The notes beneath the pieces were generated by a model. That model saw only the letters and a program-made list of their open reading frames with translations, searched no databases and was not told where the DNA came from. Shown here in pieces: positions 1-64,000 of a DNA stretch of 64,000 bases. The stretch is from Dyella terrae (lineage in GTDB: Bacteria > Pseudomonadota > Gammaproteobacteria > Xanthomonadales > Rhodanobacteraceae), in the NCBI RefSeq assembly GCF_004322705.1, contig NZ_SIZZ01000001.1, positions 186,001 to 250,000 of the forward strand, read 5' to 3'. The position numbers were made by a program, and so were the translations under genes. Every line of letters starts with the position of its first letter. Position 1 is the stretch's first letter.

Positions 1-1112
1 CGACCGAGCGTAACGATGCGCACAAGCTCATCGAGGAGTGCATGATCGCCGCCAACGTGCAGGCGGCCATGTTCCTGGAGAAACGCAAAATTCCTGCGCT
101 CTACCGCGCCCACGAGCCGCCGCCGGAAGAGAAGTACGAAGACCTCCAGCAGTTCCTGCGCGAGTTCAAGCTGCGCATGCCTCCGGTAAGCGAAGTAACG
201 CCCGGCGATTTCGCCGATGTCCTGCGCATGGTGCACGACCGTCCCGAGCGCGAGCTGATTCAGTCGGTATTGCTCCGTGCCCAAAGCATGGCGGCCTACC
301 AGCCCGAAAATCGCGGGCATTTCGGCCTGGCACTGGACGCATACGCACACTTCACGTCGCCCATCCGCCGCTATCCCGACCTCCTTGTCCACCGGGCCAT
401 TCGCTACGCGTTGACGGGCGGCAAGCCGTCCGACTATGCGTACAGCCCTGCGCAAATGGCGGCGATGGCGATTCATTGCTCGCAGCGCGAACGTCGTGCG
501 GAAGAGGCGGAGCGCGATGTGGACGAGCGCTACAAATGCGCATGGATGTCCAAGCATATTGGCAGCGAGTTCAATGGCACCGTCACGGGCGTCACGTCGT
601 TCGGCTTGTTCGTGGAGCTGGATGAGTCGAAAGTGTCTGGCCTGGTGCATATCAGCCAGCTCAGCAACGACTATTACCACTTCGATCCGGTTCGCCACTT
701 GCTCAAAGGTGAGCGCACCGGCGCTCAGTTCCGCCTGGGCGACCATGTGCGCGTGCAGGTGCTGCGCGCGAGTCTGGAGGATCGCAAGATCGACTTCCGG
801 TTGGTCGGTCGACGCGAAGCCTTCGTGCCGCCGGCGCGTGCGGCGCGTTCGTATGACTACGCCAATGCCGGCGAGCGCTATTCCTTGCCGAAGCGCGCGA
901 CAGGCGGGGCGCCTGCGCGGGATAATGCGCGCGATGGAGCGCCACCGTTCCGCGACAAGAAAACACCCAAAAGCGGCGTAAAGGCCAAGGCGGCACCGGG
1001 CAAGGACAAAGGCAAACCCAAACCCAAGCCCAAGGCCACCAGGATCGACAAGGCAAGCAAGCCCAAGCCGCCAAAAGCGGCCAAGCCCGGCAAGAACAAA
1101 GGCAAACGATGA
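1..1112 (+). CDS. rnr: Ribonuclease R, C-terminal part (5' end outside window)
   Basis: 3'-5' exoribonuclease of the RNase II/RNB family, which degrades structured RNA in the cytoplasm. The frame is open from base 3. The visible part holds the end of the RNB catalytic domain (ERNDAHKLIEECMIAAN, then HFTSPIRRYPDLLVHRAIR, the conserved C-terminal RNB signature). It is followed by an S1 RNA-binding domain (NGTVTGVTSFGLFVELDE, GLVHISQL) and a long Lys/Pro/Ala-rich basic tail of about 75 residues, as in other RNase R proteins. The stop codon overlaps the start of rlmB by 4 bases. An rnr-rlmB pair is a common gammaproteobacterial arrangement. The N-terminal cold-shock domains lie outside the window. 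Confidence 0.95.
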   Translation, partial: TERNDAHKLIEECMIAANVQAAMFLEKRKIPALYRAHEPPPEEKYEDLQQFLREFKLRMPPVSEVTPGDFADVLRMVHDRPERELIQSVLLRAQSMAAYQPENRGHFGLALDAYAHFTSPIRRYPDLLVHRAIRYALTGGKPSDYAYSPAQMAAMAIHCSQRERRAEEAERDVDERYKCAWMSKHIGSEFNGTVTGVTSFGLFVELDESKVSGLVHISQLSNDYYHFDPVRHLLKGERTGAQFRLGDHVRVQVLRASLEDRKIDFRLVGRREAFVPPARAARSYDYANAGERYSLPKRATGGAPARDNARDGAPPFRDKKTPKSGVKAKAAPGKDKGKPKPKPKATRIDKASKPKPPKAAKPGKNKGKR

Positions 1113-1855
1113 GCGAGAGTTGGATCGTCGGGATCAATCCCGTGGAAGGTGCGCTGAGTAATGATCCGGAGCGCATCAAGGAAGTGCTGGTCGAGAATGG
1201 CCAGCGCAATGCGCGCGTGCATGAACTGGCCGAGCGCGCCAAGGCGCTGCGTATTCCGGTGCATCACCGTCCGCGCGAGCAGTTGGAAAAGGTCGCCGGC
1301 GAAGCGCGTCACCAGGGTGTGGTCGCGCTGTATGTGGCCCCGCCGATGCGGGGTGAAAACGATATCGAGAGCCTCCTGGAGGCAGCTGGCAGCGAAGCGC
1401 TGGTACTGGTGCTCGATGGCGTGACCGATCCGCACAACCTCGGTGCCTGCCTGCGCAGCGCGGCTGCCGCCAACGCAACGATGGTCATCGTTCCGAAGGA
1501 TCGCGCCGTCGGCCTGACGCCGGTGGTGCGACGTGCCTCCGCCGGTGGCGCTGACCGTGTGCCGCTGGTTGCCGCGACCAATCTGGCTCGTGCGTTGCGC
1601 ACGCTCAAAGATGCGGGTGTCTGGATCACCGGTCTGGCCGGTGAAACCGACACATCCATTTACGACGTGGACCTCAAGGGCCCCGTGGCCCTCGTGCTCG
1701 GCAGCGAAGGCGAGGGCATGCGTCGACTCACCCGCGAAACCTGCGACTTCGTCGCGCGGATCCCGATGCCCGGCGTCATGGAGAGCCTCAATGTCTCCGT
1801 GGCCACTGGCGTTGTCCTGTTCGAAGCCTTGCGCCAACGAGGGAAAACACGATGA
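1109..1855 (+). CDS. rlmB: 23S rRNA (guanosine-2'-O-)-methyltransferase RlmB
   Basis: SPOUT-class methyltransferase that 2'-O-methylates G2251 in the peptidyl-transferase loop of 23S rRNA. The 248 residues are the normal family length. An N-terminal substrate-binding domain (about 1-75, starting IVGINPVEGAL) precedes the SpoU domain with all three motifs: DGVTDPHNLGACLRSA (motif 1, catalytic Arg), LVLGSEGEGMRRL (motif 2) and IPMPGVMESLNVSVA (motif 3), which form the trefoil-knot SAM site. It overlaps rnr by 4 bases and the next gene by 4 bases, so translational coupling is likely. Confidence 0.96.
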   Translation: MSESWIVGINPVEGALSNDPERIKEVLVENGQRNARVHELAERAKALRIPVHHRPREQLEKVAGEARHQGVVALYVAPPMRGENDIESLLEAAGSEALVLVLDGVTDPHNLGACLRSAAAANATMVIVPKDRAVGLTPVVRRASAGGADRVPLVAATNLARALRTLKDAGVWITGLAGETDTSIYDVDLKGPVALVLGSEGEGMRRLTRETCDFVARIPMPGVMESLNVSVATGVVLFEALRQRGKTR

Positions 1856-2136
1856 CCTTCCTGTGGCATGACTGGGCCGGTTACATCGGCGTCGTACTGG
1901 TGCTGCTTGCGTTCCTGCTCCTGCAGGCGCGCAAGGTGCATGGCAATGGCATCGTCTTCCAGCTGATGAATGTGCTGGGGGCGATCGGCGTGATGTTGTC
2001 GCTGCTCTTTGGCGTGATGAACTGGCCGTCCTTCATGATGCAGGTGGCCTGGTTAGCGATCGGCGTTTACGGCATCCTCAACAGCGCGCGCGTGCGTCGC
2101 GAGCTGCGGGATGTCGAGCGCAAGATCTCGACCTGA
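1852..2136 (+). CDS. Small integral membrane protein (CBU_0592-like)
   Basis: 94 residues with three hydrophobic segments (about 9-26, 35-55, 60-78) and a charged C-terminus (RVRRELRDVERKI). This resembles the small CBU_0592-type inner-membrane proteins, which have no assigned function. The ATG overlaps the rlmB stop by 4 bases, so it is the third gene of the rnr-rlmB operon. Probably real because of the tight coupling and clean membrane topology. No catalytic motif is visible. Confidence 0.8.
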   Translation: MTFLWHDWAGYIGVVLVLLAFLLLQARKVHGNGIVFQLMNVLGAIGVMLSLLFGVMNWPSFMMQVAWLAIGVYGILNSARVRRELRDVERKIST

Positions 2137-2178
2137 ATAGCGGGTCAGGCAGGCGTCGCCGCGGGTGATAAAATAAGC

Positions 2179-2198
2179 GGACCGGCGCAGTCCGGTCC
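2179..2198 (+). terminator. Hairpin after the rnr-rlmB operon
   Basis: Perfect 7-bp inverted repeat GGACCGG / CCGGTCC with a 6-base loop, directly before the guanidine-II riboswitch. It may end the upstream operon or form part of the riboswitch leader. No T-run follows, so intrinsic termination is doubtful. Confidence 0.4.
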
Positions 2199-2199
2199 G

Positions 2200-2245
2200 G
2201 CGGGGACGACCCTGCTGCGTTTCGTTTCCGCGGGGACGGCCCTGC
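2200..2245 (+). promoter_or_regulatory. Guanidine-II (mini-ykkC) riboswitch upstream of gdx
   Basis: Two nearly identical hairpins in tandem. The first pairs GCGGGG (2200-2205) with CCCTGC (2210-2215) around an ACGA loop. The second pairs GCGGGG (2230-2235) with CCCTGC (2240-2245) around an ACGG loop. The linker is 14 bases. Two stems closed by ACGR tetraloops are the defining signature of the mini-ykkC guanidine-II riboswitch. The next gene is a Gdx-type guanidinium exporter, the expected target. Guanidinium binding dimerises the loops and normally frees the ribosome-binding site; here AAGGAG lies just before the ATG at 2323. Confidence 0.9.
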
Positions 2246-2322
2246 TCATGCAAGACAGCCGTCCCGGTCGCGTTGAATGACTTCCGCTGGACCTGCGTTG
2301 ACGGCTCTCAAGGAGTGGCGTC

Positions 2323-2640
2323 ATGGCCTGGATCTATCTTTTCTTTGCCGGTCTGTTCGAAATCGGTTGGGCCATCGGCCTGAAATACACCGAGGGCTTT
2401 TCGAAGCTTTGGCCGACGATCGGCACGCTTGCCGCGATGACGGCGAGCATCATCCTGCTGGCGATGGCGGTGAAAACGCTGCCGATCGGTACCGCTTATG
2501 CGATCTGGACGGGCATCGGTGCGTTGGGTGCCGTGATTCTCGGTATCGCGCTGTTTGGTGATCCGGCGACGCCGCTGCGCCTGCTGTGCGTGGCCTTTAT
2601 TCTGGTCGGCATCATTGGCCTGAAGCTGACGAGCGCGTGA
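2323..2640 (+). CDS. gdx: Guanidinium exporter Gdx (SugE), SMR family
   Basis: 105 residues with four transmembrane helices, the length of small multidrug resistance proteins, which act as dual-topology dimers in the inner membrane. The first helix carries the essential Glu13 in [15 protein letters not shown]. The GWAIGLKYT context is typical of the Gdx/SugE subgroup, which exchanges guanidinium for protons, rather than of EmrE. The guanidine-II riboswitch upstream agrees with this. AAGGAG is placed correctly before the ATG. Confidence 0.93.
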
Positions 2641-2653
2641 TCGGCGAAAGCTT

Positions 2654-2681
2654 CCCCTTCGGTGCGTTCGCACCGAAGGGG
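2654..2681. terminator. Bidirectional terminator between gdx and phoU
   Basis: Perfect 13-bp stem, CCCCTTCGGTGCG pairing with CGCACCGAAGGGG around a tight TT turn. It sits between the convergent gdx and phoU genes. T-runs are short on both sides. Confidence 0.7.
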
Positions 2682-2695
2682 GAGGTGCCAGAGCT

Positions 2696-3427
2696 TTACT
2701 CCTTGCCGCCCAGCTTCGTCATCTCCGGGCTGGAGGTGAAGTCGCGCTTGCTGCGCTGGGTGTTCAGCGGCTCGCCGTGCACCTGGAACCAGATGTTCTC
2801 GGCGATGTTGGTGGCGTGGTCGCCGATGCGCTCGATGTTCTTCGCCATGAACAGCAGGTGGGTGCATGGCGTGATGTTGCGCGGATCTTCCATCATGTAG
2901 GTCAGCAGCTGGCGGAAGTAGCCGGTATACGCTTCGTCCAGGTCAGCGTCGTCCTTCCATACCTGGTAGGCCCGTTCGGCATCGCGGTCGCGGTAAGCGA
3001 TCAGCACTTCGTTCACTTCCGCGGCGGCCAGCTCGGCGAGATAGGCCAGGCCGTTGGTCGGGGCGATCGGTGCCACCATCGACAGCGGAATCGAGCGCTT
3101 GGCCACGTTGGCAGCGTAGTCGCCGATGCGTTCGATATCGGCGGCGATGCGCAGCGCTGCGAACACGTTGCGCAGGTCACCGGCGATGGGCGCGCGCAGG
3201 GCGAGCAGACGCACGACGTCGTGGCTGATTTCCTGCTCGAGCAGGTCGATCGCGTCATCGTTGGCGACCACGCGCTGGGCGGCGCGCTCATCGCGACGTT
3301 CAACCACGTCGATGGCCGACTCAAGCTGACCGACGGCCAGCTGGCCCATGCGCACGATCTCGCCGGTCAGACGGGTCAGTTCGTCGTCATAACTCTTGAT
3401 GATGTGTTCCTTGCTGCTGCCGCTCAT
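2696..3427 (-). CDS. phoU: Phosphate signalling accessory protein PhoU
   Basis: Cytoplasmic helical protein linking the Pst transporter to the PhoR-PhoB two-component system; it restrains Pho activation when phosphate is plentiful. 243 residues with two PhoU repeats, each a three-helix bundle carrying the metal-binding E-R-x-x-D signature: DIERIGDYAANVAKR near residue 100 and NIERIGDHATNIAENI near residue 205. Last gene of pstSCAB-phoU, about 96 bases after pstB. phoR and phoB are not in the window. Confidence 0.95.
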   Translation of the reverse strand: MSGSSKEHIIKSYDDELTRLTGEIVRMGQLAVGQLESAIDVVERRDERAAQRVVANDDAIDLLEQEISHDVVRLLALRAPIAGDLRNVFAALRIAADIERIGDYAANVAKRSIPLSMVAPIAPTNGLAYLAELAAAEVNEVLIAYRDRDAERAYQVWKDDADLDEAYTGYFRQLLTYMMEDPRNITPCTHLLFMAKNIERIGDHATNIAENIWFQVHGEPLNTQRSKRDFTSSPEMTKLGGKE

Positions 3428-3430
3428 AAG

Positions 3431-3517
3431 TCTTCTCGAGAAGAGGGAATGGTGAATGGAGAATAGGTACAGCAGGGCGGGCTTCTGCGATTCCCGATTC
3501 CCGATTTCCTATTCCCG
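3431..3517. repeat. GGGAAT-type imperfect inverted repeat between pstB and phoU
   Basis: On the minus strand a run of GGGAAT units (GGGAATAGGAAATCGGGAAT, then GGGAATCG) faces a diverged inverse copy (ATTCTCCATTCACCATTCCC) across about 25 bases. This would give a long imperfect hairpin in the polycistronic mRNA. Similar GGGAATCGGGAAT strings occur dispersed in xanthomonad genomes. Could be a REP-like element or an RNA-stability element. Confidence 0.5.
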
Positions 3518-3523
3518 GCTCTC

Positions 3524-4339
3524 TTAGCCGAAGCGTCCGGTGATGTAATCCTCGGTCTGCTTCTTGGTCGGCTTGGTAAAGATTTTCTCGGTGCGATCGA
3601 ACTCGATCAGCTCGCCAAGGTACATGAAGGCGGTCAGGTCGGACACGCGCGCCGCCTGCTGCATGTTGTGCGTGACGATGACGATCGTGTACTCGCTCTT
3701 GAGCTCTTCCACCAGCTGCTCGATGCGGCCAGTGGCAATCGGGTCGAGGGCGGAAGTTGGTTCGTCGAGCAGCAGTACTTCGGGCTTCAGCGCAATGCCG
3801 CGGGCGATGCAAAGACGCTGCTGCTGGCCGCCGGAGAGGCCTAGCGCGTTCTGCTTGAGCTTGTCCTTCACTTCGTCCCAGAGCGCGGCACTGCGCAAGG
3901 CCTGCTCGACGCGAATGTCCATGTCGGCGCGCGACAGGCGCTCGTGGTGGCGAATGCCGTAGGCCACGTTCTCGAAGATGGTCATCGGGAACGGTACCGG
4001 CTTCTGGAACACCATGCCCACCTTGCTGCGCAACTTGTTCATCGAGTAGCGCGAGTCGAGGATGTTCTCGTTGTCCAGGATGATCTCGCCCTTGGCTTCG
4101 AGCTTGGGGTAGATCGCGTAGATGCGGTTGAAGATGCGCAGCAGCGTTGACTTGCCGCAACCGGACGGACCGATGATGGCCGTGACCTTCTTCTCCGGGA
4201 TATCCATGTTGATGCCTTTCAGCGCATGGAAACCGTTGTAGTAGAAGTGCAGGTCGCGCACCTGCAGCTTGGTCGGTGCCAGCGGCGTCGACGTGGCCGT
4301 CGGCTGCGGATGGATGCCTGCGGCGGCGGACTCAGTCAT
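3524..4339 (-). CDS. pstB: Phosphate ABC transporter ATP-binding protein PstB
   Basis: ATPase that powers high-affinity phosphate import through PstCA. 271 residues. Walker [10 protein letters not shown] (about 58-66), Q-loop VFQKPVPFP, signature LSGGQQQR, Walker [13 protein letters not shown] and H-loop VTHNMQQA are all intact. The [15 protein letters not shown] stretch is typical of PstB. The start overlaps the end of pstA by 8 bases. The first 25 residues are a Pro/Thr-rich extension of unknown role. Confidence 0.97.
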
Positions 4340-5204
4340 GGGACACCTTGTTGCGAGAAAGGATCAGACGGGAAACGAGGCTCAACGCCAGCACGAACAT
4401 GGTGATCACGAATGCACCGGCCCAGGCGATGGCGTTGATCGCCGGATCCGGGTCCTTGGTGTACTCGTAGATCGCCTGCGGCAGCGAGGGCATCTTGTCC
4501 ATCGGGTTGAAGGTCATGAAGTTGTTGCCGAAGGCGGTGAACAGCAGCGGCGCGGTTTCGCCGCTGATGCGCGCCAGGGCCAGCAGTACGCCGGTGATGA
4601 TGCCCGACATCGATGCGCGCATCAGGATCTGCGTGGTTAGCTTCCACTGCGGCACGCCCAGCGACAGCGCGGCTTCGCGCAAGGTCGAAGGCACCAGACG
4701 CAGCATTTCATCCGTGGTGCGCACAATGACGGGCAGGGCGATGAGCGCGAGGGCCACGCCGCCGGCAAAGCCGGAGAAAGTGGTCGAGCCGTTGGTCAGC
4801 GCGGTCGTCGGCAACACGATGATGGTGTAGACGAACAGGCCTAGCACGATCGACGGGGCCGACAGCAGGATGTCGTTGAGGAAGCGGATCGCTTCGCCCA
4901 GGCGCGTGCGGTTGGCGTATTCGGCCAGCCACGCACCGGCCATCACGCCGATGGGTGTGGCGATGGCGATGCCGATGAAGTTGATGATCAGGCTGCCGAC
5001 CATGGCGTTGGCCAGGCCGCCGTTTTCGCGATACACCGAAATCTTGGTGAACAGGTTCCAGTTCATCGCGCCGATGCCCTGGCGCAGCGTTTCCCACAGG
5101 ATCCAGGCCAGGAAAACCAGGCCGATCAGGGTGGCGAAAGAGCTGAGGCCAAGCGCAACGACATTCGTGATGCGACGCTTGAGATAGAGCGCGGACGATT
5201 TCAT
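4332..5204 (-). CDS. pstA: Phosphate ABC transporter permease PstA
   Basis: Inner-membrane permease that pairs with PstC to form the phosphate channel. 290 residues, six predicted membrane helices, and the binding-protein-dependent transport signature ([17 protein letters not shown]) that forms the coupling helix contacting PstB. The start overlaps the pstC stop by one base (TGATGA) and the end overlaps pstB by 8 bases, so the three genes are translationally coupled. Confidence 0.96.
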
Positions 5205-6232
5205 CAGCGACCCTCCTTGTGGGCAAGGCGACGCAGCATGAGGCGGGCGATCAGCAGCACGATGAAGGTCACCACGAAGAGCAGGAAGGCCAGCGCCATC
5301 AGCGAGGATTTCTGGAGGCCAGCGGCCTCACCGAACTGGTTGGCGATAGTGGATGCGATCGACGCGCCCGGATCGAGCAGGGACGGCGAGAGCTTCATCT
5401 TGTTGCCGATGATGAAGGTCACGGCCATCGTTTCGCCGAGCGCGCGGCCGAGGCCCAGGAAAATGCCGCCGATCACCGCCGAGCGCGTATAGGGCAGCAC
5501 GATGTCCCATGCCACTTCCCAGGTGCTGGAGCCCAGCGCATAGGCCGACTCCTTCAGGCGCGTCGGCACGGTCTGGAACACTTCGCGCATCACCGAGGAG
5601 ATGAACGGGATGATCATCACCGCCAGCACGATGCCCGCGGTAAGCACGCTGCCGCCGAAGGGGTTGTCGTTGCCGAACATCTTGCCGATAAATGGGATGT
5701 GCTCGGCGACCCACGACACCTTGCCGTCGTCCGGTTCGTTACCGAGGTAATTGGTCAGCCAGGGTTTGATGTGATCGGCGAAGAACGGGGCGAAGATGAA
5801 AAGGCCCCACATGCCGTAGATGATCGAAGGAATGCCCGCCAGGAGTTCAATGGCCGAGGCCACGGGGGTGCGCAGCCATGCCGGCGCGACCTCCGAGAGG
5901 TACAGCGCGATGCCGAAGCTCACCGGAACGGCGATCAGCAGCGCGACAAACGAGGTAACCAGAGTGCCGAAGATCGGAACGAGCGCACCGTAGCGGTCGT
6001 CGCTGGGGTTCCATTCGCCACTGGTGAGGAATCCGAATCCAAACGTCGAGAAGGCTTCGCGGCCGCCCCACAAGGTAGCGCCGGCGGCGCCGAGCAGGCT
6101 GGCCAGCACCAGCAGGGCGCAGGCCTTGAGCATCCACCCGAACAGCTTGTCATCGCGGGCGTCCTTGCGGGCGCGCGTTTCCTGGGCGATCGGTACGGCT
6201 GCGGCAACCTGGTTCATGGGGAATCGGTCCAT
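5204..6232 (-). CDS. pstC: Phosphate ABC transporter permease PstC
   Basis: Inner-membrane permease, partner of PstA. 342 residues. About 40 polar residues precede the first membrane segment (LLVLASLLGAAGATLWGG). The coupling-helix motif is ESAYALGSSTWEVAWDIVLP. The periplasmic loop near 165-205 (DHIKPWLTNYLGNEPDDGK) is longer than in the E. coli protein but usual in xanthomonads. An alternative start lies at 6217. It follows pstS after 151 bases containing two hairpins. Confidence 0.94.
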   Translation of the reverse strand: MDRFPMNQVAAAVPIAQETRARKDARDDKLFGWMLKACALLVLASLLGAAGATLWGGREAFSTFGFGFLTSGEWNPSDDRYGALVPIFGTLVTSFVALLIAVPVSFGIALYLSEVAPAWLRTPVASAIELLAGIPSIIYGMWGLFIFAPFFADHIKPWLTNYLGNEPDDGKVSWVAEHIPFIGKMFGNDNPFGGSVLTAGIVLAVMIIPFISSVMREVFQTVPTRLKESAYALGSSTWEVAWDIVLPYTRSAVIGGIFLGLGRALGETMAVTFIIGNKMKLSPSLLDPGASIASTIANQFGEAAGLQKSSLMALAFLLFVVTFIVLLIARLMLRRLAHKEGR

Positions 6233-6305
6233 CCATCTCTGCGGGGCCGGTTGTACACGCTAACCGGTCGACATGACGCGTATGTGGCGTCTCTTTCAGC
6301 AACAA

Positions 6306-6331
6306 GCCGCCCCATCGTCCGAGGGGGCGGC
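6306..6331 (-). terminator. Second hairpin in the pstS-pstC gap
   Basis: GCCGCCCC pairs with GGGGCGGC (8 bp, 10-base loop). With the hairpin at 6351-6373 it lies between pstS and pstC in an operon that must be partly read through. Such paired hairpins usually protect the binding-protein mRNA and thin out downstream transcription. Confidence 0.55.
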
Positions 6332-6350
6332 CTGGAAGTGCATCCGGCCT

Positions 6351-6373
6351 GCCGGCGCCATGACGGCGCCGGC
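6351..6373 (-). terminator. Attenuating hairpin just after pstS
   Basis: GCCGGCGCC pairs perfectly with GGCGCCGGC around a 5-base loop, 10 bases after the pstS stop. There is no T-run, so it is more likely an mRNA 3'-end stabiliser or attenuator than a full terminator. Confidence 0.55.
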
Positions 6374-6383
6374 ATGGTGGAGA

Positions 6384-7418
6384 TTAGTGCTTGAACTCGC
6401 TGCCCCAGTACGCCTGGATCTTCTTGACCAGGGTGTCCGGCAGAGCGACGTAGTCGAGCGAGGCGGCGTCCTTCTGGCCGTTCTCGAGCGCCCACTTGAA
6501 GAACTCGAAAGCCACCTTGGTGTGCTCGGCGTTCTTCGGCTTCTTGTACATGACCACCCAGGTGGTGGCCGTGATCGGCCATGCCTGCGCGCCCGGGGCG
6601 TTGGTCATGATGACGTTGAAGTCCTTGGCGCTGGTCCAGTCCGCGGTGGCGGCGGCAGCGGCAAAGGCTTCGGCGTTCGGCTTGATGACGGCGCCGGAAG
6701 CGTTCTTCAGGTCAACCCAGGCGATCTGGTTCTTCACGGCATAGGCGTATTCGACGTAGCCGATCGAGCCCTTGATCTGCTTGACGTACTGCGACACGCC
6801 TTCGTTGCCCTTGCCACCCACGCCGGTCGGCCACTCGACGGCCGTGCCGAACTTCACCTTGTCAGCCCACTCCTTGTTGACCTTGGAGAGGTAGTTGGTG
6901 AAGTTGAACGAGGTGCCCGAACCGTCCGAGCGATGCACGACGGTGATCTTCTTCGCCGGCAGGTTGAGGCCCGGGTTCTGCGCCGTGATCTTGGGGTCGT
7001 TCCAGGTGGTGATCTTGCCCAGGAAGATGTCGGCCAGGGTGGTGCCGTCGAGCTGCAGCGAGTCGGCCTTGATGCCGTCGATGTTCACGACCGGCACGAT
7101 GCCGCCAACGACGACCGGGAACTGGCCCAGGCCGAACTTCTCGAGGTCTTCAGCCTTCAGCGGAGCGTCGGTCGCGCCGAAGTCGATGGTGCCTTCCTTG
7201 ATCTGCGCAACGCCGGCGCCCGAACCCACCGACTGGTAGTTCAGCTTGTTGCCGGTCTTCTCGGCGTACGCGGCGGACCACTTGGAAAGCACCGGGTACA
7301 CGAAGCTCGAACCCGCGCCGGTGATGTCCGTGGCGTGGGCCGACATGCCAAACATGGATGCCGCGGCGAACGCGACGGTCGCGCCGAGGCGAGTCAGAGA
7401 ATGCTTAGAGGTCAACAC
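6384..7418 (-). CDS. pstS: Periplasmic phosphate-binding protein PstS
   Basis: Captures inorganic phosphate in the periplasm and delivers it to PstCA. 344 residues. A signal peptide of about 29 residues (LTRLGATVAFAAASMFGMSAHA, cleaved before TDITGAG) precedes the mature N-terminus TGAGSSFVYPVLSKW. Phosphate-binding segments are visible: GAGSSF, GATDAPL and the RSDGSGTSFNF loop. First gene of the operon, with a Pho-box-like site about 85 bases upstream and an AAGGAG ribosome-binding site. Confidence 0.97.
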   Translation of the reverse strand: MLTSKHSLTRLGATVAFAAASMFGMSAHATDITGAGSSFVYPVLSKWSAAYAEKTGNKLNYQSVGSGAGVAQIKEGTIDFGATDAPLKAEDLEKFGLGQFPVVVGGIVPVVNIDGIKADSLQLDGTTLADIFLGKITTWNDPKITAQNPGLNLPAKKITVVHRSDGSGTSFNFTNYLSKVNKEWADKVKFGTAVEWPTGVGGKGNEGVSQYVKQIKGSIGYVEYAYAVKNQIAWVDLKNASGAVIKPNAEAFAAAAATADWTSAKDFNVIMTNAPGAQAWPITATTWVVMYKKPKNAEHTKVAFEFFKWALENGQKDAASLDYVALPDTLVKKIQAYWGSEFKH

Positions 7419-7502
7419 GGTGGCTCCTTAGGAAAAGGGTCTCGGGGGATTCCCGCCCGGCCGTATTTCATGCGCGCCGTGTTGCAATGAAATGAGTTAA
7501 TT

Positions 7503-7520
7503 GTTTCAGCTATATGACAT
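7503..7520 (-). promoter_or_regulatory. Pho-box-like PhoB site upstream of pstS
   Basis: On the minus strand ATGTCAT-ATAG-CTGAAAC matches the PhoB box (CTGTCAT, 4-base spacer, CTGTCAT) at 6 of 7 and 5 of 7 positions with the correct 11-base period. It ends about 85 bases before the pstS ATG and would replace the -35 element. Induction of pstS by PhoB under phosphate starvation is the expected consequence. Confidence 0.6.
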
Positions 7521-7715
7521 CGCGCCCCGGGCGAGCCGGAGCCTGGCCTGTGCAAGGGTGTTTCGAAGCCCTGTTTTTCGTTGCCGTACAGTCGCTTGCG
7601 TTGGCTTTGTGGCGCGTGCCCGCGAGCCGTCACGCGATGCGATGGCGCACGTTCTGTAACGGTGTTTCTTGCGATGGGCCGGCCGCAAACGGGGGCGGCG
7701 CGCCCGGGCGGGGGG

Positions 7716-8375
7716 TCAGATGACGCCCAGGCCGATGTGCTCGCGCTCGAAAGTCTCAAGTCGGCGCCACCGATTGACGATAGTGCAGAACAGCTCGGCG
7801 GTCCGTTCGGCGTCATAGATGGCCGAGTGGGCTTCCCGGGTATCGAAGACGTGCCCCGATGCCTGGACGGCCTTGCTCAGTACGGTCTGCCCGAAGGCCA
7901 GGCCGCTCAGGGTCGCGGTGTCGAAACTGCTGAAGGGATGGAAAGGATTGCGCTTGTGACCGACGCGACGCACTGCGGCGTTGAGAAAACCCAGGTCGAA
8001 CGCCGAGTTGTGGCCCACCAGGATGGCGCGCTGGCAATCGGCGTGGCGCATGGCCTCGCGAACGGCCTTGAAGATATGGTCCAGCGCGAGGCGTTCATCG
8101 AGTGCGCCACGCAGCGGGTTGTCCGGATCGATGCCGGTTACTTCCAGTGCTCGCGGGTCGATATTGGCGCCGGGGAAGGGCTCCACATGGGCCGATACGG
8201 CCGGGCGTGGGCGCAGGTAGCCATCGGCATCCATGTCGAGCGTGATGGCCGCAATCTCCAGGAGGGCGTCCCGCTCGGCGTCGAAGCCGCCCGTCTCCAC
8301 GTCCACGACGACCGGCAGGAAGCCGCGGAAGCGCTCGGCCATGCGGCCGGCCATGCTGTTGCAGAGATTCTCCAT
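7716..8375 (-). CDS. rnt: Ribonuclease T
   Basis: DEDDh-family 3'-5' exonuclease that trims the 3' ends of tRNA and other stable RNAs. The protein follows E. coli RNase T along its length. Motifs: Exo [12 protein letters not shown] (catalytic Asp, Glu), Exo [13 protein letters not shown], and Exo [17 protein letters not shown] with the catalytic His and Asp. [20 protein letters not shown] is a family hallmark. The start at 8375 gives 219 residues (E. coli has 215). An in-frame ATG at 8411 would add 12 residues; neither start has a convincing ribosome-binding site. Confidence 0.94.
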
Positions 8376-8464
8376 CGGCGAAGCATACCAGCGGCCCCCG
8401 GATGGCCCCAACCGTTAGCACGGCGTCATGGGGATGTTTCAAAAAGGGCGGCGCTGTCTTCGAT

Positions 8465-8482
8465 CTGTCACACAACTGGCAT
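8465..8482 (+). promoter_or_regulatory. Pho box upstream of the plus-strand porin
   Basis: CTGTCAC-ACAA-CTGGCAT matches the PhoB direct-repeat consensus in 12 of 14 repeat positions with the canonical 4-base spacer. It lies 104 bases before the porin ATG at 8586. This is the best Pho-box match in the window and suggests the porin belongs to the phosphate-starvation regulon with pst. Confidence 0.7.
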
Positions 8483-8585
8483 CGAAGCGTAAAGGGTCGA
8501 TTCCAGACTTTCCGACAATTCCTACAAGCCTGGTCGCCGAAAGGGGGCGGTCCAGGTCACAACTACCAACATGCGGAGAACACCC

Positions 8586-9950
8586 ATGCGTTCCAAGTTG
8601 CTCGCGGTGGCAATTGCTGCCGGTTTGGGCGTCGTCAGCTTCCACGTGGCCGCTGAACCGGCCCAGGCCAAGAAGGTCGCGAAGCCGGCTGCCCAGGCGG
8701 AGTCGTCCAAGAATGCCGAAATCGAAGCACTGAAGGCCCAGCTCGCCGAGCTTCAGGCCAAGGTCGCTCAGCTTGAAGAGCGCACGGACGCTCAGTCCGA
8801 CATCAACGTCAGCACCGGTCAGAACGTCGAGGCCGTGCAGAAGGCCCAGGCGGCCAGCGACAAGAAGGTGTCGAGCGTCGAGAAGTTCGTCAACAACACG
8901 AAGATCAGCGGCACCATGTTCTTCGACCTGACGAATGCGAACCACAAGGAACACACCGCCAACGGCATGCAGGAGAAGGACGGCCATGGCTCGGTGAACG
9001 GCGTGGGCTACGACGTCAAGCGCTTCTACCTGTCGGTTGATCACACCTTCGACGACGTCTGGTCGGCTAACCTGACCACCGACTTCAACTACCAGTCGAC
9101 CCTGAGCCAGACCAGCCTCTTCGTGAAGAAGGCCTACGTGCAGGGCAAGTTCGATCCGCTCTTCACGGTCCGCTTCGGTGCGGCCGACATGCCGTGGATT
9201 CCGTTCGTCGAGAAGTGGTACGGCTACCGCTTCCTCGAGAACACCATCACCGATCGCAGCATCGACGGTGGTCGCGGTACGGTGGGCGTGGCGCCGCAGG
9301 GCGTGGGTTCGTTCGGCAACTCGTCCGACTGGGGTCTGCATGCCCTGGGCGCGACCGCCGGTGACAACGCGATCAACTACCAGCTGTCGGTCGTCAACGG
9401 TCGCGGCTTCCGCAACCCGAGCCGCTCGCAGAGCGTCGACGTGGAAGGCCGCTTCGGTTACCAGCCGATTGAGCAGATGGTCATCGCCGTCGGTGGCTAC
9501 AGCGGCAAGCGCGGCAATGACGTCCAGAACGGTGCCCCGACGCAGAACGCCACGCGTGGCGACTTGCTCGTGGCCTACCGCGACAAGACGTTCGGCGTGG
9601 GTGCTGAGTACTTCAATGCGAAGAACTGGGACGATGTCCTGAAGAACAACGTGCCGACCGCTGTCGTGAACCGCGACAAGGCCGAGGGTTATTCGGTCTT
9701 CGGCGACTGGAGCTTCGCACCGCAGTGGGCTCTGTTCGCTCGCTACGATCACGTGGAATACAAGTACTGGGCCAATACCGGTCCGCACAATGAGCTGAAG
9801 GACACCTACTACAATGCCGGTGTCTCGTACGACGTGCTGAAGAATTTCAAGCTGGCGTTTGCATACAAGTACGACAAGATGGAAGGGCCGACGGTCAACT
9901 TCCCCTACAAGACGAACGAAATCGGTTTCTGGGGTCTGCTGACCTACTGA
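8586..9950 (+). CDS. Outer-membrane porin, probably phosphate-regulated
   Basis: 454 residues. Signal peptide (MRSKLLAVAIAAGLGVVSFHVAA), then an Ala/Lys linker and a short coiled coil (about 35-65: EIEALKAQLAELQAKVAQLE), then a beta-barrel of alternating aromatic strands ending in Tyr, the usual outer-membrane assembly signal. A coiled coil followed by a barrel is seen in trimeric OprO/OprP-like and DcaP-like porins; similarity to the second porin at 10112-11533 is only in general plan. GGAG 7 bases before 8586 supports this start over the ATG at 8571. A Pho box upstream and the pst cluster nearby suggest phosphate or phosphate-ester uptake, but substrate is not shown by sequence. Confidence 0.85.
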   Translation: MRSKLLAVAIAAGLGVVSFHVAAEPAQAKKVAKPAAQAESSKNAEIEALKAQLAELQAKVAQLEERTDAQSDINVSTGQNVEAVQKAQAASDKKVSSVEKFVNNTKISGTMFFDLTNANHKEHTANGMQEKDGHGSVNGVGYDVKRFYLSVDHTFDDVWSANLTTDFNYQSTLSQTSLFVKKAYVQGKFDPLFTVRFGAADMPWIPFVEKWYGYRFLENTITDRSIDGGRGTVGVAPQGVGSFGNSSDWGLHALGATAGDNAINYQLSVVNGRGFRNPSRSQSVDVEGRFGYQPIEQMVIAVGGYSGKRGNDVQNGAPTQNATRGDLLVAYRDKTFGVGAEYFNAKNWDDVLKNNVPTAVVNRDKAEGYSVFGDWSFAPQWALFARYDHVEYKYWANTGPHNELKDTYYNAGVSYDVLKNFKLAFAYKYDKMEGPTVNFPYKTNEIGFWGLLTY

Positions 9951-10002
9951 TCGGTTTTACGGGTATCGGAAGGGAGTTCTACCCACGGATGGAGCTTTTC
10001 GG

Positions 10003-10035
10003 AACGGCGGGCCTCGGCTCGCCGTTTCTTTTCTT
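10003..10035 (+). terminator. Terminator of the plus-strand porin
   Basis: AACGGCG pairs with CGCCGTT around a GC-rich inner loop, followed by TCTTTTCTT. It lies about 50 bases after the porin stop codon. Confidence 0.8.
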
Positions 10036-10066
10036 GGCGATGGCAGGTTTGAACATCGGGAACGGA

Positions 10067-10090
10067 AAAGGCGAGCCGAAGCCCGCCTTT
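10067..10090 (-). terminator. Terminator of the minus-strand porin
   Basis: On the minus strand AAAGGCG-GGC-TTCG-GCT-CGCCTTTTCC forms a stable UUCG-capped stem followed by a short T-run, about 22 bases past the stop codon of the OprP-like porin. Confidence 0.75.
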
Positions 10091-10111
10091 CCCATTCCGC
10101 GATCAAATGAA

Positions 10112-11533
10112 TCAGTAGTTGACCTGCAGCTGCAGCCTCACCAGATCTCCCTTGATGCGCGCATACGGCGCGGCCGTGACATTCGTTCGGCGCATGTTGG
10201 CGTAGAGCAAGGCGATTTCCAGCGCAGCGTTAGGCTGCCATTCGGCGCCAAATTCCAGATCGTTGACCAGCATCGACGGCGCATTGGTATCGAATTTGGA
10301 TGCGCCGTTGTACGTCTGCCATTTCACGTAAGGCATCAGCGTGCCGTACGAGCCATCCAGCTTGTACATCGCCTGGACGTAACCGCCGCGCAGGGACTGC
10401 GTCCGGATCTGCTTGCGCGCGACATCCAGCTCGGGGCCGCGTCCGACAGTCCATTCCGCCTGGAAGCCAAAAGGCTGCGGGTAATAGATTGCGTGCACGG
10501 CAACGCGTTGATCGAGCGACCCGTTCGCCGAGGCGGCAACCGTGGGTGTAAACGTCTGGCCGCCGATGCTGACCGCCGTCGGCGTACCTACCTTGTAGCG
10601 CCCGGAGTATGCGTCGGCGCCGACTTCGAAGTACTGCCCATTGGCAAGCTTGAACGGGTAGGTCAGGTGAAGCACGGTGTGCAGCTTGTTGTTTTGTTCA
10701 GCGCGATTGGCGCCCTGGCCGTTGTAGAAGCCCAGGCCAACGACGCCGTAGTCGCCGGAGCCTTTCAGGCCCGACTTGACCAGGTATCCGAAGCGTTCGC
10801 GTGTTTCCTTGGGCGCGTAGTAGAAAAAGACGCCCAGGTCGCGTTCGTCGCGAACGCCTGAATTGAGCGCATCGGCACGGTCCGGCGCAATGCGATTCTG
10901 GCTGGACTGCAGGTTTTCCCAGCCGTAGGGCACCTTGGATTGTCCGGCGCGTGCGCGGAATTCCTTGTCTTTGTCGAAATAGATATCGGCATAGGCGTCG
11001 CGCAGCTGGGCAAAGTTGCTCGTACTCGAGCCTGACGGGGTGCTCGCGAAATCGGGTTGCAGATAGATCGATACGTTGTCAGCGACGTCGCCACTGACCA
11101 CCAGGCGCGCACGGCGAATGCCGAAATTCTGGTTGTCGCCGAGGAAGCGGTCACCGGGCGCGCGAAGATCCGCGGCATCGCCACCGACGCCCTGGTTGAG
11201 GCGCAGCTGCGTGTAGCCGCGCAGGGAGAGCTTGTCGTACCACTTCTTTGACGAGGTGGTGCCGGGCGTGGGTGTGCTGGCTACGGTGGGGCTGGCTTGC
11301 ACGTGTGTACTGGATGCGGGCGATGCGGCGATCGCTGTGACCTCAGCAGGCCCGGCTGAACCTTCTTCCACCTGCTTGAACGTACCGAGCTTGACCCTGT
11401 CCGGGCCAGGCTGTGCGTAGATCTGCTGCGTCTTGCGGTCGACGTACAAGTCGATGGTGTTGGCGAAGAGCTCCTGAGTGAAGAGGCCGGCCGTAGCCAA
11501 CCCGATTGTCAGGGCAAGTTTGTTGGGTTTCAT
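10112..11533 (-). CDS. OprO/OprP-family phosphate/anion porin
   Basis: 473 residues, outer membrane. Signal peptide MKPNKLALTIGLATAGLFTQELFA, a short N-terminal domain and a Ser/Thr/Pro linker (about 60-95), then a barrel beginning KLSLRGYTQLRLNQ. Typical Porin_O_P features: FGIRRARLVVSGDV, IYLQPDFAS, RDAYADIYFD, GQSKVPYGWENLQSSQNR and a terminal Tyr. The family (OprO, OprP) conducts polyphosphate or phosphate, but lysine-ladder residues cannot be assigned here. Convergent with the neighbouring porin. A weak Pho-box-like string lies far upstream at 11721-11738. Confidence 0.9.
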   Translation of the reverse strand: MKPNKLALTIGLATAGLFTQELFANTIDLYVDRKTQQIYAQPGPDRVKLGTFKQVEEGSAGPAEVTAIAASPASSTHVQASPTVASTPTPGTTSSKKWYDKLSLRGYTQLRLNQGVGGDAADLRAPGDRFLGDNQNFGIRRARLVVSGDVADNVSIYLQPDFASTPSGSSTSNFAQLRDAYADIYFDKDKEFRARAGQSKVPYGWENLQSSQNRIAPDRADALNSGVRDERDLGVFFYYAPKETRERFGYLVKSGLKGSGDYGVVGLGFYNGQGANRAEQNNKLHTVLHLTYPFKLANGQYFEVGADAYSGRYKVGTPTAVSIGGQTFTPTVAASANGSLDQRVAVHAIYYPQPFGFQAEWTVGRGPELDVARKQIRTQSLRGGYVQAMYKLDGSYGTLMPYVKWQTYNGASKFDTNAPSMLVNDLEFGAEWQPNAALEIALLYANMRRTNVTAAPYARIKGDLVRLQLQVNY

Positions 11534-11920
11534 GCTGGGTCCTGGGAAGTAGGTTCAGCCCGGTTTGGAGGCGCAAACGGTCCCGGGGCGAGTCCTTTCG
11601 GCGCTCACCGGTGGTCATGCTTGCGATGCAGGTGGCATGGCTTTCGCTGTTCGATGGGCTCTGCCCCGACGACAGAGCGCAAGAACTTGCGGAAACCGGG
11701 CGGGAGACTAGGGTGCGCGCATGTCTCTTTTGTGACATCCGGGAGTCGCAATCACATCGGGTGGCGCGGAACCATCTTCGTTAACTGATTGTCTTTAGGC
11801 TGAATTCGGCGATGTGAATCTGAATAGGGCGAGTCCGATTCTTCAGGATCGTCGTTTTCTGTCACAAAAGTCAGGTAAAGTCCCTTGCCATAGACATCAG
11901 GTTATTCGTATCTTTTTGCG
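11534..11920. other. Divergent intergenic region between the porin and the gene at 11921
   Basis: 387 bases without a convincing gene. It holds ATGTCTC-TTTT-GTGACAT (11721-11738), an imperfect palindrome that also half-matches a Pho box in either orientation, and CTGTCAC at 11859-11865, a lone Pho half-site. AT content rises from 11780 to 11920, consistent with promoters for one or both flanking genes. Confidence 0.5.
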
Positions 11921-12259
11921 ATGCATCTTCCCCGTCCCTCCCGAGTCCTAGTCGTCTGGATGGCATGCCTCTTCGGCGTGCTGGTGACGCTTGCCTCGAT
12001 GACGCAGAGCATCAGCAAGTGGCCGACCTCCGGCTCCTCGCTGACCTCGGTGTCGTGGGTGGGGCAGGATTCGGCCGACAAGGCCGGTGATCTGGACGGC
12101 GGCAGTTTTGTTGTCGACGATCAATGCCTCGACGACATCATGGTCGAGCCATTCCCGTGGGAGGCCTCGCATGTGCGCGCTCCCGCCGTTGCCATCGGAC
12201 ACGCACCCGTGCTCCGTGAGAGCCCTCTGGGCCTCGTATCCCCACCTCCTGAGGTGTAA
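11921..12259 (+). CDS. Small membrane-anchored protein of unknown function
   Basis: 112 residues. One N-terminal hydrophobic segment (about 9-27, VLVVWMACLFGVLVTLASM), then a soluble acidic/polar domain with one Cys (QCLDDIMVEPF) and a Pro-rich end. No family recognised. Could be a signal-anchored periplasmic protein. It lies upstream of the carbonic anhydrase on the same strand, with a 186-base gap. No strong ribosome-binding site is visible, so it could be a chance ORF; the hydrophobic N-terminus and an AT-rich upstream region argue that it is real. Confidence 0.5.
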   Translation: MHLPRPSRVLVVWMACLFGVLVTLASMTQSISKWPTSGSSLTSVSWVGQDSADKAGDLDGGSFVVDDQCLDDIMVEPFPWEASHVRAPAVAIGHAPVLRESPLGLVSPPPEV

Positions 12260-12445
12260 TCCCCGCGCGTAGGCTCATTGTCGGCAGCTCGGCTGTCGCA
12301 GTGAGATGTTGCGTGCGCGTTTTCCAGGCAGCCGTACTGCCTGTGCCTTCGTGCGCCTGCGCGCGCTGCCAGAAGGCTCCTCCTATCCGAATTCCCCTGT
12401 GGTGGCCGTTGGCCGCCCAAGTCCCCCTTTGCTTGGAGTAAGACC

Positions 12446-13123
12446 ATGGAACGTTTGCTTGCCGGTTTTGAAAATTTTCGTCGCACCGTCTTTCCGGGGC
12501 AGCGTGAGCTGTTCAAGAAACTGGCGACGGGCCAGAGCCCGCATACCTTGTTCATTACGTGCGCCGATTCGCGCGTGATGCCTGAGATGATCTTTTCGGC
12601 GCTGCCGGGCGAGATTTTCGTTTACCGCAACATCGGCAACATCGTGCCGCCGTACGCCCAGCACGTCAGCGGTGTCGTCGCAGCCATCGAGTACGCGGTG
12701 AAAGTCCTCAATGTCCGCCACATCGTCATCTGCGGTCATTCCGACTGCGGCGCGATGAAAGCGCTCCAGGCGCCGGACAAGGTGCAGCACATGCCGTCGG
12801 TGGCGGCGTGGATGAAGCATGCGGACGTCGCGCGCTATGTCGTTGCCGAAAACTGCCCGGAACTCAAGGGCGATGAGGCGCTGCGTCGCCTGACCGAGGA
12901 AAACGTCGTCGGTCAGCTGGAGCATCTGCGCACGTTGCCCGCCGTTGCCGCCAGCATGGCCAACGGCACGCTGAGCATCCATGGCTGGGTGTATGACATT
13001 GCGAACGCTGACCTGCACATGTTCGACCCGAACAAGGGTCGCTTCGTGACGTTCGATCCCAACAGCAACGAAATGCCCGTGGCGACGCCGCATGCGCGTT
13101 TCGCCAGCGTGGCGGTTGGGTAA
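12446..13123 (+). CDS. can: Beta-class carbonic anhydrase
   Basis: Zinc enzyme interconverting CO2 and bicarbonate in the cytoplasm. 225 residues. All beta-class zinc ligands and the catalytic dyad are present: CADSRVMPE (Cys39, Asp41, Arg43) and GHSDCGAMKA (His, Cys). The oxyanion region YRNIGNIVPP is also clear. TTGGAG precedes the ATG. The sulP transporter starts 12 bases after the stop, so the pair is an operon, likely for bicarbonate supply. Confidence 0.96.
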   Translation: MERLLAGFENFRRTVFPGQRELFKKLATGQSPHTLFITCADSRVMPEMIFSALPGEIFVYRNIGNIVPPYAQHVSGVVAAIEYAVKVLNVRHIVICGHSDCGAMKALQAPDKVQHMPSVAAWMKHADVARYVVAENCPELKGDEALRRLTEENVVGQLEHLRTLPAVAASMANGTLSIHGWVYDIANADLHMFDPNKGRFVTFDPNSNEMPVATPHARFASVAVG

Positions 13124-13135
13124 GGAGAACAATCC

Positions 13136-14659
13136 ATGCGTGGTTACTTCACTTCAAACCTGTTCAGCCGTGACTTCCTTGGCTCGATCGTGGTTTTCCT
13201 GGTGGCGCTGCCCCTGTGTATGGGTATCGCCATTGCCTCGGGCATGCCGCCCGCCGCGGGCCTGATCACCGGCATCATCGGCGGCATCGTGGTGGGCTTC
13301 ATTGCGGGTTCGCCGCTGCAGGTCTCCGGACCTGCAGCGGGCCTGGCGGTGCTGGTGTTCGAGTTGGTGCGCGAGCACGGCATCATGGCGCTGGGTCCCG
13401 TTGTCTTGCTCGCCGGTCTGATCCAGGTTGCCGCGGGCCTTTGTCGCGTCGGCATCTGGTTTCGCATGACATCCCCCGCTGTTGTCGCCGGCATGCTGTC
13501 GGGCATTGGCATCCTGATCGTGGCGTCGCAGGCGCACGTGATGCTGGACGCCAAGCCTATGGCGCGCGGTCTCGAGAACTTCACCGCGTTGCCGAGTGCC
13601 TTGCAGACAGCGTTCTCGGGTCAGGGCACCGGCATGGCCGCGCTGGGAGTTGGCCTTGCCACCATCGCGATCATGCTGGGCTGGGAAAAGCTGCGCCCGC
13701 AGAAGCTCCGCTTCGTGCCGGGTGCGTTGCTTGCCGTGGTGGCAGTGACGGCGTTCGTGCAGTTCCAGGGCGTGAACGTGAATAAGGTGGATGTGCCGAG
13801 CAATCTGTTCTCGGCCGTGTCATTGCCGACGTTCACTAGCCTCGGCAGCCTGCTTGAGCCTTCGTTGCTGATTGCCGCGCTCACCTTCGCATTCATCGCC
13901 AGTGCTGAGACATTGCTGTCCGCTGCTGCGGTCGATCGCATGCATGACGGTGCCCGTACCAACTACGACCGTGAGCTGACGGCGCAGGGCGTGGGCAACA
14001 TGCTGTGTGGCTTCCTCGGCGCCTTGCCAATGACCGGCGTCATCGTGCGCAGTGCGGCCAATGTGCAGGCAGGTTCCGCGACGCGCATGGCGGCGATCAT
14101 GCATGGTGGCTGGATCCTGGTCTTTGCGATGCTGCTTCCGTGGCTGATGCGCATGACGCCCGTCGCCTGCCTCGCCGGCATCCTCGTGTTCACCGGCATC
14201 AAGATGGTGAACTTCAAGCAGGTGAAGCAGTTCGCCGCCTACGGCAAGGGCACGGCACTGATCTTCGTGGTAACCACGGTTGCCATTGTGGCCACCGATC
14301 TGCTGGCAGGTGTGCTGGTGGGCTTCGCGCTGTCGTTGTTCCGTCTTGCGCTGCTTTCCTCGCGCCTGAAGGTCAACCTGGGCGAGCACGCCGAACCGGA
14401 CTCGCGTTCGCTGCATCTGACGGGCATCGCCACCTTCCTCAAGGTGCCGTCGATGGCGCGCACGTTGGAACAGGTTCCGCCGAACACGCGTCTGCACGTC
14501 GTGATGGACGAGCTGCAGCATGTCGATCAGGCCAGCTTTGAGCTGCTGCGCGACTGGAGTCGCAATGCCAAGTCGCGTGGATGCGAGTTGGTAGTGGACT
14601 GGCACGAGCTGGAGCGTCGTGTCGAAGGGCAGGCTGGCGTTACCGCCAAGGCTGCCTGA
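13136..14659 (+). CDS. SulP family anion (probably bicarbonate) transporter
   Basis: 507 residues, inner membrane. About 12-14 hydrophobic segments begin with FLGSIVVFLVALPLCMGIAIASG and include the SulP-type SPLQVSGPAAGLAVL element. A C-terminal STAS domain (about 420-495) ends in VVMDELQHVDQASFELLRDW. Pairing directly with a beta-carbonic anhydrase is the usual context for bicarbonate-transporting SulP proteins (BicA-like); sulfate transport is the alternative. AAGGAG precedes the ATG. Confidence 0.9.
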   Translation: MRGYFTSNLFSRDFLGSIVVFLVALPLCMGIAIASGMPPAAGLITGIIGGIVVGFIAGSPLQVSGPAAGLAVLVFELVREHGIMALGPVVLLAGLIQVAAGLCRVGIWFRMTSPAVVAGMLSGIGILIVASQAHVMLDAKPMARGLENFTALPSALQTAFSGQGTGMAALGVGLATIAIMLGWEKLRPQKLRFVPGALLAVVAVTAFVQFQGVNVNKVDVPSNLFSAVSLPTFTSLGSLLEPSLLIAALTFAFIASAETLLSAAAVDRMHDGARTNYDRELTAQGVGNMLCGFLGALPMTGVIVRSAANVQAGSATRMAAIMHGGWILVFAMLLPWLMRMTPVACLAGILVFTGIKMVNFKQVKQFAAYGKGTALIFVVTTVAIVATDLLAGVLVGFALSLFRLALLSSRLKVNLGEHAEPDSRSLHLTGIATFLKVPSMARTLEQVPPNTRLHVVMDELQHVDQASFELLRDWSRNAKSRGCELVVDWHELERRVEGQAGVTAKAA

Positions 14660-14666
14660 TGAGCAT

Positions 14667-14776
14667 CGGTAGCCCGTTACATGGGTGCGGGCTACCGACT
14701 TGTGCCGTCCGTTTCGATGTTTCCTCCCCGACTGCCTCCCCCTTGGCATGGACATCGAAACGGACGGCGGTTTTTT
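14667..14776 (+). ncRNA. Candidate small RNA, unit 1, with C-rich loop and terminator
   Basis: A 10-bp perfect hairpin (CGGTAGCCCG 14667-14676 with CGGGCTACCG 14688-14697; loop TTACATGGGTG) is followed by a 17-bp perfect stem (14704-14720 with 14752-14768) and six Ts, an intrinsic terminator. The apical part of the long stem carries TGCC-TCCCCCTT-GGCA, a small hairpin with an exposed C-rich loop. Unit 2 at 14892-15005 repeats the plan and the loop exactly but differs in the stems. It starts 7 bases after sulP, so it may also act as the sulP terminator. No clear promoter of its own was seen. Confidence 0.6.
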
Positions 14777-14891
14777 CAAAGGCACCCGAGGCAAGGGGTA
14801 AGGGGTTGGCCGGAAGTGTCTCTGCCACGCCCGACCCGCACTGCTTGCTCCTTACTTCTTACGCTTTTCCCTTGTTGCACTTGTAGTAAGT

Positions 14892-15005
14892 GTCGGCGGC
14901 CGTTGCATGGGTGCAGCTCGCCGACTTTGGTAGCCGTTCGTTCCGTTGCATCACCCCCAGTGCCTCCCCCTTGGCACCGATCGGCGGAACGGACGGTGAT
15001 TTTTT
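14892..15005 (+). ncRNA. Candidate small RNA, unit 2, paralogue of unit 1
   Basis: GTCGGCG (14892-14898) pairs with CGCCGAC (14919-14925) around a loop containing GCATGGGTGC, as in unit 1. The second stem pairs 14934-14945 with 14985-14996 (12 bp, one G-U) and is followed by TGAT and a T-run. Its apical GTGCC-TCCCCCTT-GGCAC repeats the C-rich loop of unit 1 exactly, with a further CCCCC just before it. Loops are conserved while the stems have changed, as expected for functional RNA. A possible -10 (TAGTAA) sits at 14884. Confidence 0.6.
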
Positions 15006-15302
15006 GATCACACGGCCCTTGTCGGATATCCGCATGCGATCTGTTCGCCGCAACGTCTTGCCTGCGTCAGCAACGGCCTGGACGCGACCGCACTTGCGCG
15101 CGCACAGCATCGAGTCACTTGAACAAGGCCACATGGCCGAAGGTCATGCGCTACGCAGGAACGCCCTGAAACGCGCCATCGAGCACATCACCCGAACCAT
15201 CGGCGTCGCGTCTGGGAAGACGAGCTTGCCGCGCCAACGTTGGGAAGTGACGTGCAGCCATGATGCATTCGCGTAGGTCTGATGTCGTGCGGCGGTGCTT
15301 GC
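15006..15302. other. Non-coding stretch between the sRNA units and nth
   Basis: About 297 bases. An open frame crosses it (14890-15276), but it runs through the sRNA stems, has no ribosome-binding site and resembles no family. No other structure recognised. Confidence 0.5.
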
Positions 15303-15944
15303 TTACTCCGCAGCGACGGTCTTGTCCTTGAACCGGCAAAGATCTCGAATCACACATTCGGGACAATTGGGCTTGCGTGCCTTGCACACGTAACGCCCGT
15401 GCAGGATCAGCCAGTGATGGGCGTCCTGCTTAAATTCCTTGGGAATGACCTTTTCCAGTTTGTCTTCGACAGCGCGGACATCCTTGCCTGGCGCGAGGCC
15501 CGTGCGGTTGGCGACGCGAAAGATATGCGTGTCGACGGCAATGGTTGGGTGGCCGAAGGCGGTATTCAGTACGACGTTCGCCGTCTTGCGACCCACGCCG
15601 GGAAGGGCTTCCAACGCCTCGCGCGTATCCGGCACCGCGCTGTCGTACTGATCGACCAGGATCTGGCACAGGGCGATGACATTTTTCGCCTTGCTGTTGA
15701 ACAGGCCGATGGTGCTGATGTACTTCTTCAGCTTCTCCTCGCCGAGCTTCAGGATCGCACGAGGTGTGTTGGCCACGGGATAAAGCTTGCGCGTGGCCTT
15801 GTTGACACCCACGTCGGTCGCCTGGGCTGACAACACCACGGCGACCAGCAGCTCGAAAGGCGTGCTGTATTCGAGTTCCGTCGTGGGGTGCGGATCAAGT
15901 TCTTGCAGGCGGGTGAACAGTTCGACGATGTCGGCTTTCTTCAC
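15303..15944 (-). CDS. nth: Endonuclease III
   Basis: Base-excision DNA glycosylase/AP lyase for oxidised pyrimidines. 213 residues, normal length. Helix-hairpin-helix [14 protein letters not shown] carries the catalytic Lys; [11 protein letters not shown] carries the catalytic Asp. The C-terminal [4Fe-4S] ligands C-x6-C-x2-C-x5-C are seen in [18 protein letters not shown]. It overlaps the upstream rsxB-like gene by 4 bases; nth next to rnf/rsx genes is a known gammaproteobacterial arrangement. Confidence 0.97.
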
Positions 15945-16558
15945 GGCTTGCGTTCCTGTTGCCGGGCCTTGGCACGAGCGAGCGCGGCCAGTACCGGGTT
16001 CTCCTTGATGGCAGCTACCTGGGCCTTTTGGGCAGCCAGGGCCGCTTCGCGTTCAGCGCGCTCCTCCGCCAATCGTGCTTCGCGTCGCTGGAAATGCGAA
16101 CGTGCCGCATCGGCATGGTCCGGATCGTTGACCTGAGAGAGCGACATGGGCTCCAGCACGATGCAGTCGACGGGGCAGGCGGGTACACATAGTTCGCAGC
16201 CCGTGCAGTCGTCCGAAAGCACGGTATGCATCAACTTGGCAGCGCCGACGATAGCGTCCACCGGACAGGCCTGGATGCACTTGGTGCAGCCGATGCACTG
16301 GTTCTCCACCACGCGCGCAAGCATGCGCGGCTTTTCCACGCCATGCTCAGGATCGAGTGGAAGCGCGGGCAGAGTCAGGAGGGCGGCCAGTCGCGCGATA
16401 CCTTCGGCCCCACCGGGCGGGCAACGATTGATCGGTGCTTCGCCCAGCGCGATGGCCTCGGCATAGGGGCGGCAGCCATGGAAACCACATTGCTCGCACT
16501 GCGTCTGCGGCAGTATGGCGTCGATACGATCTGCGAGGGTCGGTGCCGATGGGCTCAT
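15941..16558 (-). CDS. rsxB: RsxB/RnfB-like ferredoxin, orphan
   Basis: Iron-sulfur protein related to subunit B of the Rnf/Rsx electron-transfer complex. An N-terminal CEQCGFHGC-x(n)-C set (4Fe-4S domain, about residues 21-47) is followed by two ferredoxin CxxCxxCxxxCP motifs ([24 protein letters not shown]) and a charged helical tail. The membrane anchor of true RnfB is missing, and no rnfA, C, D, G or E lies nearby: the flanking genes are nth and metG. Soluble orphan RsxB proteins next to nth are typical of xanthomonads. Partner unknown. Start taken at ATG 16558 ([14 protein letters not shown]); the frame is open to 16597. Confidence 0.88.
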
Positions 16559-16666
16559 GACGTGCTTGGCGGAAGTGCCTGGCGAGTACGGTGGCATCGC
16601 TGCCCCCGTTGAAAACGATGAACAATAAACGGATGGGGGAGCGCGATCGGCGCGCTCCCCGCGATA

Positions 16667-18763
16667 TCAACGAACCGTAGCGCCGGGCTGCGCGCCCTGA
16701 TCAGCGTCCAGCAGGAACAAATCGGCGCCACCCTCACCTGCGGAAAGAATCATGCCTTCCGACAAGCCGAAGCGCATCTTGCGCGGCGCCAGGTTGGCGA
16801 TGAAGACGACGTTGCGTCCAACCAGCTTTTCGGGCTCGCCGTAAGCGGCGCGAATGCCCGAGAAGATCTGGCGCTCGCCGAGCGGGCCGGCATCGAGCTG
16901 GAAGCGCAGCAACTTGTCCGAGCCATCGACAAACTCACAGGCAAGCACCTTGCCGATGCGCAGGTCGAGCTTGACGAAGTCGTCGATGTTGATGGTGGCG
17001 ACGCCTTCGGCGGCTGGCTGGGCAGTGTCGGTCATGGTCTTGCTGGACTCCCTGGATTTCCTGGACAGAGGCTTGGGTTGAACTTCCGGGGCGCCGAGCG
17101 ACTCGCGGGACGCCTCCACCATGGCCTCGATGTTCTTGCTGTCGATGCGACTGAGCAGAGGCTCGAACGCGTTGACAGTGTGATTGTGCAGTTCGGCGCA
17201 GGCATCGTCGAATCCGTTGATCGGTGCGGCGAGAAAGCGCTCGGCAGCGGCGACGGTCTCCGGCAGCACGGGCTTGAGCAGGCCGCCAAGCATGCGGAAA
17301 GCGGCCAGCGCAAACGAGCACACCTGATGGAGCTCTTCCGTGCGGGCCGGATCTTTTGCCATGACCCAGGGCGCCTTGGTGGCGATGTGCCCGTTGACCA
17401 GGTCGGCCATCAGGACGAATTTGCGCATCACTTCGGCGAACTCGCCCTGGTCGTAAAGCGCGGCGACGTCACTGTAGTGGCTCAGCAAGACGTGCCACAG
17501 CTCCGCTTCTTCCTTGCCGAATGCGGGCGCAAGGCGACCTTCGAAGTGCTTGGCGATGAAGCCCGCGGTACGGCTGGCGATGTTTACCCACTTGCCGACC
17601 AGATGCGAATTGACGCGATCCTCGAACGACTTAAGGTCCAGGTCGACGTCGACCGGCGTGTCGCCGAGCATCGTGGCGAAGTAGTAGCGCAGGAATTCCG
17701 GGTGCAGGTTGTTGTCGAGGAAAGTGCGCGCCTTGATGAAGGTGCCGCGCGACTTGGACATCTTCGCGCCGTTGACCGTCAGGTATCCATTGACGTGCAA
17801 CGCCGTGGGCGTGCGCAAACCCGCGCCATGCAACATGGCCGGCCAGAACAGGCCGTGGAAGTTGATGATGTCCTTGCCGATGAAGTGATGCATTTCCGCG
17901 CGACTGCTGGCCGCCAGGAAATCGTCGAACTTGAGGCCCGTGCGATCGCACAGGGCCTTGAAGCTGGCGAGGTAGCCGATCGGTGCGTCCAGCCAGACAT
18001 AGAAGTACTTGCCCGGCGCATCGGGAATGGGAAAGCCGAAGTAGGGCGCATCACGTGAGATGTCCCAGTCCTTCAGGCCACCGTCCAGCCATTCGGCCAG
18101 CTTCGCCACGACGCTGCTGTTGGCGACCGGCTTGCCGTCGGTGAACTTGCCGCCAAACCAGTCGCGCAGCAGTGGCTCGAACTTGCTGAGTTCGAAGAAG
18201 TAGTGCTCCGAATCGCGAAGCACTGGCGTGGCGCCGGACATCACCGAGTACGGGTTGATCAGGTCGGTCGGGGCGTACGTCGCGCCGCAGTTCTCGCAGT
18301 TGTCGCCGTACTGGTCGGCCGTGCCGCAATTGGGGCAGACGCCCTTGATGTAGCGATCCGGCAGGAACATGTCCTTTTCCGGATCGAACAGCTGCTGGAT
18401 GCTGCGGCGGGCGATATAGCCGGCATCGCGCAGGCGCGTGTAGATCATCGACGCCAGCTCGCGATTTTCTTCCGAGTGGGTCGAGTGATAGTGGTCGAAG
18501 GCCACGCCAAACGCGGCGAAGTCCGCCTCGTGCTCGACGCGAATGCCTTCGATATACGCCTCTGGCGTGAGCCCGGCCTTCTCGGCCGCCAACATGATGG
18601 GCGTGCCGTGCGCATCGTCCGCGCACACGTACACCGTCTCGTTGCCCTGCATTCGCTGCGCGCGCACCCAGATGTCAGCCTGGATGTAGCCCAGCATATG
18701 ACCCAGGTGCAGCGGGCCGTTGGCATAGGGCAGGGCGTTCGTAACGAGGAGTCGGCGGGACAT
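16667..18763 (-). CDS. metG: Methionyl-tRNA synthetase
   Basis: Charges tRNA-Met. Class I synthetase with the HIGH motif in ALPYANGPLHLGHM (about residues 10-23) and KMSKS in GAKMSKSRGTF (about 335). A four-Cys zinc knuckle is seen (CPNCGTADQYGDNCENC). The C-terminal tRNA-binding/dimerisation domain follows an acidic/Ser-rich linker. 698 residues from ATG 18763, similar to E. coli (677). ATG 18793 in the same frame would add 10 residues; neither start has a clear ribosome-binding site. Confidence 0.97.
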   Translation of the reverse strand: MSRRLLVTNALPYANGPLHLGHMLGYIQADIWVRAQRMQGNETVYVCADDAHGTPIMLAAEKAGLTPEAYIEGIRVEHEADFAAFGVAFDHYHSTHSEENRELASMIYTRLRDAGYIARRSIQQLFDPEKDMFLPDRYIKGVCPNCGTADQYGDNCENCGATYAPTDLINPYSVMSGATPVLRDSEHYFFELSKFEPLLRDWFGGKFTDGKPVANSSVVAKLAEWLDGGLKDWDISRDAPYFGFPIPDAPGKYFYVWLDAPIGYLASFKALCDRTGLKFDDFLAASSRAEMHHFIGKDIINFHGLFWPAMLHGAGLRTPTALHVNGYLTVNGAKMSKSRGTFIKARTFLDNNLHPEFLRYYFATMLGDTPVDVDLDLKSFEDRVNSHLVGKWVNIASRTAGFIAKHFEGRLAPAFGKEEAELWHVLLSHYSDVAALYDQGEFAEVMRKFVLMADLVNGHIATKAPWVMAKDPARTEELHQVCSFALAAFRMLGGLLKPVLPETVAAAERFLAAPINGFDDACAELHNHTVNAFEPLLSRIDSKNIEAMVEASRESLGAPEVQPKPLSRKSRESSKTMTDTAQPAAEGVATINIDDFVKLDLRIGKVLACEFVDGSDKLLRFQLDAGPLGERQIFSGIRAAYGEPEKLVGRNVVFIANLAPRKMRFGLSEGMILSAGEGGADLFLLDADQGAQPGATVR

Positions 18764-18820
18764 GGCTTCGTGGGCGGTGAGTGGATTGAACATTATGGCA
18801 TGGGGTGCCAAATGAGGGCG

Positions 18821-19348
18821 TCAGCGTCGTTTCGCGCGTCCCACGGCCCAGGCGAGTGCACCCAGTAGCACGCAGGGCAGCCAGACCCAGGCCATCTCCG
18901 AAACGAGCGTGTGCAGGCCAGCGGTGCTGAGGAAGCGCGCCCCGATCGGAGATACCTCAATCGGGCGCCAGGAAAAAAAGAAGCGATCGGGTTCGAAGGG
19001 CCATGCGAGCGCGACGCCGCGCCCGCCGTTGGTCATGGCGTCCAGCAATGGGTGGGAGAGCGCGGAGGCGCCCACAAAGAGTCCCGCCAGCCAGCCCGGT
19101 GCGCGAAGACTGCGTCGGCCGAGCACCGCCAGTAGCCCGAGGGATGCCGCGAACACCACCGAGTGCGTGGCGCCGCGGTGACCGAAGTCGCTGGCATAGG
19201 GAATGCCCAGCCAGAACGACACGACATCGGCATCGGGAAGCATCGCTGCAACGGCTCCGGCCACCATCAACTGTCGGGATACGCGATGCGGGCCGGCGGC
19301 GAGTCCGGCCGTCAGTGGCAAAAGGGCATGCGTGATGATGGTTGGCAT
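18821..19348 (-). CDS. DUF457/YdjM-like membrane-bound metal-dependent hydrolase
   Basis: 175 residues starting MPTIITHALLPLTAG. The THAL motif, the LPDADVVSF motif, GHRGATHS and SHPLLDAMTN are the conserved His/Asp set of the LexA-regulated YdjM-like family. These are inner-membrane proteins proposed to be metal-dependent hydrolases; substrate unknown. Several membrane helices. AAGGAA precedes ATG 19348. The longer frame reaching 19504 lacks supporting features. Confidence 0.82.
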   Translation of the reverse strand: MPTIITHALLPLTAGLAAGPHRVSRQLMVAGAVAAMLPDADVVSFWLGIPYASDFGHRGATHSVVFAASLGLLAVLGRRSLRAPGWLAGLFVGASALSHPLLDAMTNGGRGVALAWPFEPDRFFFSWRPIEVSPIGARFLSTAGLHTLVSEMAWVWLPCVLLGALAWAVGRAKRR

Positions 19349-19550
19349 GGCGGTCGGGTTCCTTGTGACGGATGCCTTCGTCCGGTTATCGCCGGAACGT
19401 GGCCATGATGTCCGGGTCTTTGTTCCCAGTCGATGGCCGCCGTCGGGGGCACGGAAAGGGCAGGTGGGTCGAGCTCGCCCTGCGTCGGTTGCTGATGTGT
19501 GCATGATTGTGTATAGTCATGCACGAAGTTTCCGATTTCTTTGGACCCTC

Positions 19551-20720
19551 ATGCCCCCGCCGAGTATCCCCATGCCCTCAGGCCCGACCGCGATCCGGGC
19601 CACGCGACTCATCTTCCTGCTATCCGGCATCGCCATGTCGGCCTGGGCGCCCATGGTGCCTTACGCCAAGACGCGCCTCGGTCTGGACGACGCCCAGCTG
19701 GGCCTCCTCCTGCTGGCGTTTGGCGGTGGCTCGATGGTTTCAATGCCCTTCGTCGGCTGGCTGAGTCATCGCTTCGGCAACCGCCGGGTCATCGTCACCT
19801 GCGGCTTGTTGCTCAGCCTGGCCCTGCCGGCGCTGGCCACGGCCAGCCATGTGATCACTTTGCTGGTCGCCTTGCTCTACTTCGGCGTCATGCTTGGTGC
19901 GGTGGACGTGGCGATGAATGCGCATGCAGTGGAAGTGGAGCGCATGGAGCGACGCGTGCTGATGTCGGGCTTTCACGGGCTTTTCAGCGTAGGCGGCCTC
20001 GCTGGCGCAGCGGGGATGAGTGCCATGCTGGCGCTCGGCGTCCCTTTGATGGCCTCCAGTGTCGTGGTCACCGCGCTCATCGTCGTCATCGTGCTGACGC
20101 AACGTTCGGGATTGCTTCCGGGCGTCGCCAGGGACGACGTGAAAGACAGCGTGTTCCGGGTGCCGGGTCTGCTGGTCATTCTGCTGGGCATGCTGTGCTT
20201 CGTGAGTTTCCTGGCAGAAGGATCCATGCTTGACTGGAGTGCGGTGTTCCTCAGGGATTTCCGCGGCTTCACTGCGGCAGGCGCGGGCATTGGCTACGCC
20301 TGCTTCTCCGTTGCCATGGCCGCAGGACGCCTCACGGGCGACCAGGTCGTGCAGCGAATTGGTCCCGAGTGGGCCGTGCGAGGCGGTGCACTACTGGCAG
20401 CAACCGGCTTCCTTCTCGCAGCTGGCATCGCGTGGCCGGGAGCCTCCTTGTTCGGATTCGTGCTGATCGGCCTGGGCGCATCCAACATCGTGCCCGTTAT
20501 GTTCAGTGCGGCCGGCCACATGCCGGGCGCCTCGCCGGCCATCTCCATCGCGACAGTGACGACGCTTGGCTATGCGGGTCTGCTTAGTGGTCCCGCCTTG
20601 ATCGGTTTCATTTCGCACGGCAGCAGCCTGCCGATGGCGCTCGGCACAGTGTCCGGCATGCTCATGCTGGTCGCAGGCGCGGCGCGCATCGTACGCCCTC
20701 GTCAGGAGAAAACGGCATGA
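19551..20720 (+). CDS. MFS transporter (YbjJ-like)
   Basis: 389 residues with 12 predicted membrane helices. MFS signature loops are present: GWLSHRFGNRRVIV between helices 2 and 3, and the counterpart AGRLTGDQVVQRIGPEWAVRGG in the second half. VDVAMNAHAVEVERMERRVLMSGFHGLFSVGG resembles YbjJ/FucP-like carriers of unknown substrate. First gene of an operon with a HAD phosphatase (4-base overlap) and a DeoR regulator, a set that suggests sugar or sugar-phosphate metabolism. A second in-frame ATG lies at 19572; no clear ribosome-binding site. Confidence 0.88.
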   Translation: MPPPSIPMPSGPTAIRATRLIFLLSGIAMSAWAPMVPYAKTRLGLDDAQLGLLLLAFGGGSMVSMPFVGWLSHRFGNRRVIVTCGLLLSLALPALATASHVITLLVALLYFGVMLGAVDVAMNAHAVEVERMERRVLMSGFHGLFSVGGLAGAAGMSAMLALGVPLMASSVVVTALIVVIVLTQRSGLLPGVARDDVKDSVFRVPGLLVILLGMLCFVSFLAEGSMLDWSAVFLRDFRGFTAAGAGIGYACFSVAMAAGRLTGDQVVQRIGPEWAVRGGALLAATGFLLAAGIAWPGASLFGFVLIGLGASNIVPVMFSAAGHMPGASPAISIATVTTLGYAGLLSGPALIGFISHGSSLPMALGTVSGMLMLVAGAARIVRPRQEKTA

Positions 20721-21340
20721 TTGATACGGTGGTTTTCGATCTGGGTGGCGTTCTGATCGACTGGAACCCTCGCCACTTCTTCCGCCCGGTTTTCAACGAC
20801 GACGAGGCGATGGAGCATTTTCTCGCGCACGTCTGCAATCAGGCATGGAACGAGCAGCAGGATGCTGGCCGCTCGTGGCATGAGGCGACGGCGATGTTGG
20901 TCAGCCAGTTCCCGGAGCACCAGGCGATGATCGAAGCCTATCGGACAGGATGGGAAAAGATGCTCGGCGGCGTGTTTCAGGACACGATCGATATCCTTGC
21001 CGAACTCCGCGCCGCGGGCATCCGCCTCTATGCGCTGACCAACTGGTCGCATGAAACCTTTCCTATCGCGCTGGAGCGCTACGAATTCCTGCAGTGGTTC
21101 GAAGGCATCGTGGTGTCGGGCGAGGAGCATCTGATCAAGCCAGACGCACGCATCTTCGACGTGCTGCTCCAGCGCTACGCTATCGATCCGGATCGGGCGT
21201 TGTATGTCGACGATTCGGCTCGCAACGTGGACGCGTCCCGCGCACTGGGTATGCGCGCGTGGCAGTTCCAGGGTGCGGGCGGCTTTCGGGATTGGCTTGT
21301 CGCGCATGGCGTTCTGGCCCGCGCAGGAGGCGTGCCATGA
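20717..21340 (+). CDS. HAD-family phosphatase (YihX-like)
   Basis: 207 residues, cytoplasmic HAD hydrolase. Motif I VVFDLGGVLIDW (nucleophile Asp; the second Asp of DxD is Gly, as in YihX- and dehalogenase-like members), motif II ALTNWSHE, motif III Lys in LIKPDARIF, motif IV ALYVDDSARNVDASR. E. coli YihX acts on alpha-glucose-1-phosphate, so a sugar-phosphatase role is plausible but unproven. Overlaps the MFS gene and the DeoR gene by 4 bases each. Confidence 0.9.
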   Translation: MIDTVVFDLGGVLIDWNPRHFFRPVFNDDEAMEHFLAHVCNQAWNEQQDAGRSWHEATAMLVSQFPEHQAMIEAYRTGWEKMLGGVFQDTIDILAELRAAGIRLYALTNWSHETFPIALERYEFLQWFEGIVVSGEEHLIKPDARIFDVLLQRYAIDPDRALYVDDSARNVDASRALGMRAWQFQGAGGFRDWLVAHGVLARAGGVP

Positions 21341-22119
21341 ATACGCCCGTGGACGCGCTGCCGGAGGAGCGGCAGCGGTTGATCATCGAGCGTTTGCGTC
21401 AGCGAGGACGTGTTGTTGCCGTTGAGCTGGCTCGCGAGTTTGACGTTTCGGAAGATTCCATCAGACGAGATCTGCGCGAGCTCGCTGCGCAAGGTTTGTG
21501 CAAACGCGTCTACGGCGGTGCACTGCCGCTGTCTGCCGCGGTTGCTCCGCTGAAAGAGCGTCGCCAGGAAAACGTCATGCGCAAACAGGCGCTGGCGCGA
21601 AAGGCGGCGACGCTCGTGCGCGCCGGCCAGATCCTGATGATCGACGCGGGCACGACGAACTCCGCCATTGCCGCAGCCTTGCCAGACCATCTGGACCTGA
21701 CGGTGGTCACCAATGCACCGGACATCGCGCAGGTCCTGATGGAGCGGGAAGGCTTCGAGATCCTGCTCATCGGGGGGCGCATTGATCCTCGTGTGGGTGC
21801 GACGGTCGGCGCTCAGGCTCTGCAGGAAATCGAACAGATTCGAGCGGACATTTGCTTTCCTGGCGCCTGCGCCATGGATGCCGAGAGTGGCCTGTGGGGA
21901 TTCGACAGCGAGGAGACGCGGCTCAAGCGCGCCATGGTCCGTGCGTGCGGCGAAACGGTCGTGGTCGTCACGTCGGACAAAATCAACACGGTGGCCACTT
22001 ATCGCATCGCAGAGACCGCCGATGTCCAGCACATCGTCGTGGAAGGCGATACGGATGGGTCGATCGTCGCATCACTGACCGCGCGGGGACCGCAGGTGCA
22101 TCGCGCCGATGAGGGGTGA
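21337..22119 (+). CDS. DeoR/GlpR-type transcriptional repressor
   Basis: 260 residues. N-terminal DeoR winged helix (about 10-65: ERQRLIIERLRQRGRVVAVE, SEDSIRRDLRELAAQGLCKR, VYGGAL) and a C-terminal DeoRC sensor domain (LMIDAGTTNSAIAAAL, TNAPDIAQVL, GGRIDPRVGATVG), which usually binds a sugar phosphate. AGGAGG lies 8 bases before the ATG. Last gene of the MFS-HAD-DeoR operon; likely controls it and perhaps the peptide-YcaO locus that follows 114 bases later. Confidence 0.93.
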   Translation: MNTPVDALPEERQRLIIERLRQRGRVVAVELAREFDVSEDSIRRDLRELAAQGLCKRVYGGALPLSAAVAPLKERRQENVMRKQALARKAATLVRAGQILMIDAGTTNSAIAAALPDHLDLTVVTNAPDIAQVLMEREGFEILLIGGRIDPRVGATVGAQALQEIEQIRADICFPGACAMDAESGLWGFDSEETRLKRAMVRACGETVVVVTSDKINTVATYRIAETADVQHIVVEGDTDGSIVASLTARGPQVHRADEG

Positions 22120-22233
22120 TCCCTTCATGTAATGCTCATTGAGGCTTCATGTCTTGGCGTTGCGCAGCCATCGCCAGCAGCGATGATGGTTCTCGCCGCA
22201 ACGCCGCGGCGCAAACCACAAGGAGCAAGCATC

Positions 22234-22359
22234 ATGGGTTATGTCATGAGTGGCCTCTCGAACCCGCTCAATCGCGAGCAGGTCGTCAACGCCGAGGGTG
22301 TGGTGCAGGACGTGGAGTTGTCCGCCGAAGAGCTCGCCGAGCTTCAGCGACAGGATTGA
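22234..22359 (+). CDS. 41-residue peptide upstream of YcaO, candidate RiPP-type precursor
   Basis: Small gene with a good ribosome-binding site (AAGGAG, 10 bases before ATG 22234). The peptide begins MGYVMSGLSNPLNREQ and ends with an acidic amphipathic segment, VELSAEELAELQRQD. It has no Cys or Thr; Ser occurs at 6, 9 and 30. The EELAEL helix resembles recognition helices in RiPP leaders, but a classic C-terminal core is not obvious; a possible modifiable stretch is N-terminal. It is followed by a 9-bp hairpin and then the YcaO gene, the usual order of a precursor and its modifying enzyme. Longer in-frame starts (22132) lack a ribosome-binding site. Confidence 0.65.
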   Translation: MGYVMSGLSNPLNREQVVNAEGVVQDVELSAEELAELQRQD

Positions 22360-22383
22360 TGGCTGGATCCAGCCTCAGAAGGC

Positions 22384-22405
22384 AGCCCCCTCGTTCGAGG
22401 GGGCT
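22384..22405 (+). terminator. Hairpin between the peptide gene and the YcaO gene
   Basis: AGCCCCCTC (22384-22392) pairs perfectly with GAGGGGGCT (22397-22405) around a GTTC loop, 25 bases after the peptide stop. No T-run follows, so partial read-through or mRNA 3'-end protection is likely. This would give more peptide mRNA than enzyme mRNA. Confidence 0.65.
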
Positions 22406-22431
22406 CTGATGCCCGCCACGTGAGTTGCACC

Positions 22432-23637
22432 ATGTCGAATGATGTCGAGCGCGAATTCAGCCTGGACGAGGCCGAGCGTCGTATCGATCGATTTGTCCAT
22501 GCCGAGGGCTTGTCGTGGCGCCTGCGCATGCACGGTGAGCGGCACGGCGTATGCCTGGCTCGGCTCACCCGCGGGCAGGATGTCATCCATCGCGGTGCCG
22601 GCAAAGGGAAGCTTCGGTCGGCTCTCGTCGGGGGCAAATACGAAGCCGTCGAGCACTGGCTCACCGAACGCTGGGGAGGGCGCCATGCCTGCGTCGTTCC
22701 CGTGGATAAGGCCGCAGAACAGGCAACGACCGACCACCTTCCGATGGCGCTGCTGCGCGAACAGCCGGGCGCCCGGATTGCCTGCCGAACATACACCCGG
22801 CTCGGTGACGGCGCGACGACGCTTCAACCTTTGTCACTGGCTCTGCCCGGGTATGAGCGCCAGCGCCTTGCGGGTGACACCTTCGACTATCGGCATCTGC
22901 GCCGTTACGCAAGCAACAGTGGCACCGCGATGGGCGGCAACGTCGCCGAAGCGACGCTGCACGCTCTCAATGAGTGCATCGAACGTGATGCACTGTCGCT
23001 GTTCCTGCTTACCCACTTCTACTACCGCTCCGGCAGCCCCTTGCGCAGGGTCGATCTCAGCCAGGTTCCGGATGACCTTGGCGTGCTGATCGATGATATT
23101 CGCGGCATCATCGGGGCCGAGCTGGTCCTCCTCAATATCTCCACGGGTTTTGGCGTGACGACTTGCCTCGCTTTCGCGCATGCGACGTATGACGGACCGC
23201 ATGTCTATGGCGCCGGCGCGTCGCTGAGCCCCATCCACGCGGCTTTTCGGGCACTGTCCGAACTGCTGCAGGTGCACCTGGCCGTCTCGAATGGCTGGTG
23301 CGGTGACGATCTTGCACTGGCGCAAGCGTCGTTGCGTGGGTTTCCGGCGCTGTACCGTGCACTGATGTTCAGCGTGAACGCGCTCCAGGGGTCTTCCATG
23401 GAATCGGAGCGGCTCGACGGCGATGTCCGTCGGCCACTTGATCATCAGATCGAAACGATTGTCGAAGCCCTGGCCGGCCGTGGGTTTCACGCGGCTGCCT
23501 GCGTGCTTGGCGAGACGGATGAAGGGCTGGCACTCGTCAACGTCACGGTGCCGGGTTTCGAGCGCTTTTTCGTCGTGGGAAGCGGCAACGTCGTGCTGCC
23601 CGGCGGGCGTGGGAAGTTGGCAGCGCAGACGGCATGA
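22432..23637 (+). CDS. YcaO-domain protein (ATP-dependent peptide backbone-modifying enzyme)
   Basis: 401 residues from ATG 22432 (GTG 22420 is an alternative). YcaO enzymes use ATP to activate peptide backbone amides, forming azolines, thioamides or amidines. All three ATP/Mg-binding segments are recognisable: GGKYEAVEHW (E71, E74), EATLHALNECIERDA (E173, E181, E184) and PIHAAFRALSELLQ (R273, E277). The C-terminus (GGRGKLAAQTA) lacks the PxPxP motif of azoline-forming enzymes. No TfuA, ThiF-like/ocin or dehydrogenase partner is nearby. It is much shorter than E. coli YcaO (about 586). The methyltransferase gene starts 13 bases later. Confidence 0.88.
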   Translation: MSNDVEREFSLDEAERRIDRFVHAEGLSWRLRMHGERHGVCLARLTRGQDVIHRGAGKGKLRSALVGGKYEAVEHWLTERWGGRHACVVPVDKAAEQATTDHLPMALLREQPGARIACRTYTRLGDGATTLQPLSLALPGYERQRLAGDTFDYRHLRRYASNSGTAMGGNVAEATLHALNECIERDALSLFLLTHFYYRSGSPLRRVDLSQVPDDLGVLIDDIRGIIGAELVLLNISTGFGVTTCLAFAHATYDGPHVYGAGASLSPIHAAFRALSELLQVHLAVSNGWCGDDLALAQASLRGFPALYRALMFSVNALQGSSMESERLDGDVRRPLDHQIETIVEALAGRGFHAAACVLGETDEGLALVNVTVPGFERFFVVGSGNVVLPGGRGKLAAQTA

Positions 23638-23650
23638 GTGGCCGCTGGCG

Positions 23651-24556
23651 ATGTCGATAACGGATGCCGAAGCGATGCGCGCCGTCACCCATGCGGTCTC
23701 GATCGAGCATGGTTACGCCGGCTGGCATCCATGGTTCGTGCTTCGCGCGCAAGGGCAGGATTGGGTGGGTCGGCGTGCGCTCGCTGCGCCAATGAAAAGC
23801 GGGTGCGCGTTCAGCCTGGTCGATGCGAGCATGCTTCGGGGAAGGCTTCTCGCCATGTCCGCGCACGGCGGCGATCTTCATGTGGCCTATGAAGTTGCCG
23901 AACGGTCTGCCTGCGTGCGTTTCTTCAATGAGGCAGAGGCATGCAGCGATACGTCCCTGGTGTTTCCTCACCCATGCATGGCGGACGATGGCAGCGAATT
24001 TGTCGTTCCCTCGACGGCATGGGAGCCCACCGCGAGGCTGGTCGAGACACTGGATGCGGGCGAACAGCATTTTCGCGAGTTTGCCATTGCCTGCTTGCGA
24101 TCATTCGCCGGGCCGGGCTCGCTTGTTTACGATCCGGCTTGTTCGACGGGCGCATTCATCGCATCCGTGGCGCGCGCATTTCCGAATCTTCGGTGTCTGG
24201 GTTCAGACGTATCCGCGCCAATGGTGGCCCTCGCGACCGCGCGCTTTAGCGAACCGAATCTTGATTTCGCCGTCGCCTGCGCCAGTCAGCCGCGTTGTAT
24301 CGCCGGGAGTTGCGATGCGCTGATCGTGCGGTTTCTCAACGCCGAAGTCGTTACACGAAAGGAGGCGGAGGTCTACTTTCGCTCGCTGGCGACGCTGCTG
24401 CGCCGAGGTGGCCGCATGTTTGTCTTCGGGCATACGCCGGTGCTTATCAACCCCGAGGCTCATGCGGCTGAGCTTGGCTTGCGCCTGCTGGCGCGCGTGG
24501 GGCGATTACCTGGAAAAAATGCGTTGTTCCAGTTCTACATCCTGGAGGCAACCTGA
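23651..24556 (+). CDS. SAM-dependent methyltransferase with an unrecognised N-terminal domain
   Basis: 301 residues. The second half is a class I methyltransferase: motif I LVYDPACSTGAFIASVA (about 158-174), motif II Asp in CLGSDVSAPMVALA (186), and a post-core LLRRGGRMFVFGHTPVL. The first ~120 residues (GYAGWHPWFVLRAQGQDWVG, VDASMLRGRLLAMSAHGGDL) match nothing I recognise and could bind the substrate peptide. It follows the YcaO gene by 13 bases, so they are almost certainly co-transcribed. Likely methylates the YcaO product or the 41-residue peptide. A protein O- or N-methyltransferase unrelated to the peptide is the alternative. Confidence 0.8.
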   Translation: MSITDAEAMRAVTHAVSIEHGYAGWHPWFVLRAQGQDWVGRRALAAPMKSGCAFSLVDASMLRGRLLAMSAHGGDLHVAYEVAERSACVRFFNEAEACSDTSLVFPHPCMADDGSEFVVPSTAWEPTARLVETLDAGEQHFREFAIACLRSFAGPGSLVYDPACSTGAFIASVARAFPNLRCLGSDVSAPMVALATARFSEPNLDFAVACASQPRCIAGSCDALIVRFLNAEVVTRKEAEVYFRSLATLLRRGGRMFVFGHTPVLINPEAHAAELGLRLLARVGRLPGKNALFQFYILEAT

Positions 24557-24561
24557 GTGCA

Positions 24562-24597
24562 GCGAGGCGACGGTCATCGACATGACCGTCGCCTCGC
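24562..24597. terminator. Bidirectional terminator ending the YcaO operon
   Basis: Perfect 16-bp stem GCGAGGCGACGGTCAT / ATGACCGTCGCCTCGC with a CGAC loop. It lies 5 bases after the methyltransferase stop and just before the convergent DUF2147 stop. Confidence 0.8.
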
Positions 24598-24603
24598 GGC
24601 GCA

Positions 24604-25050
24604 TTATTCCTCGCGCACCCACACCTGGCTGCGGCCGATCAGCGAGAAGCCGATGTAGCCATGCACGTCGAGCTTCGTGCCGTTTTCCATGGTCTTGAGC
24701 TTGACCTTGTAGACCTTGCCGTTCTTCGGGTCGAGGATCTTGCCGCCATCCCATTCGTCGCCATCGGCCTTGACGCCCCACATGATCACCATGCCTTCCA
24801 CGGGCTGGTTCTTGCGGTCGCCGTCGCATTCCTTGCAGACCGGATGCGGACCGTCGTCGGACTGGAGCACCTTGAGCACCTTGCCTTGCAGTTCGCCATT
24901 GGTTTCGGTGATCTGCACGATGGACTTGGGCTGCTTGGTCTTGTCGTCGATGGTCTTCCAGGTACCGACCGGTGAGTTGTTGGCCGCGAACGCGGCGGCG
25001 GCGCCCAGCAACAGGCCGGTGGCGATGGCAAAGCGAAGCACTGACTTCAT
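24604..25050 (-). CDS. DUF2147 secreted protein
   Basis: 148 residues. Signal peptide MKSVLRFAIATGLLLGAAAAFA. The mature part begins SPVGTWKTIDDKTKQPKSIV and contains the C-x2-C pair CKECDGDRKNQP, GMVIMWGVK, GGKILDPKNGKVYKVKL and VHGYIGFSLIGRSQVWVR, the DUF2147 pattern. Periplasmic lipocalin-like fold; function unknown. GGGAGGA precedes ATG 25050; the frame is open further upstream without support. Confidence 0.92.
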   Translation of the reverse strand: MKSVLRFAIATGLLLGAAAAFAANNSPVGTWKTIDDKTKQPKSIVQITETNGELQGKVLKVLQSDDGPHPVCKECDGDRKNQPVEGMVIMWGVKADGDEWDGGKILDPKNGKVYKVKLKTMENGTKLDVHGYIGFSLIGRSQVWVREE

Positions 25051-25187
25051 GGAGTCCTCCCGTACGAAAGAGTATGGATGGAGACTGACGAGCCGCCGTT
25101 CCCCCGTCAAGCTGCAATGCGCAAGGCCCGGCTGGGTCGCCATGGCTGGCATAATGTCGTCCCCCTTCGTGCTTTCAGACCATTCCC

Positions 25188-26282
25188 ATGACCCAGGCAA
25201 GTGAAGCCCTGGTTCGCCAGATTCTCGGCGAACTTTCCGATTCCCATACCGGTGCACCGGTTGCCGAAAGCCTGCGGGCGGTCGGTGTCGACGGCGCGCG
25301 CGTGTCGGTGGATCTGCAACTGGGTTATCCGGCGCAGGGCGGCGTGGCGGAACTCAGTCAGCGCATCAAGCAAGCCCTTGAAGCCGATCCGGCCATCGAC
25401 AGCGCTTCGGTGTCGCTGACCAGCCGCGTTTACTCCCACAAGGTGCAGGGTGCGCTCGCGCCGCTGCCCAATGTGAAGAACATCATCGTGGTGGCGTCGG
25501 GCAAGGGTGGCGTGGGCAAGTCGACCGTGTCGGCCAACCTGGCGCTGGCCCTGCAGGCAGAAGGCGCGCGCGTGGGCATCCTCGACGCCGACATCTATGG
25601 CCCCAGCCAGCCGCGCATGCTGGGTATCAGCGGCAAGCCGGAGTCGCCGGACGGCAAGACCATCACGCCGATGCAGGCGCACGGTTTGCAGGCCATGTCG
25701 ATCGGTTTCCTGGTGGACGAAGAGACGCCGATGATCTGGCGCGGCCCGATGGTCACGCAGGCCATGATGCAGTTGTTGACCGACAGCCGCTGGGAACAGC
25801 TCGACTACCTCGTCATTGACCTTCCGCCGGGTACGGGCGACATCCAGCTCACGCTCTCGCAAAAGGTGCCCGTGGCTGGCGCGGTCATTGTCACCACGCC
25901 GCAGGACATCGCATTGCTCGATGCGCGCAAGGCGCTGAAGATGTTCGAGAAAGTGGAAGTGCCGGTGCTGGGTATCGTCGAGAATATGGCGACGCATATC
26001 TGCACGAACTGCGGACACGAAGAACCCATTTTCGGCGCGGGTGGCGGCGAGCGCATGGCCGGTCAGTACAACGTGCCGTACCTGGGTTCGTTGCCGCTGG
26101 ACATCCGCATCCGCGAACAGGCCGACAGCGGTACGCCCGTCGTCGCGGCCCTGCCGACCTCGGATCTTACGGCGCGCTATCGCGACATCGCGCGCAATGC
26201 GGCGGGTCGACTGTCGAAGCAGCCACGGAACAAGTCTCTTGGCCTGGGCAAGATCGTGGTGCAAGGCGCACCGTCAACCTGA
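25188..26282 (+). CDS. apbC: Iron-sulfur cluster carrier ATPase ApbC (Mrp/NBP35)
   Basis: 364 residues. An N-terminal MIP18-like domain (about 1-85) is followed by the P-loop ATPase with the deviant Walker A VASGKGGVGKSTVSANLA, switch DADIYGPSQPRML and DLPPGTGDIQLTLSQ. The C-terminal CTNC motif (HICTNCGHEEPIFG) binds the bridging [4Fe-4S] cluster at the dimer interface. Transfers Fe-S clusters to apoproteins in the cytoplasm. A TAATGT element lies upstream; metG is elsewhere in the window. Confidence 0.96.
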   Translation: MTQASEALVRQILGELSDSHTGAPVAESLRAVGVDGARVSVDLQLGYPAQGGVAELSQRIKQALEADPAIDSASVSLTSRVYSHKVQGALAPLPNVKNIIVVASGKGGVGKSTVSANLALALQAEGARVGILDADIYGPSQPRMLGISGKPESPDGKTITPMQAHGLQAMSIGFLVDEETPMIWRGPMVTQAMMQLLTDSRWEQLDYLVIDLPPGTGDIQLTLSQKVPVAGAVIVTTPQDIALLDARKALKMFEKVEVPVLGIVENMATHICTNCGHEEPIFGAGGGERMAGQYNVPYLGSLPLDIRIREQADSGTPVVAALPTSDLTARYRDIARNAAGRLSKQPRNKSLGLGKIVVQGAPST

Positions 26283-26289
26283 CGCAAAA

Positions 26290-26313
26290 GACGGGCGCCC
26301 TGGGGCGCCCGTC
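26290..26313. terminator. Hairpin after apbC
   Basis: GACGGGCGCCC pairs with GGGCGCCCGTC (11 bp, minimal loop). It is 8 bases after the apbC stop, between convergent genes. No T-run. Confidence 0.6.
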
Positions 26314-26354
26314 TCGTATCAGCAGCGTGCCGGCCATCGGCACGCCCTTCCGGG

Positions 26355-26960
26355 TTACGCGCCAAGCTTCTTCTGGTGATGGATGGCGCGGCTGGTGTGG
26401 TTTTCGGAGCGCTGAATCTGCTTCTGCTCCCCGCGGCTGACGTGGCCGTTGGCCCCGGCAACGCGCTCTTCATGGTCGATATGCGCTTCACGGCCCTGCA
26501 GCTTGGCGGTCTGCGCGTCATTGAGTGAACCGCTGCGCACGCCCTGGTCGACGCGCTTTTCCTGGTTCACATCGCGCTGGACGTCCGAGGCCATGCGACG
26601 CGACGACTTCGAGTCCGGGTTCTGGCCGCGGTTGTTGTGCGTATCGCGATAGATGTCTTTGCTCTGCACGTTTTCGGCGTGCTGGATCTGCGCCTGTTCC
26701 TTCTGGGTCAGCGGGCCGTTCTTGAGATCGTGCTGCTCCATCCGGTCGACGTGTGCCTGACCCTGTTCCAGCTGGGAGGTTTCCCTGGTGGTGAGCTGGC
26801 CGTCCTTGACGCCGTTCTCGATGCGTTCCTGCTGATCGACATTGCGCTGTACGTCGTGATTGACCGGCGCCTCCTGGGCGCTGGCCACGGCCGTGAAGCC
26901 AAGGCTGGTGAGGATGGCGGCGGCCAGGGCGATGCGGGTGAGGGTGGAACGGTTCGACAT
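26355..26960 (-). CDS. Secreted protein with two tandem ~70-residue repeats
   Basis: 201 residues. Signal peptide MSNRSTLTRIALAAAILTSLGFTAVASA. The mature protein is an internal duplication: DVQRNVDQQERIENGVKDGQ (repeat 1, about 36-105) aligns with DVQRDVNQEKRVDQGVRSGS (repeat 2, about 125-198). Both continue with an L-x-x-x-Q/E-x-x-x-L heptad-like helix, an AH(V/I)D element and Q(I)Q-x-(A/S)EN. Very polar, rich in Gln, Asn, Arg and His, and Cys-free. No family recognised. Probably periplasmic and helical. Confidence 0.75.
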   Translation of the reverse strand: MSNRSTLTRIALAAAILTSLGFTAVASAQEAPVNHDVQRNVDQQERIENGVKDGQLTTRETSQLEQGQAHVDRMEQHDLKNGPLTQKEQAQIQHAENVQSKDIYRDTHNNRGQNPDSKSSRRMASDVQRDVNQEKRVDQGVRSGSLNDAQTAKLQGREAHIDHEERVAGANGHVSRGEQKQIQRSENHTSRAIHHQKKLGA

Positions 26961-27316
26961 GACGCTCTCCTGTGAGTGTCCGAGGTGGATTTGCTAACCC
27001 GGGTGTTGCGGAGAACGGGGGCCGCGGAGCCGTGTTGACGTAGGTTGACGGGCGATATTTAGCGCTCGCTCAGTTTGGATGAGATCCTGTGGCGTCGAAA
27101 AAAAATAGGTATATCAATGGCTTGTGGCGCGAGACTTGCGGTCCGCTGACGAAAATTCGGTGAGTGAAGGAGTGTTGCGCGGGGCTGCTGACGAAGTCCC
27201 CTCCTTGTGAAATCGTCCGAAGCCGACTGGCGGGGTATCGACCGATCCGCTATTTTCCGGGGCTTGTGTCCGTCCACCCTCGCGCGGTGGGCGAAGCCAA
27301 GGCATTGGGAGCCCGA
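26961..27316. other. Intergenic region upstream of dcd
   Basis: 356 bases. It contains an A-rich tract followed by TAGGTATATC near 27095-27115, the only clearly AT-rich part and a probable promoter. An imperfect hairpin (AAGGAG with a downstream CTCCTT, GGGG with CCCC) lies near 27168-27206. A frame open from 27164 continues into dcd but has no start signal. Confidence 0.45.
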
Positions 27317-27883
27317 GTGAGCATCAAATCCGATAAGTGGATCCGCCGCATGGCGGAGCAGCACGGCATGATCGAGCCGTACGAGCCGGGGCAGATCAAG
27401 ATCCGCAACAACGACAAAATCGTGTCCTACGGCACCTCCAGCTACGGCTACGACGTGCGTTGCGCCGACGAGTTCAAGGTCTTCACCAACATCAACTCGA
27501 CCATCGTCGACCCGAAGAACTTTGAGCAGGGCAACTTCGTCGACATCAAGTCGGACGTCTGCATCATCCCGCCCAATTCCTTTGCGCTGGCCCGCACGGT
27601 CGAGTACTTCCGGATCCCGCGCAGCGTGCTCACCATTTGCCTGGGCAAGAGCACTTACGCGCGTTGCGGCATCATCGTCAACGTGACGCCCCTCGAGCCG
27701 GAGTGGGAGGGCCACGTGACACTGGAATTCTCCAACACGACGCCGCTCCCCGCGAAAATCTACGCCAACGAAGGCGTGGCGCAGATGCTGTTCCTGGAGT
27801 CGGACGAAGAGTGCGAGACCAGCTACCGCGATCGCGGCGGCAAATACCAGGGCCAGACGGGCGTCACCCTGCCGCGCACCTGA
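27317..27883 (+). CDS. dcd: dCTP deaminase
   Basis: Converts dCTP to dUTP for dTTP synthesis. GTG start at 27317 ([13 protein letters not shown]) preceded by GGGAG gives 188 residues, the family length. Motifs: [17 protein letters not shown], the nucleotide-binding [31 protein letters not shown] with the catalytic Glu, and the C-terminal [13 protein letters not shown] lid. The ORF upstream to 27164 is not part of the family. Confidence 0.96.
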
Positions 27884-28016
27884 AGGATCTTGCGTCCATC
27901 GCGTCACGCGCGGTGCGACGCAGCTGAATGCAGGCCATGTGGCTTCGCGATGCCCGGCCCGCACAGCGTTACACTCCGTTCATTACACACACACCGATTG
28001 ATTGCTGGAGACACGC

Positions 28017-28520
28017 ATGATCCGTTCAACCACGCTGCTGGGCCGCGTCGCCGCTGCCATCCTGCTGGGCAGCATGCTGGTGCTTGCCGGTTGCCATCGC
28101 GGCGACACCAAGAGCGCCGAAGTCAAGACGGACTCGGTCAAGAGCCAGTTCGATACCACCATCCAGGCTTACAAGAGCGGCCAGTTCCTGGTGGACGGCG
28201 CCGTGCTGTCGGCGCTGGATACGGGCAGCCACTTCGCCTACCTGAAGGACCAGGGTCGCTTGCCCAAGACCGTGCTGCTCGAGCGCAGCGATGATTCGAA
28301 GATCCGCAAGCAGCATCTCGAATTCATGGCGCGCATGCAGCTCGACTATGGTTTCACCGTGTATTACGACGACGGTGGCCAGTTGAAGAAAATCAACCCG
28401 GTCGAGACCAAGGCTCGCGAGCTTGAGGATTACCATGCGCCGGTCAAGATGAATGACGAACTGAAGGGCAAGAGCGCCAGCGACAGCGGTTACGACCCGT
28501 CGCAGCGTCAGCAGCAGTAA
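28017..28520 (+). CDS. Lipoprotein of unknown function
   Basis: 167 residues. Lipoprotein signal with a lipobox at LVLAGC (about 26-31), then a small soluble domain with no recognised family. Segments: SQFDTTIQAYKSGQFLVDGA, SHFAYLKDQGRLPKTVLL, FMARMQLDYGFTVYYDDGG. GGAG lies 6 bases before ATG 28017. Has its own terminator and appears monocistronic, 133 bases after dcd. Confidence 0.82.
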   Translation: MIRSTTLLGRVAAAILLGSMLVLAGCHRGDTKSAEVKTDSVKSQFDTTIQAYKSGQFLVDGAVLSALDTGSHFAYLKDQGRLPKTVLLERSDDSKIRKQHLEFMARMQLDYGFTVYYDDGGQLKKINPVETKARELEDYHAPVKMNDELKGKSASDSGYDPSQRQQQ

Positions 28521-28537
28521 GGCTGCCGCTTCCCAGG

Positions 28538-28565
28538 AAAAGGCCCGCGAAAGCGGGCCTTTTTT
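28538..28565 (+). terminator. Intrinsic terminator after the lipoprotein gene
   Basis: AAAAGGCCCGC pairs with GCGGGCCTTTT around GAAA, followed by further Ts. Confidence 0.9.
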
Positions 28566-28567
28566 GT

Positions 28568-28984
28568 TCATATCCTCAGTGCGTTCCTCAGTTCGCCCAG
28601 GAGGGCGTCGCGATCCTCGTCGTCGTACGAGTGCGCAGGACCACTGCCCCAGACGGGGCCCGGCCACGCAGCGTCGCCCTCGCGACGGCCGACGACGTGA
28701 ACATGCAACTGTCGCACGATGTTGCCCAGCGCACCGATATTGAGCTTATCGAACGGTGCAACGCTGCGCAGCGCGGCAGCCGCTGCATTCACCTCTTGCC
28801 ACAGCTCGATCTGCGCGCTTTCGGGGAGGTCGGCAATCTCCACCAGTCCCGTGCGCCGGGGCACCAGCACCAGCCAGGGGAAGCGAGTGTCGTTCATCAG
28901 CAGCACGTCACAAAGCGGCAGCTGGCCAACGGCGCGAGTGTCGGCGGCAAGCCGGGTGTCGAGAACAAAGCCGGGGGTGCTCAT
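28568..28984 (-). CDS. HIT-family hydrolase
   Basis: 138 residues; a nucleotide-phosphate hydrolase or transferase of the histidine-triad superfamily. MNDTRFPWLVLVPRR and NIGALGNIVRQLHVHVVGRREGDAAWPGPVW carry the H-x-H motif (LHVHVVGR). Substrate unknown; related bacterial HIT proteins split nucleoside phosphoramidates or Ap4A. The ATG at 28984 overlaps the dienelactone hydrolase stop by 4 bases. The open frame runs further upstream but is a shadow of that gene. Confidence 0.9.
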   Translation of the reverse strand: MSTPGFVLDTRLAADTRAVGQLPLCDVLLMNDTRFPWLVLVPRRTGLVEIADLPESAQIELWQEVNAAAAALRSVAPFDKLNIGALGNIVRQLHVHVVGRREGDAAWPGPVWGSGPAHSYDDEDRDALLGELRNALRI

Positions 28985-29643
28985 GCCAGATGCTGTCCGA
29001 AAAAGCCGAGGGTGCGCTCCCAGGCCAGGCTGGCGCTGGCCGGGTCGTACTGGGCGCCGATGTCGCGATTGAAGGCGTGGTCGGCGGGGTAGGTGAAGAT
29101 GTCCATCTGAGGCAGCATCTGGCGGTGCTTCTCCACCATGTCCGGCGGAATGCTCTTGTCGTGTTCGCCGAAGTGGAACATCACCGGCGCCTTGGGTGTT
29201 TCGCCCAGGAACGGCACGTTGCGCGCGCCGTAGTAGCTCACCGAGGGCAGCCCCAGGCGGAAGGCTGAGAGCATCGCCACAGTCCCGCCCCAGCAATAGC
29301 CGACCGTGCCGATCTTCCCGGCCGAGGCGATGGCTTCCGCGGCGCTGGCGACGTCTTCCACGGCCCGGTCCAGGCCCAGCTCGGTGACAAGGGCCTTGCC
29401 GCGCTGCATGCCTTCCTGATCGTAGGCAAGCTCCAGCCCCGTCTCAAGGTGGTCGAAGAATGCCGGCGCGATGGCTACATAACCGGCTTCGGCGAAGCGA
29501 TCCGTGACCCGACGAATGTGGTCATTGACCCCGAAAATCTCCTGGATGACCACGATGCCCCCCTTGGGCTTGCCGTCGGGTTTGGCCATATAGGCGCCGA
29601 TGCACTGCATGCGGGTGGTATTGAGCGACAGCGTCTGGCCCAT
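28981..29643 (-). CDS. Dienelactone hydrolase family protein
   Basis: 220 residues, alpha/beta hydrolase. Nucleophile elbow GYCWGGTVAM has a catalytic Cys as in dienelactone hydrolase; the acid is Asp in HFGEHDKSIPP and the base His in PADHAFN. The N-terminal GGIVVIQEIFGVNDHIRR is typical. A broad esterase/lactonase role is likely; no aromatic-degradation genes are nearby. GGAG precedes the ATG. First gene of a two-gene unit with the HIT hydrolase. Confidence 0.92.
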   Translation of the reverse strand: MGQTLSLNTTRMQCIGAYMAKPDGKPKGGIVVIQEIFGVNDHIRRVTDRFAEAGYVAIAPAFFDHLETGLELAYDQEGMQRGKALVTELGLDRAVEDVASAAEAIASAGKIGTVGYCWGGTVAMLSAFRLGLPSVSYYGARNVPFLGETPKAPVMFHFGEHDKSIPPDMVEKHRQMLPQMDIFTYPADHAFNRDIGAQYDPASASLAWERTLGFFGQHLA

Positions 29644-29709
29644 GGTGAGGCTCCTGGAAGGGGCGAAATCGGGAATTCTACCGACGCAGGCAATGGGCCC
29701 GCCCTGACG

Positions 29710-29715
29710 TATAAT
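29710..29715 (+). promoter_or_regulatory. -10 element of the rimO promoter
   Basis: A perfect TATAAT lies 41 bases before ATG 29751. No good -35 is visible at 17 bases' spacing. A transcript would begin near 29722. Confidence 0.55.
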
Positions 29716-29750
29716 GTCTGGTTTCCTGCATGTTTACGGTTGATCAGCCC

Positions 29751-31070
29751 ATGTCCCAGGCGTCCCCCAAGATCGGCTTCGTCAGCCTCGGTTGTCCGAA
29801 GGCCCTGGTCGATTCCGAGCGCATCCTCACCCAGCTGAAGGTCGAGGGCTACGAAATCGTGCCCAGTTACGACGCTGCCGATGCCGTGGTGGTCAACACC
29901 TGTGGCTTCATTGATGCCGCTGTGCAGGAGTCGCTTGATGCGATCGGCGAGGCGCTGCACGAAAACGGCAAAGTGATCGTCACCGGTTGCCTGGGCAAGC
30001 GTTCGGAGTTGATCCGGGAGGCCTATCCGGACGTGCTCGCGATCACCGGTCCCCAGGACTACAGCAGCGTGATGAGTGCCGTGCATTCGGCCTTGCCGCA
30101 GAAGCGCAACCCTCTGCTGGACATCATTCCGGACACCGGCATCAAGCTGACGCCCAAGCATTACGCGTATCTGAAGATCTCGGAAGGCTGCAATCATCGC
30201 TGCAGTTTCTGCATCATCCCGTCGATGCGCGGTGATCTGGTATCGCGCCCGGTGGACGAGGTGCTGATCGAGGCCGAGAAGCTGGTGAAGGGCGGCGTCA
30301 AGGAGCTGCTGGTGATTTCGCAGGACACCAGCGCTTATGGCGTCGACCTCAAGTATGCCGAGCGCCAGTGGCGCGACAAGCGCTATCGCACGCGCATGAC
30401 GGAACTGTGCGAAGGATTGTCCGAACTCGGTGTCTGGACGCGACTGCACTATGTCTATCCGTATCCGCATGTCGACGAAGTCATGCAGTTGATGTCCGAC
30501 GGAAAGCTGCTGCCGTACCTGGACATCCCGTTCCAGCATGCCAGCCCGCGCATCCTCAAGCTGATGAAGCGTCCGGGCAACATCGAGAAGACCCTGGAGC
30601 GCGTGCGCAACTGGCGCAAGGCCGTCCCCGATCTCACCATTCGAAGCACCTTCATCGTGGGGTTCCCTGGCGAAACGGACGAGGAATTCGAGGAATTGCT
30701 CGACTTCCTGCGCGAAGCCGAGCTGGATCGCGTGGGTGCGTTCGCCTACTCGCCGGTCGATGGTGCCAAGGCCAACGAGTTGCCGGGCGCTGTGTCCGAG
30801 GAACTCAAGGAAGATCGCCTTGAGCAGTTCATGGCTGTGCAGGCCGAGATTTCTGCGGCGAAGCTGCAGCGCAAGGTGGGCAAGACGCTCAAGGTGCTCG
30901 TCGATGAAGTGAGTGCCGCGGGTGCCGTGGCACGCTCCGCCGCCGATGCGCCGGAAATTGACGGCGTGGTGCATATCCCCCAGGGCGTGCTGCTGAAGCC
31001 TGGTCAGTTCGTGGACGTGGTGGTGGAGTCCGCCGACGAGCACGACCTGCACGCTCGTTTGGCCATCTAA
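29751..31070 (+). CDS. rimO: Ribosomal protein uS12 methylthiotransferase RimO
   Basis: Radical SAM enzyme adding a beta-methylthio group to Asp88 of ribosomal protein S12. UPF0004 domain with three cluster Cys ([35 protein letters not shown]), radical SAM CxxxCxxC ([22 protein letters not shown] without gaps), and a C-terminal TRAM domain (about 375-439). ATG 29751 gives 439 residues (E. coli 441); ATG 29730 is an alternative, 15 bases after the -10. Confidence 0.97.
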
Positions 31071-31076
31071 ACGTCC

Positions 31077-31895
31077 GTGGCTTCCGCGATGCGCTATGTG
31101 GCGCCGGCGCGGGAGTCCGTCGATCCCGTGGTGCATGCGAGGCAGCCCCTGGCTGACTGGCATGCCTACGCCGATTGCCTGCGGCGGCCGGCATGGCCCT
31201 CCGTCGTGGAGCTCAATGCCTTGCTGCCTCCCGGTGCCGGCCATCGTTTCGTCGCCCAGACGCGTGACTTGCTGGACGATGGCCTGCATTACGAGTCGCG
31301 GATTCACGCGCAGGGTGCCATCGCAACGCGCGAGGCGAACTGGCATGACCTGTTCAATGCGCTGATCTGGATTCGCTATCCGGCCATCAAGCGCGCGCTC
31401 AACGCCAGGCAGGTGGCCGAGATCGCCCATATGGGGCCGCAAATGCGCTCGCGCGCGCAGTACGCGCTGACCCACTTCGACGAAGCAGGGGTCATCGTTG
31501 CGCTCGACGACCTCAGCTTGATGTCGCTTTGGGATGCCCACGACTGGCACGGCTTGTTCTGGCGTCATCGCGACGCATGGCGGGACGGTCGTGCGCGACT
31601 TTGCGTGTTCGGACACGCCTTGCTGGAGCATGCATTGACGCCGGATAAGCTGCTGGTCGGCAAGGCGATTGCTGTCCATGCCAACGGCCGGCCGTTAGAC
31701 GTCATCATCGATCAGTGCGCCGGGGCCATCCAGCGCGGTGACATTCTGAACGACCCGCTGGACTTGCGCCCCTTGCCACTGTCCGGCCTGCCGGGCTGGC
31801 GCGAGGACAGCGAGATCGAAGTCTTTCATCGCACGGTCGCCTGTTACCAGCCCAGGCGGGCGGACAGGATCTACCCGCCGCCCCTGATCACGTGA
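31077..31895 (+). CDS. DUF3025 family protein
   Basis: About 272 residues from GTG 31077 or 268 from ATG 31089. Matches the DUF3025 pattern: LLPPGAGHRFVAQ, YESRIHAQGAIATREANWHDLFNALIWIRYPAIKRALN, LTHFDEAGVIVAL, and FGHALLEHALTPDKLLVGKAI. Cytoplasmic, function unknown, common in beta- and gammaproteobacteria. It begins 6 bases after rimO, so it is co-transcribed. Confidence 0.87.
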   Translation: MASAMRYVAPARESVDPVVHARQPLADWHAYADCLRRPAWPSVVELNALLPPGAGHRFVAQTRDLLDDGLHYESRIHAQGAIATREANWHDLFNALIWIRYPAIKRALNARQVAEIAHMGPQMRSRAQYALTHFDEAGVIVALDDLSLMSLWDAHDWHGLFWRHRDAWRDGRARLCVFGHALLEHALTPDKLLVGKAIAVHANGRPLDVIIDQCAGAIQRGDILNDPLDLRPLPLSGLPGWREDSEIEVFHRTVACYQPRRADRIYPPPLIT

Positions 31896-32025
31896 CGCCG
31901 GGCTTGTCCGCCGCGTCTCTGGCAAGTCCAACGTTGTCATGACGCCCGGCAGGGGTTCATTGCCCTCAACCCGTATCACGGCTATATAAAGCCCACGGGG
32001 GATGGTCTGTTGGGGAAGGGTCGAT

Positions 32026-33084
32026 ATGGAAATGACAGCGTCGTGGCCGCGCTCGTTGCGCGCACGATGGAAGGCCGCGGTGCGCTCCTGGGTCTGCCTG
32101 GCCATGATGGCCGGGTTGGCTGTGCCCGTGGCGCACGCGCAGAACGCGGGCAAGGGAATCGCTCCCCAGTCCCCGATCCGCTTCGGCATCCTGCCGATCG
32201 GCAGTGCGTCCGAGTCACGTGATCAATGGCGGCCTCTGCTGGAGGATCTGGAAAAGCGCCTGGGCCATCCGGTGACGGCGGTGTCCGTGAGCAGCTACAG
32301 CGGTCTGTCGTCGGCGATCGGCGAACAGCGCGTGGACATGGCGTTTCTTTCCGGGCGACTGGCGATCGAGGCGGTTACCAAGCAGCACATGAGTGTGATC
32401 GCGCAGTTCGTGCGCAACGATGGTGCGAAGGGAAATGTCGGCTTGCTCATCGTTCGGGCGGATGGCCCGATTCGCAGCTTGCAGGACGTGCTCGCCCATC
32501 CCGGCAAATGGCGATACGCACGTGGTGAGCCGCTTTCCGTGACGGGCTATGTTGCGCCGGAGGCGGAAGTGTTTGCGCCGCGCGGACTCAATTCCGATAC
32601 GTTCTTCGCAAGCGTGCGGGTGGGCAACCACCAGAACAACGCCCTGGCCGTCGTCAACGGCGAAGTGGACATCGCCAGTGGCAACAATCCCGACCTCGAT
32701 CTGTTCCGCCGCACCTTTCCCAGTGAAGGCGCCCAGTTGAAAGTGATCTGGCGTTCGACCCTGATCCCGTCCGGCGTCCTGGTGGTGCGCGATGGCATGG
32801 AAGAGCCGCTCAAGAGCCAGTTGATCGCCTTCATGCAGAACTATGGGAAAAGCGCTGGCGCAGGAGGCGACCGTGAGCGGGCCAACCTCGGTCGGGTCCC
32901 CGATCTGGCCGGCTTTGCCCCGGCCAGCAGTCGGGTTCTTCAGCCGTTTGTGGACATGGAGTACACATTGCAACGACAGCAGGTGCAGCACGGTCGGTGG
33001 GTGAGCGAATCGGCTCGCGCAGCACGACTGCAGCAGATCGAGGTGGACCACAAGAACACCCTGGCCCTGCTGCAATCGCGCTAA
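32026..33084 (+). CDS. PhnD-like phosphate/phosphonate-binding periplasmic protein, orphan
   Basis: 352 residues. A long signal peptide (about 1-39, WVCLAMMAGLAVPVAHA) precedes a type II binding-protein fold of the PhnD/PtxB class: IRFGILPIGSASESRDQWRPL, SYSGLSSAIGEQRVDMAFLSG, and FASVRVGNHQNNALAVVNGEVDIAS with the conserved H-x-A-A-like position (NHQNNALAV). No permease or ATPase gene is nearby, so it may sense ligand for another system rather than feed a local transporter. AAGGG precedes ATG 32026; a TATATAAA element lies at about 31983. Confidence 0.85.
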   Translation: MEMTASWPRSLRARWKAAVRSWVCLAMMAGLAVPVAHAQNAGKGIAPQSPIRFGILPIGSASESRDQWRPLLEDLEKRLGHPVTAVSVSSYSGLSSAIGEQRVDMAFLSGRLAIEAVTKQHMSVIAQFVRNDGAKGNVGLLIVRADGPIRSLQDVLAHPGKWRYARGEPLSVTGYVAPEAEVFAPRGLNSDTFFASVRVGNHQNNALAVVNGEVDIASGNNPDLDLFRRTFPSEGAQLKVIWRSTLIPSGVLVVRDGMEEPLKSQLIAFMQNYGKSAGAGGDRERANLGRVPDLAGFAPASSRVLQPFVDMEYTLQRQQVQHGRWVSESARAARLQQIEVDHKNTLALLQSR

Positions 33085-33149
33085 GCCGTTCATCGTAGGT
33101 GGCGTGGCATGTGCGATGCTGCGCGCCCGGTTTACCTGGAGAATCTATC

Positions 33150-33650
33150 GTGACCACGCTTTGGCCCGCTGTCCGCAAGTCCTTCCACCGTCTGGCGATC
33201 GCCGCACTCGTCGCATGGGCGATGGGGCCTGCCGTCAGCTTCGCGCAATCGGGTCAGCCGACCTTGCCTGATTCCGACAAGCAGGCGATCAAGGATTACA
33301 ACCTCACCGAAGACGTGCTCACGCGCCTCGCCGCCGCCACCAAGGACGCGCGCCAGATGGGCATCAAGCCGCAGGCTGCGCCCGATCCGAGCAAGGTCCA
33401 TAACCTGGACGATCTGGCCAACCAGGCGATTGCCAGCGATCCGAAGATCGGCCCGCTGATCAAGAAGTACGGATTTACGCCGCGCGATTTCATGATCGCC
33501 AATATCGCGCTGGTCAATGCGATCATCGTGGTGCAGTCGCGCAGCAACCCGGACATGGCCAAGTCGATCGACCAGTCCAAGGTCAACATGAACAACGTGG
33601 TGTTCATCGAGCAGCACCAGCAGCAGATTCAGGCGATGATGCAGCAGTAA
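33150..33650 (+). CDS. Secreted helical protein of unknown function
   Basis: 166 residues from GTG 33150 with GGAG 8 bases upstream. Signal peptide (RLAIAALVAWAMGPAVSFA), then an all-helical polar domain: LPDSDKQAIKDYNLTEDVLTRL, DDLANQAIASDPKIGPLIKKYG, TPRDFMIANIALVNAI. No Cys and no recognised family. It follows the PhnD-like gene by 65 bases with its own terminator. The two may be co-transcribed. Confidence 0.78.
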   Translation: MTTLWPAVRKSFHRLAIAALVAWAMGPAVSFAQSGQPTLPDSDKQAIKDYNLTEDVLTRLAAATKDARQMGIKPQAAPDPSKVHNLDDLANQAIASDPKIGPLIKKYGFTPRDFMIANIALVNAIIVVQSRSNPDMAKSIDQSKVNMNNVVFIEQHQQQIQAMMQQ

Positions 33651-33659
33651 TGCCTGTGG

Positions 33660-33690
33660 CGGTGTCGCTCCGGGTGCCGGAGTGACACCG
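33660..33690. terminator. Bidirectional terminator between the secreted protein gene and greB
   Basis: CGGTGTCGCTCCGG pairs with CCGGAGTGACACCG (one G-U), three-base loop, followed by TTTCGG. Confidence 0.8.
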
Positions 33691-33704
33691 TTTCGGCGTA
33701 AGCC

Positions 33705-34202
33705 TCAGTAGCTCACGTCGATGATGACGAAGCGTGTCTTTCCGCCGGGCAGTTCCGCCTCGAACTCGTCATCGAGCCGCTTCTTGAGCGCGGCGCGCGC
33801 CAGCGGCGAATCCACGCTGATCCAGCCCAGTTTTGCGTCGGTTTCGTCCGGTCCGACAATGCGATAGATGACGCTTTCGCCCGTTGCCGCATTCTCCAGT
33901 TCAATGCGCGCGCCGAAAAAAATCACTTCCTGGTCGGCGGGCGAACCCTCGGCCACCTTGAGTACCGGAATGCGTTTGCTCAGGTAGCGTACGCGGCGGT
34001 CGATTTCCCCGAGTTGTTTTTTGCGGTAGGTGTACTCCGCATTCTCTGAGCGATCGCCTTCGGCGGCCGCGGCGGCAAGCGCTTTTACCACCTCTGGCCG
34101 TAACGTATGCCAGAGGTGATCGAGTTCTGATTTCAGCTTTTCAAACCCATCGCGCGTGATGATCGCGGTGGATGAAGGGGAGGGTGGGCGCCAACGACTC
34201 AT
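33705..34202 (-). CDS. greB: Transcription elongation factor GreB
   Basis: Rescues backtracked RNA polymerase by stimulating transcript cleavage. 165 residues. The N-terminal coiled coil carries the tip acidic residues in [27 protein letters not shown], and the C-terminal FKBP-like domain includes [23 protein letters not shown]-like sequence (here [20 protein letters not shown]). The RYRYL-type segment and basic N-terminus favour GreB over GreA. The next gene, on the same strand upstream, is the YjgR-like ATPase, 18 bases away. Confidence 0.93.
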
Positions 34203-34220
34203 GATGCGTGCACCGATCTG

Positions 34221-35726
34221 TCAGCGCTTGCCGCCGAAAATGCCACCCAGCACGCCGCGCACGATCTGCTGGCCCAGGCGAGAACCGATGGTGCGACTGG
34301 CAGATTTGGCCATGGCCTCGATCATGCCCTGGCGGCGGCCGCTTCCCAGCAGTACATCCTTGACGGTGTCGCTCCAGCCGGTGCCTTCTTCGGTGGCCTG
34401 TGCACTGGTCGTGCGTTTGCCTGCCGGGACCGGCGCGGCCACTTTCTCGCTCGCGCGTGCTGCCAGGAGCTCGGCGGCGGATTCGCGATTGATCGCCGTG
34501 TCGTACTTCGTTCCGACGGGGGATCGCTGGCGCACGGCACTGCGTTCGGCCTCGGTGATCGCGCCGATGCGCGCGCAGGGCGAGGTCACCAGCACTTGTT
34601 CCACGGGCGAGGGCACGCCGCCGTCGCGCAAGGTTGAGGCGAGCGCTTCACCGACGGCGAGCTGGGTAATCGCTTGGGCGACGTCCAGTTTTGGATTCGT
34701 GACGAAGGTTTCCGCGGCGGCTTTCACGGCCTTCTGGTCGCGCGGCGTGAAGGCGCGCAGGGCGTGCTGGACGCGATTGCCAAGCTGGCCAAGGATGTTG
34801 CCTGGCACGTCGTCCGGATTCTGCGAGCAGAAATAGACACCGACACCCTTGGACCGGATCAGTCGAACGACCTGTTCCACGCGCTGGAGCAAAGCGGGCG
34901 GCGCGTCGTCGAACAACAGGTGCGCTTCATCAAAGAAGAACACCATCTTCGGTTGATCGAGGTCGCCGACTTCCGGCAATTGTTCAAACAGCTCGGACAG
35001 CAACCACAACAGGAAAGTCGAATAGAGGCGTGGTTTCAGTATGAGCTGGTCGGCGGCGAGAATGTTGATGACGCCGCGGCCGCTCATGTCCTGGCGCATC
35101 AGGTCGGCGAGCTCCAGTGCGGGCTCTCCGAAGAACTGATCGGCGCCGTCCTGTTCGAGTTTGAGTACGGCGCGTTGAATCGCCGCGATGCTCTGCGTGC
35201 TGACCAGGCCATATTTGGCAGAAATGTCTTTCGCGTTTTCGGAGGTGAATCCGAGCATGGACCGAAGGTCATCCAAATCCAGCAGCAGCCAGCCGTTGTC
35301 GTCGGCCACTTTGAAAATGACTTCAAGCACGCCTTCCTGCGTGTCGTTCAGCTCGAGGACGCGGCCGAGAAGCGTCGGGCCCATCTCGCTGATGGTGGCG
35401 CGCACAGGATGGCCGAGCTTGCCGTAGATGTCCCAGAAAATGACCGGATTGGCCTGCGGCTTCCAGTCGTTCAGGGCCAGCCTGGCCAGGCGCGCCCTGA
35501 GCTTGTCGCCCGGCTCCCCGGCGGCCATCGATAGTCCGGCCAGGTCACCCTTGGCGTCGGCGAGGAAGCAGGGCACGCCAAGCTTCGAGAATCCTTCGGC
35601 CAGCACCATCAGTGACACGGATTTACCGGTGCCGGTGGCGCCGGCGATCATGCCGTGGCGATTGCCGTAGCGCGCGTCCAGATTGACGCTGGTGCTGTCG
35701 TTGCGGCCGATCAGAATGTCAGTCAT
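34221..35726 (-). CDS. HerA-like ATPase of the DUF853/YjgR family
   Basis: 501 residues. P-loop GATGTGKSVSLMVLAEGF (about 29-46), FLADAKGDLAGLS, and a Walker B-like KMVFFFDEAHLLFDDAP with FCSQNPDDVPGNILGQLGNRVQHALR, the helicase HerA-like signature. C-terminus: SRTIGSRLGQQIVRGVLGGIFGG. YjgR proteins are widespread; function is unproven, with DNA translocase and kinase-like roles proposed. No NurA or SIR2 partner lies nearby, so a DNA-end-processing or defence pair is unlikely here. Confidence 0.9.
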   Translation of the reverse strand: MTDILIGRNDSTSVNLDARYGNRHGMIAGATGTGKSVSLMVLAEGFSKLGVPCFLADAKGDLAGLSMAAGEPGDKLRARLARLALNDWKPQANPVIFWDIYGKLGHPVRATISEMGPTLLGRVLELNDTQEGVLEVIFKVADDNGWLLLDLDDLRSMLGFTSENAKDISAKYGLVSTQSIAAIQRAVLKLEQDGADQFFGEPALELADLMRQDMSGRGVINILAADQLILKPRLYSTFLLWLLSELFEQLPEVGDLDQPKMVFFFDEAHLLFDDAPPALLQRVEQVVRLIRSKGVGVYFCSQNPDDVPGNILGQLGNRVQHALRAFTPRDQKAVKAAAETFVTNPKLDVAQAITQLAVGEALASTLRDGGVPSPVEQVLVTSPCARIGAITEAERSAVRQRSPVGTKYDTAINRESAAELLAARASEKVAAPVPAGKRTTSAQATEEGTGWSDTVKDVLLGSGRRQGMIEAMAKSASRTIGSRLGQQIVRGVLGGIFGGKR

Positions 35727-35860
35727 GTGGATCCGTCCGGAAGGGGCGAGGCGATTGTAGCCACAGTGGCTGAATCCGCGTGCGCAAGCCGGTGCGGATT
35801 TGTGTTGAGTCGGTCGGCTTCGAGGGCTATTGTCGGGCCTTTCTGATTGTGATGCTCGTC

Positions 35861-37375
35861 ATGCCTCAGCCCGTTCCTGATCGTGTTTCGCCTCTTCGTG
35901 TTTTGCGCGCTGCTCCGTTGTTCGCCGCCCTGGTCGCCCTCGGCGCCTGCAGCAGTACGCCGAACCGACCCGCGCCGACGCCGCAGGTGAACGCGCTGTA
36001 TACGCAGCTCGATCAGGCCAGCAAGAGTTACGAGACAGCACTGCAGCAGGCGCGTGAAGGCGACAGCCAGGCCGCCGCTCAAACCGCGAGCGCCACCCTG
36101 GATCAGTTGAAGCAGGGTGCGGCCCAGTGCAGCACGGTTGCCGGTTGCGATCCGCAGCGATTCTTCTCGGTGTACGACCGCCTGCTGCGCCTCAAGGATG
36201 GCGGCTTGTCCATTGGCGACGATGTCGATGTCGCCGGCGAGCAGACATCCGAAGGCAGCAACGCGGGCAAGACCGGTGCGGCGAGTCTCCCCGAAGCCCA
36301 GCGCAGCGTGACGCTGCTGCATGGGCAGAAACTCTCCGAACTCATCGCGATGAACGGTCCGGTGAAAGCTGCGCTGGAAATGTGGCTGACCCAATGGCGT
36401 CCCAACCTGATGGACGCATGGGTCAACTATCAGTACATGCGCTACCAGATGTGGCCCGCCTACCAGAACCGCGATCTGCCCGAAGCGATTTTGTTCGGCA
36501 TCATGGCGAAGGAGTCGGGTGGCAAGGTGCATGCCGTGTCGCGTTCCGGTGCCGCTGGTCCTCTGCAGTTCATGTATGCCACCGGCATGCGCTTCGGGTT
36601 GGGTACGGAGGATGGCTTCGACGAACGCTTCGATCCCGCGCAGGCGGCACGCGCCAACGCGGAATATCTGGACGAGCAGCTGCGCATCTTCAACAACAAT
36701 CTGGAAGTCACGCTGGCGGCCTACAACGGTGGCGAGGGACGCATGCGTCGGTTGGTGGGCGATGACACTTCGACCAGCTTCTACGATCCGCGCATCTACA
36801 ATCAGCTTTCGCAGGAAACCCGCGACTACGTGCCGGCTGTGCTGGCGGCCGCCTGGTTGTTCCTGCATCCGGACAGTTACAACCTGCGTTTCCCCAAGGT
36901 GGACGCCACGCCGGGCAGCATTACGTTGGCGCGACCGGCTTCGCTCACTGAATTGACCGTGTGCCTTGGTTCGGCGGGTGGCCTGGCCGATGGCTGGTTC
37001 CGCACGCTGCGAAACCTCAACCCTCGGCTGGATCCACAGGTGAGCCAGCCCGCAGGCGTGAAGCTGGTGGTGCCGAAGATGCTGGAAAAGCCCTATGGCT
37101 CGCGATGCGTCAGCGGGCCATGGCCCATTCTGGCCAACGACCTGCATACGGCGGTCGTCCCGGTGGTGCCGTCGTCGCCGACACCGTCGCCTGCGCCACG
37201 GAGCGCGTCATCGAGCAGCAAAACGCGCAATTACACCGTGAAGCGCGGAGATACGCTGGTCGGCATCGTGCGGAAGATCGGCTGCTCGGACGTGCAGGAA
37301 GTGGCCGAGATGAACGGCATCAAGCATCAGCACATCAAGCCGGGACAGGTGCTGCGTCTGCCGACCTGTCGTTGA
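35861..37375 (+). CDS. Membrane-bound lytic murein transglycosylase (MltD-like), LysM-containing
   Basis: 504 residues. Lipoprotein signal with lipobox LGAC (about 29-32). The SLT domain (about 205-330) carries the catalytic Glu in IMAKESGGKVHAVSRSGAAGPLQFM and the substrate motif AAYNGGEGR. A Ser/Pro/Thr linker leads to a C-terminal LysM domain (about 455-503: YTVKRGDTLVGIVRKIGCSD). Cleaves peptidoglycan glycan strands in the cell envelope. ATG 35852 is an alternative start; neither has a clear ribosome-binding site. Confidence 0.92.
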   Translation: MPQPVPDRVSPLRVLRAAPLFAALVALGACSSTPNRPAPTPQVNALYTQLDQASKSYETALQQAREGDSQAAAQTASATLDQLKQGAAQCSTVAGCDPQRFFSVYDRLLRLKDGGLSIGDDVDVAGEQTSEGSNAGKTGAASLPEAQRSVTLLHGQKLSELIAMNGPVKAALEMWLTQWRPNLMDAWVNYQYMRYQMWPAYQNRDLPEAILFGIMAKESGGKVHAVSRSGAAGPLQFMYATGMRFGLGTEDGFDERFDPAQAARANAEYLDEQLRIFNNNLEVTLAAYNGGEGRMRRLVGDDTSTSFYDPRIYNQLSQETRDYVPAVLAAAWLFLHPDSYNLRFPKVDATPGSITLARPASLTELTVCLGSAGGLADGWFRTLRNLNPRLDPQVSQPAGVKLVVPKMLEKPYGSRCVSGPWPILANDLHTAVVPVVPSSPTPSPAPRSASSSSKTRNYTVKRGDTLVGIVRKIGCSDVQEVAEMNGIKHQHIKPGQVLRLPTCR

Positions 37376-37380
37376 CGTGG

Positions 37381-37418
37381 AGGAGCCAGGGAAGGATTCG
37401 GGGTGCCCTCCCTGACTC
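37381..37418. terminator. Imperfect bidirectional hairpin after the transglycosylase gene
   Basis: GGAGCCAGGGAAGG pairs imperfectly with CCCTCCCTGACTCC. It lies between convergent genes with no T-run. Confidence 0.5.
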
Positions 37419-37428
37419 CCCTTGCTCG

Positions 37429-37863
37429 TCAGGCCGCCGCGCTGCCCATCCAGTCTTCCTGCTGCGTGTCGCCGCGGTGGACCTGCTTGAGTTCGTGTAG
37501 CAGGCGCAGAAGCTGGCGATGGTGGAGCTGGAGCTTCAGATGGGTGGCGTCCTTGGTCTCGTGGAACGCTACGGCCAGCCACAAGGCAATGCCGCGCATG
37601 GCGACTTCCGGGTTATCCGAGCGGGCGCGGGTGTAGCCGATGTCGGTGCCCTGACCCCATGGCAGGTAACGCTGGTCCGGCGAGGTGCCGTACAGATGGG
37701 GGAACTCGCTTCGCGATGCCTGGCCAATTTCGCGCAGGGTCAAGGTGCCCAGGCGCGCGCGGGTGCGGCGGGGCAGGCCATGCACGCTCTTCTCGATCTC
37801 GCGCAGCTGGCGGCCAAGTTGATGGGCGCGGCTCATGGCCAGGATCTGGGTGACGAAGCGCAT
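37429..37863 (-). CDS. Conserved-looking small cytoplasmic protein, function unknown
   Basis: 144 residues from ATG 37863, preceded by AGGAGAT. Segments: FVTQILAMSRAHQLGRQLREIEKSVHGLP, RTRARLGTLTLREIGQASRSEFPHLYG, DNPEVAMRGIALWLAVAFHETKD, then a His/Leu-rich helix LQLHHRQLLRLLHELKQVHRG. No signal or membrane segment. No family recognised. The strong ribosome-binding site and codon-position GC bias support a real gene. Confidence 0.7.
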   Translation of the reverse strand: MRFVTQILAMSRAHQLGRQLREIEKSVHGLPRRTRARLGTLTLREIGQASRSEFPHLYGTSPDQRYLPWGQGTDIGYTRARSDNPEVAMRGIALWLAVAFHETKDATHLKLQLHHRQLLRLLHELKQVHRGDTQQEDWMGSAAA

Positions 37864-37983
37864 CGCTATCTCCTCAGAGGGCTCGAAGGACGGTGCCGGG
37901 CGCACCATGAAGCCACCGAGGATAGCGACGGTTGAACTTGCCTTGCGCCAAAAAGGTCACAAAACGACGCAATGCGTCACCTT

Positions 37984-38018
37984 GAGCGGGGCCCGCACGT
38001 TTCGCGCGGGCCCGCTCG
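37984..38018 (-). terminator. Hairpin after psd
   Basis: GAGCGGG-GCCCGC pairs with GCGGGC-CCGCTC around ACGTTTCGC, just after the psd stop on the minus strand. Confidence 0.7.
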
Positions 38019-38021
38019 GGA

Positions 38022-38870
38022 TCAGCCCGTCGCGAGAGAGCCCAGTTTCTGTCCCACCAGCACGGCCTGCTGCGGCGCCAGGGCATCCAGGTCAGCCATG
38101 CCGTCGGGGAGCAGCATGATGACGGTGGAGCCCATGTTGAAGCGGGCCATCTCGGCGAAGCGCTCCAGCGTAATGTTTTGACCTGCAAACGATTTGCGGC
38201 GGATGGACGAGGCGTACGGTGGAATCACCAGGCCATCCCACACGGTGGCGACCGACGACACCAGGATGGCGCCCACCATCACCACGACGAACGGACCGTG
38301 CGGTCCTTCGAAGTGGCACACAAGTCGTTCGTTGCGTGCGAACAGGCGCGGAATGGCTTCCACGGCAAACGGGGCGACGCTGAAGATGCGGCCCGGCACG
38401 TGGACGGTTTCCTTCAGCGTGCCGGTCATCGGCATGTGGACGCGGTGGTAGTCGCGGGGCGAGAGGTACACCGTGGCGAACCGGCCGTTCTTATAGGGTG
38501 CGGCAGCCGCTTCATCGCCGCCCAGCAGCTCGGCGGCCGTGTATTCCTGGCCCTTGGCCTGGAAGATGCGACCTTCGACGATCGGGCCGGACTGGCTGAT
38601 CTTGCCGTCGGCCGGGCAAAGCAGGGTCGACGGATTGGCATCAGCCTGACGCGCATTGGGGCGCAGCTTGCGTGTGAAGAACGCATTGAAGTGCTGGTAT
38701 GCCAGCGGATCGGGCTGGGCTGCCTGGGTCATGTCGACGTTGTAGCGCCGCACGATTTGGGAGATCAGGAAATTCTTCCACGGCGCGAAGGTCCAGCGCG
38801 TGGCCCAGTAGACCACCCGGGAAAGGGCCCGGTGCGGAAGGATGTATTGGAGGAGAACGTTGAAGGTCAT
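38022..38870 (-). CDS. psd: Phosphatidylserine decarboxylase
   Basis: Makes phosphatidylethanolamine at the inner membrane. 282 residues, normal length. The self-cleavage site is [10 protein letters not shown] (LGST in E. coli), where Ser becomes the pyruvoyl group of the alpha chain. Other hallmarks: [37 protein letters not shown] and LFARNERLV. Divergent from prmB with a 135-base gap. Confidence 0.97.
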
Positions 38871-38971
38871 CCGGCAAGTATAGAAGAGCGGCGGGGGCGG
38901 AAGGCGATGAACGGCCGGGCCCGACGCGCGGGTAGACGGCGCGCCGACGCCCCTTCCGCGCCGGTGGCCCG

Positions 38972-38977
38972 TATAAT
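38972..38977 (+). promoter_or_regulatory. -10 element of the prmB promoter
   Basis: Perfect TATAAT 29 bases before the prmB GTG start; no convincing -35. Confidence 0.5.
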
Positions 38978-39005
38978 CCCCGGTCCCTTATGCAAGGCCC
39001 CGCCC

Positions 39006-39929
39006 GTGACCGCCGAACTTGCCTCCATCATCGACTTCATCCGCTACGGCGCCAGCCGCTTTTCGGAAGCCGGGCTGACGTTCGGTCATAGCCACGACAA
39101 CCCCATCGACGAAGCGACCCACCTGGTGCTGGCCAGCCTGCACCTCCCGCCGGACATCCCGCCCGCCTATGGCGCAGGCAAGCTCACCCAGGCTGAACGC
39201 GAACGCGTGCTGACGCTGATCGAACGCCGCGTTGCCGAGCGCCTGCCAGTGGCTTACCTTGTGGGTGAAACCTGGTTCGCCGGCATGAAGTTCAAGAGCG
39301 ACCGCCGTGCCCTGGTGCCGCGTTCGCCCATCGCCGAACTGATCGAGTCTGGCTTCCAGCCCTGGCTCGACCATCGCAACGTCGAAAGCGCACTGGACCT
39401 CTGCACGGGTTCGGGCTGCATCGGCATCGCCATGGCCGAGTACAACCCCGGCTGGCAGGTGGATATCGTCGATATCAGCGATGACGCCCTGTCGCTGGCG
39501 CGCGAAAACATCGCCTTCCAGCACGTTGAAGGCCGCGTCGAGGCCGTGAAGTCAGATCTGTTCGATGCGCTGCACGGTCGCCAGTACGACCTGATCGTCT
39601 CCAACCCGCCATACGTCACCGAAGACGAATACGCCGCGCTGCCAGGCGAGTACAGCCACGAGCCCAAGCTCGGCCTGACCTCGGGCGAAGACGGCCTGGA
39701 TATCTGCCTGCGCATCCTCGATGAAGCCGCCGATTACCTGACGGAAGATGGTCTGCTGATCGTCGAAGTGGGTGAGAGCGAACACGCGCTGGCCGCGTTG
39801 CTGCCGGAAGTGCCTTTTGTGTGGATCGAGTTCAAGGTCGGTCAGATGGGCATCTTTGCCCTTGAGCGTCGCGATCTTATTGAGCACGCTGCGGCCATCC
39901 ATGCAGCGGCACTGGCTCGCCGCGCCTGA
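39006..39929 (+). CDS. prmB: 50S ribosomal protein L3 glutamine methyltransferase PrmB
   Basis: SAM-dependent N5-glutamine methyltransferase for ribosomal protein uL3. GTG start at 39006 (TAELASIIDFIRYGASRF) gives 307 residues. The N-terminal helical domain is followed by motif I ALDLCTGSGCIGIAMA and the catalytic NPPY in DLIVSNPPYVTEDEYAALPGEY. EPKLGLTSGEDGLDICLRIL completes the PrmB/HemK pattern; PrmC would be the alternative, but the N-terminus favours PrmB. The long open frame upstream to 38178 overlaps psd antisense and is not coding. Confidence 0.95.
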   Translation: MTAELASIIDFIRYGASRFSEAGLTFGHSHDNPIDEATHLVLASLHLPPDIPPAYGAGKLTQAERERVLTLIERRVAERLPVAYLVGETWFAGMKFKSDRRALVPRSPIAELIESGFQPWLDHRNVESALDLCTGSGCIGIAMAEYNPGWQVDIVDISDDALSLARENIAFQHVEGRVEAVKSDLFDALHGRQYDLIVSNPPYVTEDEYAALPGEYSHEPKLGLTSGEDGLDICLRILDEAADYLTEDGLLIVEVGESEHALAALLPEVPFVWIEFKVGQMGIFALERRDLIEHAAAIHAAALARRA

Positions 39930-39931
39930 GC

Positions 39932-40507
39932 ATGATCGTCACGTCCCGCTTGCGGCTCGATGCCCTGCGGGACGATGACGCACCTGCGTTGTTCATGTAC
40001 CGGTCGCACCCGGACGTGGCGCGTTATCAGGGGTGGCAGCCTACACAGCTGGACGAAGCCCGGCGCTGGATCGCAGGCCAGAACCCCACTGACACCCCTG
40101 CACCCGGGCAGTGGTTTCAGCGTGCGATACGGCGGCTTGAATCGGGCGCGCTCATCGGTGATCTCGGTGCCTGCATGCCCGCAGAGCCTGGCATGTGGGT
40201 CGACATCGGTATCACGCTGGCGCCGTCGGCGCAGGGGCGGGGCTTCGCCAGTGAGGCCCTGGCCGGATTCCTCGCATGGCTTTTTGCCGGGCAACTCGTC
40301 CGTCGCGTGACTGCCTCCGTCGACCCTCGCAATCAGGCCTGCATGCGTCTGATGGGCCGCCTCGGATTTCGACAGGAAGCCCACTTTGTCCAAAGCATCC
40401 CCTGGCAAGGCGGCTGGGCAGACGATGTCGTGTGGGCCATGCTTGCCCATGAATGGGCTGCGCTTCGTGGCGACACCGTGGAAGACCGGGGCGGCACGAC
40501 ACGCTAA
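39932..40507 (+). CDS. GNAT family N-acetyltransferase (RimJ/RimL-like)
   Basis: 191 residues. [30 protein letters not shown] and the acetyl-CoA-binding motif [21 protein letters not shown] (Q-x-x-G-x-G/A variant), then [24 protein letters not shown], are typical of the RimJ/RimL acetyltransferase_3 family. Substrate unknown. It starts 2 bases after prmB and precedes aroC by 31 bases, so it is part of the same operon. Confidence 0.9.
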
Positions 40508-40538
40508 GCTGTGGCGGTTTCTTCCCGGATCCCCGCCC

Positions 40539-41627
40539 GTGTCCAGCAATTCCTTCGGCAAGCTCTTCACCGTCACCACGTTTGGCGAAAGCCACGGGCC
40601 AGCCATCGGTTGCGTGATCGACGGGTGTCCGCCGGGCCTTGCGATCGAAGAGGGGGATTTTCGGGCCGACCTCGATCGACGCGCGACGGGCAAGAGTCGT
40701 CATACCTCGCAGCGCCGAGAAGCGGATGAAGTGGAAATCCTGTCGGGCGTCTACGAAGGCAAGACGACGGGCACGCCGATCGCCCTGCTGATCCGCAATA
40801 CCGACCAGCGCAGCAAGGATTACGGCGAGATCACCCAGACCTTCCGTCCCGGGCACGCCGATTACACCTATTGGCAGAAATACGGCATTCGCGATCCCCG
40901 CGGCGGCGGCCGTTCGTCGGCGCGTGAGACCACGATGCGTGTCGCGGCAGCCGTGATTGCCAAAAAGTGGCTGGCGGAGCGCCATGGCGTGACGGTGCGC
41001 GGTTACCTCGCGCAACTGGGCGATATCGCGCCGGAAGGATTTGACTGGGATGCCGTCGAGCAGAATCCGTTCTTCTGGCCGCATGCCGAACAGGTTCCTG
41101 CGCTGGAAAAGGCCATGGATGCGCTGCGCAAGTCGGGCGATTCGGTCGGTGCGCGCGTCAACGTCGTGGCTGAGAACGTACCGCCGGGCTGGGGTGAGCC
41201 GATCTACGGCAAGCTCGACGGCGACCTTGCGGCTGCGCTGATGTCCATTAACGCGGTCAAAGGCGTGGAGATCGGTGACGGCTTTGGCGCGATCACCCAG
41301 CGAGGCAGTCAGCATCGCGACGAAATGCATTTGGACGGCTTTGCGTCCAATCACGCTGGCGGCATTCTTGGTGGCATCAGCACCGGACAGCCCGTCGTGG
41401 CGTCGATGGCGCTCAAGCCGACGTCCAGCATCCTGATTCCAGGGCACAGTGTGAACCTTGCCGGCGAGGCGGTCGACGTGGTGACCAAAGGGCGCCATGA
41501 TCCGTGCGTGGGCATCCGCGCCACGCCTATCGCCGAAGCGATGATGGCCCTGGTGCTGATTGATCATGCCTTGCGCCATCGCGCCCAGTGCGGCGATGTC
41601 GGTGTGATGCAGCCACGCCTGCCCTGA
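40539..41627 (+). CDS. aroC: Chorismate synthase
   Basis: Last common step of aromatic amino-acid synthesis: EPSP to chorismate with reduced FMN. GTG start at 40539 ([28 protein letters not shown], quoted here as [19 protein letters not shown]) gives 362 residues. The three AroC signatures are present: [16 protein letters not shown], the [20 protein letters not shown] region, and [17 protein letters not shown]. No dedicated ribosome-binding site is visible; the gene lies close behind the GNAT gene. The trp genes lie about 6 kb downstream. Confidence 0.97.
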
Positions 41628-41662
41628 GGCAGGCATTCCCGTAGTGACGAAGTGACGTACCG

Positions 41663-42682
41663 ATGACCGGCAAGCTGAAGATCTGGGTGTCTCGCCCATT
41701 GTTTCCCGATGTGCTGGCCCGCCTTGCCGAGCACTTCGATGTTGACGCAGAGGCGATCGAGCGCAAGCACAGCCCCGAACAGGTACGCGAGAAGCTGCTC
41801 GGTGTCGACGCAGCGCTGCTTGGCCTGGCCGATCGGGTGAACGCGCAGACACTGGAGGGCAATGAGCGCCTGCGAGTCGTCGCCAACCTGGGCGTCGGCT
41901 ACAACAATCTCGATATGCCTGCATTGACGCGGGGCGGCGTCCTTGCCTGCAACACGCCTGATGTTCTCAACGAAAGCGTCGCCGATTATGCCTGGGCCCT
42001 GATGCTGGCCGCGGCCCGGCGGGTCGGGGCCGCCGAGCGCTGGTTGAGGGCAGGGCAATGGAGCGGCGGCATGCGCTTCGATGACTGGCTGGGCGTCGAC
42101 GTCCATGGCAAGACGCTGGGCATTCTGGGTATGGGCCGCATCGGCCAGGCGATCGCCCGGCGCGCCACCGGGTTCGACATGCCGGTGATCTATCACAACC
42201 GTTCGCGGCTCCCCGAGGCGGTCGAGCGCGAGAGCCGGGCCGTCTACGTGGACAAGGCCAGCCTTCTGCGCCAGTCCGACCACCTGATCCTTGTCCTGCC
42301 GTACTCCCGCGAGAGCCATCACGCCGTTGGCGCGGCGGAACTGGGCCTGATGAAGCGATCGGCGGTGCTGGTGAACGTGGCCCGGGGTGGCATCGTGGAT
42401 GACGCAGCCCTGGCCGTGGCGCTGCGGGAGCGCCGCCTGGCCGCGGCGGCGCTGGACGTCTTCGAGGGCGAGCCGGCGGTCCATCCCGACCTGCTGGATT
42501 TGGACAATGTCGTGCTCAGCCCGCATATCGCCAGCGCCAGCGAAGATACGCGCCGCGCCATGGCCGGCCTCGCAGCTGATAATGTGCTGGCTGCGCTGGG
42601 TTTCGGTCCCAGGGCCGGTCGTCCCCCGACCGCACTGAACCCCGAAGTGATGGCTCGCTGGCCTGCCGGCGGCCCGCGGTGA
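41663..42682 (+). CDS. D-2-hydroxyacid dehydrogenase (glyoxylate/hydroxypyruvate reductase-like)
   Basis: 339 residues, NAD(P)-dependent. Rossmann motif LGILGMGRIGQAIARRATGF (about 150-170), catalytic Arg in NVARGGIVDDAALAVAL, Glu in DVFEGEPAVHPDLL, and His in LSPHIASASEDTRRAMA. NLGVGYNNLDMPALTRGGVLACNTPDVL places it in the GyaR/GhrB/YiaE group. Reduces glyoxylate or hydroxypyruvate in this family; substrate not fixed by sequence. Follows aroC by 35 bases. Confidence 0.92.
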   Translation: MTGKLKIWVSRPLFPDVLARLAEHFDVDAEAIERKHSPEQVREKLLGVDAALLGLADRVNAQTLEGNERLRVVANLGVGYNNLDMPALTRGGVLACNTPDVLNESVADYAWALMLAAARRVGAAERWLRAGQWSGGMRFDDWLGVDVHGKTLGILGMGRIGQAIARRATGFDMPVIYHNRSRLPEAVERESRAVYVDKASLLRQSDHLILVLPYSRESHHAVGAAELGLMKRSAVLVNVARGGIVDDAALAVALRERRLAAAALDVFEGEPAVHPDLLDLDNVVLSPHIASASEDTRRAMAGLAADNVLAALGFGPRAGRPPTALNPEVMARWPAGGPR

Positions 42683-42818
42683 GGCCAAAGCGTGATCTCA
42701 CTCACGCCGAGGCATATCCGCGTATTGTTTTGCAGGCTACCCCGGCTAGATTTCCGCTGACGCGGAATTCGGCCCCGTTTCGGACGGTTTTCCGATGTCC
42801 CTCGACTGATAACGGAAC

Positions 42819-43847
42819 ATGAGCAAGAAGAGTAGCTACAAGGTGGCGATGGTGGGCGCGACTGGCGCCGTGGGCGAAACCCTGCTGGGCATTCTTGCCG
42901 AGCGCGATTTCCCGATCAGCGAGCTTGTGCCGCTGGCGAGCGAGCGTTCGGCGGGCGAGAAAATCCAGTTCGGCGGAAAATCCATCACCGTCAAAAACCT
43001 TGCCGACTACGACTTCGACGGCGTGGATATCGCCTTCTTCTCGGCAGGTGGCTCGGTCAGCAAGGCGCATGCAGCGCGCGCTGCCGCCGCGGGCGCGGTG
43101 GTGATCGACAACACCTCCGAGTTCCGCTACCAGGACGATATCCCGCTGGTGGTGAGCGAGGTCAACCCGCACGCCATCGCGCAGTACACGACGCGCGGCA
43201 TCATTGCCAATCCCAATTGCTCGACCATGCAGATGCTGGTCGCGCTGGCCCCGATTCATCGGGAGGTGGGCATCGAGCGCATAAACGTGGCGACGTACCA
43301 GTCCGTCTCGGGCGCCGGTCGTTCGGGCATGGAAGAGCTCGGCAAGCAGACGTCCGCGCTGCTGAGCTTCCAGGAAGTGGAGACCAACAAGTTCTCCAGG
43401 CAGATCGCTTTCAACGTCATCCCGCACATCGACGAATTCCTTGCCAATGGCTACACCAAGGAAGAAATGAAGATGGTGTGGGAGACGCGCAAGATCCTGG
43501 AAGACAACACCATCCAAGTGAATCCGACCGCTGTTCGCGTGCCGGTGTTTTACGGCCACTCCGAGGCAGTCCACATCGAAACCCGCGACAAGATCACGGC
43601 CGAACGTGCGCGTGAGCTGCTGGAGCAGGCGCCGGGCGTCGTCGTTCGCGACGAGCGCGTGGCGGGCGGTTATCCCACGCCGGTGACCGACGCGGCAGGC
43701 AAGGACGAGGTGTTCGTGGGTCGCATCCGCGAAGACATCTCGCACGACAATGGCCTGAACATGTGGATCGTCTCCGACAACATTCGCAAGGGCGCTGCGC
43801 TCAATGCCGTGCAGATCGCCGAGATCCTGATCGAGGAATACCTTTGA
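42819..43847 (+). CDS. asd: Aspartate-semialdehyde dehydrogenase
   Basis: NADPH-dependent reduction of aspartyl phosphate to the semialdehyde, the branch step to lysine, threonine, methionine and diaminopimelate. 342 residues. NADP-binding VAMVGATGAVGETLLGILAE, the catalytic Cys in IIANPNCSTMQMLVAL, SVSGAGRSGMEEL, and VRVPVFYGHSEAVHIETRD. It is the shorter, Gram-positive-like/xanthomonad Asd type rather than the E. coli 367-residue form. The stop overlaps the next gene's TTG start. Confidence 0.96.
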   Translation: MSKKSSYKVAMVGATGAVGETLLGILAERDFPISELVPLASERSAGEKIQFGGKSITVKNLADYDFDGVDIAFFSAGGSVSKAHAARAAAAGAVVIDNTSEFRYQDDIPLVVSEVNPHAIAQYTTRGIIANPNCSTMQMLVALAPIHREVGIERINVATYQSVSGAGRSGMEELGKQTSALLSFQEVETNKFSRQIAFNVIPHIDEFLANGYTKEEMKMVWETRKILEDNTIQVNPTAVRVPVFYGHSEAVHIETRDKITAERARELLEQAPGVVVRDERVAGGYPTPVTDAAGKDEVFVGRIREDISHDNGLNMWIVSDNIRKGAALNAVQIAEILIEEYL

Positions 43848-44125
43848 AGCCTCGTACGTCGGCCCTTCTCGGGTCAGCTTTGATGTTCCTTGCCGGCCAC
43901 GTCCTGGCCGGCACTCCGGCACAGGCGAAGGCCGCCGGCAACCAGCAAAAGGCCCAGGCCAAATCGGCCGAGGTGGCCAGGCTCAAGCATGATGTGGCGG
44001 CCGAGGAAGACAAGGGCCGGCAGGCCGACCAGCGCCTGCAGGAGCAGGACAAGGCCATCGCCGACCTGCAGAAGCAGTTGAACGAGGTGAAGGCGGCACC
44101 GGCGGCCCAGGCCAGGCACCCCTGA
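43844..44125 (+). CDS. Small secreted coiled-coil protein, TTG start
   Basis: 93 residues. The TTG at 43844 overlaps the asd stop (TTGA) and is preceded by GAGGA at 43833. Signal peptide (KPRTSALLGSALMFLAGHVLAGTPAQA), then a charged coiled coil: KSAEVARLKHDVAAEEDKGR, QADQRLQEQDKAIADLQKQL. Ends in an Ala/Pro-rich tail. Periplasmic, function unknown. It lies between asd and fimV and may be co-translated with asd. An automatic caller restricted to ATG/GTG starts would miss it or extend it wrongly to 43763. Confidence 0.72.
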   Translation: MKPRTSALLGSALMFLAGHVLAGTPAQAKAAGNQQKAQAKSAEVARLKHDVAAEEDKGRQADQRLQEQDKAIADLQKQLNEVKAAPAAQARHP

Positions 44126-44291
44126 GGCGCCAGATACAAGAACAAGTCGCAGAAATGCGTCGTAAATACCGGCCACGCCTATTGTTGGTGGCCTTTGTCT
44201 AACTTAAAGTGGCGGCTCATAGAGGGTAGTCACCGCGTTTGGCGCGGCGACCCAATAAGAAACGTCACGGGGTAGTTCGGGGGAACACGCG

Positions 44292-46664
44292 ATGAATCGT
44301 ACGTTGAAACTGTCGGTGCTGCTGGCACTTGCGCTGGGCAGCGCCCAGGCGGCCGCGCTCGACCTGGGCCAGATCCAGATCAAATCGGCCCTGGGTCAGC
44401 CTCTGGTAGCGGAGATCCCCGTTCGCCCGGAAAGTCCTGCCGAACTACAGAACCTCTCCGCACGACTGGCCTCGAGCGACGAATTCGCTCGCGCCGGCCT
44501 GGGCGGTGCGCCGACTATCCCGCTGCAGTTCACCGTGGTGGACGCTGCCGGTGGCGGCAAGGCCATTCGCATCACCAGCAGCGTGCCGGTGAACGATCCT
44601 TACCTGGATCTGCTGGTCGAAGTCGACAACGCCACGGGCAAGAGTGTTCGCGAATTCACGATCCTGCTCGATCCGCCGAACAGTCCCGCTGCCGCTCCGG
44701 CGACCAAAGCGCCGGTGGCTTCGTCGGGCAAGCCCAAGCGGGCTGCCGCGCCGGCGCCCGCCGCCAGCAGCACGCCAGCAACCACGACGGAAGCACCTGC
44801 CGCGCCTAAGCCCGCCGCCAAGCCAACTCGCCAGGTGGCTGCAGCAGGTGGCGAGTTCGGTCCGGTCGAACGTGGCCAGACGCTGTCGGGCATCGCCAAG
44901 GAAGTCGCGCCGCAGGGTGTCGACATCAACCAGATGCTGCTGGCCCTCAAGCAGGCCAATCCCGATGCTTTCTATCGCGACAACATCAACGCGCTGAAGT
45001 CCGGCGCGGTGCTTCGCGTTCCGTCACGCGAAGACGCCCAGGCCATGGCCGTGGCGGCCGCGGTCGAGGAAGTGCGCCACCAGAACAGCGACTGGCGCTC
45101 CGGCGCCGCCCGTACGCCGACCGCCGTGGCCGATGCAGGCACGCGAGCGGCGGCATCCACCGCGCCCAGCTCGACCAAGCATGAAAGCGCCGATCGCCTG
45201 GCCCTGGTGCCGGCGAAGGAAGGCGGTCAGGGTGGCGAAGGCAAGGGTGGCAAGTCCGACAAGGCTGCCGTGGCCGGCATGCATCAGGACCTGCTCCGCA
45301 GCCAGGAGGCACTGGCCTCTCTGGAACAGCAGGGCAATGAACTGAAGTCGCGCCTGAAGGACCTCGAAGACATCAACGCGAAGAATGCGCGTCTGCTGTC
45401 GCTCAAGGACAACGAAATCGCCGAACTGCAGCGCAAGCTGGCCGAGGCGCGCAAGTCCGCGGGTGCCCCGGCGGAGCCGGCGGCCAAGCCGTCCGATGCC
45501 ACCAAGGCTACCCCTGCGGTCGCCGCAGCCCCCAAGCCTGCCGAAGCCAGCAAGGCGGCCGACACGGCTCAGACGCCGGCCGTCGCCAAGTCGACTGACG
45601 TCGGCCCGACGTTGGCTGTCACGCCGGCCGGCGCAAGCAGTGTGCCGGCCCACGCGAGTACCGCCGCTGCGGCCCAGCCTGTTGCCAGCAAGCCGGCCGC
45701 TCCGGCCAAGCCTGCGCCGAAGAAGGCCGCTTCCGCACCGGCTCCGGCAGCGGAAGAGCCCTGGTACACGCAGACCTGGGCGCTGGCCGCAGGCGGTGGT
45801 GCCGTCGTGCTGCTTTTGCTTGGCCTGCTCAGCCGTCGTCGCAAATCCGGCGCAGCCGCGACCGGCGCTTCGGCTTCCGCGTCGTCGCTGGCCGACCGCT
45901 TTGGCGCCTCGCCGGCCGTGGGTCATGTCGATCCCGACCAGGACGAGTTGCTTGACCAGCTGGCCGAGCATCCGGATGACATCGGCCTGCACCTGGAACT
46001 GGTGAGCCTGTACTACAGCCGTCGCGACGTCGATCATTTCGAAGCTGCCGCGGAAGCCATGCACGCCCATATCGCCAGCCCGGATCAGCCGGAGTGGCAG
46101 GATGTGGTGCACATGGGTGAAGACCTGGTGCCGGGCCATCCGTTGTTTGCCGGCGGTGCGCCCGTGCCGCCGCCGATCCCGCCGCAGAATGATGACGAGC
46201 ACGCCGCGCTCGACGATTTCGATCTTGGCCGGTACGTGGAGAACCAGGAATCGGATTTGCCGCCGATCCCGGCTGCCCCGGTTCCGAACAAGAAAGTCAG
46301 CGAATACCACTTCGATTTCGACCTGACGCCGCGTCCGCTGACCTCCTCGTCGTACACCGCCGAGCCGACGGCGGAAACCGCTGGCGAAAAGGCGCCGGAA
46401 TCGGTGTCCAGCTGGCAGTTCGCCGAACTGGATGAGGAAGATGCGCCGGCTGACGAGCCGTCCTTCCATTCGGACGCTGGCACGCACCTGCACGACGATG
46501 GCCAGTTCAGTGACGATCCGGTCGACACCAAGCTGGACCTGGCGCGCGCCTACCTCGACATGGGCGATCCGGATGGCGCACGCGCCATGCTGGAAGAGGT
46601 CATGCACGAAGGCACGCAGATGCAGAAGGAAGTGGCGCGCAAGCTGCTCGAGAACATTCACTGA
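44292..46664 (+). CDS. fimV: FimV/HubP-like polar landmark and motility protein
   Basis: 790 residues, inner membrane with a large periplasmic part. Signal peptide; N-terminal FimV domain (ALDLGQIQIKSALGQPLVAEIPVRPESPAELQ quoted in part as LGQPLVAEIPVR); a LysM domain at about 190-246 (FGPVERGQTLSGIAKEV); a coiled coil near 335-390; long Ala/Pro-rich stretches; one membrane helix at about 498-516; then an acidic cytoplasmic region ending in the conserved TPR-like FimV C-terminus (KLDLARAYLDMGDPDGARAML). Organises type IV pili, twitching motility and pole identity. Its position before truA-trpF is conserved in gammaproteobacteria. Confidence 0.95.
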   Translation: MNRTLKLSVLLALALGSAQAAALDLGQIQIKSALGQPLVAEIPVRPESPAELQNLSARLASSDEFARAGLGGAPTIPLQFTVVDAAGGGKAIRITSSVPVNDPYLDLLVEVDNATGKSVREFTILLDPPNSPAAAPATKAPVASSGKPKRAAAPAPAASSTPATTTEAPAAPKPAAKPTRQVAAAGGEFGPVERGQTLSGIAKEVAPQGVDINQMLLALKQANPDAFYRDNINALKSGAVLRVPSREDAQAMAVAAAVEEVRHQNSDWRSGAARTPTAVADAGTRAAASTAPSSTKHESADRLALVPAKEGGQGGEGKGGKSDKAAVAGMHQDLLRSQEALASLEQQGNELKSRLKDLEDINAKNARLLSLKDNEIAELQRKLAEARKSAGAPAEPAAKPSDATKATPAVAAAPKPAEASKAADTAQTPAVAKSTDVGPTLAVTPAGASSVPAHASTAAAAQPVASKPAAPAKPAPKKAASAPAPAAEEPWYTQTWALAAGGGAVVLLLLGLLSRRRKSGAAATGASASASSLADRFGASPAVGHVDPDQDELLDQLAEHPDDIGLHLELVSLYYSRRDVDHFEAAAEAMHAHIASPDQPEWQDVVHMGEDLVPGHPLFAGGAPVPPPIPPQNDDEHAALDDFDLGRYVENQESDLPPIPAAPVPNKKVSEYHFDFDLTPRPLTSSSYTAEPTAETAGEKAPESVSSWQFAELDEEDAPADEPSFHSDAGTHLHDDGQFSDDPVDTKLDLARAYLDMGDPDGARAMLEEVMHEGTQMQKEVARKLLENIH

Positions 46665-46688
46665 GGTGGCGGTACTTCCTCGTGAACG

Positions 46689-46716
46689 AAAAAGGCCGGC
46701 CTTCGCCGGCCTTTTT
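46689..46716 (+). terminator. Intrinsic terminator after fimV
   Basis: AAAAGGCCGGC pairs with GCCGGCCTTTT around CTTC, continuing in Ts. Confidence 0.9.
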
Positions 46717-46805
46717 CATGCCCGCGCGTGAGAACTTCCGGTTCCGGCAAGCCCCCTCACGTCATCCCTGCTAACCTTCCAGCCCCTCCAGCGACGCGAT
46801 CGATC

Positions 46806-47573
46806 ATGCGCATTGCCCTCGGCATCGAATACGACGGCACCGATTTCCTGGGTTGGCAGCGCCTGACCCACGGTGACACCGTGCAGGGCACGCTGGAAAA
46901 GGCCCTGAGTTTCGTCGCCAACTATCCCGTCGACGTCACTTGCGCCGGTCGCACAGACGCAGGTGTGCATGGCCGGTGCCAGGTCGTGCATTTCGATACG
47001 GAAGTGCAGCGCGACATGCGCGGCTGGGTGCTGGGTACCTGCTCGAATTTGCCGACCTCGGTGGCGGTCCTGTGGGCACAGCCCGTGCCTGATGGGTTCC
47101 ATGCGCGGTTTTCGGCTCGAAGTCGCCGCTATCGCTATCGCATCCTCAATCGTCCCGTGCGCGCAGCGCTCGATGCGCGTTACGTAACCTGGGAGCGGCA
47201 TCCGTTGGATGCTGCGCGCATGCATGACGCTGCCCAGGTGCTGATCGGCGAGCATGATTTCACCGCTTTTCGTGCCATTTCCTGCCAGGCCAGGCATGCG
47301 CGTCGCGAAGTGTTGGCCGTCAGTGTTCGTCGCGAAGAGGAGCAGGTGATCGTCGAGATCGAAGCGAATGCTTTCCTGCATCACATGGTCCGCAATATTG
47401 TGGGTTCACTGCTGATGGTGGGTCGTGGAGAGCAATCCGTTGCCTGGATCGCGGCGTTGTTGGCCGGGCGCAATCGCGAGGTGGCTGGCCCGACGGCGCC
47501 GGCTTCGGGCCTCACCTTCCTCGGTCCACGCTATGAGGCTCACTGGGGACTCATCCCGGAGGTGAGCCAATGA
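46806..47573 (+). CDS. truA: tRNA pseudouridine(38-40) synthase TruA
   Basis: 255 residues from ATG 46806 ([19 protein letters not shown]). The catalytic Asp is in [40 protein letters not shown] and [21 protein letters not shown] are family signatures. Isomerises U38-U40 in the tRNA anticodon arm. The stop overlaps trpF by 4 bases, the usual truA-trpF coupling. Confidence 0.97.
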
Positions 47574-48187
47574 CGCGCATCAAATGCTGTGGCATGACGC
47601 GCGTCGAAGACGCGGTGCTGGCCTCGCAATGGGGCGCCGATGCGATCGGCGTGATCTTCACGGCGCGCAGCAAGCGACGGGTCGATATCGCCCAGGCGCG
47701 TGCCATCTGCGCGGCGCTTCCTCCCTTTGTCAGCACGGTTGCACTCTTCATGGACGACGATGCTCAGCTGGTCCGCGATGTGCAACGGGAAGTTCAGCCC
47801 GACCTGCTCCAGTTCCACGGTCAGGAATCCGAAGACTGGTGCAGGCAGTTCGGACATCGGTACCTGAAGGCGATCGCGATGGGCGAGGGCGCCAAGGCGC
47901 TCGAGCAGCTGCATGCTTATCCGAGCGCCGCGGGGCTGCTGCTTGATGGACATGGGCTGGGCGAGGCCGGTGGCAGTGGCAAGTCGTTCGACTGGTCGCT
48001 GATGCCGCAGCATTTGACGCAACCTTTGATCCTTGCCGGTGGCCTGACGGCGGAGAACGTCGGCCACGCCGTCCGCACCGCGCGACCTTGGGCCGTGGAT
48101 GTGTCGAGTGGAATCGAGTCCTTCCCCGGCATCAAGGACCGGGCAAAAATGCACGCCTTTATCGAGGCGGTTCGCGGAGCGCTCTGA
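47570..48187 (+). CDS. trpF: Phosphoribosylanthranilate isomerase
   Basis: Third step of tryptophan synthesis. 205 residues, TIM barrel. The catalytic Cys is in [14 protein letters not shown] and the catalytic Asp in [28 protein letters not shown] (VDVSSGIE). GADAIGVIF and LLQFHGQES are also typical. Its 3' end overlaps the convergent trpI gene by 29 bases. Confidence 0.97.
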
Positions 48188-49085
48188 CGTCGGTGTCCTC
48201 GGCGGTGAGGGCGCGCTCGAGCCATGCAGCGAGTTGGGTTACCCGCTCATCGCGAACGCGTGCCGGTGCGGCCAGTACCCACCAGCCGCCGGTTTCGCGA
48301 AATCCCCAGGGGGCGATAAGCCGGCCTGATGACAGATCCTCGGCGACCAGCTGCGCAGGTGCGATCGCGACACCCAGGCCGGCGACCGCCGCTTCGAGCA
48401 GGTAATACAGGTGGTCGAACGCCCGGCCCATCGGAATGGCCCCGGGTTCGATGCCTGCCGACTGCGCCCAGTCCGGCCAGGCCTGCGGGCGCGACGAGGT
48501 GTGCAGGACGGGCATGTGGCGCAGGGCGTTTACGCCGCCATCCACCAGGGTTTTCAAGTCCGCGAAGCGGGGGCTGACGACCGGCCCGATACGTTCTTTT
48601 GCCAGCGGATAGGCCCGCCATTCGGATGGCCATGGCGGCGACGCCAGCATGAGCGCCGCGTCGAGGCCGGGAAGGGCGGCCAGGAAGGGGCTGTCCTGTG
48701 CCGCCATATGCAGCTTCAGGCCGGGAAGGCCGTCCTGCAGGGCATCCATCCGGGGAATCACCCAGCGCGCAAGCAGGCTGCCCGGGCAGCCGAGCACGAA
48801 CGGCGCGTCGCTGCCACCGCGTTGCAGGGTCTGCCAGCCATCGCGCAGTCGTTCAAAGGTTTCGTTTGAAAGCTGAAGTAGTTCGCGTCCGGCGGGCGTC
48901 AGCACCAGGCCGCGCCCCTGCCTCGCAAACAGCGGCTTGCCCAGGGCGACTTCGAGCGACCGAATCTGGCGACTTACCGCGCCATGGGTAACGTGCAGGA
49001 CGTCGGCGGCCCGGCTGAGGCTTTCCAGGCGGGCGGCGACCTCGAAGGCGCGCAGGGCATTCAGTGGCGGCAGTTCACGGGTCAT
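48159..49085 (-). CDS. trpI: LysR-family activator of trpBA (TrpI-like)
   Basis: 308 residues from ATG 49085 ([20 protein letters not shown]). N-terminal HTH ([24 protein letters not shown]) and a LysR substrate domain. The body follows Pseudomonas TrpI closely: [33 protein letters not shown] and [21 protein letters not shown]. Divergent from trpBA, as in Pseudomonas, where TrpI senses indoleglycerol phosphate and activates trpBA. A candidate binding palindrome lies in the shared promoter. Confidence 0.9.
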
Positions 49086-49090
49086 ATTAG

Positions 49091-49107
49091 TGTGACTAAA
49101 ACTCACA
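49091..49107. promoter_or_regulatory. Candidate TrpI operator in the trpI-trpB promoter region
   Basis: TGTGA-CTAAAAC-TCACA is a perfect interrupted palindrome just outside the trpI start. It contains a T-N11-A core, the LysR-type site. Nothing else similar occurs in the 131-base divergent gap. Confidence 0.6.
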
Positions 49108-49216
49108 GATGTGGGAGATCATATCGCTTTTCCATTGAGGTAGTTCGGCGCTATGGTTGATGGCCCGGGCAGCCATGTCACTCCGATCGCGGCCGCCACA
49201 TAAGAGGATTCCGCAC

Positions 49217-50428
49217 ATGTCCGCACCCCAGGACTTCCACCGCTGGCCCGACGAACACGGTCGCTTCGGCGATTTCGGCGGCCAGTACGTCGCCGAGACC
49301 CTCATGGCTCCCCTGGCCGAACTCACCGAGGCCTATTTGCGCCTGCGCGAGGATCCGGACTTTCTCGCTGAGCTGGATCGCGACCTGAAGTACTACGTCG
49401 GTCGCCCCAGCCCGATCTATCACGCCGAGCGTCTCTCCCGGCATGTCGGTGGTGCGCAGATCCTGCTCAAGCGCGAAGACCTCAATCACACCGGTGCGCA
49501 CAAGATCAACAACACGATCGGCCAGGCGCTCGTGGCCAAGCGCATGGGCAAGCCACGCATCATTGCGGAGACCGGCGCGGGTCAGCATGGCGTTGCGAGC
49601 GCGACCGTGGCGGCGCGATTCGGGCTCAAGTGCGTGGTGTACATGGGCGCGGTCGATATCGAGCGCCAGAAGATCAACGTCTATCGCATGAAGCTGCTGG
49701 GCGCCGACGTCGTGCCGGTGACATCCGGCTCGAAAACACTCAAGGACGCGCTCAACGAAGCCATGCGCGACTGGGTGACGAACGTCGCCGATACCTTCTA
49801 CATCATTGGCACCGTTGCCGGTCCACATCCGTATCCGATGATGGTGCGCGATTTCAATGCCATCGTCGGGCGGGAAGCGCGCGAGCAAATGCTCACGCAA
49901 TACGGGCGTTTGCCTGACGCGATAACGGCGTGCGTCGGCGGTGGCTCCAACGCCATTGGCCTCTTTCATGAGTTCCTCAACGACCGCGATGTGCGCATCG
50001 TTGGTGCCGAGGCCGCAGGCGAGGGCATTGCAACGGGCCATCACGCCGCTTCACTGGCGGCCGGTCGCCCGGGCGTACTTCATGGCAATCGCACCTATGT
50101 GCTTTGCGATGACAACGGCCAGATCACCGAAACCCATTCGGTTTCGGCAGGGCTCGATTATCCCGGCGTCGGCCCCGAGCATGCCTTCCTGAAGGACGCG
50201 GGGCGCGCGGAATACGTAGGCGTTACCGATGATGAAGCGCTTGAGGCGTTCCACTTGCTTGCGCGCACCGAAGGCATCCTGGCTGCACTGGAATCCAGCC
50301 ATGCCGTCGCGCAGGCCATGAAGCTGGCGCGCGAGATGTCGCCCGACCAATGTGTGCTGTGCAATCTGTCAGGTCGTGGCGACAAGGACGTACATACCAT
50401 CGCAGCGCGTGAAGGAGTGCAGGTATGA
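49217..50428 (+). CDS. trpB: Tryptophan synthase beta chain
   Basis: PLP enzyme condensing indole with serine. 403 residues from ATG 49217, with AGAGGA upstream. PLP Lys in [43 protein letters not shown] and the phosphate-binding [12 protein letters not shown] are present. [21 protein letters not shown] closes the family signature. Overlaps trpA by 4 bases. Confidence 0.98.
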
Positions 50429-51225
50429 ATCGCATCGACCGTCGCTTCGCCGCGCTCAAGGCAGCCGGCCGTACGGGCCTGATTCCGTTCGTTACGGCAG
50501 GCGATCCGGTGCCTGCTCATACGGTGGCGCTGATGCATGCGTTGGTTGACGCCGGTGCGGATGTGATCGAGCTGGGCGTGCCGTTCTCCGACCCGATGGC
50601 CGATGGCCCTGTCATCCAGCACGCCAGTGAGCGCGCCATCGCCAAGGGGGTAGGCCTTCCCGACGTCCTGCGTTGGGTGGCCGAATTCCGTCAACGGGAT
50701 GACGAGACGCCTGTGGTGTTGATGGGTTATCTGAATCCGGTAGAGATTCACGGTTACGATCGCTTCGCGCGGGAAGCCGTCGGGGCGGGCGTGGATGGCG
50801 TCCTGCTGGTGGATTGCCCGCTGGAGGAATCGGCCGTGCTGGCCCCGCTGAAGGCTGCGGGGCTGCGCCAGATCCTGCTGGCAGCGCCGACCACCGCACC
50901 CTCGCGTATGGCGCAGTTGTGCGGGTTGGCGGAGGGTTTCCTGTACTATGTGTCGTTTGCCGGGATCACCGGCGCGGGGCGTCTGAGCACCCAGGATATC
51001 GCCACGCGGGTGGCCGACATCCGGGCCCGCGCGAAGGCTCCGGTAGCGGTGGGCTTCGGCGTGCGCGATGCGCAAAGCGCGAAGGACATCGCCGGGTTTG
51101 CCGATGCGGTGGTCATCGGTAGTGCGCTGGTCGAACGGCTGGCGGGAGCGGAGCAGGCCGGCGATATCGCCAGCCGGGCGCAAGCATTCCTGCAACCGAT
51201 CCGTACGGCGCTCGATGCACACTGA
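50425..51225 (+). CDS. trpA: Tryptophan synthase alpha chain
   Basis: Cleaves indole-3-glycerol phosphate and channels indole to TrpB. 266 residues, TIM barrel. Catalytic Glu in [21 protein letters not shown] (ELGVPFSDP) and Asp in [27 protein letters not shown] and [12 protein letters not shown] bind the phosphate. Good AAGGAG at the trpB end. Confidence 0.98.
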
Positions 51226-51269
51226 AACGGCTCCTGGCCGTTTCGGTCAGGAACGTTAGAGGTGTTGCG

Positions 51270-52142
<873 letters not shown>

Positions 52143-52167
52143 TCGCGTCAAACGGTCGCAGTGTAGA

Positions 52168-52197
52168 AAAGCCGCCTTCGGGCGGCTTTCTTTTTTT
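52168..52197 (+). terminator. Intrinsic terminator after accD
   Basis: AAAGCCGCC-TTCG-GGCGGCTTT followed by CTTTTTTT; UUCG-capped stem. Confidence 0.93.
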
Positions 52198-52232
52198 GTG
52201 CGTCTGTGATCGTCTCGTTTTGAGTGTTCGTC

Positions 52233-52781
52233 ATTTCATCCACAGAGGCTGTGGATGAAATTCGCATGAGCTTGTGGAAAACCACTTTAAGTCACTGACG
52301 CGACAATCATGCGCACAGCGTGACGAAAAAATGTCCACGCAAATCGCCCGCGTGATGCCTCTTCGCGCATCATCATTTGTCAATCGTTGTGGCGTATTTT
52401 TCCCGCTTTTTTTCGTCGGCGATGCACTTGTCCACAGTCGCTGTGCATCACTTGCGAACAAGCATGTGGACAACTCCAAATGCACCGTGCGACGTCAAGC
52501 ACTTAGTACACAGTGCGCAGATCGTGCTCAATGTGCGCGCGCAAACGGCATGTTTTCCACAGCGTTTGTGGAGACGTTTGGGAGAAGCCTGTGGATAGGT
52601 GGGATAACTTGCTGATGCGACAGGTGAGTGTGACATCGTGATGATTTATTGAGCAGCGGTGTCGACGGCATCCAAACATGCGTCGTCTTCGCGTCGGAGT
52701 CGTTTGCATGCAAGGTTTTCCACAGCCGCTGTGGAAGTGGCTGGGAGAAGCCTGTGGATAGGTGAGGTAACTTGCTGATGC
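52233..52781. repeat. Gene-free region with a dense cluster of DnaA-box-like motifs and repeats
   Basis: About 550 bases holding 11 copies of TCCACA/TGTGGA. Several are one base off the DnaA box TTATCCACA: TTTTCCACA (52553, 52716, and inverse at 52273), TTGTCCACA (52428, inverse at 52465), TATCCACA-type (inverse TGTGGATAG at 52590 and 52753). A perfect 13-bp inverted repeat with an AGG loop spans 52233-52261. GATGCAC/GTGCATC flank 52421-52449, and TTCCACAG/CTGTGGAA span 52718-52736. A ~65-bp direct repeat occurs at 52553-52617 and 52716-52781, sharing GGGAGAAGCCTGTGGATAGG and TAACTTGCTGATGC. No gene in any frame is convincing. Confidence 0.8.
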
Positions 52782-52861
52782 TGCAAGCGCGAGTTACGCA
52801 CTGACGGTTTTTTGATCAGGCGTTGTTCTGGGCGTGATCGTAAGGTCGTCGTGGGTGAGCG

Positions 52862-53422
52862 CTACACCCACTGCATCAGCGGCAATAACCAAAGCGACAG
52901 CGTGCCGAGCATGCCACCGATGATCGTTGCGGCAAGCACATCGCTCGGGTAATGCAGGCCAAGGATGACGCGCGAGGCACCGATCAGCGTGGTGAAGGTC
53001 AGCAGCAGCGGTGCGAGCAGGGGATACCAGGCCAGAGCGACGACCGTGAAGCTCACCGCCTGCAAGGTGTGGCCCGAGGGAAAACTGAATTCATCCAAGG
53101 GTGGCACATGTGCGATGACGCCCGGGCAGGCGCGGAAGGGGCGGGGCCGTTTGGTCCAGCGCTTGAGCACGCGGTACAGAAACAAGGCGGTGAGACCCGT
53201 CAGGGCCATTTGCGATGCGGCGAGCAGACCGCGACGCCCGTCGACCAGGGCGAGCGCTGCCATCAGTGAATACCAGAACACACCATCGCCCAAGCGGCTG
53301 ATGATGCCGAAGAAGACGCCGACAGCGCGTCGCGCACCCCAATGATTGGCGGCAACGCAGATGCGCCGGTCGATGGCCAGGCGAGGGCCGTCAGGCGTGG
53401 GCAGCGGTGGCAGGGTGTCCAT
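52862..53422 (-). CDS. PAP2-superfamily membrane phosphatase
   Basis: 186 residues, about five membrane helices. The three phosphatase motifs are present: KRWTKRPRPF (KX6RP), FPSGHTLQAVS (PSGH with the acid His), and SRVILGLHYPSDVLA (SRX5HX3D with the nucleophile His). Dephosphorylates lipid phosphates, possibly undecaprenyl pyrophosphate. Its start overlaps the end of the upstream glycosyltransferase by 32 bases, so the two are coupled. Confidence 0.92.
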   Translation of the reverse strand: MDTLPPLPTPDGPRLAIDRRICVAANHWGARRAVGVFFGIISRLGDGVFWYSLMAALALVDGRRGLLAASQMALTGLTALFLYRVLKRWTKRPRPFRACPGVIAHVPPLDEFSFPSGHTLQAVSFTVVALAWYPLLAPLLLTFTTLIGASRVILGLHYPSDVLAATIIGGMLGTLSLWLLPLMQWV

Positions 53423-54551
53423 GACTGTGCTCCTGGGCCATATCGCGCAAAAGGGTTTCGAACTCGCGGATCACTGCATCGGGCGAAAGACTGGCCATGC
53501 TGGCGTGCGCCGCGCGGCCCATGTGACGAATCAGGCTGGCGTTGCTGCCGAGCGTGGTGGTGGCTTCGATGAACGCCTTTTCGTTGCCGGCTTCGATGCG
53601 GTAGCCATTGATGCCGGTGGTGAGGTGTTCGCGCGCAGCGCCCTCTTCATAGGCAACCACCGGCAGGCCCGTCGCCAGGGCTTCGAGGATGACGTTGCCG
53701 AAGGTCTCGCTCAGGCTCGGGAACGGGAACAGGTCGGCGCTGGCGTAGTAGCGGGCGAGCGCGTCGCCACGCTGGATGCCGGCAAAAATGAAATCTGGAT
53801 GCGCGGCTTCGAGCGCCGGGCGCGCAGGACCGTCGCCCACCCACACGTAGCGCGCCTTCGGCACGTGCTGTTGCAGGGCGCGAAAGGCGCGAACGGCGAG
53901 GTCAAGATTTTTTTCCGGCGCGATGCGTCCGACGTAGAGGACCACCGGCGTGTTGCCATCGACACCCCAGGAAGCGCGCAACGCGGCGTCACGATGCTGT
54001 GGATGGAACTGCTGCGTATCCACGGCCCGTCGCATCAGTCGCGCGGTGGTGACGCCCAGCTGCCCAAGCTCACTGGCCAGGGCCTGGGTCGGCACCAGCG
54101 TGGCGACGGCGCGATTGTGGAAATTGCGCATGTAGCGACGCACGAACTGGGTGAGGAAGCCCACGCCGTAGTGATCGGCATAGGTATCGAAGCGGGTGTG
54201 GAAACCGGTGGCGACCGGAATGCCGAGGCGTTTGGCGGCGCGAACGGCCGACCAGCCCAGAGGGCCTTCCGTGGCCACGTAGATGGCGTCCGGCCGCAAG
54301 CGATTCCATCGTTCCTTCAGGGCGCGTCCTGCGGGTAAACCAAAGCGGAGCCCCGGGTAGCGGGGGAGCGCGGCGCCACGCATTTCGGTGGCGACGATGC
54401 CCGGCTCGTCATCGAACGGCTTGGCCTGGCGGGGGCGAATCAGGTCGACGGTATGCCCGCGCGACGCCAGTCCGGCGGCGAGGCTATGGACGGTGAGGGC
54501 AACACCGTTGATTTCGGGCGGGTACGTTTCTGTGACGATGCCGATGCGCAT
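53391..54551 (-). CDS. GT4-family glycosyltransferase
   Basis: 386 residues from ATG 54551 (MRIGIVTETYPPEINGVALT). GT-B fold: NGVALTVHSLAAGLASRGH in the N-domain, VATGFHTRFDTYADHYG, and in the C-domain VLYVGRIAPEKNLDLAVRAF, VWVGDGPARPALE and the GT4 EX7E motif in SLSETFGNVILEALATGLPVVA. Resembles enzymes that glycosylate diacylglycerol (MgtA-like) or lipid-linked sugars. Coupled to a PAP2 phosphatase, which suggests a lipid-linked substrate. Confidence 0.9.
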   Translation of the reverse strand: MRIGIVTETYPPEINGVALTVHSLAAGLASRGHTVDLIRPRQAKPFDDEPGIVATEMRGAALPRYPGLRFGLPAGRALKERWNRLRPDAIYVATEGPLGWSAVRAAKRLGIPVATGFHTRFDTYADHYGVGFLTQFVRRYMRNFHNRAVATLVPTQALASELGQLGVTTARLMRRAVDTQQFHPQHRDAALRASWGVDGNTPVVLYVGRIAPEKNLDLAVRAFRALQQHVPKARYVWVGDGPARPALEAAHPDFIFAGIQRGDALARYYASADLFPFPSLSETFGNVILEALATGLPVVAYEEGAAREHLTTGINGYRIEAGNEKAFIEATTTLGSNASLIRHMGRAAHASMASLSPDAVIREFETLLRDMAQEHSHGHPATAAHA

Positions 54552-54717
54552 GAGCAGAACTCGATCTGGCTTGACGCATCGTCCTCGCGGGCGGTTGCGG
54601 CCCCATGGCGCGTGGATGACGCCCGCATGACGGGCGGCGCTGCCGTGAAGGGCACGTGCACGCCAATCGGCATACACTCGGGAGTCTCAAGTCTCATCAC
54701 ACCAAGGAGTCCGACCG

Positions 54718-55152
54718 ATGAAACGCATCCTGCTTGCCCTGGCCCTCGTCACTGCGGCCGGCGCGACCTTTGCGGCCGATACGCCCGCGCTTCCGGTCAC
54801 CAAGGCCCCGGCCGGTGCCGAGGTCTACATCATCTCGCCCAAGGATGGCGCCACGGTTGGCCAGGACGTCACCGTCAGCTTCGGCCTCAAGGGCATGGGC
54901 GTTGCTCCGGCTGGCGTGAAGAAGGAAGGTACGGGCCACCATCACCTGCTGATCGACGTGAAGGAACTGCCGGCCGCCGGCCAGCCGATTCCGAAGGACG
55001 ACAATCACGTCCATTTCGGCAATGGCCAGACCGAAACGACGATCAAACTGACTCCGGGTACGCACACGCTGCAGCTGGAGCTGGCGGACGAAAACCACAT
55101 TCCGTTTGATCCGGCCGTGGTATCGAAGAAGATCACGATCCACGTCAAATGA
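54718..55152 (+). CDS. DUF4399 periplasmic protein
   Basis: 144 residues. Signal peptide MKRILLALALVTAAGATFA; mature protein AEVYIISPKDGATVGQDVTVSFGLKGMGVAPAG followed by HHHLLIDV and DDNHVHFGNGQTETTIKLTPGTHTLQL, the DUF4399 pattern. An immunoglobulin-like fold with a His cluster that could bind metal. Function unknown. AAGGAG lies 10 bases before the ATG; its own promoter and terminator make it monocistronic. Confidence 0.92.
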   Translation: MKRILLALALVTAAGATFAADTPALPVTKAPAGAEVYIISPKDGATVGQDVTVSFGLKGMGVAPAGVKKEGTGHHHLLIDVKELPAAGQPIPKDDNHVHFGNGQTETTIKLTPGTHTLQLELADENHIPFDPAVVSKKITIHVK

Positions 55153-55160
55153 TCCCGATG

Positions 55161-55190
55161 AAAAAGCCCCGCCATTGAGCGGGGCTTTTT
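55161..55190 (+). terminator. Intrinsic terminator after DUF4399
   Basis: AAAAAGCCCCGC pairs with GCGGGGCTTTTT around CATTGA. Confidence 0.93.
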
Positions 55191-55209
55191 CTTTGGACGA
55201 ATCCGGATC

Positions 55210-55740
55210 TCAGCCGAACAGGGGTGCCAGGTGCTCGGGCAGGGTGGTGCCGGGCAGGCGCGTTGCATCGCGGGCGATATTGAGAGCCATCGTTACCTGG
55301 GCCACGTCGAGCAATCTGGTGTCCACGGGTCGTTGCTGGTGTTCGGCCAGCCATGCCAGAACCGGGGCCAGGTGCCAAAGCGAGGGATTGCCTTCATGGA
55401 CGGGAACTGGAAACGTGGCGACGTGTCCGGTCATGAGCTTACGCATGTTCTGGCGGGAGAAACCTGCCATCTCTGCCACATCCGTGAGGCCGACGAAGTC
55501 TGGTGATGCTTCGACCAGATGAGCATTGGGGATGGCCTTCTGCACGTCGCGAACGGCCGACGAGACGGCGACGAACGCGCTCTCCGCGTCCCGAGCAAAA
55601 TCCAGAGCGATCCGGCCTTGCTGTCCCACGCCCACGAGCGCGTCATCGCATCCGGCATCGGCCAGCGCTTCGATCCAGGATTCCGGGTCGGCTGCTTCAT
55701 GGGGCAGTTGAAACTTGAGGGTGAATTCGTAGCTGTTCAT
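55210..55740 (-). CDS. HTH-containing partner of the HicA-like protein (candidate antitoxin/regulator)
   Basis: 176 residues. An N-terminal alpha/beta domain (about 1-75: YEFTLKFQLPHEAADPESWIEAL, quoted in part as YEFTLKFQL; ALVGVGQQGRIALDFARDA) precedes an excisionase/AlpA-like HTH (FVGLTDVAEMAGFSRQNMRKLM, about 83-104) and a helical tail. It overlaps the upstream small gene by 4 bases. A DNA-binding partner encoded second in a pair with a HicA-like protein suggests an antitoxin and autorepressor; a perfect palindrome in the promoter fits. Not a standard HicB. Confidence 0.72.
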   Translation of the reverse strand: MNSYEFTLKFQLPHEAADPESWIEALADAGCDDALVGVGQQGRIALDFARDAESAFVAVSSAVRDVQKAIPNAHLVEASPDFVGLTDVAEMAGFSRQNMRKLMTGHVATFPVPVHEGNPSLWHLAPVLAWLAEHQQRPVDTRLLDVAQVTMALNIARDATRLPGTTLPEHLAPLFG

Positions 55741-56024
55741 GGCTTGGCCTTCCGATGGTCATGCATGGTTTTTTCGATGGCGCAGTGGTCGACGACCCGT
55801 CTGATCTGCCGGGCGTGCGTGCCGGGGCATCGTGGCGTACTCCAGATGCACGCGATGCAGAATTCGCCACAACGGCATCCGTCGTCGTTGTAGGGGCAGA
55901 ACATCTTTGCCCAGGCATGCGATCCACCGGGCTGGATTCGCCAGCCGCGGGATTCGGCATGGCGCAGGGCTGATTCGATTTCGGGCTTGGGGTGCGGTTT
56001 TCGTGGCACGTGTCGGGCTTCCAT
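55737..56024 (-). CDS. HicA-like small protein with a Cys-rich insert (candidate toxin)
   Basis: 95 residues from ATG 56024, or 90 from GTG 56009, which has GGAAG upstream. The fold pattern resembles HicA mRNA interferases: PEIESALRHAESRGWRIQPGGSHAW (conserved G-x-SH with the catalytic His), then strand-like IWSTPRCPGTHARQIRRVVDHC. In place of the usual short loop it has a Cys-rich insert (CPYNDDGCRCGEFCIAC), possibly zinc-binding. Translationally coupled to the HTH gene. Toxin activity is inferred from the fold and gene order only. Confidence 0.68.
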   Translation of the reverse strand: MEARHVPRKPHPKPEIESALRHAESRGWRIQPGGSHAWAKMFCPYNDDGCRCGEFCIACIWSTPRCPGTHARQIRRVVDHCAIEKTMHDHRKAKP

Positions 56025-56047
56025 GCAGGGTAAGAAAGTAGATAGAT

Positions 56048-56063
56048 GTTGTCAAGTGACAAC
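56048..56063. promoter_or_regulatory. Palindromic operator overlapping the promoter of the HicA-like operon
   Basis: GTTGTCA-AG-TGACAAC, a perfect inverted repeat 24 bases upstream of ATG 56024. On the minus strand it contains TTGACA (possible -35) with TACCCT 17 bases later, or TTGTCA with TACTTT 16 bases later. This placement is typical of an autorepressed operon. The stretch is clearly more AT-rich than its surroundings. Confidence 0.65.
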
Positions 56064-56216
56064 CTTGTGCGCTTGCGCCATCCCGACCCAAGCGACGAAA
56101 CCCGCCATGCTCCCGCTCCATGAGCCGCGTCGCCATCGGGCAAGCACCCCACGCGGTGTCAGCGTCCAGATCAGCTAAAATGCGCCGCTTCGCACCGCGC
56201 TTTCCCAAGAATCCCC

Positions 56217-57617
56217 ATGACCGTTCGCACCCGCTTTGCCCCCAGTCCCACCGGTTTCCTGCACATTGGCGGCGCGCGTACCGCGCTGTATTGCTGGCTG
56301 GAAGCCCGTCGTCGCGGCGGGGAGTTCATCCTGCGCATCGAGGACACGGACCGCGAGCGCTCCACGGACGCGGCCGTGCAGGCCATCCTTGACGGCATGT
56401 CGTGGCTTGGGCTGACGCACGATGAAGGCCCGATCTACCAGACCCATCGTCTGGATCGCTACAAGCAAGTGGCGGACGAACTGCTCAAGGCAGGCAAGGC
56501 CTACTACGCCTACGAGAGCAAGGAAGAGATCGAGGCGATGCGTGAGGCCGCCATGGCCCGTGGCGAGAAGCCGCGCTACAACGGCTATTACCGTGATCGC
56601 AACGAGCCGTACCGTGACGATCCGAACCGCGTCATGCGCTTCAAGAATCCCGTCGAAGGCACGGTGGTGTTCGACGACAAGGTGAAGGGCCGGATCGAGT
56701 GGAACAACAACGAGCTGGACGATCTGGTGATCTTCCGCTCGGATGGCTGGCCGACCTACAACTTCGCCGTGGTCGTGGACGACATCGACATGGGCATCAC
56801 CGAGGTGATTCGCGGCGATGACCACGTCAACAACACGCCGCGTCAGATCAACATCTATCACGCCCTCGGTGCGCCGGTGCCAGAATTCGCGCATCTGCCG
56901 ATGATCCTCGGTCCCGATGGCCAGAAGCTCAGCAAGCGCCACGGCGCGGTCAGCGTCATGCAGTACCGCGACGACGGTTTCCTGCCGCACGCGCTGCTCA
57001 ATTACCTGGTGCGCCTGGGTTGGTCGCATGGCGATCAGGAAATCTTCTCCGAAGAGGAGATGATCCGCTTGTTCGACGTCGGCGACGTGAACAAGGCGGC
57101 GTCGCGTTTCGACGTGACCAAGCTGTCCTGGCTCAACCAGCACTACCTGAAGTCCGATGACCCGCAGGCCATCGCACCGGAGTTCGAGCACCAGCTGCAG
57201 CTGGCAGGCATCGACTACAGCAAGGGCCCGAAGCCGGCCGACGTGATCGTGGCGCTGCGTGATCGCGTGCAGACGCTCAAGGAAATGGCTGAGCGCGCGA
57301 AGATCTGGTATGGCCCGATCGTCGAATGGGACGACAAGGCCGTCGCCAAGCACCTGCAGAACGAGACCGCACTGGCCGTGCTGAAGCTGGCGCGCGAACT
57401 GGTCGCAGGGTGCGAGTGGACGCCGGAGGCGATCCACCAGGCCGTCGAGCAGATTGCCGCGAAGCTCGAGCTGGGCATGGGCAAGATTGCCCAGCCGCTG
57501 CGCGTGGCGATGACCGGCACGCAGGTGTCGCCGTCGATTGATCACACGGTGTTTCTGGCCGGGCGCGAGGAGGCGCTCAGCCGCATCGACGTGGCCATCG
57601 GCAAGGCGGGCGGCTGA
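56217..57617 (+). CDS. gltX: Glutamyl-tRNA synthetase
   Basis: 466 residues. Class I synthetase: HIGH in [25 protein letters not shown] as [21 protein letters not shown], and [26 protein letters not shown] in the tRNA-acceptor region. The zinc-binding Cys pattern of E. coli GluRS is absent, as in many GltX of this length. Starts [11 protein letters not shown]. Confidence 0.97.
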
Positions 57618-57626
57618 TTCCACATC

Positions 57627-57905
57627 GTGGACGAGCTCCTCGCCAGGGCCTTGCAGGGAGTGGATCCGGACGCGCCTGATGCGTCGATCCGCATCTTCCT
57701 CAACCTGATGGCGATGGTGCCGTGGAAGGCGATGACGATCTGGAGCGTCGTCTTCCTGGTCGTTGGCGCCGGATTGGGCTGGCTGCGCGGCCGCACCTTG
57801 GAAGGGGTCATCTGGGCCGCCATATTGGGGCCCATCGGCTGGGTCGTGATCCTGCTTCGCCCGCGCCCGCCGAAACGGCCCGAGCCGCCGCCTTTGCCGC
57901 ACTGA
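57627..57905 (+). CDS. Small membrane protein of unknown function
   Basis: 92 residues from GTG 57627, 9 bases after gltX. An acidic N-terminus (DELLARALQGVDPDAPDAS) precedes two membrane segments (about 36-52 and 59-77) and a Pro/Arg-rich tail (RPRPPKRPEPPPLPH). No family recognised; proximity to gltX suggests co-transcription. Confidence 0.62.
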   Translation: MDELLARALQGVDPDAPDASIRIFLNLMAMVPWKAMTIWSVVFLVVGAGLGWLRGRTLEGVIWAAILGPIGWVVILLRPRPPKRPEPPPLPH

Positions 57906-57954
57906 ACAAGGGCGTTCGCCCGGGCGGTGTATGATCGTGTCCGAGGTGAATCCC

Positions 57955-58446
57955 GTGAACCAGCCCGCCAGCAAAACGCACTCGCATCATCATCACGATC
58001 ACCACGACGACGCTCACAGCTTCGTGCGTGCGGTCGAGCATGCCAGCGAAGAGCGTGGACTGCGCCTGACGCCGCTGCGCAAGGAAGTGCTGGAACTGGT
58101 GGCCGCCGCCGGCAAACCGGTCAAGGCTTACGATCTGCTCGATCTGCTGCGCGAACGTCATGGCAATGCCGCGCCGCCCACGGTATATCGCGCGCTGGAT
58201 TTTCTGCTCGAGAACGGCTTCATCCACAAGCTGGAGTCGATCAACGCTTTCGTTTCCTGCCACCATCCGGCCGAAGCGCACCAGGTACCGTTCCTGATCT
58301 GCGATGTCTGCTCCAGTGCTCAGGAAGTGTGCGACGAGCGCGTGGCCGAGTTGATCGAGGCGCAGGCCAAGGCCTTTGGCTTCCGTCCGCAGGCCCAGAC
58401 GCTCGAAGTGCACGGCATCTGCAAGAACTGCCGTAAGGACACGTGA
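57955..58446 (+). CDS. zur: Zinc uptake regulator Zur (Fur family)
   Basis: 163 residues from GTG 57955, which has GAGGT 8 bases upstream; ATG 57931 would add 8 residues. The N-terminus is His-rich (HSHHHHDHHDDAH). A Fur-type winged helix follows (LRLTPLRKEVLELVAAAGKPVKAYDLL, PTVYRALDFLLENGFIHKLE), then zinc sites FVSCHHPAEAHQ, LICDVC and ICKNC. The His-rich tail, CHHPAEAH pattern and neighbouring ZnuD-like receptor with a Zur box identify it as Zur rather than Fur. Represses zinc uptake when zinc is bound. Confidence 0.92.
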   Translation: MNQPASKTHSHHHHDHHDDAHSFVRAVEHASEERGLRLTPLRKEVLELVAAAGKPVKAYDLLDLLRERHGNAAPPTVYRALDFLLENGFIHKLESINAFVSCHHPAEAHQVPFLICDVCSSAQEVCDERVAELIEAQAKAFGFRPQAQTLEVHGICKNCRKDT

Positions 58447-58474
58447 GAAGCAAGAGCGCGCACGCTCTTGCTTC
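58447..58474. terminator. Hairpin between zur and the zinc receptor gene
   Basis: GAAGCAAGAGCG pairs perfectly with CGCTCTTGCTTC around CGCA, between convergent genes. Confidence 0.75.
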
Positions 58475-58492
58475 CCGCCTCCCGGGTACCGT

Positions 58493-60547
58493 TTAGAAGA
58501 ACGCCCGTACGCCCACCGACACGCTGCGCCCCGGCATCAGTACGCTGTCCTTGAACAGCGACGTCGCCAGTCGCGCCTTGCGATTGGTCAGGTTGGTGCC
58601 GTCGAGGAACGCCTCCCACTGATTCGATTCGCCATTGTGGAATGTCCACGCGGCATGCGCATTCACCAGCGTGTAGCCTGCCGTGCGCGTTTCGAAATCG
58701 GCGGTCTTGTTCTGGGCGAAGTAACGCACGGCACCGACACTGGCGCGCACATCGCCCCGGCTCCAGTTGAGCTGCGTGCCGAGGCGACCGGCAGGAATAC
58801 GGGGGAGATTGCCTTCGCCATCGGTCAGCTTGGCGCGCACCGTGTCGCCATAGGCGCGCAGATCCCACGCACCGGAGTCATTGCGCGCGAGATGGAAGGT
58901 CGCTTCCGCTTCGGCGCCACGGAAAGTGGCGTCATGCTGCGACCACGTACGCACCGGCATGCCGTCTTCTTCCAGGCCCGTGTCGGCCAGGTAGATGAAG
59001 TTGTCGTACCGGTTGGTGTAGACAGCCACCTTGCCTTCGACGAGCTCACCATGGAAATGCAGGGCCAGCTCCGCCTGGTTCGCGGTTTCCTTGCTCAGGT
59101 TGGGGTTGCCGATTTCGAACGTATCCGAGGCGTGGTGCGGGCCGTTGGCGAACAATTCCTCCTCGGCCGGGGCACGTTGTGCGCGATCGAGGTTGAGGCT
59201 CAGATGCCATGCGTCGGCGAAGCGCCAGGATGCACCCGCTGAGAAACTCGACGGCGAAAACGATCGGCGCGGCTGATCATCCGGCGACACTGTCTGGCGA
59301 TCCGTACGGGCACCCAGTTCGACCTTGATGGGGCCGAATTCGCGCTGTTCGGTCAGAAAGATGCCCCAGGCTTTGGTCGTCGTCGGCGGGACAAACGTCT
59401 CGTCGCCGATGGCGCTGAAGTTGCGGCGGATGTACTGCACGCCAAAGGCGCCTTCCCAGCCGGCGAGTGGTTCGTGCGTCAGCAGAATACGGCCTTCGTT
59501 CGCTTGCGTGCGGAACGTCGTGCCGACTTCGCTGCCTTCGAATTCAACGTGCTGGTAATCGTTGTGGCCGAAACTCACCTCGGCCTTGGCGATGCCGGCA
59601 ACCGGATCGTAGAAGCCACCTTTGACGTCATATCGCGTCTGGGCCAGCTTGATCGTGGCCGCTTCTTCGCCGTGGTCATGGCCGTCGTGTTCGTCGTGAT
59701 CATGATCGCCATGATCGTCGACGTCGCCCGGTTCGGCGGGGCTGCCGTAGGTGTCGAGATAGCGCGATACTGACGCACCGAAGTATCCCCAATCGCCAAG
59801 TACGGACGCGCCGACAGCGCCCGATGTCGTTTTCACCTGGCTGTTGGCCTGCGTGCCACCGGGGATGTCGTAGTTGCCGTCATTGCGACGCATGCCGTCG
59901 ACGTGCAGGGCGAAACGATCGTTGCCCGCATCGGCGCGGAACAGGCCGGTCTTCCCGTCCGTGCCAGAGTCGTAGCGACCCTCCGCGCGTCCGGCAAAGC
60001 CGTTCGCCGGCGCGCGCATCGGAATGCGGCCGTCGACGACATTGACCACGCCGCCGATGGCGCCGGAGCCGTACAGCAACGTCGAGGGACCTTTCAGTAC
60101 TTCAATCTGGTCGGCGAGGAAGGGCTCCACCGACGTGGCGTGGTCCTGGCTGATGTTGGAGACGTCCTGCGAACCGAGGCCGTTTTCCAGCACGGCGACA
60201 CGGGGACCGTCCATGCCGCGGATGACCGGGCGGCCCACGGCCTTGCCCAGGCCCGTGGTCTGCACGCCGGGAATGCCTGCGACCGTTTCGCCCAACGTGC
60301 CGGCCTTGGCATCATCCAGGGCTGAGCCGCTCAGGACGGCGACCGGCGCCACAATCTGGTCGGCCTGCTGGCCCAGCGGGACGGCGTTGACGGTGACACC
60401 TTCCAGTTCCTTGGCCTTATGGCCGTGCTTATCGGTGTCCTTGTCGGTGGTGGCGTCGGCCATGGTGTCGGCATCGGCTGCCTGGGCGGGAAGGGCTAGG
60501 GCGCCCAGGCAGGTGCTCAGGGCGAGGGCCATCAACGTCTTGCGCAT
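58493..60547 (-). CDS. znuD: TonB-dependent zinc receptor (ZnuD-like)
   Basis: 684 residues from ATG 60547, with AAGGAG upstream. Signal peptide; a His/Asp-rich N-terminal stretch (DKDTDKHGHKAKE); TonB box region; plug domain (VRPVIRGMDGPRV-like: GRPVIRGMDGPRVAVLENGL, LADQIEVLKGPSTLLYGSGAIGGVVNV); then a 22-strand barrel ending in Phe. An extracellular loop is His-rich (DVDDHGDHDHDEHDGHDHGEE), a hallmark of ZnuD zinc receptors. The divergent promoter carries a Zur box. Confidence 0.93.
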   Translation of the reverse strand: MRKTLMALALSTCLGALALPAQAADADTMADATTDKDTDKHGHKAKELEGVTVNAVPLGQQADQIVAPVAVLSGSALDDAKAGTLGETVAGIPGVQTTGLGKAVGRPVIRGMDGPRVAVLENGLGSQDVSNISQDHATSVEPFLADQIEVLKGPSTLLYGSGAIGGVVNVVDGRIPMRAPANGFAGRAEGRYDSGTDGKTGLFRADAGNDRFALHVDGMRRNDGNYDIPGGTQANSQVKTTSGAVGASVLGDWGYFGASVSRYLDTYGSPAEPGDVDDHGDHDHDEHDGHDHGEEAATIKLAQTRYDVKGGFYDPVAGIAKAEVSFGHNDYQHVEFEGSEVGTTFRTQANEGRILLTHEPLAGWEGAFGVQYIRRNFSAIGDETFVPPTTTKAWGIFLTEQREFGPIKVELGARTDRQTVSPDDQPRRSFSPSSFSAGASWRFADAWHLSLNLDRAQRAPAEEELFANGPHHASDTFEIGNPNLSKETANQAELALHFHGELVEGKVAVYTNRYDNFIYLADTGLEEDGMPVRTWSQHDATFRGAEAEATFHLARNDSGAWDLRAYGDTVRAKLTDGEGNLPRIPAGRLGTQLNWSRGDVRASVGAVRYFAQNKTADFETRTAGYTLVNAHAAWTFHNGESNQWEAFLDGTNLTNRKARLATSLFKDSVLMPGRSVSVGVRAFF

Positions 60548-60603
60548 GCGGGTGAAGCTCCTTGGGGGCATGGAGGGAGGGGTGTCAGTCTGACTGGCGA
60601 ACC

Positions 60604-60621
60604 GTTACGTTATAATGTAAC
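60604..60621. promoter_or_regulatory. Zur box in the znuD-merC divergent promoter
   Basis: GTTACGTTATAATGTAAC is an 18-bp near-perfect palindrome (only the pair flanking TTATAA differs) that matches the gammaproteobacterial Zur operator core (TGTTATA-type). It overlaps a TATAAT that could be a -10 for merC. It sits 57 bases before the znuD start and 55 before merC, so Zur could repress both. Confidence 0.85.
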
Positions 60622-60675
60622 ATCGCTTGCCATGCACCCCTGCATGAAGTCACGCTTCGCCCCCCGGAGCCCCGA

Positions 60676-61104
60676 ATGGACCAACCGCAAGTGAACAAAA
60701 CGCGCTGGTGGCATGCCGCAGATCGCGTCGGTGCAACCGCGTCGTTTCTATGCGCGCTTCACTGCGCGGCATTGCCATTCGTTCTCGCGTTGCTGCCGCT
60801 ATTGGGTCTTGAGTTCCTGGCGGATCACCGCTTCGAACGGGGCTTCGTGATCTTTGCCTGCGTGCTCGCGCTTGCCAGTCTGCTTGGCGGCTATCGACGC
60901 CATCGGCGAACCTTGCCGTTGCGTCTGGCGTTTCCCGGGCTGGCGCTTCTGCTCATCGGCGTCACGTTCGCCGAGCGCTATTCCATCGGCCTGCACAGCG
61001 CACTCGTCACCTGCGGTGGCCTGCTCGTGGCAGCAGCGCACTTCATCAATCTGCGTGCAGATGGTCATCGCGGACACGTCCACACGTCGGACTGCGCGCA
61101 CTAG
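60676..61104 (+). CDS. MerC-domain membrane protein
   Basis: 142 residues, four membrane helices. ATASFLCALHCAALPFVLALLPLLGLEFLADHRFE (quoted in part as CALHCAALPF) contains the MerC C-x3-C metal motif. The C-terminus is His/Cys-rich (HRGHVHTSDCAH). MerC proteins move Hg or other thiophilic metals across the inner membrane; under a Zur box a zinc role is likely. No mer operon is present. Divergent from znuD. Confidence 0.88.
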   Translation: MDQPQVNKTRWWHAADRVGATASFLCALHCAALPFVLALLPLLGLEFLADHRFERGFVIFACVLALASLLGGYRRHRRTLPLRLAFPGLALLLIGVTFAERYSIGLHSALVTCGGLLVAAAHFINLRADGHRGHVHTSDCAH

Positions 61105-61157
61105 CCGCCCCGGCTGGTGATTGTGTAACGCCGCGGCCACTTCCTAGCATTCGCCCC

Positions 61158-62120
61158 ATGAGCTCAACGCACGCCCATTCGCATGACCACGCCCATGGAC
61201 ATGCTCACGACCATGATCACGATCATGCGCACGGCCATTCCCGCTTCAGCGGCAAGGAGCGCAAGCTCGCGTTTGCCTTCGTCCTGACGACGCTGATGAT
61301 GATCGCCGAAGTGGTGGGCGGACTCTGGTCGGGTTCGCTGGCGCTGCTGGCCGATGCGGGACATATGATGGTCGACGCGCTCGCGCTGCTGCTGGCGGTG
61401 CTCGGTGCGTGGATGGCGCGACGACCTGCCGATGCCCGTCGCAGCTACGGTTACGGTCGCGTCGAGGTGCTTGCGGGTTTTCTCAACGCACTGACGCAAT
61501 TCGCGCTCGTGGCCTTCATTGTTTACGAGGCCGTCGTGCGTCTGTTCCAGCCGGCACCGATTCTCTCGGGCGTGATGCTGATCGTCGCCAGCTTCGGCCT
61601 GGTGGTGAACCTGATCGTGTTGCGCACGCTGCACGGGCATGACCATGACGACGTGAACGTCGCGGGTGCTGCCTTGCATGTGCTGGGCGACCTGCTGGGT
61701 TCGGTCGCTGCGATTCTTGCCGCGCTTGCCGTGCGCTGGATGGGCTGGCTCTGGGCAGACCCGGCGCTGTCGATCCTGGTTTCGCTGCTGATCCTCAACA
61801 GCGCGTGGCGGTTGTTGCGCCGCTCGGCGCACATCCTGCTCGAAGGCGTGCCGGAGGGGCTGAATACGGCCGACATCGAAATGGCGTTGCGAACGGCAGA
61901 TGCGTCCATCAGCGATGTCCATCACCTGCATGTCTGGCAACTGGCCTCCGGCTCCCGCATGGCGACCGTGCATGCCGAATTGACCGTCCAGGGCACGGCT
62001 GACGACGCCATTCGCGCCATCAATCGCGTGCTGGACGAGAAGTTCGGCATCCGCCACGTGACGGTCCAGATCGACCCAGGCCCGTGTGGTGATGCGGCCC
62101 ATGGTTGCGGAAGCCATTGA
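61158..62120 (+). CDS. CDF-family cation (zinc) exporter, CzcD/ZitB-like
   Basis: 320 residues. A His-rich N-terminus (HAHSHDHAHGHAHDHDHDH) is followed by six membrane helices with the two HxxxD zinc sites, LLADAGHMMVDAL (helix 2) and GAALHVLGDLLGS (helix 5), and a C-terminal cytoplasmic ferredoxin-like domain (SISDVHHLHVWQLASGSRMATVHA). A GCGCH tail (GDAAHGCGSH) is unusual. Exports zinc by proton antiport. 53 bases after merC, probably co-transcribed. Confidence 0.93.
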   Translation: MSSTHAHSHDHAHGHAHDHDHDHAHGHSRFSGKERKLAFAFVLTTLMMIAEVVGGLWSGSLALLADAGHMMVDALALLLAVLGAWMARRPADARRSYGYGRVEVLAGFLNALTQFALVAFIVYEAVVRLFQPAPILSGVMLIVASFGLVVNLIVLRTLHGHDHDDVNVAGAALHVLGDLLGSVAAILAALAVRWMGWLWADPALSILVSLLILNSAWRLLRRSAHILLEGVPEGLNTADIEMALRTADASISDVHHLHVWQLASGSRMATVHAELTVQGTADDAIRAINRVLDEKFGIRHVTVQIDPGPCGDAAHGCGSH

Positions 62121-62236
62121 TTCGGCTCACTGACTGGTATCGCAGTCCTTGCTGCGACAGGCCCGCTCTTGCACTTTGACGGCCCACTGATAGCATGGCG
62201 GGCCGTCCAATCAACGTATTTTCAAGGAGTTTCCCC

Positions 62237-62398
62237 ATGGGCAAGGGCGATCGCAGAACCCGTCGTGGCAAGACCTATCGTGGCAGCTACGGCAACTCCC
62301 GTGCGCACGGTGTGCAGCCGGCAGTGGCCGGCGCCAAGGAAACCGTGACGAAGTCGGCTGCCGTGAAGAAGGCCGCGCCGAAGAAGAAGTCCGCCTGA
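62237..62398 (+). CDS. 30S ribosomal protein Thx
   Basis: 53 residues, very basic. GKGDRRTRRGKTYRGSYGNSRA matches the N-terminal signature of the small ribosomal protein Thx (bTHX); the C-terminus is a Lys/Ala tail (KSAAVKKAAPKKKSA). AAGGAG precedes ATG 62237. Its own terminator follows. Confidence 0.93.
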   Translation: MGKGDRRTRRGKTYRGSYGNSRAHGVQPAVAGAKETVTKSAAVKKAAPKKKSA

Positions 62399-62420
62399 TC
62401 ATCCGGCGACTTCGGTGAAG

Positions 62421-62452
62421 AAAGCCCCCGCCTCGCGGGGGCTTTTTTTTTG
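62421..62452 (+). terminator. Intrinsic terminator after Thx
   Basis: AAAGCCCCCGC pairs with GCGGGGGCTTT around CTC, continuing as a T-run of about nine. Confidence 0.95.
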
Positions 62453-62593
62453 TCCTGCGCAAAGCGGGCACAACCGTTCCACACCGCCTTCACGCCCTTG
62501 GTGGCATCTGCATGGCCACGGCGCGCAAGAGGCCGCCAGGGGCATCAAGAGGGCGGCCAGTCAGACCTTCCATTGACGTCAGGGAGAGGGACG

Positions 62594-62926
62594 ATGAGTG
62601 GCAAGTTCGAACTGAAAAAATCCAGCAACGGCCAGTTTCATTTCAATCTGAAGGCCGGCAATGGCGAAATCATCCTGAGCAGCGAGATGTACACGACGCA
62701 TGCGGCAGCGCTGAACGGGATCGAGTCGGTGCGCAAGAACGCGCCCACCGACGAGCGCTATGAGCGAAAGAACGCCAAAAATGGCCAGCCCATGTTTAAT
62801 CTCAAGGCGGCCAATCACCAGGTGATTGGTTCCAGCGAGATGTATTCAAGCGAGCGGGCGCGTGAGGAAGGCATTGAGTCGGTCAAGAAGAACGCGCCGG
62901 GTGCTGCACTCGACGACGAGGCCTGA
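62594..62926 (+). CDS. YegP-like protein with two DUF1508 repeats
   Basis: 110 residues. Two copies of the DUF1508 unit: FELKKSSNGQFHFNLKAGNG..SSEMYTTHAAALNGIESVRKNA (about 4-49) and YERKNAKNGQPMFNLKAANH..SSEMYSSERAREEGIESVKKNA (about 56-102); the breaks mark omitted residues. Cytoplasmic; function unknown. GGGAGAGGG precedes ATG 62594. It ends 6 bases before the convergent hutI stop. Confidence 0.93.
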   Translation: MSGKFELKKSSNGQFHFNLKAGNGEIILSSEMYTTHAAALNGIESVRKNAPTDERYERKNAKNGQPMFNLKAANHQVIGSSEMYSSERAREEGIESVKKNAPGAALDDEA

Positions 62927-62932
62927 GTCGTT

Positions 62933-64000
62933 TCAGGTCGCCAGGGGGTGTGCCTTGCCCTCGACGTAGACGGCCCGAAGCAAGTCACCGGCGATCCAGT
63001 AGCAGAGTTCGGCCGGTTGCTGGACATTCCACACGGCAAGGTCGGCGCGCTGGCCCAGTGCCAGCGTGCCGCGATCGTCGAGGCCCAGCGCGCGTGCGGC
63101 GTGCGTGGTGATGCCCCGCAGCGCTTCTTCGGGCGTCAGCCGGAACAAGGTGCAGGCCATGCCGGCCGCCATGCGCAGCGACAACAAGGGCGACGTGCCC
63201 GGATTGCAGTCGGTTGCCACGGCCATCGGGACGCTGCGATGGCGCAGGTTGGCAATCGGCGGCAACTTCGTTTCGCGCAAGGCATAGAACGCGCCTGGGA
63301 GTAGTACGGCCACCGTACCGGCGCGCGCCATGGCGTCGATGCCGTGGTCGCTGAGGTATTCCAGGTGATCGGCGGACAAGCCGCCGTACTGCGCGACCAG
63401 GGCCGCGCCGTCGAGATCGGACAACTGTTCGGCATGCAGCTTGACAGGGAGCCTCAGCGCCCTGGCGCGTTCGAACACACGTTGCGTTTCGCCATGCGTG
63501 AAGCCGATGCTTTCGCAAAAAGCGTCCACGGCATCAATCAGCCCTTCAGCGGCAAGCGCGGGAAGCATCTCGTCGCACACCAGCGCCACGTAGGCGTCGC
63601 GCTGTTCCTTGTACTCCGGCGGCAGGGCGTGCAACCCAAGGAATGTGGCGCGCGTGGTAACACCCAGTTCCTCGCCAATGCGTCGCGCAACACGCAGCAT
63701 GCGCCGTTCGGTGGCCAGGTCCAGACCGTAGCCGGACTTGATCTCGATGGTAGTCACGCCATCGCGAAGCAGCGCCTGTGCCCGGCCCATCGACTGTGCG
63801 AGCAGTTCGTCTTCGCTGGCATGGCGCGTTGCGGCGACCGTTGACACGATGCCGCCGCCACTGCGTGCGATTGCTTCGTAACTGGCGCCATTCAACCGCA
63901 GGTCAAACTCATGGGCGCGGTTGCCGCCAAAGACGAGGTGTGTGTGGCAGTCGATCAGTCCCGGCGTCATGACGGCGCCACCGACATCGATGACCTGCGC
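62933..64000 (-). CDS. hutI: Imidazolonepropionase, C-terminal part (5' end outside window)
   Basis: Third step of histidine degradation: imidazolonepropionate to formiminoglutamate. Amidohydrolase fold. The frame is open through the right edge ([10 protein letters not shown] before [22 protein letters not shown]). Metal and substrate motifs: [46 protein letters not shown] and TDCNPGTSP. About 356 residues visible; the N-terminal ~45 residues lie beyond the window. No other hut gene is in the window. Confidence 0.96.

Follow-up and report, generated by a model that had tools for sequence, protein, structure and literature searches.

The window, a 64,000-nucleotide stretch of the Dyella terrae genome, contains three genes on the forward strand that encode a short peptide, a YcaO enzyme and a transferase (Table 1). 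The peptide (MGYVMSGLSNPLNREQVVNAEGVVQDVELSAEELAELQRQD) has 41 residues and no Cys, and the ribosome-binding site AAGGAG precedes its gene, in agreement with an earlier reading of the locus made from its letters alone (the sequence-only reading). Its monoisotopic mass is calculated as 4516.18, or 4385.14 once Met is removed. The cassette is bordered upstream by a DeoR-family gene and downstream by a convergent DUF2147 gene; a gene for an Mrp-like ATPase, recognized by eye, also lies downstream. In four of five congener genomes the DeoR-family and DUF2147 genes are adjacent and free of the cassette (in the fifth, the DeoR gene fell outside the fetched stretch), which identifies the cassette as a discrete insert, roughly 2.5 kb long. 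The YcaO of the cassette was absent from all five congener genomes, and the window's own genome has one YcaO at E 1e-15. The sequence-only reading had described a minimal peptide-YcaO-methyltransferase gene set lacking the usual YcaO partners. The three genes are real, and none of TfuA, E1/ocin-ThiF, a dehydrogenase, a protease or an exporter is encoded within the three-gene insert. The cassette is probably complete as a unit. A viral or phage origin was rejected, because the YcaO had no match in phage records and neither the YcaO nor the transferase was matched in viral contigs.

Table 1. Features of the cassette, with positions in the window
Feature	Position	Strand	Basis
Candidate precursor peptide, RiPP-type, 41 aa	22234..22359	+	ORF, ribosome-binding site and motif
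GC-rich hairpin in the precursor/YcaO gap	about 22384..22405	+	folding, z -2.9
Stand-alone YcaO enzyme, 401 aa	22432..23637	+	PF02624 E 1.3e-35; model mean pLDDT 89
Putative Nat-like 3-amino-3-carboxypropyl transferase, 301 aa	23651..24556	+	homology to isonocardicin synthase 8zhu/8zhv
16-bp inverted repeat between convergent genes	24562..24597	.	sequence, by eye
Cassette insert, DeoR-family gene to DUF2147 gene	22120..24600	+	empty site in congeners

The hairpin previously read after the peptide gene was recovered by folding a 75-nt stretch (MFE -34.8). Among 19 of the 37 peptide loci described below that were folded, 13 had a hairpin with z of -2.7 or lower 3' of the peptide stop and six were weaker, two of these being Vibrio loci without any hairpin. 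The element may act as an attenuator or mRNA stabilizer. The inverted repeat that had been taken for a closing terminator is present and lies between convergent genes, but by eye it has no clear T-tract; it is a probable shared terminator of the two genes. No known RNA family was found in 21900-24700 at gathering score, and no sigma-70-like promoter in 22050-24700.

Short peptides upstream of YcaO genes

The conserved stretches GKG...EAxEH, ExxERD and RALxELxQ of the YcaO align with those of TruD, LynD and MJ1094. We take these stretches to hold the ATP site, which bears out the description of a stand-alone YcaO with intact ATP-binding residues. The model of the enzyme matches solved YcaOs, best LynD and a Methanocaldococcus YcaO, and inspection of the C-terminus by eye confirmed that it has no PxPxP. 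YcaOs use ATP to activate backbone amides (PMC7136475), and expression of a YcaO gene and three YcaO orthologues have been described in L. capsici (PMC10745450).

Relatives of the enzyme were found in the window's family (twice in genome G503, once each in G514 and G523, plus two weak matches), in Stenotrophomonas tumulicola and Streptomyces bluensis, and on Pantoea/Acinetobacter, Vibrio, Streptomyces and Nonomuraea records. Within the family of S. tumulicola, 16 of 326 genomes have relatives at E 1e-15, with at most three per genome; in one Lysobacteraceae group, up to three copies with differing cores occur in a genome.

To be counted as an upstream peptide, a short ORF had to begin with Met-Gly or Met-Lys-Lys and to be preceded by a ribosome-binding site. 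Such a peptide lies just upstream of YcaO in 37 of the 46 related places examined, in Lysobacteraceae, on Pantoea and Vibrio plasmids and in actinomycetes. The identical filter passed 112 of 4000 random 450-nt stretches, drawn from the window and the fetched loci with the true sites left in, so a chance origin of the upstream peptide is unlikely. With the residue filter off, no ORF other than the peptide has a ribosome-binding run of at least four bases in 25 of the 37 loci. The nine places without a peptide under the filter are weaker YcaO places of S. tumulicola's family (L078, L079, L080 and L089), distant YcaOs (L022, L025 and L027, the last with a Met-Gly ORF behind a poor ribosome-binding site) and the TfuA-adjacent YcaOs L095 and L096. 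Counts omit L065 (the same locus as L019), L041 and a Pantoea eucrina record (YcaO 100% identical to L040); the 46 places also omit the weak YcaO matches L023, L024, L026, L028-L033, L037 and L038 and the plasmid matches H11, H12, H14-H16 and H18-H23. The sequence-only reading had held that its proposal would fall if the peptide were not conserved beside YcaO; the peptide is kept there in relatives.

A loose pattern for the C-terminus matched all 37 peptides, but it matched 86 of the 112 chance peptides as well; it therefore proves nothing and was dropped in favor of an unguided search for motifs. For this search each of the 16 YcaO clusters formed at 60% supplied one representative, whose first two residues were cut off. 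The search returned a single ELSxxELxxL-like motif with a score of 194.1, against a mean of 166.3 (sd 2.6, maximum 171.9) for 50 shuffled sets. The motif lies in the C-terminal half of 12 of the 16 representatives, for example ELSAEELAEL in the window, HLTPLEAAAL in L048, QLNAQEVALL in L019, ELTGDELQQL in Streptomyces bluensis and EITADELDFL in L068; it does not in L044, in the two Vibrio representatives or in L047, which is one of the transferase loci. Run on peptides that retained their first two residues, the search picked the common N-terminal end in two of three trials. Beyond that shared start, the N-termini vary. The peptide thus looks like a RiPP precursor in reverse, with a variable N-terminal core (MGYVMSGLSN... 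in the window) and a C-terminal follower (...VELSAEELAELQRQD), much as the reversed leader-core order had been read before.

The transferase and its co-occurrence with Tyr3

Pfam and NCBIfam assign only generic methyltransferase domains to the transferase, in its second half, and the gene had been read as a methyltransferase with an unrecognized N-terminal domain. Both parts of that description need replacing. A search of solved structures pairs residues 29-299 with isonocardicin synthase (8zhu_A; phmmer E 4.6e-28), and a four-relative profile matches 8zhu at E 7.8e-43; the next best solved chain reaches E 2.4e-9, from profile position 121 on. The stretches ACSTG and GHTPVLV are common to the transferase and isonocardicin synthase, and identity to 8zhu/8zhv is 28% in a structural alignment. 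The model of the Nat-like protein is of low confidence (pLDDT 58, three alignment rows) and was used as a check only. The titles of 8zhu and 8zhv name a 3-amino-3-carboxyl transferase of nocardicin biosynthesis, the latter with SAH and nocardicin G. Judged by its sequence, the protein is a homologue of isonocardicin synthase (Nat) over both domains and nearly its whole length. A plain methyltransferase was rejected, since other solved chains match the SAM-domain part whereas 8zhu matches both domains, including the one previously called unrecognized. The expected mass shift would accordingly be +101.05 Da rather than +14.

The transferase is rare. Its profile matched 13 of 299 genomes of the order at E 1e-8, and whole-length matches were confined to the window's genome, G514 and G523. 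At E 1e-12 the window's transferase was the sole match among 369 genomes of the class, and plasmid matches came from three records of one cassette type. The gene follows YcaO in the window, in G523, in G514 and in the Pantoea-type plasmid; a gene for a FeeM-type N-acyl amino acid synthase lies beside the Pantoea cassette.

All four transferase loci have a peptide with Tyr3 (a Met-Gly-Tyr start), as does none of the 33 loci without transferase. Fisher's test gives 1.5e-5 when rows are treated as independent, which they are not, and 5.5e-4 on 16 clusters. In a YcaO tree with the TfuA-adjacent L095 and L096 as outgroup, the four transferase loci do not group together, and at least three changes are needed given the starred branches; the placement of the Pantoea row, a long branch, is uncertain. 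All three independent pairs link Tyr3 to the transferase (sign test p 0.25, significance being out of reach with three). Genome G503 shares an upstream M13 peptidase gene with G523 and G514. Downstream of its YcaO it has genes for a TonB receptor and a PKHD-type hydroxylase; its genome has no transferase at E 1e-5 and its peptide, starting MGLYMCYCHHLP, has no Tyr3, the G523 peptide starting MGYMTRAFAHLP. Among 15 genomes without a YcaO-adjacent transferase, three gave matches of E 1e-6 to 2e-9 to the SAM-domain half only, all beginning at profile position 135 or later. At other loci, absence of the transferase was judged from the locus, or from the plasmid search for plasmid records. The link to Tyr3 emerged from the initial 11 loci; another 26 were then added, all of which lacked both transferase and Tyr3 and so supplied no fresh positive case. 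The co-occurrence may simply reflect joint transfer of the transferase and the Met-Gly-Tyr peptide.

Candidate chemistry and rival products

We lean slightly towards a minimal RiPP cassette, acquired as a unit, in which cyclodehydration of the core is the task of the YcaO and alkylation of Tyr3 that of the Nat-like enzyme. We infer both reactions, their order and the role of the product. The follower helix ELSAEELAEL would recruit the enzymes. The YcaO would use ATP to activate an amide of the core backbone, near the N-terminus, and so give a cyclodehydrated product (-18.01 Da). This could be an oxazoline formed at Ser6; it could also, as in bottromycin, be an amidine made with the N-terminal amine once Met has been removed. 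The Nat-like enzyme would transfer the 3-amino-3-carboxypropyl group of SAM to the Tyr3 phenol, yielding O-homoseryl-tyrosine (+101.05 Da); this step is suggested by the Nat homology together with the co-occurrence with Tyr3. Follower removal and export would fall to functions encoded elsewhere. The statement in the sequence-only reading that the combination fits no azole, thioamide or amidine family was too strong: the layout is bottromycin-like, and in the Streptomyces relative L044 a gene for a ThcOx/nitroreductase-type dehydrogenase follows YcaO, which together make azoline or amidine chemistry plausible.

That the cyclodehydrated product is a bottromycin-like macrolactamidine, with Met1 removed and the Gly2 amine attacking an activated amide a few residues on, is conceivable, though we would not expect it. 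It would suit an N-terminal core, a C-terminal follower and a YcaO without a partner gene in the cassette, and bottromycin itself uses Gly1 as the nucleophile (PMC7136475 and PMC5103208). The Met-Gly start it calls for is present in 23 of the 37 peptides, a count that depends on the selection filter. The other 14, by the same filter, start with Met-Lys-Lys, from which Met is normally retained, and the three-gene insert has no amidohydrolase or aminopeptidase gene; both points argue against this product.

An oxazoline in the core, or a thiazoline where position 6 is Cys, is likewise doubtful. Position 6 is Ser or Cys in the window, L048, L040, L045 and three Vibrio loci, the L047 peptide has Thr5, and the dehydrogenase of L044 is of the usual azoline oxidase type. 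Against this, L019, L066, L046 and the L086 group have no Ser, Thr or Cys at positions 5-6, and L046 and the L086 group have none further along either, which argues that azolines are not general in the clade. Azol(in)e RiPPs (TOMM/LAP) also differ from the cassette in their E1-like/ocin-ThiF partner and PxPxP C-terminus, both of which are missing here.

It is unlikely that the Nat-like enzyme modifies another nucleophile (the N-terminal amine, the Met sulfur or the YcaO product) or has become a methylating enzyme. In favor of such a change, homology sets the family and not the acceptor, and identity to 8zhu/8zhv is 28%, as given above. The distribution of Tyr3, in every locus with the enzyme and in no other, points to the phenol, as does the Nat acceptor, which we take to be a phenol of nocardicin G, the compound named in the structure title.

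Very unlikely is thioamidation of the peptide (+16 Da), or action of the YcaO on another cell protein with the peptide a bystander: MJ1094, presumably of the McrA-glycine thioamidation branch, is the best profile match among solved YcaOs (E 6.9e-18) and P0002, the YcaO, weakly matches the NCBIfam McrA model, but the enzyme adjoins a peptide gene in most places, and the YcaO-TfuA thioamidated RiPPs, alike in having a YcaO domain protein, differ in that TfuA is missing from the insert and its two neighbors. With no TfuA, cyclodehydration would be likelier than a thioamide.

Comparison with known systems

As read from sequence, the layout is closest to that of bottromycin, whose N-terminal core, Met-Gly start, C-terminal follower and partner-free YcaO the cassette would share (PMC7136475 and PMC5103208); on the partner, PMC5103208 instead proposes BtmI as a helper for amidine formation. 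Bottromycin has two YcaOs and the cassette one; the cassette has in addition the Nat-like transferase. None of bottromycin's radical-SAM methyltransferase, P450, amidohydrolase and M17 peptidase genes is in the insert. P0001, the precursor peptide, had no NCBIfam match at E up to 1, the bottromycin precursor model NF033414 included; that model matched none of 199 Streptomyces genomes, and 14 control genomes were equally silent. Streptamidine resembles the cassette in its stand-alone YcaO, short precursor and amidine product, and differs in needing AmiB (E1/RRE-like by the authors' model) and hydrolase, dehydrogenase and iron-transporter genes, and in its internal core and the proline-rich C-terminus of AmiD (Russell et al. 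2021, PMC8442711).

On the transferase side, the likeness to isonocardicin synthase extends over both domains, and the difference lies in the setting, the gene here adjoining a short peptide gene and YcaO. Nat transfers the 3-amino-3-carboxypropyl group of SAM to its acceptor, which in the nocardicin pathway is the non-ribosomally made nocardicin G. In the open-access literature we found no report of a RiPP with a 3-amino-3-carboxypropyl modification, and nothing joining YcaO, or any RiPP, with an isonocardicin-synthase-type transferase.

We tentatively suggest, at somewhat less than even confidence, that these loci represent a RiPP family guided by a follower, with a YcaO that cyclizes the N-terminal core without a partner and a Nat-type enzyme that places O-(3-amino-3-carboxypropyl) on Tyr3. 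Further steps may use the new amino-acid tail as a handle; the FeeM-type N-acyl amino acid synthase encoded beside the Pantoea cassette is one candidate for them. If the proposal is true, ribosomal peptides would receive a modification that a non-ribosomal beta-lactam pathway is known to use, homoserine-ether tyrosine would be a new ribosomal-peptide modification, and Nat-type enzymes would accept peptide substrates. The system of two enzymes and one peptide would be small enough for in vitro reconstitution, and the wider clade, with its differing cores, would offer a ready test set for the function of partnerless YcaOs.

Neighbours of related YcaO genes

The G503 genome, from the same taxonomic family as the window, carries a relative of the YcaO studied here; its peptide lacks Tyr3, and no transferase match was found in it at E 1e-5. 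Where the transferase would stand, the next genes after the YcaO gene encode a TonB-dependent receptor and, with it, a PKHD-type Fe(II) hydroxylase. Such neighbours may point to a function connected with iron, or may be there by chance.

On three Vibrio plasmids (loci L042, L043 and L094), a related YcaO occurs with a Met-Gly peptide and an ABC transporter gene directly follows (assigned by Pfam for L042 and L043), so these versions may bring their own exporter. On a Pantoea plasmid, a Pfam search of the locus placed a FeeM-family synthase gene about 220 bp downstream of the cassette, and the gene order of this region recurs on a plasmid record of Acinetobacter venetianus. The synthase could acylate the new amine proposed to arise at Tyr3.

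Genes adjoining related YcaO loci
Feature	Location	Replicon or genome	Basis
TonB-dependent receptor and PKHD-type Fe(II) hydroxylase genes	L045:308-3427	G503	Locus content, directly after YcaO
FeeM-family N-acyl amino acid synthase gene	L040:9021-9806	Pantoea sp. PSNIH1 plasmid CP010326.1	Pfam PF21926, E 2.8e-26

Peptide repertoires and the site in congeners

Single genomes in the family of Stenotrophomonas tumulicola (loci L067-L093) hold up to three YcaO-peptide pairs, whose peptide cores differ (types MKKLIGTT, MKKAIDMP, MGNERPAV and MGTTRIDF); their C-terminal ends are similar.

In two congeners (loci L107 and L108), the DeoR-DUF2147 intergenic region stands without the cassette, and tandem GGGAATAG-like repeats there flank a GC hairpin. 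This intergenic site may be prone to insertion.
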